Source of the DNA: Desulfuromonadaceae bacterium
GTDB taxonomy: Bacteria; Desulfobacterota; Desulfuromonadia; Geobacterales; Pseudopelobacteraceae
Direction: 5' to 3'
DNA length: 64,000 bases
NCBI GenBank assembly: GCA_028681335.1
Contig: JAQUIT010000001.1
Span: 62,001-126,000 of the forward strand
Shown here: piece by piece, positions 1 to 64,000 of the stretch
Numbering within the stretch: the stretch's first letter is position 1
Layout of the letters: each line of letters begins with the position of its first letter
The notes under the pieces: generated by a model
Told to the model about the DNA's origin: nothing
Seen by the model: the letters and a program-made list of their open reading frames with translations, nothing else
The model's database searches: none
Made by a program: the position numbers and the translations under genes

Positions 1-409
1 TAACCGTCGCCATGAACTCCGCGCTGGGGCGGTTTGACTCTCCCGACAGGAACCTTTTGTAGATCAGCACCGGGTAGCTGTTTCCTTCGGCATCAACAAC
101 TTCAGTTGGGTAATGGAAATAGGCTCCGGTACCGTCCAGGCGGACATCCTGCCATGAGTCGAGCCGCTCTGAATCAGGGTGTGTAAGTTTATACACAACG
201 CCCCACACCTCTTCTCCCGGTTGCGGCGTTACCGTTGCTTCGCCACCATCCCAGCGTCGGGAAGCGCCGTAAAAGGATAGCCCGTAATCCGCCAGACGCG
301 CGACGGCACACGCTTCCGGTTTAAAACAACGGGACAAAATCTGCTCCGGATTCATGTTTGATCCATAGGCAAAAAACAGGTGATTTGTTCCTCTGTCGGC
401 TTTTTTCAT
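1..409 (-). CDS. gamma-glutamylcyclotransferase-like (GGCT/AIG2 fold) protein, partial
   Basis: Reading from an ATG at 409 gives 136 open codons that run off the left edge, so the C-terminus is missing. The N-terminal FAYGSNMNPEQ is the nucleotide/phosphate-loop signature (YGSN) of the GGCT/AIG2 fold, and WGVVYKL followed by a leucine-aspartate turn matches the family's second conserved block. In active members that turn carries a catalytic glutamate (LDxxEG type); here it reads LDSWQDV, so by eye the Glu is a Gln. The gene starts 19 bp after anfO ends, on the same strand, so it is probably the last visible gene of the anf operon. A role in Fe-only nitrogenase assembly is inference from position; the fold assignment is fairly firm. 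Confidence 0.75.
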   Translation of the reverse strand, partial: MKKADRGTNHLFFAYGSNMNPEQILSRCFKPEACAVARLADYGLSFYGASRRWDGGEATVTPQPGEEVWGVVYKLTHPDSERLDSWQDVRLDGTGAYFHYPTEVVDAEGNSYPVLIYKRFLSGESNRPSAEFMATV

Positions 410-428
410 GGTAGTCGCCTTTTTATTG

Positions 429-1172
429 TTATGTGGGTGAAACAACCACTTTCAGCCACTGTCCCGATTCATCGGGGACCTCGGGTTCGGCTGTCAGTTT
501 CAGGTTTCTCAATTCGTTGTAAAACCAGCGTGGAATGTGGTCACAGATTATTTCCAGGGTTTTGAAGTTTTTCTCTTCCAGGGCGGGAATCACTATCTGC
601 CGTGAGTTCAGCGCCGGGTTGTCCTGTAAAATCTGCGCAAGGTGTATCAGGTAACGCCCTTCTTCGATGTCGCCAAGCAAAAGCGGTAGCGGGATATCAG
701 GGTTGACGCCGCACGGTTCACACGATGGCCCGCGTGGCGCGGTTGCCCGTGATGAGCAACCGCCTCCGCAACCGCCATGCCCGGCGCTTCTGACCGGGGG
801 CTTGCCGATATTCGCCAGCGCCTGTTTTTCCAGCTCAGCGACATATTCTTTTTCCTGCAGGACAACATTATCAAGCTGTTCCCGCAGGGGCCCTGCGGAT
901 TTCCAGGTATGAAAGCCAAGTTCTTCCATCAACAGGGCATGGAACAGCCCTTTGAATTTCTTGACGAGAAACACCTTGCAATCATCCAGCTGGGACATGG
1001 CGGTAAAAAACAGCGCCTTTGTTTCCAACAGGTTCATATCTTCATTGATATCAAGCGCTATTTCCCTGGTGATCCGCCACTCTCCAGAGATCTGTTCATA
1101 ACGACAGAGTTTCCCTTTTTCATAAAAATCGGCCACGTCACCACCGCCGTTAACGAAGGTTGCAATTTTCAT
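429..1172 (-). CDS. anfO: Fe-only nitrogenase accessory protein AnfO
   Basis: 247-residue protein lying 9 bp downstream of anfK, where AnfO sits in other anf operons. The N-terminus (MKIATFVNGGGDVADF) and the central DDCKVFLVKKFKGLFHALLMEELGFHTW block are AnfO-like. Family knowledge: AnfO is needed for diazotrophic growth on the iron-only enzyme but its biochemical role is not settled. An odd feature is a Cys/Gly/Arg-rich linker at about residues 130-157, with GHGGCGGGCSS then CEPCG, giving four cysteines in a small space that could bind a metal. No signal peptide, so cytoplasmic. Assignment rests on sequence plus operon position. Confidence 0.88.
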   Translation of the reverse strand: MKIATFVNGGGDVADFYEKGKLCRYEQISGEWRITREIALDINEDMNLLETKALFFTAMSQLDDCKVFLVKKFKGLFHALLMEELGFHTWKSAGPLREQLDNVVLQEKEYVAELEKQALANIGKPPVRSAGHGGCGGGCSSRATAPRGPSCEPCGVNPDIPLPLLLGDIEEGRYLIHLAQILQDNPALNSRQIVIPALEEKNFKTLEIICDHIPRWFYNELRNLKLTAEPEVPDESGQWLKVVVSPT

Positions 1173-1181
1173 ACGGTCTCC

Positions 1182-2570
1182 TTACCAGACGTTAAGAAGC
1201 CACTCTTTGTTCTTCTTGTGCTCCATATCGGCGAAAAGGGTGTTGGCCATCTGCTCGGCCAGCCAGATGGCGCCGGCATAACCGACTACCGGATAACGGT
1301 GCATTCCGGCGCGGTCGTAGGTGGGGAAACCAACCCGGAGCATCGGGATATCGTAATCGATGGAAATAAACCGCCCCTTGGAATGCCCCAGGATGAGGTC
1401 AAGTTCAAGCCCCTCGTTCTTGATCCGGTTTTCCAGATCCCAAAAGTCGGCATTCATGATGATCTGCATGTCGTAATCGACTTTTTCCTGCAGCGCCTTG
1501 ATGCGTGGATCTTCTTTGTAGCCGGGGTTGTCGTCGCCTAACAGCAGCAGCACCGGCTTCATTTCCAGATCGAGACAAAATTCCGCCAGTCCGATAACCA
1601 GATCAGGATTGCCGTAGATGGCAACTCGCTTGTCGGCAAAAAACATATGTGACAGATCGGTCAGGGCATCGATGGCGAGGCCTCGTTCACGAACGAGCGA
1701 TTCAGGAATAGGCTTGCCGGTCATTGTTTTCAGGTTCTGCAGGAACGTATCGGTGTTGCGGATGCCGATGGGGGTTGGCCCGATGAGCGCCGGAATGTCG
1801 AATTTTTTCTCAAGGAATTTGGCCGCTTTTCCACCTTCGTAGCGGTTCAGCACAATGGAGCCGAAGGCATTTGCCGTTCCGGTCAGATCCTCAATGGTAG
1901 TGTTGCCGTGGGATACATGGTTGCCATCAGGCATGACCGGTGAATCGAAACTTTCAATTTCAAAGAGGACGGTCGCGTCGATCTGCATTTCCGCCAGCAG
2001 ATGTTTGAGCGCCGTGACGTCTCCGGGATTGACCCAGCCGGTAAACAGGTTGATTTTCCTGTTCGGCTGATCTTTTTTGGCAAAGTAACTGACAAAATCC
2101 TTCACCGCCACATCATAGCCGCTGATCATGCTTCCCACAAAGCTCGGGGTGTGGATCGGGATGAGATGGACTTCCCGGTCGGGGTATTTCTCTTTCAAAA
2201 GTCCTTCGTTGAGCTTGATGACAACGCCATCGATATCATCGCCGATAATCTCGGTTGAGCAGGTTGAAATAATCGGAATGATTTTAACATCAGGATAGCG
2301 CATCAGGAGGACATCGACCCCCTCCTCGACGCGGTTGAGGGCGCCGAATACCGCCCCGTCTTCATGCACGGACGACGAAGCGATTTCAAAGCTTTCCTTG
2401 AAATGCTGGGAGATCAAGAGGCGCACGAACATAACGCACCCCTGTCCGCCATGAACGAGCCCGATGGTGTCTTTAATTCCTATACTGGCAAACTGCGCGC
2501 CGGCAGGCTGACAGGTGAATATCGGATTAATGACACCGACGCGATCTTTGTTTTTCAGTTCACAAGACAT
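1182..2570 (-). CDS. anfK: Fe-only nitrogenase beta subunit AnfK
   Basis: 462 residues, the usual AnfK length and much shorter than Mo-type NifK, as expected for the alternative enzymes. It pairs with AnfD and AnfG to form the FeFe protein that reduces N2. P-cluster ligands are visible: Cys in FTCQPAGAQFASIG near residue 20, Cys in HGGQGCVMFVR near 45, and Cys in ISTCSTEIIGDDIDG near 105. The block SSSVHEDGAVFGALN is the conserved beta-subunit core. The gene follows anfG with a 17-bp gap and is preceded by a purine-rich ribosome site. Assignment to Anf rather than Vnf or Nif rests on the neighbouring anfG and anfO and the overall sequence. Confidence 0.95.
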   Translation of the reverse strand: MSCELKNKDRVGVINPIFTCQPAGAQFASIGIKDTIGLVHGGQGCVMFVRLLISQHFKESFEIASSSVHEDGAVFGALNRVEEGVDVLLMRYPDVKIIPIISTCSTEIIGDDIDGVVIKLNEGLLKEKYPDREVHLIPIHTPSFVGSMISGYDVAVKDFVSYFAKKDQPNRKINLFTGWVNPGDVTALKHLLAEMQIDATVLFEIESFDSPVMPDGNHVSHGNTTIEDLTGTANAFGSIVLNRYEGGKAAKFLEKKFDIPALIGPTPIGIRNTDTFLQNLKTMTGKPIPESLVRERGLAIDALTDLSHMFFADKRVAIYGNPDLVIGLAEFCLDLEMKPVLLLLGDDNPGYKEDPRIKALQEKVDYDMQIIMNADFWDLENRIKNEGLELDLILGHSKGRFISIDYDIPMLRVGFPTYDRAGMHRYPVVGYAGAIWLAEQMANTLFADMEHKKNKEWLLNVW

Positions 2571-2587
2571 ATGCAGCCCCCTTTCTT

Positions 2588-2926
2588 CTAATATTTATGA
2601 TCGGTAAGTTCTTTATTCAGTGACGCCGTAATGGTCGTGTAGTCGATACGCTCTTTCAATCCCTGCATGAGCAGCTTTTTCTCTGCTGTATCCATCTCAT
2701 GCAGCCATGGGTAGCGGTTTTCAAAAGCTTCCGCCAGACAGACGGCATCCACCCAGTAACAGCGGTCCTCCCGGGTTTCGTTGGCTACCGGCTCATCACA
2801 CAGAATCTTCGTGGCTGCGCCCAAAACGCCTTCGTTCTGCCTTTCCCGGTCCCAGGTGCGGGAGTGGAACTGCCAGAGGCAATGTTTCATGATGTAATCT
2901 TCAAGTTGAGCGATCCTGTCTTTCAT
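2588..2926 (-). CDS. anfG: Fe-only nitrogenase delta subunit AnfG
   Basis: 112-residue delta subunit, found only in the alternative (V and Fe) nitrogenases. The N-terminus MKDRIAQLEDYIMKHCLWQFHSRTWDRE is highly characteristic of AnfG/VnfG, and the central CYWVDAVCLAEAF block also fits. It lies between anfD (15 bp upstream) and anfK (17 bp downstream), the standard anfHDGK order. The delta subunit binds the DK heterotetramer and is thought to aid cofactor insertion and electron transfer from the Fe protein. Its presence separates this cluster from a molybdenum nitrogenase. Confidence 0.95.
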   Translation of the reverse strand: MKDRIAQLEDYIMKHCLWQFHSRTWDRERQNEGVLGAATKILCDEPVANETREDRCYWVDAVCLAEAFENRYPWLHEMDTAEKKLLMQGLKERIDYTTITASLNKELTDHKY

Positions 2927-2941
2927 AATCTGTTTCCTCCC

Positions 2942-4519
<1,578 letters not shown>

Positions 4520-4559
4520 TTATTTTTTGCACTCAGCAAACTCCGTACTGGAAATGGGG

Positions 4560-5561
<1,002 letters not shown>

Positions 5562-5562
5562 T

Positions 5563-5588
5563 TATATGCGCTGGCAAAGGCGCATGTA
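5563..5588. promoter_or_regulatory. inverted repeat upstream of the anfH promoter
   Basis: Arms ATGCGC (5566-5571) and GCGCAT (5580-5585) are separated by 8 bases, with partial outer pairing out to 5563/5588. The dyad lies about 100 bp upstream of the sigma-54 promoter, a normal distance for an enhancer or operator. No known consensus (NifA TGT-N10-ACA or ModE) fits well, so the binding protein is unknown. Confidence 0.35.
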
Positions 5589-5665
5589 TGGTGTGGATTT
5601 GTTCGGTTTCGACGGGATATTATGGCGTGAACGGTAGTATTGAGCGGTGAGTGGCGTTCTAAAAA

Positions 5666-5698
5666 GTACGTTTCAGACAGGAATGTTCCTAAATGTAC
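5666..5698. promoter_or_regulatory. GTAC-bounded inverted repeat, possible activator site for anf
   Basis: GTACGTTT at 5666-5673 is mirrored by AAATGTAC at 5691-5698 with 17 bases between, and a small inner dyad AGGAA-TG-TTCCT lies in the spacer. VnfA/AnfA-type activators are known to use sites with paired GTAC or TAC/GTA half-sites, though with 6-base spacing, so this is only a candidate. It lies about 210-240 bp upstream of the anf promoter. Confidence 0.3.
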
Positions 5699-5743
5699 GG
5701 GAGGGTCAAGCGGGGTATACAGTGGGTTTGAAACTATTCAGAA

Positions 5744-5777
5744 GGACTGAAAAAGGGGACGGACTGAAAAAGGGGAC
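5744..5777. repeat. 17-bp tandem repeat (two copies)
   Basis: GGACTGAAAAAGGGGAC occurs twice head to tail at 5744-5760 and 5761-5777, directly abutting the left edge of the transposase element. The AAAAGGGGAC part is the same word found at the element's ends, so the repeat may be left over from REP-type amplification or slippage. Confidence 0.75.
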
Positions 5778-6533
5778 GGATTTATTTTACCGGTTTCTTC
5801 GGCCTACCCTGCCCCCTAGACTCTACCCGTTTCCCCAGCTTTTCTTCTATTTCATCAATAAATTTACTTGCGCCTGTCAATTGGCCTCGCTGGATTGCCC
5901 GGCGTATTTGGGCAGTTTCGTCTTCGGATATCGTACCAAGCATATAATCACGATATTTGTCCTGTCGTTTCTTTTCTGATGACGACAGCCCCAGATATAT
6001 TGGATCAAGGTCCACAACACCTTGTTGAGTAAGACCCACTTTAGCGCCATAACTCGACCAACGGTAGGCTTCCGGTGAGGCGACTATCCCGGCCCGCACA
6101 GGATTAAGCTCCACGTAGCGGCAACATGCCAACAGGTAATCATTCGTGCTGATCGGACTGGATTTAAAGCGACCTTCCCAAAGTGTACCGCTCCGCTTTT
6201 CCTGCTTGTTTACATACCGAGTCTGACGCCCGGCAACTCTTTTCATCAATAAAGCTACATTTTGCTCTTCAGCGCCGGGGTCAATGATCAGGTGAACATG
6301 GTTAGTCATCAGGCAATATCCATATAATTTGCAGTTCAGCTTTTCTTTCCATTCCTGAAGATTATCAAGGTAGAACAAGTAGTCATTGTCGGAGGCAAAA
6401 ACCACTTGACGGTTGTGTCCTCGCTGGATGATGTGATGAGGGTAGTCAGTTATGATGATTCGTGCTGTTCTTGGCATACGCTGTTATTACCATAACTACT
6501 GGAGACGCCCAACAAATAAATCTGTCCCCTTTA
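5766..6533 (-). mobile_element. RAYT/REP element with inverted ends
   Basis: A transposase gene is enclosed by short inverted copies of one sequence: GGGGACGGATTTATTT at the left end (5772-5787) and its complement AAATAAATCTGTCCCC at the right end (6514-6529), with one mismatch. This layout is typical of REP-associated tyrosine transposases. A solitary related copy (TCCGTCCCCTTTA) lies at 8895-8910. The right end touches the stop codon of the 6531-6815 gene. Confidence 0.7.
5782..6477 (-). CDS. REP-associated tyrosine transposase (RAYT, Y1_Tnp family)
   Basis: 231-residue single-strand DNA transposase of the IS200/IS605-related Y1 family. It begins MPRTARIIITDYPHHIIQRGHNRQ, contains the HUH metal-binding block MTNHVHLIIDP (about residues 57-67), and has the RAYT hallmarks GTLWEGRFKSSPI and CRYVELNPVRAGIV with SPEAYRWSSYGAKVG. 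The C-terminal tail is basic (GQGRPKKPVK). RAYTs act on REP palindromes rather than moving as ordinary insertion sequences. It is on the same strand as the anf operon but follows its own short upstream region. The gene looks intact. Confidence 0.9.
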   Translation of the reverse strand: MPRTARIIITDYPHHIIQRGHNRQVVFASDNDYLFYLDNLQEWKEKLNCKLYGYCLMTNHVHLIIDPGAEEQNVALLMKRVAGRQTRYVNKQEKRSGTLWEGRFKSSPISTNDYLLACCRYVELNPVRAGIVASPEAYRWSSYGAKVGLTQQGVVDLDPIYLGLSSSEKKRQDKYRDYMLGTISEDETAQIRRAIQRGQLTGASKFIDEIEEKLGKRVESRGQGRPKKPVK

Positions 6534-6815
6534 TTCCCTTTGAACATATATTTTTTCTTCCGGAGTAAGCGATACCTCTGTTAGGCCTTTGGATGGGGAA
6601 CTTTCTGTCAGGTAAAATTTCAAGTTTTCTCGAACGCCGCCTTTATTTCTGGAAGCCATCTCTTCTTCTTTGTATTTTTTGACAATGTCCTCAGCTTGGG
6701 TTTTCATATCCTGGCCTTCCCCTGCTACTACTTTTTTTGACTCCGCTTTATTGCAAGCAGTGATTGAGGTCAGGGAGGTTAGTAGGACCAGCACTGTGAA
6801 TATTTGTAATTTCAT
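6531..6815 (-). CDS. small predicted lipoprotein, cassette-borne
   Basis: The frame is open further upstream, but the ATG at 6815 is preceded by AAGGAGAATATAACC and starts a clear lipoprotein signal, MKLQIFTVLVLLTSLTSITAC, with the lipobox Cys near residue 21. The 94-residue product is then charged and probably helical (QAEDIVKKYKEEEMASRN) and ends LTPEEKIYVQRE. No family recognised. Likely exported and anchored in a membrane. It is the most distal gene of the cassette-like array, and its stop codon abuts the right end of the RAYT element, which may have replaced the cassette's own attC. Confidence 0.6.
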   Translation of the reverse strand: MKLQIFTVLVLLTSLTSITACNKAESKKVVAGEGQDMKTQAEDIVKKYKEEEMASRNKGGVRENLKFYLTESSPSKGLTEVSLTPEEKIYVQRE

Positions 6816-6831
6816 ATGGTTATATTCTCCT

Positions 6832-6885
6832 TGCCAACGTCGTGGGCGGTGAGCGGGGTTCACCGCTCCACCGGCCTGGTTGAGC
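6832..6885 (-). other. attC-like recombination site A
   Basis: In the minus-strand direction it begins GCTCAAC-CAGG (R''-like, 6885-6879), forms a stem in which GAGCGG pairs with CCGCTC and GGT with ACC around one unpaired base, and ends CCCACGAC-GTTGGCA. The right box fits GTTRRRY less well than at the other two sites. It lies 12 bp after the stop codon of the 6898-7239 gene. Confidence 0.6.
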
Positions 6886-6897
6886 ATTTCAGTTTCT

Positions 6898-7239
6898 TTA
6901 TCTCTGTGTTCTCTTTTGCCTGATTTGAATCACCAGCCATACTGTCGCCAGCGCAAAAAGAAGCATCCCTCCGTACAATGGAAAATACATCCAGCTCATT
7001 TGACTTTTTAATTGAATATATCCTGCATGAAAGTCAGTCAGCTTTATTCTTCCGGGAACATCGGGTCGCACCATTGCCAACACAACTGAGGCTAAGAGCG
7101 TAGATGCCGAACCAATGCACATTAGCATTGCTGCTTTTGTCCTGTACCGCGCACAACAGACTAAACTTCCAGGCAAAATAACTCCTTGGATGGCGGCAGT
7201 AGCTATAAGCAGCATGAATTCGAGAAATGACATTTTCAT
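6898..7239 (-). CDS. small membrane protein, cassette-borne
   Basis: About 113 residues with three or four hydrophobic segments: one after MKMSFLEFMLLIATAA, a second around AAMLMCIGSASTLLASVVLAMV, and a third MYFPLYGGMLLFALATVWLVI, followed by a basic tail QIRQKRTQR. An upstream ATG at 7263 exists but lies inside the attC-like site at 7251-7311, so the ATG at 7239 (or 7233) after the GTTGAGC box is preferred; no strong ribosome site is seen, which is common for cassette genes. Function unknown. Confidence 0.55.
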   Translation of the reverse strand: MKMSFLEFMLLIATAAIQGVILPGSLVCCARYRTKAAMLMCIGSASTLLASVVLAMVRPDVPGRIKLTDFHAGYIQLKSQMSWMYFPLYGGMLLFALATVWLVIQIRQKRTQR

Positions 7240-7250
7240 TTTTTTGATTT

Positions 7251-7311
7251 GCTCAACGGGCATGGGTTTGACCCGCCAGTTTTTCAGGGCGGGTCGTAAC
7301 CCTGGTTGAAC
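7251..7311 (-). other. attC-like recombination site B (best copy)
   Basis: 61 bp. In the gene direction: GTTCAAC-CA, then GGGTT and GACCCGCC, a loop of about 10 bases, GGCGGGTC, one unpaired A, AACCC, then GTTGAGC. Both terminal boxes match the integron consensus (RYYYAAC and GTTRRRY). The site starts 7 bp after the stop codon of the 7319-8275 gene, as expected for a cassette. Confidence 0.7.
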
Positions 7312-7318
7312 ATCACTA

Positions 7319-8275
7319 TTACGGATCCGTTTTTACAACATAGTCTTTTACGACTAAGCCCTTTTTCTTGTCCCCTCGAACATGAGGATCCCACCAATAG
7401 AGACCAGTGTATCTCCCGAATAACGGGGCATCTTCTGTAAAAATTTTGAAGTGTCCCCTGCAAAGATGAATTCTAGTCTTGTCGTTGTCGTTAACATTAT
7501 CATTGCCGTGTGGTACTTTTCGGTTTGAAGGCAACCTCAGAACAAGGGTTTTGTAAATGAACAACTCTTGCTTTCCGTTTTTTGAACGCTTTCGGTTTAG
7601 CTTTGGTGGAGGTTGGTTATCTTCTGTTTCTATATTTTTGCAATTGAGTAAAAGTAACGCGGCGTTGAGTACATATAAATCACGTTGGTCATCGGCTCTA
7701 CATTCTAATGCGGTATCCCAAGGGAGTTGTTTGTCGCTGGCTGACATCGGATATGTGTTGCTTCTCATCAGCAAGCTTACGACAGCGGGTGATGCTCCGC
7801 GATTGACCGCAGCAGCAGCCACTTTTTTTCCTATCCGTTCAAGATCGTCTCCAAATGTCCGTCCTACCAAAACCAGGTAGTTTTGTGGGCTTAATACCCA
7901 TCTTTTCCATTGCTCCACCCAGTTGACAATTACGACGCGTAATAAATCTTCATCCAATTCATCAACAAGCAAACCTCTCTTGGGAACAGACATAGTTTCG
8001 CCAACAGTAAAACTCTTGTCTTCAAATTCAAACCAACAAGATTTGTAGGGTAATCTGACATATTTTGAGCTACTGCCAAGAAATACCTGAGTTTCTTTTT
8101 GCTCTTCGACAAATGATCCTAGCGGTTGTATCAGTTCTTGATATGATCCAAGAAAAAAATGCTGTGCTTGTTTTATTCCATCGACGGCAGATTTAACGGC
8201 ATTCAGATATGTTTCGTCCTTCATTTGTTTTTGGATAAGTGCGTTGAAGTCGTCAACGACATGATGACCGTACAT
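7319..8275 (-). CDS. hypothetical protein with AcrVA2-like C-terminal motif, cassette-borne
   Basis: 318 residues, no signal peptide or membrane segment, soluble and mixed alpha/beta in character. The C-terminal part has RIHLCRGHFKIFTE then a loop and GLYWWDPHVRGD, ending in a beta-like VVKDYVV. From memory this resembles the end of the AcrVA2 anti-CRISPR family (an RGH motif, then an aromatic strand such as RWxPAV), and the length is similar (AcrVA2 is about 322 residues). That link is speculative. The middle carries a hydrophobic helix LYVLNAALLLLN. It lies between attC-like sites B and C. An ordinary phage or plasmid accessory function is equally possible. Confidence 0.6.
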   Translation of the reverse strand: MYGHHVVDDFNALIQKQMKDETYLNAVKSAVDGIKQAQHFFLGSYQELIQPLGSFVEEQKETQVFLGSSSKYVRLPYKSCWFEFEDKSFTVGETMSVPKRGLLVDELDEDLLRVVIVNWVEQWKRWVLSPQNYLVLVGRTFGDDLERIGKKVAAAAVNRGASPAVVSLLMRSNTYPMSASDKQLPWDTALECRADDQRDLYVLNAALLLLNCKNIETEDNQPPPKLNRKRSKNGKQELFIYKTLVLRLPSNRKVPHGNDNVNDNDKTRIHLCRGHFKIFTEDAPLFGRYTGLYWWDPHVRGDKKKGLVVKDYVVKTDP

Positions 8276-8315
8276 TATTGATACTCCGTCTGTTGAGTCG
8301 TATTTCTTATTCGTC

Positions 8316-8376
8316 GTTCAACGTCGTGGGAGATCACCTGACGGTTTTTAGGTCAGGTGTATCTGCCTGGTTATGC
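8316..8376 (-). other. attC-like recombination site C
   Basis: 61 bp. In the gene direction it begins GCATAAC-CAGG, in which the TAA is the stop codon of the 8371-8685 gene. It then has AGAT, an unpaired A, CACCTGAC, a 9-base loop, GTCAGGTG, ATCT, and ends CCCACGAC-GTTGAAC. The right box fits GTTRRRY; the left box differs from RYYYAAC at one position. Confidence 0.65.
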
Positions 8377-8685
8377 TCCGGCTCTCCTGTTGATAAGTTG
8401 CCAATTGCCGGGATCACTTTTGACGAGGTTCAGTCCTTCGTTGTCGATGGCAAATGTCTCGCCGATATATGCGAACGAAACCTCTTCTGCTTCTTCTTTT
8501 GAATTGCCTCGAATATCCTGAGGAGCAGATCTCAATTCCACGAATGCGGATGAATCAGGGATATAAATCAGAGTGGCTGTCCATCCTTGCCTTTTCTTGC
8601 TGTAACCAATGGCCACATCAATGACTGCGTCCAGATCAAAGGTGACCTTTCTTCCATTCTCCGAAGTGTAATCGCAAGGTATCAT
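8371..8685 (-). CDS. hypothetical small soluble protein, cassette-borne
   Basis: 104 residues beginning MIPCDYTSENGRKVTFDLDAVIDVAIGYSKKRQGWTATLIYI-type sequence, predicted mainly beta with some acidic helix; no signal peptide, transmembrane segment or motif recognised. The stop codon lies inside the R'' box of attC-like site C, a layout typical of integron cassettes. A CCTGGTT half-box (8703-8713) lies 18 bp upstream of the start and may be what remains of the preceding cassette's site. Confidence 0.55.
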   Translation of the reverse strand: MIPCDYTSENGRKVTFDLDAVIDVAIGYSKKRQGWTATLIYIPDSSAFVELRSAPQDIRGNSKEEAEEVSFAYIGETFAIDNEGLNLVKSDPGNWQLINRRAGA

Positions 8686-8759
8686 CTACGCCCCGTTTGG
8701 TGCCTGGTTGTGATTTCTTCATTTATTTCTGCATAACTCGTAAATCACCGGTTAGTATC

Positions 8760-8888
8760 GGTATCTAATATTATATGCTGGCATCTAATGTTATATGCCG
8801 GTATCCAATATTAGATGCCAGTGATGCATCTAATACTAGATGCTTTGACTCGTTTTGTTCTTCATCGAAGCATCAAATATTATATGCT
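8760..8888. repeat. five copies of a 20-bp palindrome (consensus GGCATCTAATATTATATGCC)
   Basis: Units at 8760-8779, 8780-8799 and 8800-8819 are exactly head to tail with a 20-bp period; units four and five are at 8825-8844 and 8869-8888. Each is a near-perfect palindrome (for example TGCATCTAATACTAGATGCT). They lie between the cassette array and the flotillin gene, just downstream of its stop codon. AT-rich cores flanked by GC ends suggest protein-binding sites or cruciforms rather than terminators. Confidence 0.85.
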
Positions 8889-8894
8889 TTTCCA

Positions 8895-8910
8895 GGTCCG
8901 TCCCCTTTAA
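8895..8910. repeat. solitary REP-like half-site
   Basis: GTCCGTCCCCTTTA here is the complement of the end sequence of the RAYT element (AAAGGGGACGGA). It lies 2 bp beyond the flotillin stop codon. A lone copy is what a RAYT leaves around a genome. Confidence 0.5.
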
Positions 8911-8911
8911 C

Positions 8912-10483
8912 TCAGGATTGTGAGTTGCCTTTCTCAGTTGGTTCGCTCTGAGATGTTTTTGCTGCTACGGAGTCCTGGGACATTTCACCCAGGTATTTCG
9001 GGAGTTCAATTCCGGCCATAGCGGCGACTTCGTGCAGCGGTGGCAGGCTTTTGATCAATCCTGAAAGAAAGTTGGCAGTTGCTGTGCCGTCTTTGCCCCC
9101 TCCGCCTGAGTCCCAGACGGTGACCTTTTCAATCTTGATGTTACGGATAGCCTCTACCTGCATCTGCACGATCTGTTCAATTTTCTCAGTCATGAGCAGC
9201 GTGGCTGCAGCCTTCGCATCGCCATTGCAGCCTTTAACCAGACTGAGATAACCGGCAGCTTTGCTCTCCAGTACTTGACGCACACCTTCGGCCTCAGCTT
9301 GATACTTGAGGAGGATGGCGTCGGCCTGGCCTTTTGCTTCGCGGCGGGTTTTTTCGGCTTCGGCTTCGGCTGCTATTTCGATCTTTGTCTTGTCTATTTC
9401 CTGGCGCACAACCTCAGCAGCGGTAAGTCGTTCCTGTTCAGCCTTGTATTGCGCTTTCTGGATTTCAACTTCAGCCTCGCGCCGGGCAACCTCGCCTCGT
9501 TGCAGGGCAGCGGCCTGTTTTACCGACAGCTCGGCATTGGCATCGGCAATATCAGCCTTGGCACGGTTTTCACCATCCATGGCGAGGGCTTCTTGCTGCT
9601 GCACAAAGATGCGTCGATCTGCCTCGGCCTTTTTCTGTCCTTTTGCAGATTCAGCCACATTCTCAGCTACTTTAATGTCTTTATCACGGTTGGCCGCAGC
9701 CTCGCCGATGGTGGCTTCCGCTTCCTGCTGCTGCACAAAGATGCGCTGGTCAGCCTGGGCCTTTTTCTTGCCCTTCTCTGACTCGGCAACATTCTCCGCA
9801 ACCCGGACCTCTTTCACCTTTGTCGCTTCAGACTCGCCAATGGCGCCCAGTTTTTCCTGCTCGGCAACATCAACCTTGGCCTGATTAATCGCCTCGGAGG
9901 CAGCCTTCTTACCGATAGAATCGATGTACCCGGATTCGTCGGTGATGTCGGTGATGTTTACGTTAATCAGGTACAGACCGATCTTGTTCAGCTCCGGTGA
10001 AACATTTTTGCGGATAGATTCCAGAAAGCTCTCGCGGTCCTGATTGATCTGCTCGATAGTCAACGAAGCAACGGTAAGGCGCAACTGGCCAAAGATAATC
10101 TCTTTTGCCATCTCCTCAATCTGGATCTGTGTGAGGTGAAGCAGGCGTTCGGCTGCGGAAGTCATGACCTCAGGCTCGGTGCTTATTCCGACCGTAAAGG
10201 TGGAGGGAACATTGATACGGATATTCTGCAGTGAAAGAGCCTTCTGCAGGGGGATACTGATGGTCATCGGCGTCAGGCTGATATAGGCATAATCCTGAAT
10301 CAGCGGCCAGATAAGGGTGCCGCCTCCATGAATGCAATTGGCCGATTGTCCGGCCCCAACCTTGCCGTAGACCACCAGGATCTTGTCCGATGGGCAGCGT
10401 TTATAGCGGGAGGCAAGGAATGTAATGGTTGAAGCAATCAAGATGAGGAATGCGGCAATGGGGAAAATCCAAAAATCAAACAT
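8912..10483 (-). CDS. flotillin-family protein (SPFH domain)
   Basis: 523-residue flotillin/YuaG-type scaffold of membrane microdomains. Residues 5-25 form one membrane anchor (FPIAAFLILIASTITFLA). The SPFH domain spans about 30-200 (TEPEVMTSAAERLLHLTQIQIEEMAKEIIFGQLR), followed by a long Ala/Glu/Lys-rich coiled coil (about 200-420) and a C-terminal part rich in Gly (VWDSGGGGKDGT). The coiled coil contains an internal duplication: VRVAENVAESEKGKKKAQAD and IKVAENVAESAKGQKKAEAD, each followed by an RIFVQQQEA block, about 50 residues apart. It lies 14 bp downstream of an NfeD-type gene, the standard flotillin partnership. The ribosome site AAGGAG precedes the ATG. Confidence 0.9.
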   Translation of the reverse strand: MFDFWIFPIAAFLILIASTITFLASRYKRCPSDKILVVYGKVGAGQSANCIHGGGTLIWPLIQDYAYISLTPMTISIPLQKALSLQNIRINVPSTFTVGISTEPEVMTSAAERLLHLTQIQIEEMAKEIIFGQLRLTVASLTIEQINQDRESFLESIRKNVSPELNKIGLYLINVNITDITDESGYIDSIGKKAASEAINQAKVDVAEQEKLGAIGESEATKVKEVRVAENVAESEKGKKKAQADQRIFVQQQEAEATIGEAAANRDKDIKVAENVAESAKGQKKAEADRRIFVQQQEALAMDGENRAKADIADANAELSVKQAAALQRGEVARREAEVEIQKAQYKAEQERLTAAEVVRQEIDKTKIEIAAEAEAEKTRREAKGQADAILLKYQAEAEGVRQVLESKAAGYLSLVKGCNGDAKAAATLLMTEKIEQIVQMQVEAIRNIKIEKVTVWDSGGGGKDGTATANFLSGLIKSLPPLHEVAAMAGIELPKYLGEMSQDSVAAKTSQSEPTEKGNSQS

Positions 10484-10497
10484 GACAACTCCTTGGT

Positions 10498-11073
10498 TTA
10501 GCTGATAGTTTCCACAACAAGAATATTGGCGTTCACTTTAACTACCCGCACCGGGGTACCGGTAGGCACCTCAGCACCGTTTTTTTCGGTGGCATTAAAT
10601 TCACGGTGGTGGTTTCTGAAATTGAGGTTGACTTGTCCTGTCCCACCTTGGGGTATCGTGAGGTACACGGTGCCGGTGTAGCCCACCGCGTCCTCGGTTT
10701 TGAGTGTGCCGGTGGACTGAAGGCGCGCAGCCCCCTGAAAGAGTTTGGCGATGACCCACACTGAGGCCATACCTGCCGCCACCGCTCCGATACTCGATAT
10801 TATTATCCCCGTCTGGCTTTGCCGGTAGAGGGCAAGCCCGACTAAGCCGAACATCATGAAGAATGCAGAGAGTCCTTGCAGGGAGAGGAAGCGAAAACCA
10901 ATGTCAGAATCCGCGTGATCAATATCGATGTCGCCATCCACATTGATATCTGTGCCTGCATCGCTACCGATAAATTGCAGGACGAGCTTCACAACAACAA
11001 AGAATCCGCCAATAACGGCACATATCAGAAAGAAGATTTCCAAACCGTTAAAATCCGAAAAAACCTTTACCAC
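10498..11073 (-). CDS. NfeD-like membrane protein (OB-fold), flotillin partner
   Basis: 191 residues starting at a GTG with a strong upstream GGAGGGGTAAC site. One hydrophobic segment near residue 12-35 is followed by an acidic loop (DINVDGDIDIDHADSD), two further membrane segments (ALSAFFMMFGLVGLAL; GIIISSIGAVAAGMASVWVI), and a C-terminal soluble OB-fold beta domain (GYTGTVYLTIPQGGTGQVNL ... GTPVRVVKV) as in NfeD1b proteins. NfeD-type proteins are found next to flotillins and are thought to help membrane-domain assembly. First gene of this two-gene operon. Confidence 0.8.
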   Translation of the reverse strand: MVKVFSDFNGLEIFFLICAVIGGFFVVVKLVLQFIGSDAGTDINVDGDIDIDHADSDIGFRFLSLQGLSAFFMMFGLVGLALYRQSQTGIIISSIGAVAAGMASVWVIAKLFQGAARLQSTGTLKTEDAVGYTGTVYLTIPQGGTGQVNLNFRNHHREFNATEKNGAEVPTGTPVRVVKVNANILVVETIS

Positions 11074-11099
11074 GTTACCCCTCCTTTTTCGTTTTATAA

Positions 11100-11785
11100 A
11101 CGCTCACAGGCTATAATTCTTGTGTCCAGTTTGTAAGTATTGTTTTGTCAGATGTATATACGGCTCGGTAAACCGCGAATACAGTGTCGTCAGGTTCAAA
11201 ATCGTGTCGTTCTTCTTCGTCGAATATGAACGCGTCGCAGAGAATATGCAGAGGACTCGGTCTGTAACTCCGAAGTCATCATCGAAGCAATCCCTCCATC
11301 GCTGGGCGTCTGGTAGGCGGTTTAAAAATGGAGGTGGCAGTTTCCGATTCTTCATGCCTTTATATTTCCTGTATTTTAATTTCTATTGTTCAACCCGTTG
11401 TTAACCAGCCCCCACCCGCGCACTGGTGATATTTCCAGATGGAACACTTAGTCCTGTGGAACAAAAAAATGCAGCTATCTAGTAGCACATTAAATGCCGT
11501 TTAGAAAGACGAACTTCGGCTAATCAAAACTTTCAATAAAAAATTGAGTGGGTTTATTTTTTACGCATGGCTTCAGATGGGAATTATTTGCAACCCCGTT
11601 CGCCGTACTGAGCACTCAGTGGTAATCATGTAATTACGGATACCATTTAAATCCAACGGTAGCTGACTACTTCCCGGGCATTACTGCAATTCCTGCTAAA
11701 AGTTACGGCAGTGTGAACCCTGACGCTGACTTCCTGAATTCAAACGCACTGATTTCACAGCATATTTTTTTGCTTTACATTGGCA
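11100..11785. other. intergenic stretch without a supported gene
   Basis: About 690 bp between the divergent nfeD-like and modE genes. Short open frames on both strands (such as 11104-11355 minus) lack ribosome sites and any recognisable sequence. The only structure noted is a perfect dyad ACTGAG-CA-CTCAGT at 11607-11620. Promoters for the flanking genes must lie at its edges. Confidence 0.5.
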
Positions 11786-11813
11786 CGCGTTATGTAATAG
11801 TGAATACAGCGAT
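11786..11813. promoter_or_regulatory. ModE-like box upstream of modE
   Basis: Read on the minus strand the site is ATCGCTGTATT, six bases (CACTAT), TACATAACGCG. It closely follows the Escherichia coli ModE operator pattern ATCGCTATATA-N6-TATATAACGAT. It lies 35-60 bp before the modE start, so molybdate-dependent autoregulation is likely. Confidence 0.7.
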
Positions 11814-11847
11814 CACAAGTAACCTTTGCCTTACGGAGCCTCCCTCT

Positions 11848-12657
11848 ATGAACAACACAAAAAACAGTATCGGTCTCAGCGGCAACCTCTGGCTCAACCG
11901 GGCCGAGAGCAAGTTTCTGGGGGGCGACCGCATTCATCTGCTGGAAATGATCGACGAGCTGGGGTCGATCACCAAAGCCGCCAAAGCTGCCGGCATTAGC
12001 TACAAAACCGCCTGGGATACGGTCAACCTGATCAACAACCTTGCTGAAAAGCCTCTGGTTGATCGTCTGATCGGCGGTAAAGGTGGCGGCGGTACCAGTC
12101 TTACCGCCGAAGGGAAAAGGATCGTTGCGCAGTATAAAACCATCCAGGAAGAACATCGCAAATTCCTGGATAATCTCGAGAGCAGGCTCGGCGATACCGA
12201 GAGCCTGTACCAATTTTTACGGAGGATTTCCATGAAAGTCAGTGCACGCAACACATTTTCAGGGGTCGTAACCAACATCACCAAGGGAGCAGTTAACGCA
12301 GAAGTGACGCTGACTCTCAAAGGGGGGGCAGCGCTGACGGCAGTCGTGACAAACGGTGCTATTGAGAATCTTGGTCTCAGCAACGGCAATGAAGCCTATG
12401 CCATAGTCAAGTCCAGTTCGATAATCATCGGTACCGATCTGCACGATGCCAAGCTGAGCGCCCGCAACATGTTCGTTGGTACCGTTACCAGAGTTATTGA
12501 AGGGCCGGTCAATACGGAAGTAAATATTGAAATCGGTGGCGGCAACACTATCAGTGCCGTCATCACCCATGACAGTGCTATAAAGCTGGGGTTGAGCGTT
12601 GGTGGTCACGCCTGTGCCCTGTTCAAGGCATCAAGCGTCATCATCGGCGTCAATTGA
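11848..12657 (+). CDS. modE: molybdate-responsive transcriptional regulator ModE
   Basis: 269 residues from the ATG at 11848 (upstream GGAGCC); the frame is open further upstream but ModE length (262 in E. coli) and homology start here. The N-terminal winged helix is seen in GGDRIHLLEMIDELGSITKAAKAAGISYKTAWDTV, followed by the glycine-rich wing GGKGGGGTSLT. The C-terminal half has two Mop/TOBE repeats, each beginning with SARN (VSARNTFSGVVTNI near 130; LSARNMFVGTVTRV near 203), which bind molybdate. The dimer represses or activates molybdate genes. ModE-like boxes lie in front of this gene and of modDABC. Linked regulation of anf is possible but no good box is seen there. Confidence 0.93.
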   Translation: MNNTKNSIGLSGNLWLNRAESKFLGGDRIHLLEMIDELGSITKAAKAAGISYKTAWDTVNLINNLAEKPLVDRLIGGKGGGGTSLTAEGKRIVAQYKTIQEEHRKFLDNLESRLGDTESLYQFLRRISMKVSARNTFSGVVTNITKGAVNAEVTLTLKGGAALTAVVTNGAIENLGLSNGNEAYAIVKSSSIIIGTDLHDAKLSARNMFVGTVTRVIEGPVNTEVNIEIGGGNTISAVITHDSAIKLGLSVGGHACALFKASSVIIGVN

Positions 12658-12666
12658 ACATAAGCA

Positions 12667-12694
12667 GGGGGCCTCAATGAAATGCCCCTTTTTT
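12667..12694 (+). terminator. rho-independent terminator of modE
   Basis: GGGGC at 12668-12672 pairs with GCCCC at 12684-12688, followed by a run of six T. It starts about 10 bp after the modE stop codon and separates modE from modDABC. Confidence 0.7.
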
Positions 12695-12701
12695 ATGGCA
12701 T

Positions 12702-12729
12702 AGCGTTATATGTGTATGGTTATAACGAT
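12702..12729. promoter_or_regulatory. ModE-like box upstream of modDABC
   Basis: Read on the minus strand the arms are ATCGTTATAAC and CATATAACGCT with six bases between, again close to the ModE consensus. It lies about 160 bp upstream of modD, right after the modE terminator, so it most likely represses the transporter operon when molybdate is plentiful. Confidence 0.7.
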
Positions 12730-12766
12730 CTTGCCGTCGGAATGGGTAAACCAAAAACCGGTCTCA

Positions 12767-12838
12767 CGCGACGACGCAACGACGCTACGTAAAGCCGGAA
12801 CCAATGATTTTTTAAAAGCCTTTCGTTGCGTCGTCGCG
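12767..12838. repeat. 15-bp perfect inverted repeat before modD
   Basis: CGCGACGACGCAACG (12767-12781) and its exact complement (12824-12838) enclose 42 bases; the right arm continues as a second CGTTGCGTGAG-like word. It lies between the ModE box and modD, so it would be transcribed in the mod leader as a long hairpin. CGTTGCGTCGTCGCG-type words look like a dispersed repeat rather than an operator. Confidence 0.7.
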
Positions 12839-12885
12839 CCGTTGCGTGAGTAAAAATTTTTCTGAGACTTTGAAAGGAAACACCA

Positions 12886-14516
<1,631 letters not shown>

Positions 14517-14558
14517 CTTGCGGAGACGGTCGAGCCTCTTGTAAAAGTCACAAAAAGC

Positions 14559-14694
14559 TCCCTCCACCCTGACGGGGAAGTGTTAGGGGGGGGACTGCTA
14601 TGAAATGAGCATATTGTCGCTTCACCCACCCCCCAACCCCCTCCCGTCACCAGAAGTAGGTGCCTCTAGGCAAGGGAGGGGGGGCAATTTTAAG
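14559..14694. repeat. GC-rich imperfect inverted repeat between modA and modB
   Basis: A stretch of G-runs (GACGGGGAAGTGTTAGGGGG at about 14571) is mirrored by C-runs (CCCCCCAACCCCCTCCCGTC ending about 14648), then by GCAAGGGAGGGGG. It resembles the GC-rich dispersed repeats at 17694 and 38739 in composition but the ends differ. It fills the gap between modA and modB. Confidence 0.5.
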
Positions 14695-14737
14695 GTTTTT
14701 GTAAGATCCCCGGTTTTAAAGGTTTGACAGGTACTAC

Positions 14738-15415
14738 ATGCTCCTCAATAGCGACGACATACAGGCTGTTCTTCTTACGGTGAGACTTGCAGCACTAGTC
14801 ACCGCCATCCTGCTGGTGGTCGGCACCCCGATCGCCTGGTGGCTCGCCCGTACCCGGTCGCGCCTTAAAGGGCCGATCGGTGCTGTTGTCGCGCTGCCGC
14901 TGGTGTTGCCGCCATCGGTGCTCGGCTTCTACCTGCTGCTGGCCATGGGGCCGTACGGGCCGGTGGGACACCTGACCCGTGCCCTGGGGATCGGCGCGCT
15001 CCCCTTCACCTTCTGGGGGCTGGTGCTGGCGTCGGTCTTTTACTCGCTGCCGTTTATGGTGCAGCCGCTGCAGAATGCCTTTGAAGGCGTTGGTGACCGT
15101 CCTCTGGAAGTCGCCGCAACCCTGCGGGCTTCACGGATGGACACATTCTTCACCGTTGTTCTCCCGATGGCGCTCCCCGGCTATCTCACCGCCTCCATCC
15201 TGACCTTTGCCCATACCGTTGGCGAGTTTGGCGTGGTGTTGATGATCGGCGGTAACATCCCCGGTGTTACCCGTGTCGCCTCGGTGCAGATCTACGATCA
15301 CGTGGAGGCGCTGGAGTATGGTCAGGCGCATCGCCTGGCTGCGGTTATGCTGGTATTCTCGTTTATGGTGCTGTTAGCACTCTACGCCTGGCGTCCAAAC
15401 GCCAGGAAAGGATAG
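14738..15415 (+). CDS. modB: molybdate ABC transporter permease ModB
   Basis: 225-residue inner-membrane permease with about five hydrophobic segments (LVTAILLVVGTPIAWWLA; VVALPLVLPPSVLGFYLLLA; FTFWGLVLASVF and others). The cytoplasmic EAA loop that contacts ModC is EVAATLRASRMDTFFTVVLP followed by MALPG. GEFGVVLMIGGNIPG is the conserved ModB exit-pathway block. Start ATG at 14738 follows GACAGGTACTAC. It ends 3 bp before modC, so the two are translationally close. Confidence 0.93.
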   Translation: MLLNSDDIQAVLLTVRLAALVTAILLVVGTPIAWWLARTRSRLKGPIGAVVALPLVLPPSVLGFYLLLAMGPYGPVGHLTRALGIGALPFTFWGLVLASVFYSLPFMVQPLQNAFEGVGDRPLEVAATLRASRMDTFFTVVLPMALPGYLTASILTFAHTVGEFGVVLMIGGNIPGVTRVASVQIYDHVEALEYGQAHRLAAVMLVFSFMVLLALYAWRPNARKG

Positions 15416-15418
15416 GCC

Positions 15419-16489
15419 ATGGCTAGAATCAGCGCACGCTTTCACGTCACCTGGCCGGGTTTTACCCTTGACCTGGATCTCGATCTGCCCGGACGCGGCG
15501 TGACCGCCATCTTCGGTCAGTCCGGCTCCGGCAAGACCACGTTGCTGCGCTGTATCGCCGGGCTGGAGCGGGCGAAGCGCGGCTTTCTGTCGTTCAACGG
15601 CGAGGTGTGGCAGGATGAACAGACTTTTCTGCCGACTCACAAGCGCCCGCTGGGGTATGTCTTCCAGGAAGCGAGCCTGTTTCCGCATCTCACCGTCATG
15701 GGAAATCTGCGTTACGGTCTCACCCGCTCGAAAGAGGAGCGGAGGGTCAGCCTCGACCAGGCCATCGAGCTGCTGGGGATTGGTGCGCTGCTGGAGCGCA
15801 AGCCGGAGCGGCTGTCAGGTGGCGAACGGCAGCGGGTCGGCATTGCCCGGGCGCTGGCCGTCTCCCCGCGCATCCTGCTGATGGACGAACCGCTGGCCGC
15901 CCTCGACCTGGCGCGGAAGCAGGAGATTCTCCCCTATCTGGAACGGCTGCGCGATGAGCTGGAAATCCCGGTACTGTATGTTACCCACTCACCCGATGAG
16001 GTGGGGCGTCTGGCGAATTATCTGGTGGCGCTGGAAGCCGGTGCTGTTGTGGCGCAGGGGCCGCTTGCCGAGACTCTGGCCCGCATCGACCTCCCGATCC
16101 GCCTCGGTGAAGAGCGGGGTGTCGTGTTGGAAGGGGTCGTTGCAGAGCGCGATGAAAAATGGCATCTGGAACGGGTGGAGTTTCCCGGCGGTTTCCTCTG
16201 GATGCGCGATCGCGGCATCCCCTTGGGACAGCATGTCAGGGTGAGGGTTCCTTCGGGCGGGATAAGCCTGAGCCGCCTGCCGCAGCAGGACAGCAGCATC
16301 CTCAATACGCTGGCCGGCATAGTGGAAGAGATAGGTGATGATGATCATCCGGCGCACTCTCTGGTGCGCGTCAGGATCGGCGAATCGATGCTGCTTGCCC
16401 GTATAACCAAGCGTTCGGTGGCGGCGCTGGATCTGCGCCCCGGCTTGCCGGTCTGGGCGCAGATAAAGTCTGTGGCCGTCGCGCAGTGA
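15419..16489 (+). CDS. modC: molybdate ABC transporter ATP-binding protein ModC
   Basis: 356 residues, normal for ModC. Walker A GQSGSGKTTLLRC (about 36-48), signature LSGGERQRVGIARAL (about 137-151), Walker B RILLMDEPLAALD (about 156-168) and the His-loop VLYVTHSPDEV. The C-terminal region (about 290-356, SSILNTLAGIVEEIG ... ARITKRSVAALDL) is the molybdate-binding TOBE/Mop domain, which allows trans-inhibition by cytoplasmic molybdate. Starts 3 bp after modB; last gene of modDABC. Confidence 0.94.
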   Translation: MARISARFHVTWPGFTLDLDLDLPGRGVTAIFGQSGSGKTTLLRCIAGLERAKRGFLSFNGEVWQDEQTFLPTHKRPLGYVFQEASLFPHLTVMGNLRYGLTRSKEERRVSLDQAIELLGIGALLERKPERLSGGERQRVGIARALAVSPRILLMDEPLAALDLARKQEILPYLERLRDELEIPVLYVTHSPDEVGRLANYLVALEAGAVVAQGPLAETLARIDLPIRLGEERGVVLEGVVAERDEKWHLERVEFPGGFLWMRDRGIPLGQHVRVRVPSGGISLSRLPQQDSSILNTLAGIVEEIGDDDHPAHSLVRVRIGESMLLARITKRSVAALDLRPGLPVWAQIKSVAVAQ

Positions 16490-16659
16490 GGTTTGGTGAC
16501 GCTGCTCATGTTTTGCTTTGATGGAATTCACCGGTGCCTTTTTTTTAAACAGCTACGATGTTTCACCACGCATTTCCTCTCCGGACTGCCCGCCATATAA
16601 TGCAGAACCGCAAACTCCAACAGCCCGTAATAATTGATGTATTAATTTATTTAAGATAG

Positions 16660-16675
16660 TGGCACACCACGTGCA
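16660..16675 (+). promoter_or_regulatory. sigma-54 promoter of nifHD
   Basis: TGGCACACCACGTGCA has GG at 16661-16662, ten bases, GC at 16673-16674, an almost perfect RpoN promoter. Transcription should begin near 16686, leaving a leader of about 130 bases that contains a strong hairpin with a T-run. No NifA TGT-N10-ACA site was seen in the preceding 170 bp. Confidence 0.9.
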
Positions 16676-16716
16676 ATGTCGTTGATATCATAAAAAAATA
16701 GCAAACCGAACAGGCA

Positions 16717-16758
16717 AAGGCGCCTCCATTCTAAGAAGATGGGGCGCCTTTTTTTTAT
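16717..16758 (+). terminator. terminator-like hairpin inside the nifH leader
   Basis: AAGGCGCC (16717-16724) pairs exactly with GGCGCCTT (16743-16750). Inside, CCAT pairs with ATGG and CT with AG around an AAGA loop, with two unpaired T. Eight or more T follow. It lies between the sigma-54 start and the nifH ribosome site, so it should stop transcription unless relieved. This fits an attenuation/antitermination control. Confidence 0.85.
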
Positions 16759-16794
16759 TTTGCCGGACCACAAACCACACATGCTCACGGATAG

Positions 16795-17682
<888 letters not shown>

Positions 17683-17693
17683 TCAGGAAAACC

Positions 17694-17775
17694 AACCCCC
17701 CTCGCTCCCCCCTTATCGGGGGGGAAGCCACAACCTGTACCCTCCTCCCCAGATAAGGGGAGGTCGGGAGGGGTT
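17694..17775. repeat. dispersed GC-rich inverted repeat between nifH and nifD
   Basis: About 82 bp with imperfect ends AACCCCCCTCGCTCCCCC and a mirrored AGGTCGGGAGGGGTT, each also containing the word CTTATC or its complement. A second copy with the same ends lies at 38739-38812 in the restriction locus. It fills most of the nifH-nifD gap and ends just before the nifD ribosome site, so it would form a hairpin in the nifHD message. Confidence 0.65.
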
Positions 17776-17790
17776 TCAAGGAGATACATC

Positions 17791-19236
17791 ATGTCAGACG
17801 ATATTAGAAAAATAGATGGCATCACCAAGGAATCAACCCAGGCGATGATCGATGATGCCCTGTCCGTTTATCCTGAGAAAGCCAGGAAAAAACGCGCACC
17901 GCATCTGGCACCAAACGATGCCGCATCCGGCTGTGCCAGTGTTAAGTCCAACAAGAAAACCGTTCCCGGTGTCATGAGTGCACGTGGTTGCGCCTATGCA
18001 GGAGCCAAGGGTGTTGTCTGGGGCCCGATCCGCGATATGGTCCATGTTTCTCACGGACCTGTCGGCTGCGGCTGGTACTCCTGGGGCACACGGCGTAACC
18101 TGGTTACCGGCATCAACGGGGTAACGCAGTTCGCCATGCAGTTCACCTCCGATTTCCAGGAAAAGGATATTGTCTACGGCGGCGACAAGAAGCTGAAGAC
18201 CCTGCTGCAGGAAGCGGTCGACCTCTTCCCGCTCGCCAAAGGCATCTCGGTCCTCTCCGAATGTCCGGTCGGTCTGATCGGTGACGATATCAACTCGGTT
18301 GCCAAACAGTCATCCAAGGAACTTGATCTGCCGATCATTCCCTGTAACTGCGAAGGTTTCCGCGGCGTTTCCCAGTCATTGGGACACCATATCTCCAACG
18401 ACACGATCCGCGACTACATCATCGAGACCCGCGAATTTGCCGAACCATCCAGCCCTTATGACATCGCGCTGATCGGCGACTACAACATCGGCGGTGACGT
18501 CTGGTCAGCGACAGCACTGCTGGAAGAAATCGGCCTGAATGTAAAAGCTACCTGGACCGGTGACGGCGAGTTGGAGAAGATTGCCGCCACCCATCAGGTC
18601 AAGCTGAACCTGATTCACTGCTACCGCTCGATGAACTATATGTGTAAGGTAATGGAAGAGAAGTACGGCATCCCCTGGTTGGAGTTCAACTTCTTTGGCC
18701 CCACCAAGATCAGGGAGAGCTTGCGGGCAATTGCTGAACGCTTTGACGATACCATCAAGGCAAATGTTGAAAGAGTCATCGCCAAGTATGATCCGATCAT
18801 GCAGGCTATTATCGACGAGTACAAGCCGCGCCTCGACGGCAAGAAAGTGATGCTGCTGGTTGGTGGTCTTCGTCCCCGCCACACCATTGGTGCCTATGAG
18901 GATCTGGGGATGGATTGTGTCGGTTCCGGTTATGAATTTGCCCACACCGATGATTATGACCGTACCGCACCGGAAATGCCTGATGCGACAGTGGTCTACG
19001 ACGATCCGTCCGAGTATGAGTTTGAGAAGTTTGCCCATGCTCTGAAGCCGGATCTGATCGGCTCCGGCATCAAGGAAAAGTACGTCTTCCAGAAGATGGG
19101 TATTCCGTTCCGTCAGATGCACAGCTGGGATTATTCCGGCCCCTATCACGCCTATCAGGGTTTTGAAATATTCGCCCGCGATGTTGATATGGCGGTCAAC
19201 AGCCCGACGTGGAAACTGGTAAAAGCACCTTTTTAA
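17791..19236 (+). CDS. nifD: Mo-nitrogenase alpha subunit NifD
   Basis: 481 residues. P-cluster cysteines in [14 protein letters not shown] (about 65), [12 protein letters not shown] (about 91) and [12 protein letters not shown] (about 156). FeMo-cofactor ligands are the Cys in [12 protein letters not shown] (about 276) and the His in [17 protein letters not shown] (about 443). It pairs with NifK to form MoFe protein. RBS AAGGAG precedes the ATG. Separated from nifH by 108 bp filled with a repeat, and not followed by nifK: a terminator comes directly after it. Confidence 0.96.
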
Positions 19237-19256
19237 TCAGCCTTTGCCACACATGT

Positions 19257-19295
19257 AAAGAGCCGGGGAAGCTTGTCGCTACCCCGGCTCTTTTG
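19257..19295 (+). terminator. rho-independent terminator after nifD
   Basis: AGAGCCGGGG (ending 19268) pairs with CCCCGGCTCT (from 19282) followed by TTTT. It lies about 22 bp after the nifD stop, so nifHD is a bicistronic unit that ends here instead of reading into nifK. Confidence 0.85.
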
Positions 19296-19315
19296 TTTTA
19301 TAAACGACAGTCAAT

Positions 19316-19443
19316 CCACAGATTACGCAGATTAGCGCAGATAAAACCAAGCATTGTTTAAAATGACAGGTTCACCTTCCAGTAAAATCAGAATTTGATC
19401 CGAGTCTTTGATTTATCTGCGTCTATCTGTGTTAATCTGCGGA
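19316..19443. repeat. CGCAGATTA repeat element, copy 1
   Basis: About 128 bp with ends of the type CGCAGATTACGCAGATTA pointing inward on the left and the complementary TTTATCTGCGT ... AATCTGCGGA on the right. Copies 2-4 lie at 40068, 44616 and 57401. Here it sits between the nifD terminator and the convergent SNF2 gene. Confidence 0.8.
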
Positions 19444-19469
19444 TATGTTTTTCAGGTTTAATTCCAGAT

Positions 19470-22400
19470 TCACCCCAGAAGAAATTCGAAATCCTCCCGT
19501 GTCAGTCCTGCACCGGTGCTTCCGGCACCATCCTCCAGAATCGCTTTGTAGAGTTTTGTCTTCTGTTCCTTCAGCCCCATCATCTTTTCCTCAATCGTAT
19601 GGCGCATGATCAGGCGCGTGATGGTGACCTGTTCGGTCTGACCGATACGGTGGGCACGGTCGGAGGCCTGATTTTCAACCGCCGGGTTCCACCACGGGTC
19701 CATATGGTACACGTAGGTGGCACGGGTCAGGTTGAGCCCCTTGCCGCCGGCTTTGAGGCTGATCAGGAATACGGACGGTTCTGCAGAATTCTGAAAACTC
19801 TGCACGAGTTGCTTCCGTTTGGGAATCGGGGTTGAACCATCCAGGCGGAGGCAGGTAAACCCTTTCTCGTGCAGTCCCTTTTCGATGATATCAAGGTAAC
19901 CGGTGAACTGGGAGAACACCAGTGCACTGTGCCCTTCGTCACGCAGTTCGGCCAACTGCTCCGTCAGAAACTCCAGCTTTGGCGAGGAATCGCTGGCGCC
20001 GGGTGATGCAAGGGCCGGAGCGAGGCAGATCTGACGCAAGCGGAGGATGGCGGTCAGCGCGATAATGCGCGCCTGCCCCGGAGAGTGACGTGCGTAGGCA
20101 TCCTTGACCTGTCCGCGGACCTCTTCCACGGTGCGCTGGTAAAAGACCCGCTGTTTTGTCGTCAGCTCCAGCGGGATGTCCATCTCTATCTTTGGCGGCA
20201 GCTCGCTGGCGATCAGCTGCTTTGTCCGCCGCAGCACAAAGGGGCGGGTGCGGCCGATCAGCAGTGCCGTGCCTGCTGCACCTTCCCGGCTCAGTTTACG
20301 GCTGAACTCTTCACGTGTGCCGAGTAATCCGGGCAGGCAGAGATCCATGATGGCGAAGTATTCCCCCAGATGGTTCTCCACCGGTGTTCCTGTCAGTGCC
20401 AGGACAAATGCCCCTTTGAGCTTGCGTACGGCATTGGTGGTGGCCGCTTGCAGGTTTTTGACCACCTGGGTTTCATCGAAGATAATGACATCGAAGCGCA
20501 GTTCGGCCAGCAGGTCGCAGTCGCGCTGAATAATACCGTAGCTGGTGATAATTACATCGTGGTTGGCAAATTCGGCGGTACTGCGTCCGGGCCCGCTGTA
20601 GAGCATAACTCGTGCGGTGGGGAGAAAACGGGCAATCTCGGCCTCCCAGTTGAAAAGAAGCGACGGCGGGGCAACCACGAGATGCGGCGTTCCCGGCGCT
20701 GCGGCGGAAGCGAGGTCTCCGGACATGAGCCCTGCCAGCAGCGCTATCCCCTGCACGGTCTTGCCCAGTCCCATGTCATCGGCCAGGCAGGCGCCGAAGC
20801 GATGCTCATAGAGAAAGGCGAGCCAGTGCCAGGCATCGACCTGATAATGGCGCAGGGTTGCGTTAAGCCCCTGGGGAAGCGGCCGGGTCGCTATTGATGA
20901 AAAATTAAGCAGGCTCTCCAGTGTCCGGGCATCGTCCGGCGAGAGTATGACTTTTACCCCGTGACTGCGCAGCTGCAACCAGTCCAGAATCTGCAACCGC
21001 GGTACGCGTACCAGACCCTGATCGCCTTTTTTCTTCTTTTTGTTAAATGGCAGTGCCCCGGCAAACATTGCCAGTACCTGAGAACTGACCTCATCAAGCA
21101 ACATCAATCTGCCGCCCTGGCGCAGTATGCCGCTGCCGTCCATCAGGCCGCGCAGTTCCTCCTCCGTAAGGATCTCTCCGTTGCAGCGGATCTCCGGCTT
21201 TAATTCGAACCAGTCATGGCTGCTGCTGGTCGCGTCGAGAGAAAATTCCCACGTTGCCGCTGCCAGTGGTTCGCTGCCGATGCGGAGCGTAAACCCCTCT
21301 GCCTGCAGGCGTGCCGTCAGTTGTGGCAATTCATCGAGAAGTCTGCTTGTGGCAACCTCCACGTTTACCGTTGCAAAGTCGGCGGCAAAGGACTCCAGAC
21401 CGAACATTTCATACAAGATGCGCATCAAGCGCGCCTGGCTACGGAGATCATCATGCAGAAAGTGCCATCTTCCGGGCGTTGCCGTGATGATCGTCATCTC
21501 CCTGTCCCAGGAGTCGGCCAGATTGGTGAGGAGCAGTTTTCCTTCCCGTTTGATGTCGCGCTTCAAAAAATCCGAGGTGCCGGTAACGGAACGGACAATG
21601 CTGTTGCGGGCGCTGGTCCTGGTTTCGTCCATCAGCACAAAGGCCCCTTCGATCACCGCGCGGACCCGTTTTTTTGCCTTCATCGGTGCCGATAGGGTAG
21701 CGCGCCGCTGCGGATTGAACAGCCAGAAAGCGGAACTGGAAAAGGGGAATGTCTGCTCGTTATAGCTGCTCACCGGCTCAAGGTACGTGGATGTACCGTC
21801 CAGCCCGAGCGGGATGTCGAGCAGGTAGACCTGCGCTTCTGCTTCGGGTGCGGCCACCGGCCTGCCGTTCAGGAGGAAGTGGCAATGGCTGTCAGCTCCC
21901 GTGATGTTTTCCGCAGAGAGGCGGATCGGTACGCTGTTAAAGAGTTCCAGCGGGGCGACAACGGTGTGGCGCAGGGTATGGAGCTCTGCTCTGGGGGCGG
22001 CAGACGGTTCACCACTCTCATCTTCATCCTCATCGCCATACAAATCCTCCTGCGTATCGTCCAGTTCCTCGAGAATGGTCTCCCAGAGTTTCCAGGCGCT
22101 GCAGTTTGCAATCGGGACGATGCCGCCGGCTGTAACATCCAGCAGCAGTTGCCCGTGTACCATGGCTCCGGCCGGGAGTGGCGTGCCGTCAGCCAGCGAG
22201 CGGGAGATGTGGACTTCAGCACCGCGGAGGTCAAAGGTGATCCCGGCGTTGCACGGTTGGTCACCTCTATAGACGAGAGTCGTTTCATGCCCATCCTGGT
22301 CGCGAAAGACGATCGGGTAGGCACCGTCGGTCATCTGAAGGAAGCGCTCGAAATAACGTCGCGAAGATTCATAGAACAAGTTGGTCGCCAGAAATCGTGC

Positions 22401-22547
22401 CAGGCTGGCCGGCAGGCCGCTGGCTGTCCAGCTGAACACCGCCTCGTCGCCACGCTTGATGGCACCGCGAATGCTGTTGCCATAGCCGTTCTGCTCAATC
22501 AGCAGCCGGTATTTGCGCGCTTTTACCTGATTCTGATGCTGTTGCAC
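19470..22547 (-). CDS. SNF2-family DNA helicase/translocase
   Basis: 1025 residues. The C-terminal half is a Swi2/Snf2 ATPase: motif I DDMGLGKTVQG near residue 590, motif II IFDETQVVKN (DETQ rather than the usual DEAQ or DEAH), TGTPVENH in motif III, and the helicase C domain with VFSQFTGYLDIIEKG, ISLKAGGKGLNLT and DPWWNPAVENQASDRAHRIGQ. The N-terminal half (about 1-560) is an unrecognised regulatory region with an acidic patch (DEDEDESGE). Such proteins remodel or translocate on DNA rather than unwind it. On the opposite strand to nifHD and cyd, it splits the nif cluster. No accessory partner gene is adjacent, so its role is unknown. Confidence 0.85.
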   Translation of the reverse strand: MQQHQNQVKARKYRLLIEQNGYGNSIRGAIKRGDEAVFSWTASGLPASLARFLATNLFYESSRRYFERFLQMTDGAYPIVFRDQDGHETTLVYRGDQPCNAGITFDLRGAEVHISRSLADGTPLPAGAMVHGQLLLDVTAGGIVPIANCSAWKLWETILEELDDTQEDLYGDEDEDESGEPSAAPRAELHTLRHTVVAPLELFNSVPIRLSAENITGADSHCHFLLNGRPVAAPEAEAQVYLLDIPLGLDGTSTYLEPVSSYNEQTFPFSSSAFWLFNPQRRATLSAPMKAKKRVRAVIEGAFVLMDETRTSARNSIVRSVTGTSDFLKRDIKREGKLLLTNLADSWDREMTIITATPGRWHFLHDDLRSQARLMRILYEMFGLESFAADFATVNVEVATSRLLDELPQLTARLQAEGFTLRIGSEPLAAATWEFSLDATSSSHDWFELKPEIRCNGEILTEEELRGLMDGSGILRQGGRLMLLDEVSSQVLAMFAGALPFNKKKKKGDQGLVRVPRLQILDWLQLRSHGVKVILSPDDARTLESLLNFSSIATRPLPQGLNATLRHYQVDAWHWLAFLYEHRFGACLADDMGLGKTVQGIALLAGLMSGDLASAAAPGTPHLVVAPPSLLFNWEAEIARFLPTARVMLYSGPGRSTAEFANHDVIITSYGIIQRDCDLLAELRFDVIIFDETQVVKNLQAATTNAVRKLKGAFVLALTGTPVENHLGEYFAIMDLCLPGLLGTREEFSRKLSREGAAGTALLIGRTRPFVLRRTKQLIASELPPKIEMDIPLELTTKQRVFYQRTVEEVRGQVKDAYARHSPGQARIIALTAILRLRQICLAPALASPGASDSSPKLEFLTEQLAELRDEGHSALVFSQFTGYLDIIEKGLHEKGFTCLRLDGSTPIPKRKQLVQSFQNSAEPSVFLISLKAGGKGLNLTRATYVYHMDPWWNPAVENQASDRAHRIGQTEQVTITRLIMRHTIEEKMMGLKEQKTKLYKAILEDGAGSTGAGLTREDFEFLLG

Positions 22548-22782
22548 AGTAAGTACCTTTCTGCATATGCCGCTTATTAAACTACAACTGTACAGGTTTC
22601 ACTTATTAAAAGGCTGCTGTCAACGGCAAAAAAACATTCGCACCACGAGAAATATTTTTTATTCAAGTTTTGCCTGCCGCCTGTCGCTACACGGGATATG
22701 TGTTATTATTTCGTTATCGGTAAGTGCCTTCAGAATAATAACGTATACATATGTGCGGGCAGGTTAATTAAATTTTTTTTTC

Positions 22783-22811
22783 TTGACGCCTGCAAATAAA
22801 AGTCATATTGA
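22783..22811 (+). promoter_or_regulatory. sigma-70 type promoter of the cyd operon
   Basis: TTGACG at 22783-22788, 17 bases, then TATTGA at 22806-22811, about 50 bp before the DUF4492 gene. A good match to the -35/-10 pattern; the cyd operon is therefore probably independent of the nif promoters. Confidence 0.55.
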
Positions 22812-22859
22812 AGTTAGGACAAAAAGGATAAGAGTGGTCTTTAATCCGTTGGAGGCTAG

Positions 22860-23084
22860 ATGACTTCTAAGGCAAAACAGCTGTATCTTTTTTATCAGGA
22901 AGGCTTCCGCTCCATGTTGGTGGGGCGAACACTCTGGAAGATTATTATACTAAAACTGTTCATCATGTTTGCAGTCCTCAAGATTTTCTTCTTTCCAAAC
23001 TATCTCAAAGAAAACTTCACTAACGACGGTGATCGAGCCAGACATGTTCTGGAAAGCCTTACCATCATGCCGCCATCCCACTGA
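22860..23084 (+). CDS. DUF4492-type small membrane protein of the cyd operon
   Basis: 74 residues: LYLFYQEGFRSMLVGRTLWKIIILKLFIMFAVLKIFFFPNYL. The pattern (short amphipathic start, GRTLWKIIILKLFIMF helix, FFPNFL-type turn) is that of DUF4492 proteins, which sit directly in front of cydA in several anaerobes. One transmembrane helix, C-terminus presumably soluble. RBS GGAGG precedes the ATG. The 87-bp gap to cydA is small, so co-transcription is likely. Family function not established; assembly or regulation of cytochrome bd is a reasonable guess. Confidence 0.8.
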   Translation: MTSKAKQLYLFYQEGFRSMLVGRTLWKIIILKLFIMFAVLKIFFFPNYLKENFTNDGDRARHVLESLTIMPPSH

Positions 23085-23171
23085 CGGGCGCGGCTTCAAG
23101 CCGGTTTTGCCGGAAAATTTTAGCATGGCGTCAGTATCCAGCTGTCGCCGGTAACCAAAAAGGAGGGTACT

Positions 23172-24701
23172 TTGGAAGATCAAATTTTGAACACGGTGAA
23201 CTGGGCCAGGGCACAATTCGCCCTGACTGCGATGTATCACTGGATTTTTGTGCCGCTGACGTTGGGGCTGTCATTTCTCATCGCCTTTTTTGAGTCGATC
23301 TACGTCAAGACCGGCAACGAAGAGTGGAAAAAGTTGACCAAATTCTGGATGACCATCTTCGGCATCAACTTCGCAATCGGGGTTGCCACCGGGATCATCA
23401 TGGAATTCCAGTTTGGTACCAACTGGTCCAACTACTCATGGATGGTAGGCGATATTTTTGGCGCGCCGTTGGCTATCGAGGGTATCTTCGCCTTCTTCCT
23501 CGAAGCGACCTTCTTTGCCGTGATGTTTTTCGGCTGGCACAAGGTTACCAAGGGATTTCACCTTTTTTCAACATGGATGGTGGCGATCGGTTCAAACCTC
23601 TCAGCCGTCTGGATCCTGGTGGCAAACGGCTGGATGCAGTATCCCGCCGGTATGGCTTTCAATCCTGACAAGGCCCGTTTTGAAATGCAGAACTTTACGG
23701 ATGTTGCCCTCTCGCCGGTGGCAGTACACAAATTTACCCATACTACCAGTTCCGCCTTCCTGCTCGCGTCTCTCTTTGTGGTCGGAGTCTCAGCACTCTT
23801 CCTGTTGCAGAAGCGGCACCAGAAAATGGCCAAGCGGAGCATGGTGGTTGCTGCGGTTTTCGGCCTCATCGCCTCAATTTTCTGCGCCTTTACCGGAGAT
23901 GAGGCAGCATTCAACGTCGCCCAGCGGCAGCCGATGAAACTGGCCGCCATGGAGGGACTGTATGTTGGTGCGGACAACGCACCACTCATTGCAGCGGGTA
24001 TCATCAACTCCAGAAAAAAAGCGGGTGATGATCAGCCGGCATTCCATCAGGCGGTCAAAATTCCCGGATTACTTTCACTGCTTGCCAATCGCAACGCCAA
24101 CAGTTTTGTTCCCGGCATTGATGATCTGGTTTTCGGCAATGCCGGACGTAATATTGTTGGCGCCGAGCAGCGCATGATTACCGGCAAGCTGGCTGTAGCC
24201 GCTCTTGGCCGCTATAAAGAAGCCAAGGCTAAAGGCGATATGACAGAAGCAACAGCAGCTCTGGCTGTTTTTGACCAGCACAAGGGCGATCTCGGCTACG
24301 GCTATCTGTACAGTGCGGTCCAGGCAGTGCCGCCGGTGGCAACGACCTTCTACAGTTTCCACATAATGGTCGTGCTCGGCACCCTGTTCCCGCTGATCTT
24401 CCTGCTGGTTCTCTACTTCACCTTCAAAGGCACCATAGAATCACAGCGCTGGCTTAACATTGCGTGCTTCGCTTCAATCTTTTTAGGGTATGTGGCACAG
24501 CAGGCCGGCTGGGTTGTGGCCGAGGTGGGGCGTCAGCCCTGGGCAATCCAGGGACTTCTGCCGGTGAACGTGGCAACCACCAATGTTGCCGCAAGTAACG
24601 TGCAGACGACCTTCTTCATCTTCCTGACACTGTTTACGGTGCTGTTGCTGGCGGAGATTCGCATTATGGTGAAGCAAATCAAGATCGGACCGGAGGCATA
24701 A
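23172..24701 (+). CDS. cydA: cytochrome bd ubiquinol oxidase subunit I CydA
   Basis: 509 residues from a TTG start with a strong AGGAGGG site 6 bp upstream. N-terminal ARAQFALTAMYHWIFVPLTLG carries the heme ligand His; another heme His lies in VHKFTHTTSSAFLLA. GRQPWAIQGLLP is the family's conserved quinol-side block. About nine hydrophobic helices. The region around residues 260-365 forms a long periplasmic loop near the quinol site. Reduces O2 to water with high affinity, coupling quinol oxidation to proton motive force; next to nif genes it may provide respiratory protection. Confidence 0.95.
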   Translation: MEDQILNTVNWARAQFALTAMYHWIFVPLTLGLSFLIAFFESIYVKTGNEEWKKLTKFWMTIFGINFAIGVATGIIMEFQFGTNWSNYSWMVGDIFGAPLAIEGIFAFFLEATFFAVMFFGWHKVTKGFHLFSTWMVAIGSNLSAVWILVANGWMQYPAGMAFNPDKARFEMQNFTDVALSPVAVHKFTHTTSSAFLLASLFVVGVSALFLLQKRHQKMAKRSMVVAAVFGLIASIFCAFTGDEAAFNVAQRQPMKLAAMEGLYVGADNAPLIAAGIINSRKKAGDDQPAFHQAVKIPGLLSLLANRNANSFVPGIDDLVFGNAGRNIVGAEQRMITGKLAVAALGRYKEAKAKGDMTEATAALAVFDQHKGDLGYGYLYSAVQAVPPVATTFYSFHIMVVLGTLFPLIFLLVLYFTFKGTIESQRWLNIACFASIFLGYVAQQAGWVVAEVGRQPWAIQGLLPVNVATTNVAASNVQTTFFIFLTLFTVLLLAEIRIMVKQIKIGPEA

Positions 24702-24705
24702 AGAT

Positions 24706-25842
24706 ATGATAGGAAACCTGGATTACTCAACTCTGCAGCAGCTCTGGTGGCTGATATGCTCCGTCGTCGGGTCACTCTTTCTCTTCCTGACCTTTGTACA
24801 GGGTGGACAGACCCTCATCTTCACCACGGCGACAACGGAAGAGGAAAAATCGCTGATAATCAACACCATGGGGCGCAAATGGGAGCTGACCTTTACCACG
24901 CTGGTGCTCTTTGGCGGCGCATTGTTTGCGGCCTTCCCACTCTTTTATGCAACCAGCTTCGGCGGTGCCTACTGGGTCTGGATGCTGATACTGTTCACCT
25001 TTATTCTTCAGGCGGTCAGTTACGAGTATCGCAAGAAGCCGAACAATGCCCTCGGCGCGCGCACCTATGAAATATTCATGTTCATCAACGGCAGCGTGGG
25101 AATACTGTTGATCGGTGCTGCAGTGGGAACCTTCTTCAGCGGTTCGCGCTTCAGCCTTACCATGTACAATTCAGTGGCCTGGGGCACGCCGTTCCACGGA
25201 CTGGAAGCGGCATTGAACCTGTTCAATCTTTCCTTCGGACTGTTTCTGGTGTTCCTCGCCAGAGTTCTCGGCGCCATGTACATCGTCAACCATGTTGACC
25301 ATGAGCCTCTGGTCAAACGGGCCCGCAAGGCTACCCTGATCAATCTCGTCTTGGCCCTCCCGTTTCTGCTGGTCATTCTGATCAGCCTTGTGACGATGGA
25401 TGGCTATGCGGTCGATCCTGCCACCGGTTCAATCTTTATTGAAAAGGGTAAATATCTCCACAATCTGCTTGCGATGCCAGTCGTGCTGGTACTGCTGCTG
25501 GGTGGGCTGGTATCGGTAGTCTACAGCGTTGTTGCCACTGCATTTCTCGGCAAGAACAGCGGCATCTGGTTTGGCGGTGTCGGCACCGTGTTGGTGGGAC
25601 TGGCGATCTTTTCTCTGGCCGGGTATAACAACACCGCCTTTTACCCGTCCATGTCTGATCTGCAATCAAGTCTGACCATATACAACGCTTCCAGCAGTAA
25701 ATACACGCTCACCGTTATGAGCTATGTGGCGATTGCCGTGCCATTTGTTCTTGGGTATATTGCCTATGTGTGGAAGCTGATGGATGCGAAAAAACTGACC
25801 CTGGCCGAGTTGACCAGCGAAGATTCCAACGAGATGTACTAA
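24706..25842 (+). CDS. cydB: cytochrome bd ubiquinol oxidase subunit II CydB
   Basis: 378 residues, eight or more hydrophobic helices. Begins DYSTLQQLWWLICSVVGSLFLFLTFVQGGQTL, which has the CydB TM1 layout, and includes GTPFHGLEAAL and FLARVLGAMYIVNHVDHE. Starts 4 bp after the cydA stop codon. Scaffolds CydA and helps channel oxygen or protons. Followed by a 30-codon gene probably encoding the third small subunit. Confidence 0.94.
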   Translation: MIGNLDYSTLQQLWWLICSVVGSLFLFLTFVQGGQTLIFTTATTEEEKSLIINTMGRKWELTFTTLVLFGGALFAAFPLFYATSFGGAYWVWMLILFTFILQAVSYEYRKKPNNALGARTYEIFMFINGSVGILLIGAAVGTFFSGSRFSLTMYNSVAWGTPFHGLEAALNLFNLSFGLFLVFLARVLGAMYIVNHVDHEPLVKRARKATLINLVLALPFLLVILISLVTMDGYAVDPATGSIFIEKGKYLHNLLAMPVVLVLLLGGLVSVVYSVVATAFLGKNSGIWFGGVGTVLVGLAIFSLAGYNNTAFYPSMSDLQSSLTIYNASSSKYTLTVMSYVAIAVPFVLGYIAYVWKLMDAKKLTLAELTSEDSNEMY

Positions 25843-25863
25843 ACGAAAGAAAGGTAAACGCCC

Positions 25864-25956
25864 ATGAATACAATTTTGCTTGTAAGCTGGTTGCTGGTAA
25901 TTGTTGTCTCGTACCAGGGAGCCGTTCTTATCCTCAAGAAGACAGGGCTGCTCTAA
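25864..25956 (+). CDS. CydX-like 30-residue subunit of cytochrome bd
   Basis: Reading ATG at 25864 to TAA at 25956 gives 30 residues: MNTILLVSWLLVIVVSYQGA followed by VLILKKTGLL. It is a single hydrophobic helix with a positively charged C-terminal end, the size and layout of CydX/CydS/CydY small subunits that stabilise bd oxidases, and it starts 21 bp after cydB with AAAGG upstream. A terminator follows 29 bp on. Sequence similarity cannot be claimed at this length; the position and topology make the call. Confidence 0.65.
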   Translation: MNTILLVSWLLVIVVSYQGAVLILKKTGLL

Positions 25957-25984
25957 GCAGCAGTGCATTACATCACATCACAGG

Positions 25985-26018
25985 CAGGCGTCGGAGCTTA
26001 TCCGGCGCCTGTTTTTTT
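25985..26018 (+). terminator. rho-independent terminator of the cyd operon
   Basis: CAGGCG-T-CGGA, a 5-base loop, TCCG-G-CGCCTG, then seven T. Strong and placed 29 bp after the small cydX-like gene. Confidence 0.9.
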
Positions 26019-26160
26019 GTAGGGGGCGCAGATCAAAACATTAAATTGGATCGCGACCATTGCATAAAAAAACAGCATCGGATCTGTGCAGCGGCATAAA
26101 ACACCGGCCATAATAACTGTAACTACCCGAATATGTGGATATCACAGACGGTAATCGTTT

Positions 26161-26177
26161 TGGGCACACCTCCTGCA
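26161..26177 (+). promoter_or_regulatory. sigma-54 promoter of nifK
   Basis: TGGGCACACCTCCTGCA has GG at 26163-26164, ten bases, GC at 26175-26176. Transcription should begin near 26188, about 100 bp before nifK. Together with the terminators after nifD and after cydB this shows that nifK is transcribed from its own RpoN promoter. Confidence 0.85.
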
Positions 26178-26222
26178 ATAAAGCTGACACAGGCAATTTT
26201 AAATCCCAACGATCAGCACGGC

Positions 26223-26265
26223 AACGGCGCCCCTGGCTTCTTATTTAAGAGTCACGGGCGCCGTT
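26223..26265 (+). promoter_or_regulatory. long stem-loop in the nifK leader
   Basis: AACGGCGCCC (26223-26232) pairs exactly with GGGCGCCGTT (26256-26265), with an inner TCTT/AAGA pairing. It shares GGCGCC and the preceding GGCAA word with the nifH leader hairpin but lacks a T-run. It ends about 14 bp before the ribosome site, so it may act on translation or on antitermination. Confidence 0.75.
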
Positions 26266-26290
26266 AGCATTTATGCAAAGGAGAAATATC

Positions 26291-27760
26291 ATGTCAAACC
26301 TACTGGGACTCGAAGTCAAAAAGATTGTTGAGACCCCGCCGGAAGAGGTGGAGCGGGTCAAAAACTGGATCAACAGCGAAGAGTACAAAGAGAAGAACTT
26401 TGCGCGTCAGGCACTGGTGATCAACCCGGCCCACGCCTGCCAGCCCCTGGGTGCCCAGTTGGCTGCCCACGGCTTCGAAGGTACGCTGCCGTTCGTGCAT
26501 GGTTCACAGGGATGCGCCTCGTACTACCGTTCGACCCTTAACCGTCACTTCCGTGAGCCGGCCCCGGCCGTATCCGATTCAATGACAGAGGACGGTGCCG
26601 TGTTCGGAGGCCAGAACAATCTGCATGAGGGTTTGGAGAACGCCACTGCTCTCTATAAGCCGAAGATGGTTGCGGTCTTTACCTCCTGCATGCCTGAGGT
26701 TATCGGAGACGACCTGACCGCGTTCATCAAAAACGCCAAACAGAAGGCGATGGTCCCTAAGGATATGCCGGTTCCTTATGCAAACACACCGAGCTTCAAC
26801 GGTACCCATATTCATGGTTATGACTCCATGCTCGTTTCCATCCTGCAGACCCTGACCGAAGGGAAGCAGGTTGAAGGGCGCTGCACCGGCAAGCTCAACC
26901 TGATCGCCGGCTGCGACTTTAACACCGGTGACTACCGCGAATACAAGCGCATCCTCAAAGAGTTCGGCGTACCATATACGATGCTTGCCGATATCGGCGA
27001 TACCTTTGATTCACCCTGTGACGGGACGTATAGCATCTATGCCGGCGGTACCAAGCTGGACGATGCCGCCGATTCGATCAACGGCAAGGCTACGATCAGC
27101 CTTGGACCATATGCAACTCCCAAGACCTTTACCTGGATAAAAGACAACTTCTCCGGCAAGCACGTATCAATGTCAATGCCTATGGGTATCGAGAAGACTG
27201 ATGCCTTTATCATGAAAGTTGCCGAGCTGTTCGGTAAGGAGGTCCCGGAATCGTTGAAGAACGAGCGTGGTCGCGCTGTCGATGCAATGACCGACTCACA
27301 GCAGTACATGCACGGCAAGAAGTTTGCCGTTTACGGCGATCCGGACTACCTCACCGGCTATTTGTCTTTCCTGCTGGAGATGGGAGCTATACCACATCAT
27401 GTTCTGTGCAGCCGTGGCAGTAAAAAACTGGAAAAAGAACTGCAGGCACTGCTTGACAGCTCCATGTACGGCAAGGGCTGCAAAATCTATATGAACAAGG
27501 ACCTCTGGCATCTCCGTTCGCTGGTAATGACCGATCCGGTCGATGGGATCATCGGCGATACTCACGGCAAATTTGCTGCTCGTGACGCAGGAGTACCGCT
27601 GTTCCGCTTCGGTTTCCCGATCTTTGACCGTGTCAACAAGCACCGCTACCCGATCATCGGTTATCAGGGCGTGGTCAACATGGTGACCGAGATCTGCAAC
27701 AAGTTTATCGATATCAAGGACGACACGTGTGAGGATCGCTTCTTTGAGATGATGCGATAA
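26291..27760 (+). CDS. nifK: Mo-nitrogenase beta subunit NifK
   Basis: 489 residues from the ATG at 26291, preceded by AAAGGAGAAATATC; an earlier in-frame ATG at 26273 overlaps that site. P-cluster cysteines in NPAHACQPLGAQ (about 50), HGSQGCASYYRS (about 75) and TSCMPEVIGDD (about 133). The N-terminal extension before the core is short, as in other deltaproteobacterial NifK. The C-terminus NKFIDIKDDTCEDRFFEMMR is encoded by 62 bases that recur exactly at 35628-35689. Separated from nifHD by 7 kb but under its own sigma-54 promoter. Confidence 0.96.
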   Translation: MSNLLGLEVKKIVETPPEEVERVKNWINSEEYKEKNFARQALVINPAHACQPLGAQLAAHGFEGTLPFVHGSQGCASYYRSTLNRHFREPAPAVSDSMTEDGAVFGGQNNLHEGLENATALYKPKMVAVFTSCMPEVIGDDLTAFIKNAKQKAMVPKDMPVPYANTPSFNGTHIHGYDSMLVSILQTLTEGKQVEGRCTGKLNLIAGCDFNTGDYREYKRILKEFGVPYTMLADIGDTFDSPCDGTYSIYAGGTKLDDAADSINGKATISLGPYATPKTFTWIKDNFSGKHVSMSMPMGIEKTDAFIMKVAELFGKEVPESLKNERGRAVDAMTDSQQYMHGKKFAVYGDPDYLTGYLSFLLEMGAIPHHVLCSRGSKKLEKELQALLDSSMYGKGCKIYMNKDLWHLRSLVMTDPVDGIIGDTHGKFAARDAGVPLFRFGFPIFDRVNKHRYPIIGYQGVVNMVTEICNKFIDIKDDTCEDRFFEMMR

Positions 27761-27964
27761 CAGTCCAGAAACAGTAAACTTTTAGGCAGAATGTGGTTGG
27801 TGTTGTTTATACGAATTTTTACATTCGAACTCATCACAGTATATACCGCCGACCGGTGTGTTTCTAGTGTACTTACCGGTGTGCTTCGAACTCGCCAGAC
27901 AAAGCTTTAAATTTCGAGTGGTTTGGTATGTCCGGAAGTATAAACTGTACAGTGTTTTTAAAAG

Positions 27965-27990
27965 AAAGGGACTCGAAAGAGTCCCTTTTG
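27965..27990 (+). terminator. rho-independent terminator downstream of nifK
   Basis: AAAGGGACTC, loop GAAA, GAGTCCCTTT then T-rich: a perfect 10-bp stem with a stable GNRA tetraloop. It lies about 205 bp after nifK with no gene between. Confidence 0.85.
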
Positions 27991-28291
27991 TACTTCTGAG
28001 AGACTTCGACATAACATGCTGAAATCACGTAAACAGGCTGACTTAAGTTTCTTTATGAAAAATCGTTCCCGAAGGGGAGTAGGTCGCTACTTAATTTCTG
28101 ATTTATTGCCTGTTGAATTAAACCGCGGATTTATTTAGCCCGCTGCCTCCCATTACCGTTGAAAAATATTGCTGAATTCCTGAGCCCAGAAAAGTCAATT
28201 ACACATTCAGGTTGACAGGAACGGCTGTTTCAGTAAGTATTGAGCGAGTATAAAGTGAGCATATCAAAAGAAACATACTCTGGTCATCATC
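27991..28291. other. 300-bp stretch without a supported gene
   Basis: Lower GC than the nif genes. A minus-strand frame at 27782-28012 spans the terminator and has no ribosome site, so it is not accepted. No clear promoter pair was found for the 28292 gene. Confidence 0.4.
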
Positions 28292-28636
28292 ATGAAAAAG
28301 TATAGGCAATTACATATTCGGAAGCAATCCAGATTGTTTGTCACTTTGGCGGTTTTTGTCATTCTGGCTTTCAACGGTATACTTGTGCCTATATGTACCC
28401 CTCATGAAAATTCAAAAGAACGTAACAGCACTATATCTAAAACCCAAGGAATAACTTCTCACGCACATTTAGCAAAGTACGCACCATTTATTGCCATCAA
28501 TCATAGTTCATATGAACTCAAAGTCCCTGTTACTTTTACTGCAATACGTTTTATTCAGGACTCCCAAAGCGCTATTTCCCTCACCAAATCCAGTTGTTCC
28601 ACCCGCGCACCACCAGCACAACTTCTTCCTGCATAG
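28292..28636 (+). CDS. small predicted exported protein (copy 1 of a paralogous pair)
   Basis: 114 residues: a basic start MKKYRQLHIRKQSRLF, then a hydrophobic segment VTLAVFVILAFNGILVP that looks like a signal anchor, then a polar domain with KYAPFIAINHSSYELKVPVTF and IRFIQDSQSAISLTKSSC, ending STRAPPAQLLPA. No family named with confidence; the RAPP ending recalls small metal-response proteins but this is weak. The paralogue at 30373-30711 has the same layout and strong nucleotide identity across the first 70 bp. The pair brackets an actin-like gene and an Rnk-like gene. Confidence 0.55.
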   Translation: MKKYRQLHIRKQSRLFVTLAVFVILAFNGILVPICTPHENSKERNSTISKTQGITSHAHLAKYAPFIAINHSSYELKVPVTFTAIRFIQDSQSAISLTKSSCSTRAPPAQLLPA

Positions 28637-28869
28637 TTACTCTACTCGGCACTTAACTCACTGATAGCTTTGCGATGTAAGGTGCCTGCTTATCTGTGAT
28701 TATTCTCGCCTGATACTGATCAGCCGTACGGTGAGTAACGTTCTAGTCACTTGTATGGATGCCCGTCGTTGTAACTAATTGCAACCAATTGCACATTTTC
28801 AGAGCACACTTTTTCGATACGTAATTATCAGAAAGTAGTGGGAACTAAAGAGATGGAAGGATCTAAGTA

Positions 28870-29739
28870 ATGTCCGTGTTCCACACAGGACATTGGCGAC
28901 AGCACGTCGCACTAGATGTCGGGACTGCAACGATACGTATCGCTGCAGGGATGGCACCCTCAATTGAACGACCCTCGCAAATCGGTACCAGACGTGCCCT
29001 CCGTGACGGTGTTGTTGTTGATGACGAAACTGCGCTTCTCATATTGAAGCCTCTTTTGGATCGGACACGGAAGTTCGGCATTGTCAAACCTTGTGTTTTG
29101 GCCTGTGCTCCCAGCGATGCAAGCAAAGAAGAACGGGAGTTGTTGATCGACTCCATTATGAAAGCGGGAGCCGCATCAATAGCTTTAATTCCTGAACCTC
29201 TTGCCGCCGCTATCGGGGCAGGTGTTGACGTTTCTTCCCACTACGCTCAGATGGTAATTGATATTGGCGAAGGAGTTACTGACTGTGCCGTAATACGCTC
29301 CAGTAAAATCCGTGTTACCTGCGCCATCAGAGCTGGCTGTGGCCGCATGCGCCGAGCTATCGTTACTGCTGCACAAGAGTCGGGATGTACGGATGTCAGC
29401 GACACGTTTGGAAATATGTTGATGCGGACATATGGCTTTGACCGTTCTATTGTCCAACCTGAGAGCATACTAACCGCGAATGCCTTACTGTCGGTGCTGG
29501 AAGAGTTGGCAGATACTATACAAGATTTTTTACGAGACATGCCCCATGATCTGGGATGCGAGATCATTGAGAGCGGCATATGCCTGACCGGCGGTGGGGC
29601 ACTGATTCCAGGTGTGCGGAAATATTTCGAACAGCGGACTGGCATCAGCGTCACTATAGCCCACACACCCTGTGCCTCTGTGGTTGAGGGAGCGCGGGCC
29701 ATTTTGCCGGTCATTCTGACGCTGAATCAATGGAGATAA
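28870..29739 (+). CDS. MreB/FtsA-like actin-fold ATPase (short)
   Basis: 289 residues, shorter than MreB (about 345). Phosphate-1 motif ALDVGTATIRIAAG (about 13-26), phosphate-2 MVIDIGEGVTDCAVI (about 132-146) and adenosine motif GICLTGGGALIPGV (about 237-250) are all present, with LIPEPLAAAIGAG as in MreB. The RxxLRDGVVVDDE piece is also MreB-like. Missing length is mainly in the subdomain that makes filament contacts. No membrane helix is seen. Starts at 28870 after GATGGAAGGATCTAAGTA. Followed closely by an Rnk-like gene. It may be a paralogue with a specialised role, not the main cell-shape gene, since no mreCD follows. Confidence 0.8.
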   Translation: MSVFHTGHWRQHVALDVGTATIRIAAGMAPSIERPSQIGTRRALRDGVVVDDETALLILKPLLDRTRKFGIVKPCVLACAPSDASKEERELLIDSIMKAGAASIALIPEPLAAAIGAGVDVSSHYAQMVIDIGEGVTDCAVIRSSKIRVTCAIRAGCGRMRRAIVTAAQESGCTDVSDTFGNMLMRTYGFDRSIVQPESILTANALLSVLEELADTIQDFLRDMPHDLGCEIIESGICLTGGGALIPGVRKYFEQRTGISVTIAHTPCASVVEGARAILPVILTLNQWR

Positions 29740-29792
29740 TGTTGCACAACCAGTAACAGAACTAAATCATAAATAATTTGCGAGGTTTTGGC

Positions 29793-30221
29793 ATGAAAGA
29801 ACGTACCAGCAGTAGACAGATATTCATCACTGATTACGATATGCAGCGCTTGGAAGAGTTGATTCAAAACGCTAATTCAAAATCATCGCGTGACGGCAGA
29901 TACTTGGAGGAATTGGGAGAAGAGCTGCTTAAAGCAGAAGTAGTTGATCCCGCAGACATCCCCCATGATGTCATTACCATGAACTCCAAGGTGTCTCTGC
30001 AGGATATGAATTCAGGAGAAGACTATGTCTATACACTTGTCTTCCCCGGTGATGCAAATTTGGACAGCGGCAGAATTTCTGTTCTTGCTCCTGTGGGCAC
30101 CGCGATGATCGGGTACCGGAAAGGAGACCGTATCACATGGCTCGTGCCTGGCGGAGTGAAAAAACTTAAGGTCAAAAAAATCCTCTATCAACCGGAAGCA
30201 GCAGGTGATTACCATCTGTAG
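29793..30221 (+). CDS. Rnk/GreA-like C-terminal domain protein
   Basis: 142 residues from the ATG at 29793, 7 bp after GAGG. N-terminal half is a short helical segment (DYDMQRLEELIQNAN ... YLEELGEELLKAEVVDP) and the C-terminal half is the GreA/GreB-type FKBP-like beta domain: VTMNSKVSLQDMNSGEDYVYTLVF-like, with SVLAPVGTAMIGYRKGD and ITWLVPGGVKKLKV. This arrangement is the Rnk (regulator of nucleoside diphosphate kinase) family, which binds RNA polymerase. Located 54 bp after the actin-like gene. Confidence 0.85.
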   Translation: MKERTSSRQIFITDYDMQRLEELIQNANSKSSRDGRYLEELGEELLKAEVVDPADIPHDVITMNSKVSLQDMNSGEDYVYTLVFPGDANLDSGRISVLAPVGTAMIGYRKGDRITWLVPGGVKKLKVKKILYQPEAAGDYHL

Positions 30222-30372
30222 TTGCGACTGAACACAAGTGCTAATCTGAGTTGATTTGTGAAAAATAGTACGAAGCGCACATGCACTATGCAAAAGAAAA
30301 TAGTGTTGTTGGGCTGGATATTGAAAATGCCGCCGACGCGAATATATCAGAGGAAACATGCTCAGGTTCAAT

Positions 30373-30711
30373 ATGAAAACGTGTAGGCAATTACATATTC
30401 GGGAGCAATCCAGATTGTTTGTCACTTTGGCCATTTTTGCCACTCTGGTTTTCAATGGAATTCTTTCGCCTGCATTTCCGCCCCATATAAATTCAAAAGA
30501 ACTGAACAGTGCCGTATCTAAATCCCCTGGGATCAATTCTCACGTAACTTTAGTAAAGTACGCACCATTTGTTGTCATCAACCAGAAGCCATATGAATTT
30601 AAAGTTTCTGTTACTTATACTGTAGTACGTTTCACTCAGGACTCCCATAGTGTAATATCTCTAACCCGATCCAGTTGCTCTTCCCGCGCACCACCAACAT
30701 TCCCAGCATAA
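30373..30711 (+). CDS. small predicted exported protein (copy 2 of a paralogous pair)
   Basis: 112 residues from the ATG at 30373, chosen because it matches the start of copy 1 (28292). MKTCRQLHIREQSRLFVTLA then a hydrophobic segment, a polar domain with KYAPFVVINQKPYEFKVSVTY and VRFTQDSHSVISLTRSSC, ending SSRAPPTFPA. The two proteins are roughly 55-60 percent identical by eye and have similar upstream DNA, indicating a local duplication. Function unknown; likely periplasmic or membrane anchored. Confidence 0.55.
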   Translation: MKTCRQLHIREQSRLFVTLAIFATLVFNGILSPAFPPHINSKELNSAVSKSPGINSHVTLVKYAPFVVINQKPYEFKVSVTYTVVRFTQDSHSVISLTRSSCSSRAPPTFPA

Positions 30712-30964
30712 CTCTCCCCATTAATTCTGCACCCGCTGATCTTTCGATATAGCTGGCCTGTCTGTATGCATTGACTATCTTTCCACGTTGAGACGTCTGG
30801 CGATATTTCACTTTCAGTGTCTATTGCAAGACGGTCTTTCTACGTAGGCTGGTCATTGTAAAGAATTGCTTATTTACCAGCGTACAATTGCTGCTGAGCA
30901 AATATACAGATTGTTCCTGCCCGTTAGTACGGTCAGCCTACCTTTAATTTAAGGAGTGTTTCCC

Positions 30965-32554
30965 ATGACTAAAGACTTTGCCTGGCGCATGAGTCTGGTT
31001 TTTGCGTTTACATTTATGTCGCTATTTTTCCTAACCCCAACTCTATTCACTCAACTTCCCGGGTGGTGGAAGGGTTATATGCCCAAAGATAAAATCAGTC
31101 TCGGGCTCGATTTGCAGGGTGGAACTCATCTCGTCCTTGAAGTAGAAACTCAGAAAGCACTGGAAGGTTACCTCGATTTAATTGCAGGAGACCTGGAAGA
31201 AACAGTGCGTGCCCAGAGCATCCATGTAAAGAAGGTAGCCCGTGACGGAGCAGATAAAGTTCAGGTGGTGCTCTACGACAAACTGTCAGCGGAGACGGTA
31301 CAAAATCTGATCGGTAAAAAATACCCTGACTTTGAGGCAGCATCTCCAAGCGAAGAAGGAGGTTTTGTCACTGTCCGCATCAAGCTTAGCGAAAAGGTCG
31401 CACAAGACAAGAAGGATAAAAGTGTTACCCAGGCATTGGAAACCATCCGAAATCGTATTGATCAGTTTGGCGTCTCAGAACCGGCCATACAGCGTGAAGG
31501 GATCAACCATATCGTTGTCCAACTTCCCGGCATTAAAGACGCAAATCGGGCAATAGAGCTGATCGGAAAAACTGCGCGGCTCGAATTCAAGCTTGTACAT
31601 GAAGGTGCCTCATCATCCGGAACACCTCCTGAGGAGAGCGAGATTCTGATGGAGAAAAGGACAGACCCTACCACCGGCGCCGTAACGGAATCACCATTGG
31701 TCGTCAACAAAAAAGCCATTATCACTGGTGATCTTTTAACAGACGCTCAGGTGCGGATCGATTCACAGTTCAATAAACCGTATGTTGCAATTGATTTCAA
31801 CAGTACCGGAGCCAGACTCTTTGATCAGATAACGGCTGCCAACGTAGGAAAACGATTTGCAATTATTCTCGATAATACGGTGTATTCAGCACCGGTTATT
31901 CAGGAAAGAATTTCCGGTGGCAGTGCCCAGATTTCCGGGTCGTTTAACGAAAAAGATGCTGCGGACCTGGCAATCGTTCTCCGTGCCGGGTCGCTGCCCG
32001 CTCCGGTGAAGATTATTCAAAATGTAACCGTAGGCCCCTCGCTTGGTCAGGATTCGATCAAAAAAGGATTGCTTGCCAGTGGTGTCGGTGTTGCACTCGT
32101 TATTGTATTTATGACGATCTATTATCGGTTGTCCGGTTTAGTGGCAAATTTCGGCATGGTCTTGAATGTCGTGTATTTGTTGGGTGCCCTGGCAGCCTTG
32201 GGAGCAACATTAACCCTGCCTGGAATCGCCGCTATTGTATTGCTGATCGGTATGTCCGTTGACTCGAACGTATTGATATTTGAACGCGTAAAAGAGGAAG
32301 TAAAGCTCGGTAAATCCGCGTTGGCAAGCCTCAATGCCGGCTACGATAAAGCATTTATGACCATCATGGATTCACATGTAACGACTTTGATCACTGCAGC
32401 AGTTCTTTTCCAGTTTGGCACCGGTCCAGTCAAGGGTTTTGCCGTGTCACTGAGCCTTGGTATCATAATTAACCTCTTTACATCACTTCTTGCGACAAAG
32501 GCCGTCTTCGGGTTTATTTTCAGCAGATTCGAAGTAAAAAAACTCAGCATATAG
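30965..32554 (+). CDS. secD: protein translocase subunit SecD
   Basis: 529 residues from the ATG at 30965, with AAGGAG 9 bp upstream. N-terminal helix around VFAFTFMSLFFLTPTLFTQLP, then D1 motif KISLGLDLQGGTHLVLEVET, the P1 periplasmic domain with TLRNRIDQFGVSEP-type sequence (TIRNRIDQFGVSEPAIQREG), and a C-terminal bundle of five helices containing GMSVDSNVLIFERVKEE. Uses the proton gradient to pull translocating proteins. Directly followed by secF. No yajC or tgt is adjacent, so it may be a second copy; the GC content is lower than the nif genes. Confidence 0.9.
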   Translation: MTKDFAWRMSLVFAFTFMSLFFLTPTLFTQLPGWWKGYMPKDKISLGLDLQGGTHLVLEVETQKALEGYLDLIAGDLEETVRAQSIHVKKVARDGADKVQVVLYDKLSAETVQNLIGKKYPDFEAASPSEEGGFVTVRIKLSEKVAQDKKDKSVTQALETIRNRIDQFGVSEPAIQREGINHIVVQLPGIKDANRAIELIGKTARLEFKLVHEGASSSGTPPEESEILMEKRTDPTTGAVTESPLVVNKKAIITGDLLTDAQVRIDSQFNKPYVAIDFNSTGARLFDQITAANVGKRFAIILDNTVYSAPVIQERISGGSAQISGSFNEKDAADLAIVLRAGSLPAPVKIIQNVTVGPSLGQDSIKKGLLASGVGVALVIVFMTIYYRLSGLVANFGMVLNVVYLLGALAALGATLTLPGIAAIVLLIGMSVDSNVLIFERVKEEVKLGKSALASLNAGYDKAFMTIMDSHVTTLITAAVLFQFGTGPVKGFAVSLSLGIIINLFTSLLATKAVFGFIFSRFEVKKLSI

Positions 32555-32562
32555 GGGAAAAA

Positions 32563-33498
32563 ATGGAATTCATCAAAAAAACTACCATTGATTTTATAGG
32601 TAAAAGAAAAATTGCGTTTATTGTTTCTGGTATAATTTCAATCATAGGCATAATCGGCATAATTAAAGTTGCCACCAACACAGCTAACATGGGTATAGAT
32701 TTCTCCGGAGGAACAGTCGTTCAGCTCAAATTTTCGCAGGCCATACCGATTGAAAGTGCCCGAGCGGCACTGGCGCGTCACGACTTGAAAGAAGCCTCTC
32801 TTCAGGAAATATCCGGAAGTACCCAGTTGCTTATCAAAACGGGAAAGAGCGTTATTGCATCGGGTCCTGTTGCCGATGCAATAACCCAAACATTTAAGAA
32901 AGAATTCCCGGGAAATGTCTTTACCGTAGAAAGCTCGTCAGAAATTGGCCCGTCTATTGGCAATAAACTGAAAAAAGACACCTTGATCGCAGTGGTGATA
33001 TCTCTTCTTGGTATAGTGACGTACATTGCCTGGCGCTTTGACTTAAAGTTCGGAATTGGAGCTACGTTGTCTACATTCCATGACATTCTGGCGATGTTTG
33101 CAGTGTTCTATGTACTCGATAAAGAGATAAATCTGCTTTTTATAACCGCCGTGTTGACGATAGCCGGTTATTCACTGACTGATACGGTCGTGGTTTTCGA
33201 CCGGATTCGAGAAAATCTGCACAAGAACTTGAATGCGCCATTAGCAGATATTTTCAATGGCAGCATCAACGAAGTGTTATCACGAACCATAGTGACATCT
33301 TTAACCACCTTCCTCGCTGCAATCTCCTTGTTACTATTTGGCGGTGAGGTCATTCACGACTTTGCATTTGCGCTCGTTACCGGGATTGTTGTCGCAACAT
33401 ATTCATCGGTTTTTATCGCAAGTCCGATTGTTGTTGAACTGGAGACCAGAGCGGCAGGAAAAAGAATGCTGCAACAAACGCAACAACACATGGAGTAG
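32563..33498 (+). CDS. secF: protein translocase subunit SecF
   Basis: 311 residues starting 8 bp after secD. The first helix (IAFIVSGIISIIGIIGII) precedes GIDFSGGTVVQLKF, the D1-like SecF signature; further blocks are TVVVFDRIRENL and a C-terminal RTIVTSLTTFLAAISLLLFGG helix. Partner of SecD in the SecDF complex. Its stop codon lies 3 bp before the next start. Confidence 0.92.
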   Translation: MEFIKKTTIDFIGKRKIAFIVSGIISIIGIIGIIKVATNTANMGIDFSGGTVVQLKFSQAIPIESARAALARHDLKEASLQEISGSTQLLIKTGKSVIASGPVADAITQTFKKEFPGNVFTVESSSEIGPSIGNKLKKDTLIAVVISLLGIVTYIAWRFDLKFGIGATLSTFHDILAMFAVFYVLDKEINLLFITAVLTIAGYSLTDTVVVFDRIRENLHKNLNAPLADIFNGSINEVLSRTIVTSLTTFLAAISLLLFGGEVIHDFAFALVTGIVVATYSSVFIASPIVVELETRAAGKRMLQQTQQHME

Positions 33499-33501
33499 AA
33501 C

Positions 33502-35499
33502 ATGGAATTCAATCTATTGAAGGATCTGGTGCTGCTGTTCGGTCTGGCGCTCGTGACAGTGGTTCTTTTTCGCAAGATCCGGCTTCCATCCATCATAGGC
33601 TTTCTTTGTACCGGTATCGTGGCCGGTCCCTATGCTGTGGGACTTATCAAGGATACCCATCAGGTTGAGCAGATGGCCGAGATTGGGGTCGTACTGCTGC
33701 TGTTTACCATCGGTATCGAATTTTCCTTGAAGGAGTTACTCCGGATCAAGCATTTGGTATTGTGGGGCGGAGGAGTACAAGTCGCTGTTACCATTGCCGT
33801 GGTGGCTCTTCTGGGGATCGGACTCGGATTTTCCTGGCAACAGTCCGCGTTCTTCGGTTTCCTGGTGTCACTCTCCAGTACCGCTATCCTGATGAAACTG
33901 TTGATGGATGCGGGTGAAATGGACTCTCCGCATGGCAAAGCCTGCCTGGGCATTCTGATTTTCCAGGACCTGTGCGTAGTGCCGCTCATGCTGTTCACCC
34001 CTTTTCTGGGTGGAGCTGGCGATGGGTTGGTCGGTATCGTGATGGTCTTATGTAAGGCGCTTGCCGTTGTGGTGGTTGCACATTTCAGCGCCCGCTTCGC
34101 CGTTCCCTGGATATTTAACCAGGTAGTCAAAACAAGAAGTCGCGAGCTGTTCATTCTGACCATCATCTTCGTCGGTTTCGGCACCGCCTTCCTTACGGCG
34201 CAGGTGGGGCTTTCCATGGCCCTGGGTGCTTTCATCGCCGGTTTGGCCATCTCCGAATCCGAGTACAGCCATCAGGTCATGGGAGACATCATCCCATTCC
34301 GAGATGCTTTTATCAGCCTGTTCTTCATCTCGGTAGGAATGCTGCTGGACCCTGCTACGCTGGTGAATCATCCGCTCACGGTGCTGTTGATAATCGTTGC
34401 TATCATTGTCATCAAAGGGGTGGTGGCAGCTGGCGCTGCCCTGATTTTGAAATTTCCTCCCCGTCCCGCTCTTATCAGCGGCCTGCTCCTTGCCCAGGTA
34501 GGGGAGTTTGCCTTCGTCCTCTCCCAGTCCGGACAGAAGTACGGCCTGCTTAATGCTGAACAATACCAGCTTTTTCTGGCGGCCTCGGTTGCCACCATGG
34601 CTTTGACTGCGGTTTCTCTCAAATTCGCCGAACCGCTGGCAAACAAGATTTCTTCCCTCCTGCCGGCTGCTCTCAAGCGCGGCACAAGGGTAAGCGGTGT
34701 CAGTCATGACCGTTTTCCGATGGAAGATCATGTCGTCATCGTCGGCTTCGGCGTAAACGGCAGAAACCTGGCCCGCGTTCTTATCGCGAACGGCATCAAG
34801 TATATTGCAATAGAGACCAATCACCATACCGTCAAGGTGGAGCGAAAAAAGGGGACGCACATCATTTTTGGAGATGCCTCCCGTCCAGAAATACTCCATC
34901 ATGCCATGATTGAAAAAGCCCGGGTCATGGTGGTGGCGATTTCCGATGCCACGGCCACCCGCCGGGTTGTTGATCAGGCTCGAAGCATGCGTCCATCTAT
35001 TCATATGATTGTCAGGACCCGTTACGTGGCGGAAATGGAGCCACTCTACCAGCAAGGGGTCAACGATGTTGTACCCGAGGAGTTTGAAACTTCGGTGGAG
35101 ATCTTTTCACGTGTACTTCGCAGCTATCTGGTGCCACACGACAAGATAGAAAACTGCATTAGCGATATACGGAGGGATTCTTACCAGATGTTTCGCAGCA
35201 TCAGCCGCAGGCACAGCCATGCCACCGGAATCACCGGTTTTCTTTCCGGGGTGGAACTGGCTACGTTCAGGGTGCAACCCGGCTCAGAAGTTGAAGGAAC
35301 ACAGCTGCGAGACGGCCTTCTCCGCGAGCGCAGCGGTGCCTCGGTGTTGGTGATCAGGCGGGGGGAGGAAATTAATTCCAATCCCGACCCGGTTTGGCAG
35401 TTTCAGGTTGAGGATATCGTACTGGTTCTGGGCAGGGCCGAGCAGTTGGCTGTCACGGCGCGACTTTTTGAAATGACCTCACCGGTACATTCGCGATAG
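33502..35499 (+). CDS. Kef-type (CPA2) monovalent cation:proton antiporter with TrkA domains
   Basis: 665 residues. The first 380 or so form about twelve hydrophobic helices of a Na+/H+ exchanger fold, with GEFAFVLSQSGQKYGLLN near the end. A TrkA-N Rossmann domain (VVIVGFGVNGRNLARVL near residue 412) and a TrkA-C domain (SGVELATFRVQPGSEVEGTQL near 577) follow. This is the KefB/YbaL layout, potassium efflux gated by nucleotides or glutathione adducts. Starts 3 bp after secF, so it is probably co-transcribed with secDF, an odd pairing. Confidence 0.88.
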   Translation: MEFNLLKDLVLLFGLALVTVVLFRKIRLPSIIGFLCTGIVAGPYAVGLIKDTHQVEQMAEIGVVLLLFTIGIEFSLKELLRIKHLVLWGGGVQVAVTIAVVALLGIGLGFSWQQSAFFGFLVSLSSTAILMKLLMDAGEMDSPHGKACLGILIFQDLCVVPLMLFTPFLGGAGDGLVGIVMVLCKALAVVVVAHFSARFAVPWIFNQVVKTRSRELFILTIIFVGFGTAFLTAQVGLSMALGAFIAGLAISESEYSHQVMGDIIPFRDAFISLFFISVGMLLDPATLVNHPLTVLLIIVAIIVIKGVVAAGAALILKFPPRPALISGLLLAQVGEFAFVLSQSGQKYGLLNAEQYQLFLAASVATMALTAVSLKFAEPLANKISSLLPAALKRGTRVSGVSHDRFPMEDHVVIVGFGVNGRNLARVLIANGIKYIAIETNHHTVKVERKKGTHIIFGDASRPEILHHAMIEKARVMVVAISDATATRRVVDQARSMRPSIHMIVRTRYVAEMEPLYQQGVNDVVPEEFETSVEIFSRVLRSYLVPHDKIENCISDIRRDSYQMFRSISRRHSHATGITGFLSGVELATFRVQPGSEVEGTQLRDGLLRERSGASVLVIRRGEEINSNPDPVWQFQVEDIVLVLGRAEQLAVTARLFEMTSPVHSR

Positions 35500-35600
35500 C
35501 TTCCGAAAGAATTGGCGTTAGGCAGCTGATTAAATTCAAGAAGAGATCAAAATGAATAAAAATATCAAACTGGCGGCTATATTTTTTACTGATGGCGGGT

Positions 35601-35693
35601 GTCGTGGTCAATATGGTAACGGGAATTTGCAACAAGTTTATCGATATCAAGGACGACACGTGTGAGGATCGCTTCTTTGAGATGATGCGCTGA
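35601..35693 (+). pseudogene. remnant of the 3' end of nifK
   Basis: Bases 35628-35689 are identical to the last part of nifK (27695-27756): TGCAACAAG through GATGATGCG, 62 bp. The 27 bases before that still align but with several silent changes (VVNMVTG here against VVNMVTE). The frame ends in its own stop codon (CGC TGA) and upstream sequence is unrelated. This is a fragment of a second, slightly diverged nifK copy, now 8 kb from nifK. Confidence 0.85.
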
Positions 35694-35722
35694 TTTCAGG
35701 CTGTTTCAATTCGGGCAAAAAA

Positions 35723-35753
35723 ACAGGCCGGGAGGATGTTCCTCCCGGCCTGT
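35723..35753. terminator. bidirectional rho-independent terminator
   Basis: ACAGGCCGGGAGG pairs with CCTCCCGGCCTGT around a 5-base loop, with an A-run on the left and a T-run on the right. It serves both the kef/nifK-remnant strand and the convergent rubrerythrin gene. Confidence 0.9.
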
Positions 35754-35782
35754 TTTTTTGTGATCCGGTTACGCGGATGAGG

Positions 35783-36307
35783 TCAGATCTGCTCGAAATA
35801 CGCCTGGGGATGCTTGCAGACCGGGCATACCTTGAGTGCTTCACTTCCCTCGTGGACGAGGCCACAGTTCATGCATTTCCAACTGACCTTCTCCGTGCGG
35901 GAGAAAACGGTGCCGGCCTCCAGCTCTTCCAGTAACCGCTGGTAGCGCTCCTGGTGATGCTTTTCGATCTTGCCGATGGATTCAAAGAGGAAGGCGATCT
36001 CTGCGAAGCCCTCCTCCGTTGCCTCTTTTGCCATACGTGGGTACATATCGGTGTATTCTTCCATTTCACCGGCAGCGGCAGCCTTCAGGTTGTCGGCGGT
36101 TGAGCCGATGCCGGCGAGGAGTTTGAAATGCAGTTTGGCATGTTCCTTCTCGTTATCGGCTGTCTCCAGAAACGTGGCGGCAATCTTTTCATACCCTTCC
36201 TTTTTTGCCACTGATGCGAAATAGGTGTACTTGTTGCGTGCCTGGGACTCCCCGGCAAATGCGTCTTTAAGGTTCTGCTCCGTTTTTGTTCCTTTGATTT
36301 CAGCCAT
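35783..36307 (-). CDS. rbr: rubrerythrin
   Basis: 174 residues from the ATG at 36307 (ribosome site GGGAGGAA on the minus strand). The di-iron ferritin-like domain (GESQARNKYTYFA; EKEHAKLHFKLL; KIEKHHQERYQRLL) supplies ExxH ligands and the C-terminal rubredoxin-like domain has KCMNCG and CPVCKHP cysteines. Cytoplasmic peroxide reductase protecting strict anaerobes from oxygen stress. Upstream ATG codons in the same frame lack ribosome sites. Confidence 0.93.
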   Translation of the reverse strand: MAEIKGTKTEQNLKDAFAGESQARNKYTYFASVAKKEGYEKIAATFLETADNEKEHAKLHFKLLAGIGSTADNLKAAAAGEMEEYTDMYPRMAKEATEEGFAEIAFLFESIGKIEKHHQERYQRLLEELEAGTVFSRTEKVSWKCMNCGLVHEGSEALKVCPVCKHPQAYFEQI

Positions 36308-36454
36308 GCGGTATTCCTCCCGTTGATAGTTTTTACCGTTTAATTTATACCCGCGTATGGTGCTTGTTGTAAAGAAGACACTGCTCATTTTTTTATGAAA
36401 ATGCTTGCCTGCTGAGGTGGAGAAACGAGCTGTCACATTTCTCGCCGCGTTGTG

Positions 36455-36532
36455 TGCAGTAACGCTATTATTTCATAATAACCTGCTTGACATAAACTAA
36501 TGACGTCTCCATAGTGCAGTTACTCTGTTATT
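36455..36532 (+). promoter_or_regulatory. promoter region of hsdS with 19-bp direct repeats
   Basis: GTGCAGTAACGCTATTATT (36455-36473) and GTGCAGTTACTCTGTTATT (36514-36532) match at 16 of 19 positions, 59 bp apart, with TTGACA at 36487-36492 between them. The second copy would overlap the -10/start region, so a protein binding both copies could control the restriction locus. Confidence 0.45.
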
Positions 36533-36548
36533 GCAAATATGGTGACGT

Positions 36549-37124
36549 ATGAAGGTTAAGCTGAAAAACATTGCAACGGTGCAGGCGGGGTACTCGTTCC
36601 GCTCACGGCTCGAATCACTGGAAAGCGGCAGCATTGCGGTCATTCAGATGAAGGATCTGACAAACGCAAATCTTGTCTGTTGTGACGAGCCGGCACGTGT
36701 AGAGATGGAAATGCCGAAAGCACACCATCTGCTGAGGCCGGGCGATCTGATCTTCCGTTCGCGCGGTCTGACCAGCAACTCGGCGCTGCTGGTGGATGAT
36801 CCGGGCATAGCTGTGCTTGCCGCGCCATTGCTGCGTATCAGGCTGAAAGGTGCGTCGGTGATGCCTGAATATTTGAACTGGTATATCAGCCAACCGCCTG
36901 CCAGGTCATATCTGGCAAGCTGTGCGGAGGGAACGGCGCTCAAGATGATCAGCAAGCAGTCGCTGGAAAACCTTGAGCTGTTTGTACCGTCACTGGTCAG
37001 GCAACGACTGGTTGTTGAAATGGCGGCGCTGGCAGCGGAAGAGCAGCGTATTTTGAAAGCACTGGCGGAAAAACGTAATACCTCAATTTCATCAACTTTA
37101 CTTCGTGTGGCGCAAGGAGAATAA
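36549..37124 (+). CDS. short type I restriction specificity subunit (half HsdS)
   Basis: 191 residues with one target-recognition region instead of two. The beginning MKVKLKNIATVQAGYSFRSR and the later LRPGDLIFRSRG, LNWYISQPPARSYL and SLENLELFVPSL blocks are HsdS features, followed by a helical arm (ALAAEEQRILKALAEKRN) that dimerises. Half-size S subunits can pair to give a two-part specificity. Located 5 bp before hsdM. A full-length S subunit is encoded at 40225. Confidence 0.75.
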   Translation: MKVKLKNIATVQAGYSFRSRLESLESGSIAVIQMKDLTNANLVCCDEPARVEMEMPKAHHLLRPGDLIFRSRGLTSNSALLVDDPGIAVLAAPLLRIRLKGASVMPEYLNWYISQPPARSYLASCAEGTALKMISKQSLENLELFVPSLVRQRLVVEMAALAAEEQRILKALAEKRNTSISSTLLRVAQGE

Positions 37125-37129
37125 CTGTT

Positions 37130-38686
37130 ATGGCTGTGCAGATAGATCAGAAAGACATCAACAACGCGGCCTGGGCGGCCTGCGATACCTTTCGGGGCGT
37201 AGTAGATCCGGCACAATATAAGGATTACATCCTGACCATGCTGTTCGTGAAATATATCTCTGACACCTGGAAGAGCCATTACGAAGAGTTTCGTCAGCAA
37301 TACGGCGATGACGATGCCCGTATCCGGCGTAAGCTGGAGCGGGAGCGCTTTGTGCTCCCTTTTGCCGAGCTTAAAAACCATGATACCGGTGAGGTGGAAG
37401 ACCGTTTTCTTGCCGATTATTACAGCCTGTATGAACGACGCAGCGCGGCCAACATCGGCGAGCTGATCAATATTGTTTTGGATGCCATTGAAGAGGCCAA
37501 CAAAGCGAAACTGGAAAGCGTCTTTCGCAATATCGATTTCAACAGCGAGGGAAATCTCGGCAAGACCAAAGATCGTAACCGTCGCCTGAAGACCCTGCTG
37601 GAGGATTTCAACAAGCCGCTGCTGGATATGAGTCCCGGCAAGGTTTCCGAAGACGTTATCGGCAACACCTACATCTACCTGATCGAGCGCTTCGCCTCTG
37701 ACTCCGGCAAAAAGGCGGGAGAGTTCTACACCCCGCACAAAATTTCGACACTGGTAGCCAAGTTGGGCAGGCCAAAACAGGGTGACTGCATCTGTGATCC
37801 GACCTGCGGTTCCGGTGGTTTGTTGATCGAGGCGGCTAGAGAAGTTAATGACCGCAACTTTGCCCTGTTCGGCATGGAGTCCAACGGCAGCACCTGGGCG
37901 CTGGCGCGGATGAACATGTTTCTGCACGGGGCCGACAGTGCCCGCATCGAATGGTGCGACACCCTCAACAGCCCGGCGCTGGTGGAAAACGACCGTTTGA
38001 TGAAGTTCAACGTGGTGGTGGCCAATCCGCCCTTTTCCCTCGACAAGTGGGGTGCCGAAAATGCCGAAAGCGACCGCTTTAACCGCTTCTGGCGCGGCGT
38101 GCCGCCCAAATCAAAGGCCGACTGGGCCTTCATCAGCCACATGGTGGAATCGGCGTTGGAAAAGGAAGGGCGGGTTTCGGTTGTTGTTCCCCACGGCGTG
38201 CTGTTCCGTGGCGCCGCTGAGGGGCGTATCCGCCAGAAGATGATCGAGGAGAATCTGCTTGATGCCGTTATCGGCCTGCCGGGTAATCTCTTTACGACTA
38301 CTTCGATTCCGGTGGCGATTCTGGTCTTTGACCGGAGTCGGGAAAAGGGTGGAGCCAATCAGGGGCGCAAGGACGTGCTCTTTGTCGATGCCAGCCGTGA
38401 CTATCTTCCGGGCAAAAACCAGAATTCCCTTTCCGACGAACATATCCGAAAGATTGTCGAAACCGTCGCTGCCCGTCAGGATGTGGATAAATACGCCCAT
38501 GTCGCCGCGTTTGAAGAGATCAGGGATAACGACTTTAACCTCAATATTCCGCGCTATGTGGATACCTTTGAGGAGGAGGTCGAGATTGATATCGACGCCG
38601 TGCAGGTGGAGATTGAGCAGTTGGAAAAAGAGCTGGTTGATGTGCGGGCGCGGATGGCGGAGATGTTGAAGGAGATTGAGAGATGA
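37130..38686 (+). CDS. hsdM: type I restriction-modification methyltransferase HsdM
   Basis: 518 residues. N-terminal helical HsdM domain (about 1-150), then the methyltransferase with the SAM loop CDPTCGSGGLLIEAAREV (about 220) and catalytic NPPF in VVANPPFSLDKWG (about 302), the N6-adenine class. The C-terminal region has an acidic coiled segment. RBS GGAG is upstream. Modifies host DNA in a complex with HsdS. A hairpin terminator follows the stop codon, separating it from rhuM. Confidence 0.93.
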   Translation: MAVQIDQKDINNAAWAACDTFRGVVDPAQYKDYILTMLFVKYISDTWKSHYEEFRQQYGDDDARIRRKLERERFVLPFAELKNHDTGEVEDRFLADYYSLYERRSAANIGELINIVLDAIEEANKAKLESVFRNIDFNSEGNLGKTKDRNRRLKTLLEDFNKPLLDMSPGKVSEDVIGNTYIYLIERFASDSGKKAGEFYTPHKISTLVAKLGRPKQGDCICDPTCGSGGLLIEAAREVNDRNFALFGMESNGSTWALARMNMFLHGADSARIEWCDTLNSPALVENDRLMKFNVVVANPPFSLDKWGAENAESDRFNRFWRGVPPKSKADWAFISHMVESALEKEGRVSVVVPHGVLFRGAAEGRIRQKMIEENLLDAVIGLPGNLFTTTSIPVAILVFDRSREKGGANQGRKDVLFVDASRDYLPGKNQNSLSDEHIRKIVETVAARQDVDKYAHVAAFEEIRDNDFNLNIPRYVDTFEEEVEIDIDAVQVEIEQLEKELVDVRARMAEMLKEIER

Positions 38687-38688
38687 AG

Positions 38689-38722
38689 TGAACTGTTCGG
38701 GAATTCCGAATAGTTCACGATT
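38689..38722 (+). terminator. hairpin after hsdM
   Basis: TGAACT-G-TTCGG, a 5-base loop, CCGAA-T-AGTTCA (38689-38717) followed by CGATTTTT. It starts 2 bp beyond the stop codon. Confidence 0.7.
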
Positions 38723-38738
38723 TTTACGGCTTTGAGGC

Positions 38739-38812
38739 AACCCCTCCAAACCTCCCCTTATCAAGGGAGGCTTAAAGACCTCCCCCCTGATAAGGGGGGA
38801 TTGAGGGGGGTT
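38739..38812. repeat. dispersed GC-rich inverted repeat, second copy
   Basis: Ends AACCCCTCCAAACCTCCCC and the mirrored GGGGGGATTGAGGGGGGTT, with CTTATC words at the inner edges. It has the same end pattern as the element between nifH and nifD (17694-17775), differing in the middle. Confidence 0.65.
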
Positions 38813-38853
38813 GGTTTTAGACCATATCGAGGAGAAGCTCGTAATGGTTCCGA

Positions 38854-38899
38854 CCATATTTCCCTGATGGGAAAAATGGCCGGATATTCAGTTATCCGG
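38854..38899. promoter_or_regulatory. two consecutive inverted repeats upstream of rhuM
   Basis: CCAT-A-TTTCCC, TGAT, GGGAAA-A-ATGG (38854-38879) is followed directly by CCGGATA, TTCAGT, TATCCGG (38880-38899). Both lie 120-165 bp before the rhuM start and could be operators. Confidence 0.45.
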
Positions 38900-39018
38900 A
38901 AATTCCGGAATACTGCGTCACACAGAGATTTTGATCATTTTCGAGACGTCACGCAAATGATCATGAGACCTATTTGTTGGCGTCAACAATATGGTCGTTA
39001 CGATACAAGGAGATGCAA

Positions 39019-40053
39019 ATGACTGATAACTTGCCTGTTGCTGGAGAGTTCCTGGTTTATGAGGAAGGCGGACGGATCAAGATCAATGTTCGCCTGGAAG
39101 ATGAAACAGTCTGGCTGACACAGGCGGGTTTAGCGGAACTTTTCCAGACTACCGTGGCTAATATTAATATTCATTTGAAAAATATATTTGCAGAAGGCGA
39201 ACTTTCAGAGGCAGCAACTATTAAGGATTACTTGATAGTTCGATCCGAGGGAATACGGCAGGTTACGCGCGCTGTAAAACATTACAACCTTGATGCCATT
39301 ATCTCAGTTGGATACCGGGTCAAAAGCCAGGTTGCAACCCGCTTTCGTATCTGGGCAACCCAGCGACTAAAGGAATACCTCATCAAAGGTTTCACCATGG
39401 ACGACGAGCGGCTGAAAAACCCGCCAGTTGCCGGTTCAGCCGTTCCTGATTATTTCGACGAAATGCTCGAACGCATCCGCGACATCCGCGCCAGCGAGCG
39501 GCGCATGTATCTGCGGGTGAAAGAGATTTTCACCATGGCGAGTGATTATGATCCGTCTTGGCCGGAGACGACCAAGTTTTTCAGCATTATTCAGAACAAG
39601 CTCCATTTTGCCGCAACCGGCATGACTGCGTCGGAGCTTATCCAGAGCCGCGCCGACCATACCAAGTCAAATATGGGACTCATGAGTTTCAAGGCTGGTG
39701 AGGTTCGCAAAACCGATGTGACTGTTGCCAAAAACTATCTGACCGAGCAGGAGATAGATGAGCTGAACCGGATCGTGGTCATGTGGCTGGATTACGCCGA
39801 AGATCAGGCACGGCGGCGCAAGCAGGTGTTTATGAAGGATTGGGAGCAGAAGCTGGATGAGTTTTTGCGTTTCAATGAGCGGCGGGTGCTGCCCAATGCC
39901 GGTTCGGTCAGCAAGAAGCATGCGGAAACCCATGCCCGTGATGAATATGAGCAGTTTGCCCAGCGGCGGCGGGAGCATAAAGAGGCTGTTGGGGAAGAAG
40001 AGTCGATAAAGGCGCTGGAGGAAGCGGCGCGGGTGTTTGGGAGTGGGAAATGA
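39019..40053 (+). CDS. RhuM family protein (virulence-associated, restriction locus)
   Basis: 344 residues from the ATG at 39019, with AAGGAGATGCAA just upstream. The N-terminal half (EDETVWLTQAGLAELFQTTVANINIHLKNIF) is the characteristic RhuM start, with RQVTRAVKHYNLDAIISVGYRVKSQVATRFRIWAT in the middle. Family function is unknown; RhuM genes are frequent inside type I restriction operons and in pathogenicity islands, where they may modulate DNA or act as toxins. The C-terminal part is basic and helical (RRRKQVFMKDWEQKL). Confidence 0.88.
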   Translation: MTDNLPVAGEFLVYEEGGRIKINVRLEDETVWLTQAGLAELFQTTVANINIHLKNIFAEGELSEAATIKDYLIVRSEGIRQVTRAVKHYNLDAIISVGYRVKSQVATRFRIWATQRLKEYLIKGFTMDDERLKNPPVAGSAVPDYFDEMLERIRDIRASERRMYLRVKEIFTMASDYDPSWPETTKFFSIIQNKLHFAATGMTASELIQSRADHTKSNMGLMSFKAGEVRKTDVTVAKNYLTEQEIDELNRIVVMWLDYAEDQARRRKQVFMKDWEQKLDEFLRFNERRVLPNAGSVSKKHAETHARDEYEQFAQRRREHKEAVGEEESIKALEEAARVFGSGK

Positions 40054-40067
40054 GGAAGAGCGATTTG

Positions 40068-40196
40068 TCCGCAGATTACGCAGATTAACGCAGATAAAAC
40101 CTTGAATATTCTTTTTCTAAAGTCTCACGTTTTTAGGTAGTTGTAATAATCAGCTTTTTGATTTTAATCTGCGTACATCTGCGAAATCTGCGGATA
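40068..40196. repeat. CGCAGATTA repeat element, copy 2
   Basis: Begins TCCGCAGATTACGCAGATTA just after rhuM and ends AAATCTGCGGATAATGG before hsdS. Its right end matches that of copy 4 (57401-57524) over about 40 bp. Confidence 0.8.
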
Positions 40197-40224
40197 ATGG
40201 TAGTAAAAACGGTGGAGGGTGGGG

Positions 40225-41406
40225 ATGAAGAAAAACTGGCAGACTGTGGAGCTTCAGGACATTGCTGAAGTTGGGCGCGGAAAATTTTCAGTAAGGCCAA
40301 GAAATGACCCCAAATACTTCGGTGGTGACATTCCTTTTTTGCAAACTGGTGACGTAGCAGGCGCATCAGGTTCCATAATCTCGACATATTCTCAAACACT
40401 AAATGAAGAAGGGCTGAAGGTCAGCAAATTCTTTCCTGCCGGAACATTATTAATTACGATTGCAGCCAACATCGGTGATGTCGCAGAAGTTGGGTTTGGG
40501 TTTGCTTGTACAGATAGCCTGGTGGCCGTTCAGCCGAAAGAAGGCGTTGATAAAAACTGGCTCAAGTTCTTTCTTCAAACACAGAAGAGCTATTTTGAAT
40601 CGCGAGCAACACAAAATGCCCAAGCAAATATTAACCTTCAGACGATAAGACCACTCCTTATCGAACTCCCTCCAAAGAACGAACAAACCGCCATTGCCTC
40701 CCTGCTCTCCACCTGGGATCTCTTTATCGAAAAGACCGAGCGGCTAATTGCAGCCAAGGAGAAGCAAAAGAAATCCTTTATGCAGTCGCTCCTGACTGGC
40801 AAACAGCGAGTAAAGGGATTTCAAAAATCCTGGTCTGAATTCAATCTTAGTGAGCTTTTCAAGGAAAGATCGGAAAGGGGCAACGAAGTTTTACCATTAA
40901 TTTCGATCACTCGCGAGAATGGGATAATTCCTCGCAATGAAGACCGGAAAGATACGTCGAATGAGGATAAATCAAAGTATCTGAGAATTTGCCCTGGTGA
41001 CATCGGCTACAACACCATGCGTATGTGGCAGGGCGTATCGGCTCTGTCCTCGCTTGAAGGAATTGTCAGCCCCGCATACACCATCTGTACCCCGAAAAAA
41101 AGCGTGGATGGCGAGTTCATGGCCTATCTTTTCAAACTCCCTCGAATCATCAATCTCTTCTACCGGCACTCACAGGGTTTGACGTCTGACACCTGGAACC
41201 TGAAGTACCATCACTTTCAGGAAATCAAGGTAACAATACCCAAAATCGAGGAGCAGAAGGCGATTGCCAGGACTTTAAAGGTCTGTGACGAAGAACTAGA
41301 CCTGCTGAAAAAACAGGCTGACGCTTATCGCAGGCAGAAGCGCGGGCTGATGCAGCGGCTGTTGACCGGTGAGTGGCGGGTTAAAGTGAATGGGGTGACA
41401 CAATGA
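40225..41406 (+). CDS. hsdS: type I restriction specificity subunit HsdS
   Basis: 393 residues from the ATG at 40225 (GGAGGG 6 bp upstream). Two target recognition domains: first about 1-150, with FLQTGDVAGASGSIIS; central conserved helix around residues 155-195 (LLSTWDLFIEKTERLIAAKEKQKKSFMQ), then the second TRD and a distal helix (RTLKVCDEELDLLKKQADAYRRQKRGLMQRLLTGEW). Determines the bipartite DNA target of the R-M complex. Its stop codon overlaps the hsdR start by 4 bp. Separated from hsdM by rhuM and a repeat. Confidence 0.9.
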   Translation: MKKNWQTVELQDIAEVGRGKFSVRPRNDPKYFGGDIPFLQTGDVAGASGSIISTYSQTLNEEGLKVSKFFPAGTLLITIAANIGDVAEVGFGFACTDSLVAVQPKEGVDKNWLKFFLQTQKSYFESRATQNAQANINLQTIRPLLIELPPKNEQTAIASLLSTWDLFIEKTERLIAAKEKQKKSFMQSLLTGKQRVKGFQKSWSEFNLSELFKERSERGNEVLPLISITRENGIIPRNEDRKDTSNEDKSKYLRICPGDIGYNTMRMWQGVSALSSLEGIVSPAYTICTPKKSVDGEFMAYLFKLPRIINLFYRHSQGLTSDTWNLKYHHFQEIKVTIPKIEEQKAIARTLKVCDEELDLLKKQADAYRRQKRGLMQRLLTGEWRVKVNGVTQ

Positions 41407-44400
41407 CCACCTTCCACATCAACGAAAAATACCTCTCTCAGATTCCCGCCCTGCAACTCCTCATCAACCTGGGCTACGAATACCTCCCGCACGATCAGGT
41501 CATGAAGCAGCGCCAGGGCAAAACCGGCAACGTCCTGTTGGAAGGCCTCCTGCGCGACCAGCTGAAACGCCTCAACCGCATCAACTACAAAAACCGCGAA
41601 TTCCTCTTCAGCGAAGAAAACATCCAGACCGCCGTCCAGAAGTTGAAGAACGTCAAATACGACGGTCTGCTGAAAACCAACGAAGCGATCTATGACCTGA
41701 TTACGCTGGGCACCGCGCTGGAACAGACCGTCGAGGGCGACTCCAAGAGCTTTACCCTCAATTACATCGACTGGCGTAATCCGGAGCGCAATGCCTTTCA
41801 CGTAACCGCCGAATTCAACGTTGCCCGCTCTCGGAGCAACGAAGCTGCCAGGCCGGATATCGTCCTGTTCGTCAACGGCATCCCGCTGGCGGTGATCGAA
41901 TGCAAATCCCCAAACGTGGAGGTGGAACAGGCGATTTCCCAATCCATCCGTAACCAGAGTGACGACTATATCCCCAAACTGTTTGTCTATACGCAGCTGC
42001 TCATTGGCGTAAACAAGAATGCTGCGCAGTACGCGACCACCGGCACCCAGTCTAAATTCTGGGGGCCGTGGAAAGAGCTGAGCGATAAGGAGAGCGCTGT
42101 TGCCGCTTCCGTCAATACACAACTTCCCACGACAAAAAAAGAGCTGCTCTTCAGCGGCGAATTTGCCGTTGCCCGCTCGTTCTTTGATGCCCACGAAGCA
42201 GAGGGTGAACGGCTGATTACCGAACAGGACAAGGTGCTCTACAGTCTCTGTCGTCCCGAACGGCTGCTGGAGCTGGCCTTCAAATTCACCGTTTTTGACG
42301 GCGGCATCAAGAAAATCGCCCGCTATCAGCAGTTCTTTGTCATCAAATCAACCCTGGAACGGATCAAACAGCTGGATAGTGAAGGTCGCCGTCGAGGCGG
42401 CATCATCTGGCATACGCAGGGTTCGGGCAAGTCATTGACCATGGTGATGCTGGGGAGAAATCTGGCCCTTGACCCGTGCGTCACCAATCCGCGCATCGTG
42501 CTGGTGACGGATCGTGACGACCTGGACAAGCAGCTCGGCAATACCTTTGCCGCCTGCGGCCTGGACCCGAACCGGGCCACGTCGGGCAAGCACCTGATGG
42601 AGCTGGTGGCGGAACAGAAGGCGAGTATCGTCACCACGCTGATCCACAAGTTCGACAAGGCGCTGAACCTCAAGAAATACCAGGATGATTCCCCCGACAT
42701 CTTCATGCTGATTGACGAAAGCCATCGCACCAACTTCGGCAATTTCTCGGCGCGCATGCGGCAGATGTTCCCCAACGCCTGCTACATCGGTTTTACCGGT
42801 ACGCCGCTCTTGAAAAAGGAGAAAAACAATTTCCAGAAATTCGGTGGACTGATCGAGCCGCACTACTCCATCAATCAGGCGGTGGAGGATGGCGCGGTTG
42901 TCCCACTGCTCTACGAGGGACGCCATGTGGAGATGGAGCAGAACAAGGATGCTATCGATCTCTGGTTCGAGCGCCATACGCAGGGGCTGACCAAGGAACA
43001 AAAGGCCGACCTGAAACGGAAATATGCCAGGGCGTCGATGCTGAACAAGGCCGATCAGGTCGTCTACATGCGTGCCTTTGACATCAGCGAACATTTCCGC
43101 GCCAACTGGCAGGGGACCGGTTTCAAGGCCCAGCTGGTGGCCCCGAGCAAGGCAGTGGCCCTGAAGTATCAGGAATATCTGGATGACATCGGCTTTGTCT
43201 CTTCCGAGGTGGTTATCTCGGCACCGGACAGCCGCGAAGGATATGATGAGACCGACGACGAGCCGACGGACGAGGTGGTCAAGTTCTGGCTGAAGATGAT
43301 GAAGCGCTACGGCAGCGAGGATGAGTATACCAAGCAGATCATCAACCAGTTCAAGTTCGGCTCCGAGCCGGAGATTCTGATCGTGGTGAGCAAATTGCTG
43401 ACCGGTTTCGATGCGCCGCGCAACCGGATTATCTATATCTGCAAGGAGCTGCGGGAGCATACCCTGTTGCAGGCGATTGCCCGCGTCAACCGGCTGGCGG
43501 AAAACAAGGATGAAGGGTTTATCGTTGATTACGTGGGGCTGCTGGGCGAGCTGGACAAGGCACTGACCATGTACAGCGCTTTTGAAGGGTATGACGAGGA
43601 CGACCTGAAAGGGTCAATGATCTCCATACACAGTGAGATCGAGAAGCTGCCCCAACGCTACTCGGACCTGTGGGATATCTTCAAGGAGGTCAAGAACAGC
43701 TACGATGAGGAGGCATACGAAGTTCTGCTGGCCGATGATGCCGTGCGCGAGGACTTTTACGACTGCCTGGCCGGGTACAGCAAGACTCTGGGGATTGCCC
43801 TCTCTTCCGAGGCCTTTATCACAACGGTCGATGAGACCACGCTCTACCGCTACAAGGCAGATCTGAAGCGTTTCCACAACCTGAAAGCCGCCGTGAAACT
43901 TCGCTATGCCGAATCAATCGACTACCGGGACTATGAACCGAAGATCAAGAAACTGCTCGACACCCATATCCAGGCCAATGAGGTGATTCAACTGAATGAG
44001 CCGGTGAATATCTTTGACGAGAAGATGTTTGCCGTGGTGAAGGAAGAGCAGGGGGTTTACGGCAAAACCACGGCGGCCAAGGCTGATGCCATAGCCCATG
44101 CGACGAAAAAGGTCATCACGGAAAAGATGGCCGAAGATCCGGCCTTTTATGACAAATTCTCCAAAATGATTCAGCAGGCGATTGAGGATTTCCGGGCCAA
44201 GCGGATATCAGATCTGGACTACCTGAATAAAGTGTCCGACATCCGCACCCATGTTGTCACCCGACATCATGACGACATACCGGCGCTCCTCACCGGCAAC
44301 GAAGAAGCGATGGCGTTTTATGGTGTCCTGAAGCCGTTCTTTGAGCAGCATGATCTGGAGCGGAATGCCTGCGAGGCGATTGCCGCCGAAACCGCCCTGG

Positions 44401-44597
44401 CCATTCAAACCATCCTGGACCGTCATTGGAAGGTGCAGTTCTGGGACGACGATAACGCCCAAAAACAGGCCATGAACGATATCGATGACTATCTGTTTGA
44501 CGAGGTGAAAGGCAAAAAAGGGGTTGAAGTCAGCCTTGACCAGATGGACGCACTCATTGATAAGACCATGCAGGTGACCAGACACCGGAGAACATGA
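41403..44597 (+). CDS. hsdR: type I restriction endonuclease subunit HsdR
   Basis: 1064 residues. N-terminal nuclease domain: PDIVLFVNGIPLAVIECKSP (about 155-180) is the PD-(D/E)xK core. The translocase has Walker A HTQGSGKSLTMVML (about 340), DEAD-type motif LIDESHRTNFG (about 438), ITGFDAPR-like LLTGFDAPRNRIIYI and ARVNRL motifs. C-terminal helical part contacts the M2S enzyme. Cuts unmodified DNA after ATP-driven translocation. Start overlaps the hsdS stop codon. Confidence 0.94.
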   Translation: MTTFHINEKYLSQIPALQLLINLGYEYLPHDQVMKQRQGKTGNVLLEGLLRDQLKRLNRINYKNREFLFSEENIQTAVQKLKNVKYDGLLKTNEAIYDLITLGTALEQTVEGDSKSFTLNYIDWRNPERNAFHVTAEFNVARSRSNEAARPDIVLFVNGIPLAVIECKSPNVEVEQAISQSIRNQSDDYIPKLFVYTQLLIGVNKNAAQYATTGTQSKFWGPWKELSDKESAVAASVNTQLPTTKKELLFSGEFAVARSFFDAHEAEGERLITEQDKVLYSLCRPERLLELAFKFTVFDGGIKKIARYQQFFVIKSTLERIKQLDSEGRRRGGIIWHTQGSGKSLTMVMLGRNLALDPCVTNPRIVLVTDRDDLDKQLGNTFAACGLDPNRATSGKHLMELVAEQKASIVTTLIHKFDKALNLKKYQDDSPDIFMLIDESHRTNFGNFSARMRQMFPNACYIGFTGTPLLKKEKNNFQKFGGLIEPHYSINQAVEDGAVVPLLYEGRHVEMEQNKDAIDLWFERHTQGLTKEQKADLKRKYARASMLNKADQVVYMRAFDISEHFRANWQGTGFKAQLVAPSKAVALKYQEYLDDIGFVSSEVVISAPDSREGYDETDDEPTDEVVKFWLKMMKRYGSEDEYTKQIINQFKFGSEPEILIVVSKLLTGFDAPRNRIIYICKELREHTLLQAIARVNRLAENKDEGFIVDYVGLLGELDKALTMYSAFEGYDEDDLKGSMISIHSEIEKLPQRYSDLWDIFKEVKNSYDEEAYEVLLADDAVREDFYDCLAGYSKTLGIALSSEAFITTVDETTLYRYKADLKRFHNLKAAVKLRYAESIDYRDYEPKIKKLLDTHIQANEVIQLNEPVNIFDEKMFAVVKEEQGVYGKTTAAKADAIAHATKKVITEKMAEDPAFYDKFSKMIQQAIEDFRAKRISDLDYLNKVSDIRTHVVTRHHDDIPALLTGNEEAMAFYGVLKPFFEQHDLERNACEAIAAETALAIQTILDRHWKVQFWDDDNAQKQAMNDIDDYLFDEVKGKKGVEVSLDQMDALIDKTMQVTRHRRT

Positions 44598-44615
44598 CAA
44601 TTTCGTAAAGAATAA

Positions 44616-44746
44616 TCCGCAGATTACGCAGATGTTCGCAGCTTGATTTCAAGCGACCGGCAAAAATAGCCTGCTTCACCTTTTGGTTAAACCGGTATTG
44701 GTTTCGACTTTTGATTTATCTGCGTAAATCTGTGCAATCTGCGGAT
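44616..44746. repeat. CGCAGATTA repeat element, copy 3
   Basis: Starts TCCGCAGATTACGCAGATGT after hsdR and ends TTTATCTGCGTAAATCTGTG then CAATCTGCGGA. The middle part has diverged from the other copies. Confidence 0.75.
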
Positions 44747-44769
44747 GAACTGTCTTTTGAGGATACCGA

Positions 44770-45483
44770 TTGATAGCAGAACGATATAGCATAACGTATG
44801 GTAAAGAGAGCATCAGTTTTAGCGTGCTCTTTTCCGCCAGAAAAACCCTGGGGATCGAGGTGTATCCCGACAGTAACGTGGTGGTGAAAGCACCGCTCGG
44901 AACTGATCCGGCAGAGGTGCGCAAAAGGGTCGTCAAGCGGGTCAGATGGATACTGAAACAGCAGCATTATTTCCACCAGTTTGATCCGAGGACACCGGCG
45001 CGGCAGTTTGTCGGGGGGGAAACCCATCTGTATCTGGGCAGGCAATTTCGACTTGCAATAACGGCCGGGAATCAGGATTCAGTGAAATTGAGCCGTGGCT
45101 ATTTTGCCGTTGAGGTTAAGGGAGCTGTTTCCCCGGATAAAGTTAAAAGTCTCCTTGAGGGCTGGTCTGCTGAAAAGGCAGGCATCAAGTTTGCAGAAAG
45201 TTTTGATGGCTGTTGGCCGTATTTTGACAAGCTTGGCTTGATGAAACCCCGTCTGCAGATCCGGCGCATGAAAAAACGTTGGGGGAGCCTGTCAAGGGGA
45301 GGCCGGCTTACTCTCAATACAGACCTGATTCGTGCCCCCAAAGAGTGTATTGATTACGTCATCACTCACGAACTGTGTCATCTCCGATGCCACGACCACA
45401 GCCAGAGTTTTTATCGCCTGCTGGAAAGAGTCATGCCCGATTGGGAGAAGCGTAAGCACAAGCTGGAGCTGGCGCTGGTGTAG
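44770..45483 (+). CDS. YgjP/M48-like metalloprotease (SprT-related zinc peptidase)
   Basis: 237 residues from a TTG start (TTTGAGG upstream). The zinc site is HELCHLRCHDHSQSF near residue 198, an HExxH motif with a third histidine. The preceding KKRWGSLSRGGRLTLNTDLIRAPKECIDYVITHEL block is diagnostic of the YgjP/DUF45 family. Such genes commonly accompany type I restriction operons, though the substrate is unknown. Situated 172 bp after hsdR, across a repeat element. Confidence 0.85.
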   Translation: MIAERYSITYGKESISFSVLFSARKTLGIEVYPDSNVVVKAPLGTDPAEVRKRVVKRVRWILKQQHYFHQFDPRTPARQFVGGETHLYLGRQFRLAITAGNQDSVKLSRGYFAVEVKGAVSPDKVKSLLEGWSAEKAGIKFAESFDGCWPYFDKLGLMKPRLQIRRMKKRWGSLSRGGRLTLNTDLIRAPKECIDYVITHELCHLRCHDHSQSFYRLLERVMPDWEKRKHKLELALV

Positions 45484-45532
45484 GCAGAAAACAAATACCT
45501 CGTTCCGCTTACATCCGATTCAAAGGTCTCTT

Positions 45533-48500
45533 ATGTCAACCATTCAATCAGCAGAGCAGCTTATATCACTCCTTGACACCATCACCGCCCTGCACCCGGC
45601 GGACCGTGCCGCACTTGCCCTGCTGGCGGTTATGTATGCACCGGTTGCCCGCACCCCTTTTGCCCAGTGTCTTCAGAATGCCGGTATCAAGAGCATGCAG
45701 GGAAAGACCGTGACTCCGGCCGAAGCAGCGCTACTGATGGATAGATATGTCGGGCTCAATCTGGTGGTTGATGTCAAGGGCTCTTACTGCTGTAATCCGC
45801 AGCTGTCCCATATTCTCATGCGTCAGGTTGAGAAGGAGGGGCTTCTTGACCGCTTTGCGCAGGCGGTGCAGAGCGTGATTGTTCCCCGTGAATCCTGGAA
45901 CGGGCTGTACTATCGTTCGTATGCCCATTGCGTTCAGGATATCCGCATCGCCCTGTATCGCGGCAACGAGGCACAGGTGTCCAGCCTGCTTGAGAGCTGC
46001 TCTGCCAACTTTGCGTATGAATGGGGGGATCAGCACCCCTTTGCCCTGATATGCCCTGAACCGCTGGACCGTGAATGGATCATGGCGTTGCCGCTGCCGC
46101 TTCGGATGCTACTCATCATTTTTCATCTCGACCGCTCGTTAACGTTGCTGCAGCCGACCGGCAGTACCTTCACTCTGCTGGAAGAGCTCATCAACAGCCG
46201 CAGTGAGATACCGTTGGACGTATTGAAATACTACCTCACGCAGTTGCTGTTGCGCGGACAGGTCACCAGGGCGGTCCGGATCCTGACTGACAATGAAGCG
46301 CTGCCGTTGCATGAACTGCGCGGCTGGCTGGCGGTGCTGCAGGGGGATGATGATCCGGCCATCGCCCATTTTGAGAGAGGAATTGCCGTACTTAAAAAAG
46401 AGACAGGCAAGCGCAAGGTTTTTTTTCACGATCTCTCCGGGCTGTTTTATCTGTTGGCGCTTATTCGCAGCGGTCTGCCGCAGCAGTTGCAGGCTGTCGT
46501 CGAACTGGGGGGGTGGGTGGTCAAACAGCGAAAGCACCCCCATCAGTTCGTGGTCTGGACGCTCTGCCGCTATGCTGAGGTCAAGCTGGGGAAGAATCGC
46601 GCCAAGGAGGATCTTGAGCAGCTCTGCACGCGCGAGCAGGTTCTGGAACCGATCTCGCAGCTGTTTCTTTCGCTGATCGCACATTGGTTGCCCGGTACTG
46701 TCGGGACATCGCACCTGAAGGCGCTGCAACGTATCAGCTCCGGGGCGGCAAAAAGCGGCTATCACTGGCTTGCCGCAGAAGCGGCGCTTCTTCAGGCGGC
46801 CTTCGACTCCCAGTGGACGGAGCAGGCATCAAGCGCCCGGCAGCTGTTCGCCGCCGAGGGGATCATCAGCCTGTGCGAACAGGCGGAGAGTGACGATAAC
46901 TGGGAGCGTTCGCTCAAGGCGCTCATGTCGTTGGGGAACGCGGCTCCGGCAGCGGCAAAAGAAAATACGTCAAAGGCGACGCGCATCATCTGGATGCTGT
47001 CCGGTAACGAGACATTTATCGATATCCAGCCGCTTGAACAGAAGCAGAGCGGTAAGGGGTGGAGCACCGGCCGCAATGCGGCGCTGAAGCGGTTGAAAGA
47101 GGAGAGCGCCAGGCTGGACTTCCTCTCTCCCCAGGACCGGGAGATCGTGGCCTGCATAAGAAAAGTCCGCAGCGGCTATGGCTATTATGGCAAGGAGGTG
47201 TACGAGTTCGATGTGGTCCGGGCGATCCGCGCCATGACCGGGCATCCGCTTGTTTTTAACGCCCTGGATCATGACGAGCAGATCAGTGTGGCAAAGGGAG
47301 ATTTTGCTCTGGAGGTCAAGCGGGTCAAAGGGAATCTCTGGGTGAAGCTGATCCCGCCGATTACTACGGAAAGCAGCGCCTTCTTTCGCTGGGAGGGAAC
47401 CGGTCGTTTGCTGTTGTTCGAGCCGACAATCGATCAGCGGCGCATCGCCGGGATTATCGGTGACAAGCTGATCGTGCCGCAAAAGGGCGAAGCGCAGGTG
47501 ATGGCGGCGATTACGGCGGTTTCGCCGCACGTTGCCATCAACTCCGACGTGGCCGGCGAGAATGCTGCGGCTGATGTTGTCGAAGCGGACGGTCGCCTGC
47601 AGATCCTGCTCCGTCCCAACAGCGGTGGACTGTTGCTGGAGATCGTCCTGCTGCCGCTGGGTGAGGGAGGCCCGCGCTTTATTCCGGGTCGCGGCGGCGC
47701 GACGGTGATAGCCGATGTGAAAGGGAGGAAGCTGCAGACGAGCAGACAGCTGGCGACTGAAAAACAGAGCTTTGCGCAGCTTGTGGATGCCTGTCCTGCG
47801 CTGGACCAGAGCGAAATACGCGACGGCATCTGGCGTTTCGATGATGCGGAATCCTCCCTTGAACTGCTTGAAGAGCTGAAAGCGGTTGTCGGCGGCAATG
47901 CCGAGCGCTTCTGCATAAACTGGCCGGAAGGGGAACAGTTCAAGCTGCGGGGACGGGCCGAATGGCCGAAGATGAAGCTGTCGGTCAACTCCGGCAAGGA
48001 GTGGTTCTCCCTGAGCGGCGAAGTTGCCGTTTCCGATGATGAAGTCATGTCGCTGCAGCGGCTGATGGAGCTGGTTGATGGTGAATCAGGCCGCTTCATC
48101 CAGTTGGCCGATGGTGACTTTCTCGTCCTGACGGAAGAGTTCCGCCGCAAACTGCAGGATCTGCGGCGGCTGGTGGAGAAAAATGGCCGTTTCACGCCGT
48201 TGATCGCGCCGCTGGTTGAGGAAACGCTGCAGGGTGCCGCCGGAGTGAAGGGAGACAAGCAGTGGAAGGCCGACATGGCCCGTTATAATAGCGCCCAGGA
48301 GCTTGACCCCACGCTTCCGCCGACGCTGCAGGCCGAACTGCGCGATTATCAGCGCGACGGCTTCGACTGGCTCTGCCGCCTGGCGCAGTGGGGTGTGGGC
48401 GCCTGTCTGGCGGATGACATGGGGTTGGGCAAGACGCTGCAGGCGCTGGCGTTGCTGCTGACGAGGGCTGCCGCCGGACCGGCGCTGGTGCTGGCACCCA

Positions 48501-49717
48501 CGTCGGTCTGTTTCAACTGGGAGAGTGAGGCGCGCCGCTTCGCTCCGACCCTCAACCCGCGGCTCTTCGGCGGAGGCAACCGCGCCGAATTCATCGCCTC
48601 GTTGGCACCGTTCGATCTGGTCATCTGCAGCTATACCCTCTTTCAGCAGGAGGCGGACCTGCTCACCGGAGTAGAGTGGGAAACCGTCGTACTGGATGAG
48701 GCGCAGGCGATCAAGAACATGGCCACCAAACGCTCCCAGGCCGCCATGCAGCTCAAAGCCGGTTTCCGCCTCGCCACCAGCGGTACTCCGGTGGAAAACC
48801 GCCTCGATGAGCTGTGGAACCTGTTCCGTTTCCTCAACCCCGGCCTGCTCGGCTCCCACAAGAGTTTCACTACCCGCTTCGCCATCCAGATTGAGAAACA
48901 CGGCAGCAAGGCCGCCCGCACTCTGCTGAAGCGGCTCATTCGCCCCTTTATCCTGCGTCGCACCAAGAGCCAGGTGCTGGAGGAGTTGCCGCCGCGCACC
49001 GATATCCTCCACCGCATTGAGCTGTCCCGCGAGGAGAACGTCTTCTACGAAGCGCTGCGGCGCACGGCCGTCAAAAATCTCTCCGCCGCGGACAACTCTC
49101 CGCCGGGAGAGAAACAGATCCGCATCCTGGCAGAGATCATGCGCTTGCGCCGCGCCTGCTGCCATCCGCAGCTGGTCATGCCGGGGAGCACGATTCCGAG
49201 CGCCAAGCTGGCGGCATTCCATGAAATTGTTGCCGAGCTGCGCGAAGGGGGGCACCGGGCGCTGGTGTTCAGCCAGTTTGTCGATCATCTCTCGATCCTG
49301 CGCCGTGATCTGGACAATGCCGGGATCGCCTATCAGTATCTCGACGGCTCAACCCCGCAAAAAGATCGGCAGGGGAGGGTGGCCGCCTTTCAATCCGGCG
49401 AGGGGGAGCTTTTCCTCATCAGCCTCAAGGCGGGGGGCGTCGGCCTCAACCTGACCGCCGCCGATTACGTCATCCACATGGACCCCTGGTGGAATCCGGC
49501 GGTGGAGGATCAGGCCTCGGACCGTGCCCACCGCATCGGCCAGAACCGCCCGGTCACGGTCTACCGGCTGGTGGCGGCCAATACGATCGAGGAGAAGATC
49601 GTCGCCCTGCATCACCAGAAACGCGACCTGGCCGATTCGCTGCTGGAGGGGACGGAAACATCGGCGCGGGTTTCGGCGGAGGATCTGATGGCGTTGTTGC
49701 GGGATGTTGGGGAGTGA
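45533..49717 (+). CDS. large SNF2-family helicase (1394 residues)
   Basis: Start taken as the ATG at 45533, since upstream frame overlaps the previous gene. The C-terminal half is a Swi2/Snf2 translocase: motif I DDMGLGKTLQALALL near residue 962, motif II VVLDEAQAIKN, TSGTPVENRLDELW, and the helicase C part with ALVFSQFVDHLSIL, ISLKAGGVGLNLTAADYVIHMDP and DQASDRAHRIGQNRP. Residues 1-900 are an unrecognised N-terminal region with repeated helical segments (possible TPR-like) and a beta-rich part. Sequence relates to the 19470 gene product in the C-terminal domain only. In a defence island it may sense or remodel foreign DNA. Confidence 0.85.
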   Translation: MSTIQSAEQLISLLDTITALHPADRAALALLAVMYAPVARTPFAQCLQNAGIKSMQGKTVTPAEAALLMDRYVGLNLVVDVKGSYCCNPQLSHILMRQVEKEGLLDRFAQAVQSVIVPRESWNGLYYRSYAHCVQDIRIALYRGNEAQVSSLLESCSANFAYEWGDQHPFALICPEPLDREWIMALPLPLRMLLIIFHLDRSLTLLQPTGSTFTLLEELINSRSEIPLDVLKYYLTQLLLRGQVTRAVRILTDNEALPLHELRGWLAVLQGDDDPAIAHFERGIAVLKKETGKRKVFFHDLSGLFYLLALIRSGLPQQLQAVVELGGWVVKQRKHPHQFVVWTLCRYAEVKLGKNRAKEDLEQLCTREQVLEPISQLFLSLIAHWLPGTVGTSHLKALQRISSGAAKSGYHWLAAEAALLQAAFDSQWTEQASSARQLFAAEGIISLCEQAESDDNWERSLKALMSLGNAAPAAAKENTSKATRIIWMLSGNETFIDIQPLEQKQSGKGWSTGRNAALKRLKEESARLDFLSPQDREIVACIRKVRSGYGYYGKEVYEFDVVRAIRAMTGHPLVFNALDHDEQISVAKGDFALEVKRVKGNLWVKLIPPITTESSAFFRWEGTGRLLLFEPTIDQRRIAGIIGDKLIVPQKGEAQVMAAITAVSPHVAINSDVAGENAAADVVEADGRLQILLRPNSGGLLLEIVLLPLGEGGPRFIPGRGGATVIADVKGRKLQTSRQLATEKQSFAQLVDACPALDQSEIRDGIWRFDDAESSLELLEELKAVVGGNAERFCINWPEGEQFKLRGRAEWPKMKLSVNSGKEWFSLSGEVAVSDDEVMSLQRLMELVDGESGRFIQLADGDFLVLTEEFRRKLQDLRRLVEKNGRFTPLIAPLVEETLQGAAGVKGDKQWKADMARYNSAQELDPTLPPTLQAELRDYQRDGFDWLCRLAQWGVGACLADDMGLGKTLQALALLLTRAAAGPALVLAPTSVCFNWESEARRFAPTLNPRLFGGGNRAEFIASLAPFDLVICSYTLFQQEADLLTGVEWETVVLDEAQAIKNMATKRSQAAMQLKAGFRLATSGTPVENRLDELWNLFRFLNPGLLGSHKSFTTRFAIQIEKHGSKAARTLLKRLIRPFILRRTKSQVLEELPPRTDILHRIELSREENVFYEALRRTAVKNLSAADNSPPGEKQIRILAEIMRLRRACCHPQLVMPGSTIPSAKLAAFHEIVAELREGGHRALVFSQFVDHLSILRRDLDNAGIAYQYLDGSTPQKDRQGRVAAFQSGEGELFLISLKAGGVGLNLTAADYVIHMDPWWNPAVEDQASDRAHRIGQNRPVTVYRLVAANTIEEKIVALHHQKRDLADSLLEGTETSARVSAEDLMALLRDVGE

Positions 49718-49784
49718 GGGGTGGGGTTGTAATACGTGAAGATTAAGCCTGAATAAAGCAGTTACCGCAGAGTACGCAGAGGAA

Positions 49785-49829
49785 CCAGAAACCATGGTGC
49801 TTCCCGGTGGAGAGCGCCATGGTTTCTGG
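49785..49829. terminator. hairpin between convergent SNF2 and TIR genes
   Basis: CCAGAAACCATGG (49785-49797) is the exact complement of CCATGGTTTCTGG (49817-49829), 19-base loop. It lies between convergent stops. There is no T-run, so it may be a repeat rather than a canonical terminator. Confidence 0.55.
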
Positions 49830-49840
49830 TGGAGGCAGGT

Positions 49841-52459
49841 TTATTTACTCTTCTTCAGTCGCGCAATCACGCGGTCAAGCTGTTTGGTTACTTCCAGCCA
49901 TGCTGCATCGCGATCCCGATGTTTTTTGATGGGTTTGGCATTCGGCAGAATGGCCTGAATCTTGCCAACTTCCAATTTGTCAAAGCGACAGTCGCGCACC
50001 ACAATGGGGACAATTACGCATTCCCCAGCTGCATCCCGCTCCAAAGCTCGTTTCATCTCATCCTGCATACAGTAATCCGATTTGATGAAATCATTGCTGA
50101 GTAGCAGAACAATAATGTCGGCACTTTCCAACTTTTCAAGGATTTCTTTTTCCCATTTTTGTCCCGGTTCTATACGGGTATCATCCCAGACTTCAATCTC
50201 TTGCTTGCGCACATATGAAGTTAAAGCTCCGCGCAGCTCATCACGGTAAAGTTCATCCTTATGTGAGTAGCTGATAAAGAGGGAATGGGCAAGCTGCCCA
50301 GAAATTTTGCCAGCAACCAATCGGAACAATTCTGAAATATTTTTTTGCATATTTCGTGGTGCTCCTGGCAGGTCAACTCCGTCTAGTAGTTTTTTAACAC
50401 CCAGCTTAACCGGTTTACGGTCAATAACCACTTTATATTCGTCATCTCCAGCAGCCTCGTAATCAACTAACTCATTATATGGCACTGTTACAGTTGGATG
50501 GCCGGGTACAGGAACGAGACTTGTTACTGGTAGAAGTTCGTAACTCCTATGGATACGCTCAAAGTATTCACGAACAACTCCCATCAATTCACGCCGCCCA
50601 TTGCCCACACCTGTTACTCTGATGATAATCTTTCGCCCTAGCACGTCACCGCGTATGAGGGCACGGCAATTACCGCGTTCCAGTACAACACCAGTGCGCC
50701 AGGCAAATTTAGGTTCCTGATGAACGTAGGTTTCTACAATGAAACGGGGGAGTAATCCTTCCGGCAATACGGTGTCATAGCTGTATATAAAACCAAGGCA
50801 TTTTTCGGGAGGAAACTCTGATTCCAGCAGTGGTTCGTTTTTGGAAAGCAGGTCTGGAATAAGATATTGCTCCCCCTTATCGTCCAACGGGTGACAGAGT
50901 TGGAACTTGCGCATCAGGGCGAGTAGGTATGGGTGAAGTTTGGCAGGGTATTCATTTGCAGGAAGTACTTCTGCAATGGATTTAACTGTAAATTTACCCC
51001 AGGCATCACGGAATTGTGGTGAATTAAGCAGTTTATAGATACCGTCCGTGACCCAAGCCGGATTCAGCACACCAAAACTGCGCAATGCTTCTTCCTTGCG
51101 ATAGGAGAGCATCAGCCCAAGATCGTGCAGGCTTTCCGCCAAGTCTTCCTGGTCTTTTGAGGAGGTAATACCGTGGTTGTGGCAAAACATGCGAAAATCG
51201 TCAAAGGTAAGCCAGCTCTTTTTTTGCGTCGGCAATTCATCCTTTATCTGTCGCCATTCAGCAGGCCAGGACGCCTTGAGGCCGGGAAGTTTTTTTGCGT
51301 GTGCACATATCTGTTCGCGCAACTCGGGTATGCCGTTACCAGTTGCGCTGTCGGTCTCAACAAAAACAATATCCTTTCCGTATTTCTCGCGTAGCAGTTC
51401 TCGGTTTAGCTCAAAACGATAGTCATCACACTTGTTCAGCAACACAATCACTGGAACATCTCCAGCAAAAGAGCGCACCATAGAGAGCCAGTATTCGGCG
51501 TCATAATCTTCTGTCCCTTCACGACCGGAGATAAGCACCAGGTAAAGCGCCCGTTCGGTCATAAAAAAGCGGTGCGTACCGTGCATGATTTCTTGCCCGC
51601 CAAAGTCCCAGATGTGGGCGTGGACTTCATCTCCGTCAATTTTACGCGGCCACTTGGTAATGTTGATGCCTGGAGTTCGGTCAAATTTTTTGAATCTACC
51701 TTTAACTAATCGATGTACAAGGCTCGTTTTTCCTACGACTCCCCGACCGACAAGGATTAGTTTGAATTCGTTTAGAGGTTGAGCGTTGCGGAAGTAATAA
51801 TCGAGGATTTTTCGAGCATTTTCTCCTTTAACTATTTCAGTTGGTATATTGAGATCGGGGTTATTTCTTATGCCAAGACGTGCAAGCTTTTTAATATTGC
51901 ATATCGAAGCTGGTAGTCCTTTGAGGCAATTCTCACTTAGCCAAATCAATTCAAGATCTTTTAGCTCTTCCAGCCAGTTGGGTAATTCGGTTAAATTATT
52001 TTCAAAAAGGAATAGCTTTTTAAGGTTTCGAAGCTTACGCAACCAATTGGGCACTATTGTCAATCCAATTCGTCCAATCATCAGGCTTGATAAATTTGTA
52101 AGCTCCCCAATAATTTCATAAGAATCTGAAAGGTCCCCGCCAGAAATCCAAAGTGTTTCAAGCCGCTTCAGTCGTTTGATTGTGGACGGAATGACTTGTA
52201 AATTATTGGATTGGAGATCAAAAGAGCGCAGCTCTGTTAGTTCTCCAATCCAATCGGGAAGTTCTGTGAGGTCGTTCCCAAGAGCATTAAGATCTTGGAG
52301 CCACTTTAATTCACGTATGCCTTCCGGTAGGCGGCCAAGATGAAAGCCAGTCAGGTTCAGCTCTTTTGCCTTGGTTTTACGGCACTCAGCAATAGCGTGC
52401 TCAGCATTGGCGAAGTTATTTTCGGGTATAAACTTCTGTTTTGACTTGGGATTTGACAT
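49841..52459 (-). CDS. LRR-Roc-COR-TIR protein (Roco-type, candidate immune sensor)
   Basis: 872 residues. Leucine-rich repeats at about 33-210 (for example LTELPDWIGELTELRSFDL). Roc GTPase: P-loop GRGVVGKTSLVHRL near 238, DFGGQE (G3) near 290, NKCD (G4) near 345. A COR-like region follows (ALRSFGVLNPAWVTDGIYKLL onward). The C-terminal TIR domain, about 722-872, starts HSLFISYSHKDELYRDELR and includes IEVWDDTRIEPGQKW and SDYCMQDEMKRALER, where the Glu after the Cys is the expected NADase residue. GAGGAG precedes the ATG. Likely an NLR-like sensor: LRR recognises a ligand, Roc-COR regulates, TIR consumes NAD+ or makes a signal. Partner genes for the TIR are not adjacent. Confidence 0.92.
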   Translation of the reverse strand: MSNPKSKQKFIPENNFANAEHAIAECRKTKAKELNLTGFHLGRLPEGIRELKWLQDLNALGNDLTELPDWIGELTELRSFDLQSNNLQVIPSTIKRLKRLETLWISGGDLSDSYEIIGELTNLSSLMIGRIGLTIVPNWLRKLRNLKKLFLFENNLTELPNWLEELKDLELIWLSENCLKGLPASICNIKKLARLGIRNNPDLNIPTEIVKGENARKILDYYFRNAQPLNEFKLILVGRGVVGKTSLVHRLVKGRFKKFDRTPGINITKWPRKIDGDEVHAHIWDFGGQEIMHGTHRFFMTERALYLVLISGREGTEDYDAEYWLSMVRSFAGDVPVIVLLNKCDDYRFELNRELLREKYGKDIVFVETDSATGNGIPELREQICAHAKKLPGLKASWPAEWRQIKDELPTQKKSWLTFDDFRMFCHNHGITSSKDQEDLAESLHDLGLMLSYRKEEALRSFGVLNPAWVTDGIYKLLNSPQFRDAWGKFTVKSIAEVLPANEYPAKLHPYLLALMRKFQLCHPLDDKGEQYLIPDLLSKNEPLLESEFPPEKCLGFIYSYDTVLPEGLLPRFIVETYVHQEPKFAWRTGVVLERGNCRALIRGDVLGRKIIIRVTGVGNGRRELMGVVREYFERIHRSYELLPVTSLVPVPGHPTVTVPYNELVDYEAAGDDEYKVVIDRKPVKLGVKKLLDGVDLPGAPRNMQKNISELFRLVAGKISGQLAHSLFISYSHKDELYRDELRGALTSYVRKQEIEVWDDTRIEPGQKWEKEILEKLESADIIVLLLSNDFIKSDYCMQDEMKRALERDAAGECVIVPIVVRDCRFDKLEVGKIQAILPNAKPIKKHRDRDAAWLEVTKQLDRVIARLKKSK

Positions 52460-52508
52460 GCATAGTACTCCTCATAACGGCTCATGCTTTTACAAATGCA
52501 TCATACGA

Positions 52509-54842
52509 TTACATCGATAACCTCGCCCTAGCTCTGGCTTGCAACTGAACCCGTATCTGCGAATAAAGCCGCGCATTCTGGGCTTCTTGATCTCTCAGGC
52601 AAATCACCAACGAATATGCCTCAAGCTCCGCAGACATTCCTTCTCCCCACGTCGGATCATTTCTGGTGACAACCACAAACAGCTTTTTTTGCCGACGAGC
52701 ATCGCTGACTGATCCGATAGCCCACGTGCAGGCTTGGACAGTTCCGTTTGAACGATCCCGCTCCGACATGCTTCGCTTGAGCGGCAAAAACTCACTGATC
52801 CCTTCATGATCATTTGCCGCAGTTGCAGCATTGAATGACGCAATAACTGCGTCAAGGTTTGCAGCCTCAACCAATTTGAAGGATATCTTGCTGGCCTTGT
52901 AGTCGATCCGGGTGGTTCTGACTGCCGGTGAATAGGCAAGGGCAATATTCAGCTCGCGTCGGCGCCTGCCGGGACTGTAGAAGTCTTCCGGAATCGGTAC
53001 TTCATAAAAATGATGCCGTTTATCGGCGATGCTGTCAGAGGTATAGAGTGTCACCTGATCTTCAGTAGAGCGGAATAATGCATCCTCTTGAACCTGACCA
53101 TAGCCGCAGACCCGTTTTAACTTGGCCTCGTCATCAGCAAACAAAAGCTTGCAGGCGATTGGCGGTACGGCATGCGCTACAAGCAGAGCCCGAATGAGAT
53201 TCGGGTGTGCCCCCGGCAATTCACCAAGCAGTCTGGCTGCCAGATGAGCAACATGGGGAGCGGCAAAACTGGTCCCGGAACGTTCACTCCACGGTCGCCC
53301 CTGCGTAAAGTCCTTATGTACCGACAGCTCACCCAAACCACGCTCGACAATCCTGCCGCCTGCCCTGGTATCCACCGCCTGATTACCGCCATACGCCACC
53401 AGATCGGGTTTTATGGCATTATTCACTGACGGGCCGCTCCGGGTGAATGATGACGGCTGATCATGACGGGCAATTGGAATCTCTTCAACGCAATAGGTAT
53501 ATCTTTGGCTGTTTATGGTTTGGTCCCACCGAGCAATACTACCGACAGTCAGGACGTTGAGAGCAGGCGCCGGATCGATGAGCCGCGCTTCCTCGCTGAA
53601 CAGATACTCCGGGTACTCTCGCAGCCAATCATTCGGGAAGTCGTCTACTCCTTCGAAGTTGCCGCTCGAAACCACGAACAGGACCTCTTCGTTCCGCGCC
53701 AGGGTGTCGAGGGTCACGGCCATACCACTGACGTGCGCACCACGGTAAGGTTTGCGTCGATCACCGAACGAGAGATTAAAAATCCGGCAACCGTAGTTTT
53801 CCCGGAAATATCTCACCGCCTCTGCGATGTGATTTTCAACAAAACCGGTATTATTCTCGTTGCGGTGATCAAGAATCTTGCCGCTAAATATGCGAATTGT
53901 CGGGACGAAGGTACGCGCCTGCATGCAACGCTCAACATCTCCGTACAGGGCAATTCCCGCGATGTGAGTCCCATGGCCGCTTTCATCGCCGGTCTCAGCA
54001 ATATCGGGAATAAAATTCTGCGCATCTCCGAATGCGGAAGCCAAGAGCGGATGGCCTGAAGCAATGCCGCTGTCAAGGACCGTGACGGCTGGCGCGTTGT
54101 CAGGTGGTTGGGGAGGCGGCGGAATGGTCTGGATGTCCAGTTGAAGCAGACCCTGTTCAATGCCGAAGTTTGGCGGTAGATCAACGGTGCGGACATCGCG
54201 GTGTCTGAGCAATAAGCCGGCCTGTTCGCGATTCACTGAAACCCGATACATGATCAAGCTTGCCTGCTGAACTCTGTCAAGCTGGTTTATGTCATTTAGC
54301 GTTAACCATTGCTCAAACTGTGCAATCATTTGACCACGATGTAACTGGTTCGACAGGGGCCATAATTCGGTGTCCAGCATGAATGCTGCTTCGGTTGGCA
54401 AACCTTCCTGACGTAAAGCCCATCCCTTCCGGTCTTCCTCGCTCCAGACATCAACGCCGCTCAAGGCATAAAGAATCTCCCTGCGGGTTGGTCTGTTGCC
54501 ATTTGCCAATGTGGTCAGCCTAGCCTCAAAGTCTTCGAGCGCTCTGTCTGTTGCAAAAACAAGTGCAACCGTTCTGCCTTCCTGGCTGACTAACTCAACT
54601 CCGGGAATGTTTTGCAGGTCCTCCGGGCGGATTTCCTTGGCAATTTCAAACTTGATGAGTTTGCGCTCGTCAAAACCGCCAATCGTTTCGGTGGTTGCTG
54701 TCAGTTTTGCGGTTTGGAGTCGGTCGAGAAGAAAACGACCATGTGCAGCGGGGTTGTGTGGTGGGGTGAGTCGAGGAAAACCAGGGCGGGTACGTCTCTC
54801 ATTGATCGGTTCTTCGCGGGTGATGCGCAGATGCTCGGGCAT
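52509..54842 (-). CDS. IetS-like subtilisin-family serine protease
   Basis: 777 residues. Catalytic triad by eye: Asp257 in VTVLDSGIASGHPLL, His290 in DESGHGTHIAGIAL, Ser525 in RSGTSFAAPHVAHLAA; the Asn of the oxyanion hole lies in VSSGNFEG. No signal peptide, so it acts in the cytoplasm. It starts 6 bp after the AAA ATPase gene. The combination is the IetAS system, first described as a plasmid incompatibility pair and later as antiphage; the ATPase is thought to restrain or direct the protease. The long C-terminal part (about 560-777) is unrecognised. Confidence 0.85.
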   Translation of the reverse strand: MPEHLRITREEPINERRTRPGFPRLTPPHNPAAHGRFLLDRLQTAKLTATTETIGGFDERKLIKFEIAKEIRPEDLQNIPGVELVSQEGRTVALVFATDRALEDFEARLTTLANGNRPTRREILYALSGVDVWSEEDRKGWALRQEGLPTEAAFMLDTELWPLSNQLHRGQMIAQFEQWLTLNDINQLDRVQQASLIMYRVSVNREQAGLLLRHRDVRTVDLPPNFGIEQGLLQLDIQTIPPPPQPPDNAPAVTVLDSGIASGHPLLASAFGDAQNFIPDIAETGDESGHGTHIAGIALYGDVERCMQARTFVPTIRIFSGKILDHRNENNTGFVENHIAEAVRYFRENYGCRIFNLSFGDRRKPYRGAHVSGMAVTLDTLARNEEVLFVVSSGNFEGVDDFPNDWLREYPEYLFSEEARLIDPAPALNVLTVGSIARWDQTINSQRYTYCVEEIPIARHDQPSSFTRSGPSVNNAIKPDLVAYGGNQAVDTRAGGRIVERGLGELSVHKDFTQGRPWSERSGTSFAAPHVAHLAARLLGELPGAHPNLIRALLVAHAVPPIACKLLFADDEAKLKRVCGYGQVQEDALFRSTEDQVTLYTSDSIADKRHHFYEVPIPEDFYSPGRRRRELNIALAYSPAVRTTRIDYKASKISFKLVEAANLDAVIASFNAATAANDHEGISEFLPLKRSMSERDRSNGTVQACTWAIGSVSDARRQKKLFVVVTRNDPTWGEGMSAELEAYSLVICLRDQEAQNARLYSQIRVQLQARARARLSM

Positions 54843-54848
54843 CGGTTA

Positions 54849-55844
54849 TTACCTCCCCATGACACGTTTTCTCCTGGCATTTTCCCGGCGTAGTGCGTTT
54901 TCCAGATGCCGTAATTGCAGAAATTCCTGTCCTTGTAAAACCATTTCCTTGACGGAGCGTCGCAAAACCCGTTCAACATCGGCATGGGTCATGCCATTGA
55001 ACATGCTGACAACCTTTGCACCTTCAACGGAAAACTCACGTCGAACTCCACGCAATTTCATTTCCAGCAATTTACGGAGCTGCTCCAGATTGGGCGGCTC
55101 GAAAAAAAGCACTTCTTCGAAGCGTCGCCATACGGCTGAATCAAGAATTGTCTCGTGGTTCGTGGCGGCAATCATGACGCTTTGGCCTTCATAGGAGTCC
55201 ATCATTTGCAACACAGCGTTCACCACCCGCTTGATCTCTCCATGTTCGGCCAGGTCGGAGCGTTCCTTGGCAAGCGCATCGAACTCATCGAAAAGGACAA
55301 CCATAGGTGAAGCGGAAATATATTCGAAAACCTTGCGTAGGCTGGAAGCCGTCTCACCAAGGTACGATGAGATGACGCTGTCGATACGTACGGTCACCAG
55401 TGGCATGTTCAATTCGGTGGCGATAACCTCTGCTGTCAGCGTCTTGCCGCAGCCGGGAGGACCGCAGAAAAGAATCCGGTCAACCGCGTGCATACCGTAG
55501 CTCTGCAACGTTTCAATCCGGTGATGCTCCATCAGCAATTCTTCAATACAGGATCGGTTTTCATCGGAAAGCACGACGTCGGTGAGACTTCTGACCGGTT
55601 CGCGGACCTCGACAAGTGGCATTCCACGCTCGCGGTCCGTGGGGATGTCCTCGACCAGTTTCCGCATTCCGGGCGTGGAACTCTTGGCTCGGCCATATAA
55701 TATTCGCTCAAGGTCATTGGCGAGGAGATGGTGCTGCTTCTGGCGTTCCTCGTTTATGATCGCTTCTGAAACCTGTCTGAAGGAATCATCATTGCCGTCG
55801 ATGCCTGATTTTATGAGTTGTCGTAGCAGTTTTCCGCTGGCCAT
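54849..55844 (-). CDS. IetA-like AAA+ ATPase
   Basis: 331 residues. A helical N-terminal segment (1-95) precedes one AAA+ module: Walker A CGPPGCGKTLTAEVIATEL (residues 127-145), Walker B VVLFDEFDALAKERSDL (from 182), sensor IAATNHETILDSAVWRRFEE with the arginine finger pair, and lid helices. Most like FtsH/ClpX-type AAA proteins, but lacking their protease. It is upstream of and almost contiguous with the subtilase gene. RBS TTGGAG precedes the start; a good promoter lies at 55878-55906. Confidence 0.85.
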   Translation of the reverse strand: MASGKLLRQLIKSGIDGNDDSFRQVSEAIINEERQKQHHLLANDLERILYGRAKSSTPGMRKLVEDIPTDRERGMPLVEVREPVRSLTDVVLSDENRSCIEELLMEHHRIETLQSYGMHAVDRILFCGPPGCGKTLTAEVIATELNMPLVTVRIDSVISSYLGETASSLRKVFEYISASPMVVLFDEFDALAKERSDLAEHGEIKRVVNAVLQMMDSYEGQSVMIAATNHETILDSAVWRRFEEVLFFEPPNLEQLRKLLEMKLRGVRREFSVEGAKVVSMFNGMTHADVERVLRRSVKEMVLQGQEFLQLRHLENALRRENARRKRVMGR

Positions 55845-55877
55845 ACCTGTTTCTCCAACTGTTGTGAGTATGAAGCT

Positions 55878-55906
55878 TGTATAATCAATCCTAGCTTTTT
55901 TCGCAA
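55878..55906 (-). promoter_or_regulatory. sigma-70 type promoter of ietAS
   Basis: Minus strand: TTGCGA (55906-55901), 17 bases, TATACA (55883-55878), about 35 bp before the ietA start. Confidence 0.55.
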
Positions 55907-56001
55907 GGTTAATCCAATATTATACATTATAAAAATTTATAGGTATGCTAATAGTAGCTTCGTATTTTTTCTGTATCACTACAAGACATATTTCATGTGT
56001 A

Positions 56002-56030
56002 TTGTCGCTACAAACGCGCGAGTGTATAGT
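56002..56030 (+). promoter_or_regulatory. sigma-70 type promoter of the DAC-like gene
   Basis: TTGTCG (56002-56007), 17 bases, TATAGT (56025-56030), 35 bp before the start at 56066. The TATAGT differs from consensus at one base. Confidence 0.55.
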
Positions 56031-56065
56031 GCTCACACAGCTTATCCCGAGGAGGGCCGGAAACA

Positions 56066-57340
56066 ATGCCGATGACAATTTTTGAGGCGATGAGTGGTAA
56101 TATCAGCTCCTTTCTCGGTGGTGCGGAGGTCGTGCTGTCGCCCGGTTCCGAGCGTGTGCAGTGCGAGTCGCACAGCATCTCACTTCCGGTCGTGACGGAC
56201 GGGCGCGAGTTTATCTTCAGCGCCACCCGTAAAAGTGTCCCCTTTACCCGCATGGAGGAGTCATTCTGCCGGGAGCTGTTGACGGCGTTCTCTATGCTCT
56301 ACGGCGGCTTCAGGCAGGAGGGGTATGTGGCGCAGTTCAGGACGGCGCTCCTCTCCTCCATCATGGATATCACGGTTGCCCGCTCCCTGCGCGGTGATCA
56401 CAACAAGGGCTTCTGGCCGATCCAGCAGCTCATCCAGCTGTTAAAGAGCCTTTCCTATCAGAAGTACGAGGGGAAGCCGGCCACCACCGGTGTCATCATC
56501 CATCGCACGACGCCGGCAGAACTCCGTGCCGTGATGAAACAGCGCAAACATACCCTGGTCCCGTTGAAGAGTTCGCAAAGCATCGGCCCCGGTTTTTTCG
56601 ACAACCCCCTGACCTATCGCTTTATTGACGGCACGAACCTGTTCTTTCTCGCCGGTATTCAGATGCAGGTAAACGGCATCGTCACGATCTCCGGCACCGC
56701 ACTCCAGAATGAGGTGGAGCGGCAGACCCAGCGGGAACTCTTTTCCATTATCAGGAGATGCGGGGCGGGGGCATTTGCCGTCACGGTGAACGAGGCTTCC
56801 GACATCGAGGTCCTCACCAGTCCGGCGCGAATCATGGTGCGGCGAAAAGGGATGTGGAGCATTTTTGACCCGGACATCATGCGGGCATTTCTGTCGGACT
56901 GTATCGATGCCGAGTCGGCGGAAGACCTGATCTGGACCCTCTATGCGCTCTCCAAGATGCGTTACGGCACCGTTGTCATGGTGTACGGGGGCAGCGGGAA
57001 AAAACTTGCCCAGTTGAAAAAAGGGGCGGTCGGCGGTTCTGATCCCATCGGGCGGTTGCTGATCGAGAGGGTGCAGAAGAGGAGCATTCGCGAATTGAAG
57101 GAGACCGGGACTCTCCTCAGAATCCTCTCATCGGATGGTTTGACCGTGTTCAATGCGAAGGGGAAGCTGGTTGATACCGGGTTTATCATCGATACGTCCC
57201 ACGCCACGGAAATGGTGGCCGGTGGCGGAAGAACCACGGCGGCCTGCGCCGCCTCACATTTCGGCAAAGTCATCAAGGTTTCACAGGATGGCCCCATCGA
57301 GCTCTACGAGAATGGTACGCAGATTTACCGCTTCGGGTAG
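56066..57340 (+). CDS. diverged diadenylate-cyclase-fold (DAC-like) protein
   Basis: 424 residues from the ATG at 56066 (GAGGAGGG 8 bp upstream). The C-terminal domain, about 300-424, resembles the DisA/DAC fold: DGLTVFNAKGKLVDTGFIID (about 356) stands where catalytic DGA occurs, and GGGRTTAACAASHFGKVIKV (about 385) where the RHRAA-type motif occurs, so the RHR triad reads RTT. The end VSQDGPIELYENG is also DAC-like. The N-terminal 290 residues are unrecognised. No signal peptide. It may be a nucleotide sensor rather than a cyclase, as in DAC-related domains proposed for defence systems. Divergent from ietAS. Confidence 0.7.
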   Translation: MPMTIFEAMSGNISSFLGGAEVVLSPGSERVQCESHSISLPVVTDGREFIFSATRKSVPFTRMEESFCRELLTAFSMLYGGFRQEGYVAQFRTALLSSIMDITVARSLRGDHNKGFWPIQQLIQLLKSLSYQKYEGKPATTGVIIHRTTPAELRAVMKQRKHTLVPLKSSQSIGPGFFDNPLTYRFIDGTNLFFLAGIQMQVNGIVTISGTALQNEVERQTQRELFSIIRRCGAGAFAVTVNEASDIEVLTSPARIMVRRKGMWSIFDPDIMRAFLSDCIDAESAEDLIWTLYALSKMRYGTVVMVYGGSGKKLAQLKKGAVGGSDPIGRLLIERVQKRSIRELKETGTLLRILSSDGLTVFNAKGKLVDTGFIIDTSHATEMVAGGGRTTAACAASHFGKVIKVSQDGPIELYENGTQIYRFG

Positions 57341-57400
57341 CCGGTTTCAATCCGCTTCATAACGATACCGATGCAGTGCCGATGGAGATTGAAAGATGAA

Positions 57401-57524
57401 TCCGCAGATTGCGCAGATTAACGCAGAGAAGACCGGGCGGATTTTTTGAAGATTGATTGATTGAGACGGTTGTAACCAGTAAAATTATGATTTTAATCTG
57501 CGTACATCTGCGAAATCTGCGGAT
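57401..57524. repeat. CGCAGATTA repeat element, copy 4
   Basis: Begins TCCGCAGATTGCGCAGATTA and ends TCTGCGAAATCTGCGGATA. The right end matches copy 2 over about 40 bp. It forms the right boundary of the defence island. Confidence 0.8.
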
Positions 57525-57544
57525 AATGGTTGTCAAAAGGTGGG

Positions 57545-58483
57545 TTATATTCCTTCTATTGCCCACCACCATGCGGCAACGATAACGCCCGCGCTCAGAA
57601 CTGCCAGCAGGAAATTCATAACCCCTCCGGGTCTCCCATATTTTCCGATCATACTCTCCGCAGCTGTACCGAAGAACAGCCCGAAACAGAAGCCGAACAG
57701 GTGCGCACCAAGATCGGTGTTTTCCCCTTCGGTGCCGAGGATCGCCAATAGTGCCAGCCCGGCTGCAATCGGGATAAACCAGCGCCGCCGCAGGTGGTGG
57801 TGATAGCGCACCATGCTGATGGCGGCGAGAATGCCGACCGCACCGAAAACAGCGGTGGAGGCGCCGACCGAGCGGTGGTCCGGCGACTGAACCCAGGCGT
57901 TGAGCAGGTTGCCGAAGCTGCCGGAGGCAAGCAGGAGGCCCCAGGCCAAGCCGGAACCAAGCTCGCGGCAGAGGAGGATTATGAAGGTGCCGCCGATCGC
58001 CAGATTGCCGAGAAGATGCAGCGGGCCTGCGTGCAGGGTCAGGGCGGTGACACACCGCCACCATTGACCGTCTCTGATGCTTGCGGCGTGGGCGGTGCCA
58101 AGTTCATACAGGTCCGGTATGCCGTGTCCGGGAAGAGAAATGCCGACCAGTGTCAGGTTGTAGAAAGTAGCCAGCAGCAACAGCACCGAAACAGTGGACA
58201 GGGTGTTGTTGGTCAACTGTCGCGCGGCCGGGAGTGCAGGTGGCCAGTTGCGGTTGGCATCCTCAAACAGTTGCAGCTCTCTGCGGGCACTTTCCAGCTG
58301 CGGTTCCGGTACGAGCAACTGCCACCCGGCCCCGTCAGGCTCAATGCAGCAGGGGATGGAGCGTGAGTCGAGCACAAGTGCCCAGGAGTGTGCCTGACTC
58401 TTGCTCAGAGAGGTGGTGCCAGCGGATGAGAGCACCATCCAGGAGCTACTCTCCACATCATGACTCTTGCCGAAATGGTTCAT
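57545..58483 (-). CDS. rhomboid-family intramembrane serine protease
   Basis: 312 residues from the ATG at 58483; a further in-frame ATG at 58534 is possible but adds a hydrophobic run not typical of the family. An N-terminal cytoplasmic domain of about 100 residues is followed by a rhomboid core of six or seven helices: HAGPLHLLGNLAIGG, the catalytic Ser in VGASTAVFGAVG and the catalytic His in LGAHLFGFCFGLFFG. Cleaves membrane proteins inside the bilayer. No operon partner on this strand. Confidence 0.9.
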   Translation of the reverse strand: MNHFGKSHDVESSSWMVLSSAGTTSLSKSQAHSWALVLDSRSIPCCIEPDGAGWQLLVPEPQLESARRELQLFEDANRNWPPALPAARQLTNNTLSTVSVLLLLATFYNLTLVGISLPGHGIPDLYELGTAHAASIRDGQWWRCVTALTLHAGPLHLLGNLAIGGTFIILLCRELGSGLAWGLLLASGSFGNLLNAWVQSPDHRSVGASTAVFGAVGILAAISMVRYHHHLRRRWFIPIAAGLALLAILGTEGENTDLGAHLFGFCFGLFFGTAAESMIGKYGRPGGVMNFLLAVLSAGVIVAAWWWAIEGI

Positions 58484-58689
58484 TGACACAACTATAATCA
58501 CTAAAGGGGGGAAATGCCATGCCCGATGTCCCAATAAATATTTGAACTGGCATCGTTATCAGGTATAGTTAAGCAGTTTTATGCTGCTGCCGGGAGCCGT
58601 TCCCCCGTTGTCGTCTGTCCGGGCAGGAGAGTGCTGCGAGAGGTTGGGTTCTCGTTTCTGTAAGAACACTGAAAGAAGGCGGTAAAACA

Positions 58690-61224
58690 ATGATGTTGAA
58701 AAAACTGGCACTACTGTTTCTGTTTAGTATGTGCCTGGCTTCTGCCGCATGTGCGGAGAACTATAAAATTAATTTGACCGCCGAGGAGAAGCTTTGGCTG
58801 CGGAACCATCCGCTCATCAGCATCGGCACCATGAGTGACTGGCCACCGCTTAACTTCACAGACCGTTCCGGAAAACCGCAGGGGGTCGGAGCGGCGTACA
58901 TCGAGGCTATCAATAAGCGGTTGGGGGGAGCGGTGGTGATACACCCCGCACCCTTCAAGGAGAATTACGATAAAGTCCAAAAAGGTGAGCTCGACGCCCT
59001 CATGGACATAACCGCCAGGCCTGAACGTGAAGCCATGTTCGATTTTACCCGGCCGTATATCAGCATTCCCCACGTCATTGTCGGCCGCAAGGGGGGTGAC
59101 TATTACCGTGCGGAAAAGGACCTTTCCGGCAAAACCGTGGCACTTGAACGCGGCTTCTATGCGGTTACCATGTTCAGGAAGAGCTACCCGGGTGTCATGG
59201 TTCGGGAGTACGGGTCCACCGCGGAGGCGCTGGAAGCGGTCGCCAGGGGGGAAGCCGATGCATATGCGGGTAATATTGCGGTGGCAATCTACCTGATTGA
59301 AAAGGAGCTTCTCGGGAACCTGCAGCTGATGGGGACGCTCAAGGGGGCACGGTCGGTGCTGCAGATCGGTGTGGCCAAGAACCAGCCGCTTTTGCTGTCG
59401 ATTCTTGATAAGGGGCTTCAATCCATCTCTGATGATGAACAGCATGCCATCTATAACAAATGGGTCGGCTTGAAGTACGAAAAAGGGATGGATTATGCGC
59501 TGTTCTGGAAAGTCGTTGGCGGGTCAGTCGTCGTTATCCTGCTGTTTCTGTTCTGGAACAGGCGGATGGGAAAAGAGATCCTCATTCGGAAGCGGGCCGA
59601 AGCGGAGCTGACGGTATACCGGGATGGGCTGGAAAAACTGGTGAGAGAACGGACCGCTGCACTGGAGAGGGAGGTCGTGGAGCGGATGAGATCCGAACAG
59701 GCCGCCATTGTCAGCCAACAACGCTTCAGGGATATCCTCGATAACCTTGCCGATCCGGTCTATATTGCGGACATGAGCGGGAAAATAATTGCCGCCAATG
59801 GTCAGGCGTCACGGGAGCTTGGCTATACCAATGAAGAGCTGCTGGCGCTTGATATCCATGACCTTGATGCTGTCGCGACAACACCGGAATTGCTCGCGGC
59901 ACAGTGGAGTGACCTGCTGAAAAGCGGCGGAATGGCTCTTGATTCTATCCATCGGCGTAAAGACGGTTCGCAGTTTCCGGTCGAGATTAATGTCAGGCTG
60001 ATTGATTTTGACGGTGAGCAGTCGGTGTTGGGCGTCGCCAGAAACGTTTCCGAGCGGAAGCAGGCCGAGGAGGAGAGGCACAAGCTCGAACAGCAGCTCC
60101 TGCATGCGCAGAAGCTGGAGAGTCTGGGAGTGCTGGCGGGCGGTATTGCCCATGATTTCAACAACATTCTCATGGCGGTTATCGGCAATGCCGATCTGGC
60201 TCTGATGCGGATCAACAAGGAATCGCCGGCAGCCGAGAACCTGCGCCGTATCGAAAAAGCCGCAGGCCGGGCGGCCGATCTGGCCAAGCAGATGCTCGCC
60301 TACTCCGGCAAAGGAAAGTTTGTCGTTGAGAGCGTCGACCTCAACCGCCTGATAGAGGAGATGCTGCATATGCTGGAGGTTTCCGTTTCCAAAAAAGCGG
60401 TGCTCCGCTTTAACCAGTGCCAGGGGCTTTCACCGGTGGAGGCGGATGCCACCCAGATGCGGCAGATCATCATGAACCTGGTCATCAATGCATCTGAAGC
60501 AATTGGCGACAGGAGCGGCGTCATCAACATCACGACCGGCTCTGTGGAGTGTGATCGGAGCTATCTGAAGGATGTCTGGCTGGATGAAGATCTAAGCGAC
60601 GGCAGGTATGTCTATCTGGAGGTCGCCGACAGCGGGTGCGGCATGGACAGGGATACGTTAGCCAAGCTCTTTGACCCTTTTTTTACCACCAAATTCACCG
60701 GGCGCGGCCTCGGTATGGCTGCCGTGCTGGGGATCGTCCGGGGGCACAGGGGGGCTATCAAGGTCTCCAGCGACGTTGGCAAAGGCACTGTCTTCAAAAT
60801 CCTGCTTCCCGCCGGCAGCCAGCCTGTCAACCGGATCGGTGCTGACAGTAGCGGTGACGAGTGGCAGGGGAGCGGCACGGTGCTGCTGGTGGACGACGAG
60901 GAAACGGTGCGCAGCGTCGGTGCTGAAATGCTGCGGGAGTACGGTTTTACCGTGATAACCGCCAGGAACGGCCGGGAAGCGTTGGAAATATTCAGCTCCA
61001 CTCCCGGCATAGCCTTTGTGATCCTTGACCTGACGATGCCGCACATGGACGGCGAGCAGTGTTTCTGCGAATTACGGCGGCTGAACCCTGGTGTCAAGGT
61101 GATCATCTCCAGCGGCTATAATGAACATGAGGTCACCCGGAAGTTTGTCGACAAAGGGGTGGCCGGCTTTATCCAGAAACCGTACAAGCTGAGTGTGCTG
61201 AAAGAGGCGATACGGGGGATGTAA
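58690..61224 (+). CDS. hybrid histidine kinase with periplasmic solute-binding sensor, PAS and receiver domain
   Basis: 844 residues. Signal peptide (1-24), SBP_bac_3-type periplasmic domain about 35-260 (PLISIGTMSDWPPLNFTDRSG at the start), one transmembrane helix near 275 (GGSVVVILLFLFW), PAS about 345-455, HisKA with His487 region GGIAHDFNNILMA, HATPase (NASEAIGD; DSGCGMDRDTLAKLFDPFF) and a C-terminal receiver with VILDLTMPHMDGEQ near 780. Lacks an output domain, so it should pass phosphate to a partner. RBS AAGGCGG. Heads a row of sensory genes. Confidence 0.92.
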   Translation: MMLKKLALLFLFSMCLASAACAENYKINLTAEEKLWLRNHPLISIGTMSDWPPLNFTDRSGKPQGVGAAYIEAINKRLGGAVVIHPAPFKENYDKVQKGELDALMDITARPEREAMFDFTRPYISIPHVIVGRKGGDYYRAEKDLSGKTVALERGFYAVTMFRKSYPGVMVREYGSTAEALEAVARGEADAYAGNIAVAIYLIEKELLGNLQLMGTLKGARSVLQIGVAKNQPLLLSILDKGLQSISDDEQHAIYNKWVGLKYEKGMDYALFWKVVGGSVVVILLFLFWNRRMGKEILIRKRAEAELTVYRDGLEKLVRERTAALEREVVERMRSEQAAIVSQQRFRDILDNLADPVYIADMSGKIIAANGQASRELGYTNEELLALDIHDLDAVATTPELLAAQWSDLLKSGGMALDSIHRRKDGSQFPVEINVRLIDFDGEQSVLGVARNVSERKQAEEERHKLEQQLLHAQKLESLGVLAGGIAHDFNNILMAVIGNADLALMRINKESPAAENLRRIEKAAGRAADLAKQMLAYSGKGKFVVESVDLNRLIEEMLHMLEVSVSKKAVLRFNQCQGLSPVEADATQMRQIIMNLVINASEAIGDRSGVINITTGSVECDRSYLKDVWLDEDLSDGRYVYLEVADSGCGMDRDTLAKLFDPFFTTKFTGRGLGMAAVLGIVRGHRGAIKVSSDVGKGTVFKILLPAGSQPVNRIGADSSGDEWQGSGTVLLVDDEETVRSVGAEMLREYGFTVITARNGREALEIFSSTPGIAFVILDLTMPHMDGEQCFCELRRLNPGVKVIISSGYNEHEVTRKFVDKGVAGFIQKPYKLSVLKEAIRGM

Positions 61225-61268
61225 GACGGTATTCGGTGGTTAACCGGAAAAGGGAGATGGTACACGTC

Positions 61269-62429
61269 ATGCGCTGCCTGTCTGCAAAGAGTTTCCTTAC
61301 CAACCCGTACCGTGCGGGTGTAGAAATCGGTGCTGCTCTCGCGGTGATTTCACCCGAGGTTATCCTGTTGTTTGCCTCGATGTCGTATGACCCCGATTTT
61401 TCAGGCTTTTTCGAGGGGCTTTATAGCGGGCTCGGCAGCGAATCGGTACTGCTCTTCGGTGGTACGGGCGATGGTGTCTACGAAACCAGCGGCGCCGAGA
61501 ACTACGGTGTCAGCGCCCTTGGCCTTTCTGCTGACGGTCGCGTTTCATGGTCTGTTGCCCTTGAACGGGGGGTGCAGGCCGATTCTTTTTCGGCGGCCAG
61601 GAGTTGCGCCTGCAAAGCCGTAGCCTCCTGCCCGGAAGGTTCAGTGTTCCGCATGGTGCTGGCTGACGGCATCAAAGCTGATGGCAATGCCATTGTGAAC
61701 GGCATTGCGGCAGTGATCTCGGAGCCTTTTTTCGGTGGTTTGACCGGCGACGACCGTAAATTTACCAGCAGCAGGCTTTTTCTGAACGGTGTCGAATACC
61801 AGGATGCCGTTGCGATCCTGAGTGGCTGCGGCGATATCGGTTTCGCCATGAATGCCGCCAGTGGCTGGACGCCGATCGGTAATGAGGGGGTTGTCGAGGA
61901 GAGTAGTGGCTGTGACATTCGCACCATCAGCGGACAAACGGCCCAGGATTTCATGGCCGGGCAGCTGGGTAAACCGCTTGGAGAGTCCGATCTCGGAGTT
62001 GTGCCGCTGGCGGCCTACCACGCTGGATCAGCTGAGCACTTCAGCCTGCGGACGCCTTCACACATTCATGCCGATAACGGCACGGTGACAACCTTCGGCA
62101 GTGTTGAACAGGGTGCCCTTGTACGGGTCTGCAGCGCTTCCCGCAATGATGTTATGAGGGGGGTCGTGGATTCTATGGCCGGGTTAACACCCGCCGCTCT
62201 CGGTTACACTCCGTCTGCGGCGATCATCGTCAGTTGCGCCGGCAGAAAGTGGTTGCTTGCCGATCGGGGTGATAAGGAGCTCGCCGCTTTTTTCGCCTGT
62301 CTGGGGTATCAGGTGCCGCTGATAGGGTTTCCCTCCTTCGGCGAGATTGCCCCTTTTCGCCGTGAAGATGGCACCTATACCTCCGTCTGCTTCCACAACG
62401 TGACATTTGTTGTCTGCCTGTTGAGGTGA
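61269..62429 (+). CDS. FIST domain signal protein
   Basis: 387 residues if the ATG at 61269 is used, with AGGGAG about 12 bp upstream; the longer GTG start at 61236 is less likely. FIST_N (about 25-205: VISPEVILLFASMSYD; VLLFGGTGDGVYETSG) and FIST_C (about 210-387: ISGQTAQDFMAGQLGK, then YTPSAAIIVSCAGRKWLL and IGFPSFGEIAPF) are both visible. FIST proteins bind small ligands, perhaps amino acids, and occur with sensor kinases. It follows the histidine kinase and precedes the PAS protein. Confidence 0.88.
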   Translation: MRCLSAKSFLTNPYRAGVEIGAALAVISPEVILLFASMSYDPDFSGFFEGLYSGLGSESVLLFGGTGDGVYETSGAENYGVSALGLSADGRVSWSVALERGVQADSFSAARSCACKAVASCPEGSVFRMVLADGIKADGNAIVNGIAAVISEPFFGGLTGDDRKFTSSRLFLNGVEYQDAVAILSGCGDIGFAMNAASGWTPIGNEGVVEESSGCDIRTISGQTAQDFMAGQLGKPLGESDLGVVPLAAYHAGSAEHFSLRTPSHIHADNGTVTTFGSVEQGALVRVCSASRNDVMRGVVDSMAGLTPAALGYTPSAAIIVSCAGRKWLLADRGDKELAAFFACLGYQVPLIGFPSFGEIAPFRREDGTYTSVCFHNVTFVVCLLR

Positions 62430-62433
62430 AACC

Positions 62434-63663
62434 ATGAACGATCGCCTTTTCTCACTCTGCACCCCCTGTCCTGAAGGTTTCATGTTCTGTCGCGAGTTCC
62501 GGGCGCATGATTTCAGGAGAGCCCCTTTTGCCCTCTACGCCCCTTCAGCAGAGGCAGCCCGCGATTTTCTCGGCGACCATCTGCCGCGCTTGTCCGGCGT
62601 TATCCTCATTCCCGGTAAGGTCCTCTCTTCCGAAGAGCTGGCGCCTCTCGTTCTGCAGATCGTTGTCTCACTGGCAATGATCCCTTATCTTGCCGACTTT
62701 GCCGCTCACCAGCTGGTACAGCTCGGTCGGCACGTCAGTACGGAAGATCTCCGCTCGGTTCTGGTACTGGAAAACGAGCGCCTCGAACTGGACAGTCAGC
62801 GGGCGGCAGAGGACTTCAGCCGCTTCAGGGCCAGCTTGCTGCACGAGATCGAGGAACGCCGGATGGCCGAGCGGCAGCTGGCGGAGAGCGAGGAACTGCT
62901 GCGCCTGATCATGTCATCCACGGTGGAGGGCATCTACGGGATCAATACCGAAGGCAACTGTACCTTTGTCAACGAAGCCTGCCTGAAACTGCTTGGCTAC
63001 AGCCATGTCGGTGAGGTGCTGGGACACCACATGCATGAGCTGATCCATCACCGTACTGCGGACGGGCGTCCCATCCCGGTTGAGGAGTGTCACATCTTCA
63101 AGGCGTTCCGTGAAGGGACCGGGGTAACCGTTGACGATGAATTTTTTTCCCGTCGCGACGGGAGTTTACTTCCGGTGGAATATTCGGCGTACCCGATCTA
63201 CAAGGATGGCACGATTGTCGGAGCGGTGGTCACCTGGCGTGATATCACCGAACGCAGGCGCGCTGAAAAAGTCCTGAGAGACACACAGGAGTTGTTCACG
63301 CTCTTCATGAAATATACGCCGGTATATACCTTCATCAAGGAGATCGAGGGGGGTCAAAGCCGCGTTGTCGAGATAAGCGACAACTACATCGATATGGTTG
63401 GCAGACCGGCTGCAGAGCTGCGTGGTCGCACGATGTATGAACTCTTTCCCGAGGACCTTGCCCGTAAAATAACGGCTGATGATCTGGCAGCGGTACATGA
63501 CGGCACCATGATCCAGCTCGATGAAGATCTTAATGGCCGAAATTATACAACCATAAAGTTCCCGATTGTCAGAGAAGGCAAAAACGATCTCATCGCCGGG
63601 TTCACCATAGATATCACCGAGCGTAATAAGCCCGTGGAGAGTGCCGGGAACTCACAGAAATAG
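62434..63663 (+). CDS. PAS-domain sensory protein
   Basis: 409 residues. An N-terminal region of about 110 residues, then a coiled coil (about 115-160: RFRASLLHEIEERRMAERQLAESEELL), PAS 1 (about 160-275: IMSSTVEGIYGINTEGNCTFVNEACLKLLGY with a PAC end VTWRDITERRRAEKVL) and PAS 2 (about 280-395: YTFIKEIEGGQSRVVEISDNYI). It ends in a short tail with no output domain, so it may be an adaptor or its kinase is encoded elsewhere. Starts 4 bp after the FIST gene. Confidence 0.82.
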   Translation: MNDRLFSLCTPCPEGFMFCREFRAHDFRRAPFALYAPSAEAARDFLGDHLPRLSGVILIPGKVLSSEELAPLVLQIVVSLAMIPYLADFAAHQLVQLGRHVSTEDLRSVLVLENERLELDSQRAAEDFSRFRASLLHEIEERRMAERQLAESEELLRLIMSSTVEGIYGINTEGNCTFVNEACLKLLGYSHVGEVLGHHMHELIHHRTADGRPIPVEECHIFKAFREGTGVTVDDEFFSRRDGSLLPVEYSAYPIYKDGTIVGAVVTWRDITERRRAEKVLRDTQELFTLFMKYTPVYTFIKEIEGGQSRVVEISDNYIDMVGRPAAELRGRTMYELFPEDLARKITADDLAAVHDGTMIQLDEDLNGRNYTTIKFPIVREGKNDLIAGFTIDITERNKPVESAGNSQK

Positions 63664-63710
63664 AACTGTCCTTTCATCTGGAAGTTAACGGCAAAATGGA
63701 GAATTGTCCC

Positions 63711-64000
63711 ATGAAACAGTTAGCACGCTTATCCCCGCGTCAGTTGCTCATCGGAATAACAGCCGCATCTGTCGTGCCGTTTGCGGCGGTGGCGCTGTTC
63801 CGGTCGCAGCTCTATACGGTCGTGGAGGTTTCTTCCTATCTGGTCTTTCATAATGTGACGGAGTTTTTCAGCGTCATGGTCTCCTTTTCCATTTTTGGTC
63901 TCGGGTGGTACTCCTACGACCAGAACAGGGACCGGCATGCACTGTTTCTGAGCGTGGCTTTCCTTGCCATCGGCCTGATGGATTTCATGCACACGCTCGG
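63711..64000 (+). CDS. MASE3-domain membrane sensor protein, partial (right edge)
   Basis: Frame open from the ATG at 63711 to the window end, about 96 residues. Three hydrophobic segments (LLIGITAASVVPFAAVAL; VTEFFSVMVSFSIFGLGW; LFLSVAFLAIGLMDFMHT) and the words FHNVTEFFSVMVSFSIF and GWYSYDQNRDRHALFL are the MASE3 signature. MASE3 usually precedes PAS and histidine kinase or GGDEF domains, which would lie past the edge. Confidence 0.85.
   Translation, partial: MKQLARLSPRQLLIGITAASVVPFAAVALFRSQLYTVVEVSSYLVFHNVTEFFSVMVSFSIFGLGWYSYDQNRDRHALFLSVAFLAIGLMDFMHTL

Follow-up and report, generated by a model that had tools for sequence, protein, structure and literature searches.

Integron cassettes at the locus

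Near the anf operon of this Desulfuromonadaceae contig, within the 64,000-nt stretch analysed here (the window), hairpins follow genes on one strand and no integrase is in view. An initial annotation read this as integron cassette grammar. The question is whether these genes are integron cassettes and, if so, what became of the integrase. In our view positions 8912–6531 are very probably the remains of a chromosomal integron, with an attI site, three complete cassettes (A, B, C, in that order) and a cassette D devoid of attC, its integrase having been lost (Table 1).

Table 1. Features of the array and its flank, in window positions
Feature	Position	Strand	Details
Element with REP-associated tyrosine transposase gene (5782-6477)	5769-6532		terminal repeats AAATAAATCYGTCCCCTTT
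Gene of cassette D	6531-6815	minus	94 aa from internal ATG
attC of cassette C (site 1)	6832-6885	minus	R'' GCTCAAC, R' GTTGGCA
Gene of cassette C	6898-7263	minus	up to 121 aa; cassette about 7256-6838
attC of cassette B (site 2)	7251-7311	minus	R'' GTTCAAC, R' GTTGAGC
Gene of cassette B	7319-8275	minus	318 aa; cassette about 8321-7257
attC of cassette A (site 3)	8316-8376	minus	R'' GCATAAC, R' GTTGAAC
Gene of cassette A	8371-8685	minus	104 aa, no known family; cassette about 8736-8322 from boxes
Putative attI	8731-8888	minus	core TAACCGGTGATTTACGAGTT (8754-8735) and first-cassette box GTTATGC (8737-8731), after palindromic repeats
Leader palindromes of type GCATMTANNNNTAKATGC, 5 copies	8763-8888		start 8763, 8783, 8803, 8828, 8872

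All three hairpins were found where they had been annotated, on the minus strand, with sites 2 and 3 exactly 61 bp long as claimed. They are co-oriented, one per gene, each right 3' of the stop of a same-strand ORF; the distance from stop to start of R'' is 12, 7 and −6 bases for sites 1, 2 and 3, which places the stop at site 3 within the box. The box consensus proposed for them, RYYYAAC / GTTRRRY, fits two of three boxes of each kind, the exceptions being R'' of site 3 and R' of site 1. At the far end of the annotated range, 8696–8713 is a half-motif only (CACAACCAGGCAC), whose stem is not special (z 0.03 and 0.75).

A covariance model, R1, was built from eight short-type attC sites at relatives' loci with an integron integrase, none of them from the window. 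It recovered all three sites, with scores of 60.5, 59.1 and, for site 1, the weakest, 32.2 bits (E-values 6.4e-15, 1.7e-14 and 1.3e-6); an independent model thus gives the array three sites, each combining R''/R' boxes with an imperfect stem. Across the 64 kb R1 found nothing further convincing, the next match scoring 11.3 bits (E 1.8). Its source sites comprise 7 of the 17 in MAFFT alignment A2 and 8 of the 13 in A3, the eighth coming from L053; both alignments mixed two stem types. Our own hairpin scanner returned many false candidates of great length, and its use was limited to choosing seeds. Simple box patterns were left out as evidence, because in the window they did no better than chance (4 matches for one motif, equalled in 19 of 100 shuffles, and 2 for a second, equalled in 26 of 100), unlike the full structure model, which was far beyond chance. 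An Rfam scan of the window gave 0 matches at gathering score.

Folding of the bottom strand was also examined. As single-stranded DNA, the window plus strand, which is the bottom strand of attC, gives more stable folds than shuffled sequence at all three sites (z −3.6, −3.3, −3.8). The corresponding minus-strand values are −2.2, −5.0 and −2.9, and for site 2 the fold of the top strand is slightly more stable than that of the bottom strand (−17.7 vs −16.1 kcal/mol). Predicted bottom-strand folds have a single bulged stem base in sites 1 and 3, and in site 2 a one-by-two loop in a like position, with an unpaired spacer outside the bulge or loop; the R box of site 3 is itself unpaired in the prediction.

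The strongest of the tests, judged on the sequence, is that of the circular cassette. In 3 of 3 cassettes R'' is the exact reverse complement (7/7) of the box that opens the same cassette on its 5' side, so that boxes are exchanged between neighbours: the attI box GTTATGC pairs with site 3, site 3 with site 2, and site 2 with site 1. Agreement at 7/7 occurs in 2.6% of all-against-all pairs of the genome's own sites, and the fit of R'' to its own downstream R' is poorer than to the 5'-end box.

These results bear on two other readings of the hairpins. Transcription terminators of a small operon would likewise lie 3' of the stops of co-directional genes; against this, a terminator scan of 6400–9000 gave five predictions, all of them on the plus strand, opposite to the coding strand (the one at 7263–7275 falls inside site 2), and complementarity between neighbouring boxes is not expected of terminators. 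We regard this as very improbable. Still less credible is a spread of REP-like or MITE repeats by the neighbouring transposase, a notion prompted by the REP-associated gene in Table 1, whose product scores 75.6 bits, just below the NCBIfam cut-off of 80. The element's terminal repeat, with 2 copies in the window, differs in sequence from the hairpins, none of which is identical or near-identical to the element ends; the hairpins vary in loop and stem, covary, follow ORF ends and pass the circle test. With attC sites recovered by a model made from relatives only, and all three cassettes passing, the integron interpretation was borne out.

Cassette genes

The annotation's view that the products lack recognised similarity held, none of the four genes having a Pfam or NCBIfam match at E ≤ 0.001; its description of them as small ORFs failed for the 318-aa gene. 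Residues 203–316 of that protein match phrog_20769 (unknown function). Its structure model was uninformative (mean pLDDT 31.5), and PDB sequences gave no match. PADLOC found nothing. The cassette C gene perhaps starts at 7239, to judge from its relative. In cassette D a ribosome-binding-like AAGGAG precedes the internal ATG, from which we infer the start and a lipoprotein-like N-terminus. No attC was found for cassette D, the end of whose gene abuts the transposase element; the element perhaps removed it.

Taken here in place of variation between strains, the body of cassette C recurs in genome G022 of the same genus, where it is 85% identical in DNA and stands among different neighbours in an array whose 8 sites share one orientation. 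Among the 141 genomes of the order, own genome included, matches were found in 2 for the cassette C protein, in 4 for the 104-aa protein and in 4 for the 318-aa protein, the others of these last matching only in parts. No attC was seen in the DNA examined around the 104-aa protein in its three other genomes. For the 318-aa protein, a contig search gave no confirmed relative, and one of its five loci (L155) has an attC beside it, on the opposite strand. No link between the cassettes and the anf operon was found.

A putative attI site at the array head

The array head appears to keep an attI site, which the initial annotation overlooked; by sequence and position it is a putative attI such as a complete integron has. 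The core has 1 match in the window and none in 100 shuffles, and a like core (≤4 substitutions) lies beside intI, on the array side, in the genomes of 12 relatives. Homology between attI regions ends at GTT, and that to two other attI copies of the same genome extends to 8912. Three of the five leader palindromes also form a tandem array of period 20. Core matches at L037 and L071 (4 substitutions) were rejected as chance, with no GTTRRRY box and the wrong orientation or place.

The head bears on the possibility of a platform-free array, its cassettes inserted singly by an integrase from elsewhere into some ordinary site of the genome (attG). No intI or small ORF adjoins the array, and in the account of Xanthomonas, clusters of attC sites lacking an integrase (CALINs) are common away from intI, with attG insertion discussed alongside (PMC12444791). 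This is nonetheless improbable: the head recurs in two more of the genome's arrays, at 92% over 178 bases and at 87% over 137 bases, and its core occurs beside intI in relatives.

Probable loss of the integrase

The absence of an integrase, first noted for the window, extends to the assembled genome, in which no full-length integron integrase was found. All 11 matches to TIGR02249 are partial and none exceeds the cut-off of 265 bits, the best reaching 85.7. Two relics of intI were found, one on C25 of residues 1–188 at 44% identity and one on C10 of the last 27 residues with one stop. (Integrase row L031, which runs across a frame change, was disregarded in the comparison.) The locus itself has no integron-integrase gene, as in a CALIN, and so falls short of a complete integron. 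We infer rather than see the loss of intI here, because attI adjoins the 3' end of a flotillin-like gene, with no part of intI beside it. Synteny with relatives was unusable, AnfD and the flotillin-like protein each occurring, at the set thresholds, in 1 of 39 genus genomes, this one. An intact intI in an assembly gap is possible, because the assembly consists of 40 contigs, a number of whose ends fall in or near integron parts.

Other arrays in the genome

More attC sites were present elsewhere, the genome having 41 in all at E ≤ 0.05, in 17 stretches that include 9 clusters of at least 2 sites, each cluster in a single orientation. A separate whole-genome list, for which 150 of 717 first-look candidates were scored, does not contain site 1. 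Hairpins unlinked to ORFs, which would have spoken against cassettes, were not the pattern: 35 of the 41 follow a same-strand ORF of ≥50 aa (40% for random places), and 13 are covered by an ORF of ≥100 aa (83% for random places). At least eight arrays, the window's included, are headed by attI. The window array therefore belongs to a group of platforms that lack an integrase or have decayed, given the at least seven further such arrays.

Two attI sites whose leaders differ are followed by the same cassette, at 99% identity. This could mean that the platforms are alive, with an integrase that is missing from the assembly, or intermittent, still moving cassettes at attI sites in trans; relatives whose intI passes the family cut-off likewise have attI-headed arrays that are not next to it (L166 of G015, L163 of G005). 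Set against that, no full-length intI was found in the assembly, whose completeness is rated at 99.95%, and we consider live platforms rather unlikely. They differ from the best explanation in present state only.

Proposed history

Most likely, then, the integrase was lost, and the window integron is one of several in the genome. Cassettes would have arrived serially at attI, brought in by a Geobacter-type long integron integrase (about 450–500 aa) that used the folded bottom strand of every attC as substrate. Deletion would then have removed intI and the adjacent small ORF from the platform, and the REP-type transposase element would have cut off the distal end of the array. Further cassette movement would require an integrase in trans.

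Relation to known systems

CALINs are already known, as defined for IntegronFinder (PMC9024848). The window array resembles them as that source describes them, in its at least two co-oriented attC, cassettes of unknown function and lack of intI nearby; it differs in retaining attI at its head, one of at least eight such heads in the genome. Among deltaproteobacterial chromosomal integrons of intI clade 15, one group's integrases are described as about 120 residues longer (PMC2426708). From length and taxon, the long integrases of the relatives are probably these. The attC type is the same, a like attI core lies beside long integrases, and relics of a long integrase occur; the difference from that account is that intI is missing at the window locus, with only N-terminal and C-terminal relics elsewhere in the genome.

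Xanthomonas is reported to have integrons with inactivated intI at ilvD (PMC12444791). There, as here, arrays outlive the integrase and more CALINs lie elsewhere in the genome, whereas in this genome arrays lying apart from intI have attI copies of their own, whose leaders are of at least three kinds. For mobile integrons, Delta-attI-type gene cassettes are described, resistance cassettes that contain pieces of attI (PMC12901181). They share with this genome attI-type sequence that is part of something outside the intI-attI platform; here, in contrast, attI leaders head separate chromosomal arrays. Our literature search found no case of multiple attI copies in which the palindromic leaders differ and a small ORF is linked.

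The palindromes beside attI differ in their outer letters, of which at least three types occur (GCAT, GTTT, GTTCC), against an attI core that changes little. It is the adjacent small ORF, not the integrase, that the palindrome type follows, and the small protein may for that reason bind the palindromes. We tentatively suggest, as a possibility, that the integron of this genus is distributed, with several attI platforms across the chromosome loaded in trans by any long-type integrase that happens to be there; that protein might steer or regulate insertion at attI, and leader and protein might be swapped together as a module.

CALINs may originate in decay of a whole platform or in stray insertion of cassettes, and an array that bears attI answers this for itself. 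The attI core allows arrays of this group to be sorted into these two classes. The attI heads of this genome number at least eight, their leaders are of three or more types, and one cassette is found after two different attI sites; the idea of one integrase serving many attI sites in trans thereby becomes testable, as does the role of the palindromes and small ORF beside attI.

attC sites of the array and of the genome

The three hairpins proposed in the initial annotation were confirmed at their positions, all on the minus strand; sites 2 and 3 are exactly 61 bp as claimed, and site 1 is 54 bp. Of the three boxes of each kind, two fit its consensus (RYYYAAC for R'', GTTRRRY for R') and one does not, and bare counts of the box motifs in the window showed no excess over chance. 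Folding of the window plus strand, which we take to be the recombining bottom strand of the attC sites, bore out the earlier proposal, with DNA folding z of −3.6, −3.3 and −3.8; the minus strand gave −2.2, −5.0 and −2.9. An attC model for deltaproteobacteria is already described in PMC8352920. Our covariance model, R1, was seeded with eight sites from relatives' arrays and none from the window; all seed loci had an integrase match, partial in L108 and L109. All three window sites were recovered by R1, with scores of 60.5, 59.1 and 32.2 bits (E 6.4e-15, 1.7e-14 and 1.3e-6), upholding the attC reading, and the best remaining hit of the scan was only at E 1.8.

Similar sites were found elsewhere in the genome. 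R1 placed at least 38 at E ≤ 10, at least 22 of them at E ≤ 1e-3, in an incomplete list for which 150 of 717 first-look candidates were scored and from which window site 1 is absent. In 17 stretches of the genome (229,939 bases) there were 41 attC sites at E ≤ 0.05, 34 of them in nine clusters of two or more, each uniform in orientation, and 7 solitary. A same-strand ORF of at least 50 aa ends −25 to 150 bases from R'' at 35 of the 41 sites (random places, 40%), and an ORF of at least 100 aa covers 13 of the 41 site centres (random, 83%). The alignment of these sites was fitted to the model and is therefore biased towards the structure; in it 84.3% of cells pair; shuffles gave 66.8%, and sliding the partner gave no more than 38.8%. 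Cells changed on both sides numbered 147 versus 61.6 in shuffles, and pairs with a both-sided change showed no excess (13, shuffles 12.9).

Boxes carry the mark of circular cassettes

In an excised circular cassette, the R' box consists of the G before the crossover plus six bases of the cassette's own 5' end. The box that R'' is then expected to match is the upstream one rather than the downstream one. This held for all three window cassettes: GTTATGC, GTTGAAC and GTTGAGC, their upstream boxes, matched the R'' boxes GCATAAC, GTTCAAC and GCTCAAC at 7/7, versus 4, 6 and 3 of 7 for R'' and its own downstream R' (the third value comes from an anchoring shifted by one base; by eye it is 4). Among 33 neighbouring pairs in the genome, attI boxes counted, 12 matched at 7/7 and 21 at ≥ 6/7; the rates were 2.6% and 16% for all-against-all box pairs, and 1/41 and 5/41 for R'' with its own R'. 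Relatives gave 8 and 20 of 36 pairs, with some rows misanchored, and 5.1% and 22.8% all-against-all. Many neighbouring pairs fall below 7/7; some lie far apart, and a site between may have been missed.

An attI site, by sequence and position, heads the array

GTTATGC, the upstream box of the array's first cassette, belongs to no attC. By blast search it is the end of a block of ∼160 bases that recurs in other loci. Nine aligned copies, the window's included, have in common a core similar to TAACCGGTGATTAACGAGTT, and beyond GTT they differ; a GTTRRRY-like box follows the core in eight, and the ninth ends with its contig. Allowing at most 4 substitutions with GTT fixed, we found the core on the array side of intI, the integron integrase gene, in 12 of 43 genomes with DNA beside intI examined, some of which had little array-side DNA; a profile detected it in a thirteenth (L028). 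Nine of the 12 have a small ORF between core and integrase, and there the core ends 558–715 bp from the point matching residue 1 of the L053 integrase. For L049, which is the same place as L040, this distance is 271 bp and a search for the small ORF between core and integrase found none. The integrase is broken in L062 and L063. Two further core matches, at L037 and L071 with 4 substitutions each, appear fortuitous.

Features of the array, its genome and related loci
Feature	Location	Remark
attC site 1, cassette C	window 6832-6885	
attC site 2, cassette B	window 7251-7311	
attC site 3, cassette A	window 8316-8376	
attI	window 8731-8888	minus strand
attI core	window 8735	
attI core	C4 (L131:182)	
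attI core	C24 (L130:7582)	
attI core	C34 (L132:1907)	
attI core	C30 (L135:3046)	with end of small ORF
attI core	C21 (L138:6288)	4 substitutions
attI core	C21 (L139:5020)	
attI core	C6 (L144:6336)	with small ORF
Ninth core	C5 (L141)	6 substitutions
Core on array side of intI	L027, L031, L033, L038, L039, L040, L041, L044, L051, L062, L063, L067	≤ 4 substitutions
Small ORF copies	L066:11300-11674	relatives in L046, L062, L063, L144, L177
GCAT-type leader	window, C34, L139 of C21, L027, L033, L038, L041	
GTTT-type leader	C30, L046, L062, L063, L166	
GTTCC-type leader	C6, L044, L051, L067, L163, L177	
Iron-only nitrogenase operon	window 429-5387	by eye from ORFs
ModE-like regulator and molybdate transporter	window 11713-16489	beyond flotillin-like gene; by eye from ORFs
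Terminal repeats of REP-transposase element	window 5752-5787, 6514-6532	

Ahead of the window's core are five palindromes at 20–44-bp spacing (8763-8888). Other attI leaders have palindromes of like layout with different outer letters, of at least three types by eye; those of L031 and L138 fit all three poorly. Between attI and first gene, at window 8696-8712, is a stemless half attC motif (CACAACCAGGCAC).

The small ORF, beside attI and, if present, long-type intI, is conserved, encodes 111–124 aa with LKPGQKGTKRL or close, and is followed by the palindromes; two scanned copies matched no Pfam family. Judged by sequence, it largely tracks leader type: identity is 51–88% within types (mean 66%, 22 pairs) and at most 57% between them (mean 46%, 69 pairs), with slight overlap of the ranges. 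Linkage alone may explain this co-variation, since the small ORF adjoins the palindromes. The integrase tracks leader type less than the small ORF does: L046 (GTTT) and L033 (GCAT) have integrases 84% identical and small ORFs 42% identical. The loci behind both comparisons are few.

At least eight attI heads, no intact integrase found

Cores were found at eight places of this genome, each followed by an attC on the same strand 339–3241 bases off; this count comes from selected stretches and is thus at least eight. Their boxes agree with the first attC listed at 7 (window, C24), 6 (C30, both of C21), 5 (C4, C34) or 4 (C6) positions. The intI side of the C4 and C24 copies is unseen because the contig stops no more than 210 bases from each; the other six have no intI by tblastn at 1e-4 in at least 1.7 kb on that side. 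Of the integrase reported missing from the window, no full-length copy was found across the assembled genome, only two relics. In C25 (L066:10527-11186) a 219-aa frame corresponds to residues 1–188 of the long-type integrase of L053 at 44% identity, adjoining ssrA-like sequence and, near the contig end, IS-like sequence (both readings by eye). The C10 relic is the final 27 residues, with one stop. Longer integrases are described for a deltaproteobacterial clade 15 (PMC2426708).

Arrays headed by attI away from intI also occur in relatives whose intI passes the family cut-off: L166 in G015 (0 substitutions, GTTT leader) and L163 in G005 (4 substitutions, GTTCC leader). L160 in G025 is a weaker case, with 3 substitutions and without such palindromes. 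Of 20 stretches selected for lying outside the intI places, five contained the core (L160, L163, L166, L177, L178). At L160:5640-5689, an attC array is preceded by a long palindrome (AACCGGTCAATAAC arms, CG-rich centre, by eye) with an attI-like core at its end, which may be another kind of attI.

Among 117 genomes of relatives, TIGR02249 matched at E ≤ 1e-40 in 54 and passed the family cut-off in 49; within the genus it matched in 20 of 39, with G004, G008 and G027 under the cut-off. Most named contigs that carry a relative of this integrase belong to Geobacter, Geobacteraceae, Desulfuromonadaceae or Deltaproteobacteria, and relatives' arrays adjoining integrase genes have sites resembling those of the window. 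R1 hit at E ≤ 1e-5 in 37 of the 39 genus genomes and not in the other two (5.9 and 2.9 Mb); attC was retained in 17 of the 19 without intI at E ≤ 1e-40.

Clusters of attC sites lacking an integron-integrase (CALINs) are defined, and proposed to be degraded integrons, in PMC9024848; loss of intI with attC kept has a precedent in PMC3607928, and Xanthomonas CALINs away from the platform are described in PMC12444791. By title and abstract start, in open-licence literature, we found no paper on such leaders or on a chromosome with several attI copies, each at the head of its own array, which is weak evidence of novelty.

Surroundings of the array

AnfD and the flotillin-like protein, which flank the array, were each found at our thresholds in only 1 of 39 genus genomes, this one, which suggests that the region is accessory DNA. 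On its distal side, gene D, the last cassette gene, is adjoined by a REP-associated transposase element. Across the array, by the attI leader (8896-8909), is a 13-base piece of that element's terminal motif, which may be just the decayed end of the small ORF. The cassette genes are without known function, though the C-terminal part of a 318-aa product matches phrog_20769, and nothing was found to link cassettes with nitrogen fixation.

Cassettes shared between arrays

Cassette C has a counterpart in G022 with 85% identity over 392 bases (window 6887-7277). It starts 21 bases into the arm of the preceding attC, takes in the cassette body and stops 2 bases short of the site 1 R''; the G022 copy belongs to an array of 8 co-oriented sites and has different neighbours there. 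Against a clean case of movement, the G022 copy has a 10-base gap and a stop, its preceding attC scores a weak 21.3 bits, and a search directly behind the copy turned up no attC belonging to it. Within this genome, a cassette of ∼335 bp, 99% identical (354/357 bases), follows the attI of both C24 (L130:7249-7604) and C6 (L144:6003-6358). This match begins with the attI core and ends at the cassette's R' box, with unlike leaders before and unlike DNA after; no same-strand ORF of at least 50 aa ends near its attC in L130. C9 and C11 have in common 549 bases at 87%, starting at an attC in both. An integrase has thus probably acted here on more than one attI, and recently by the measure of these sequences.
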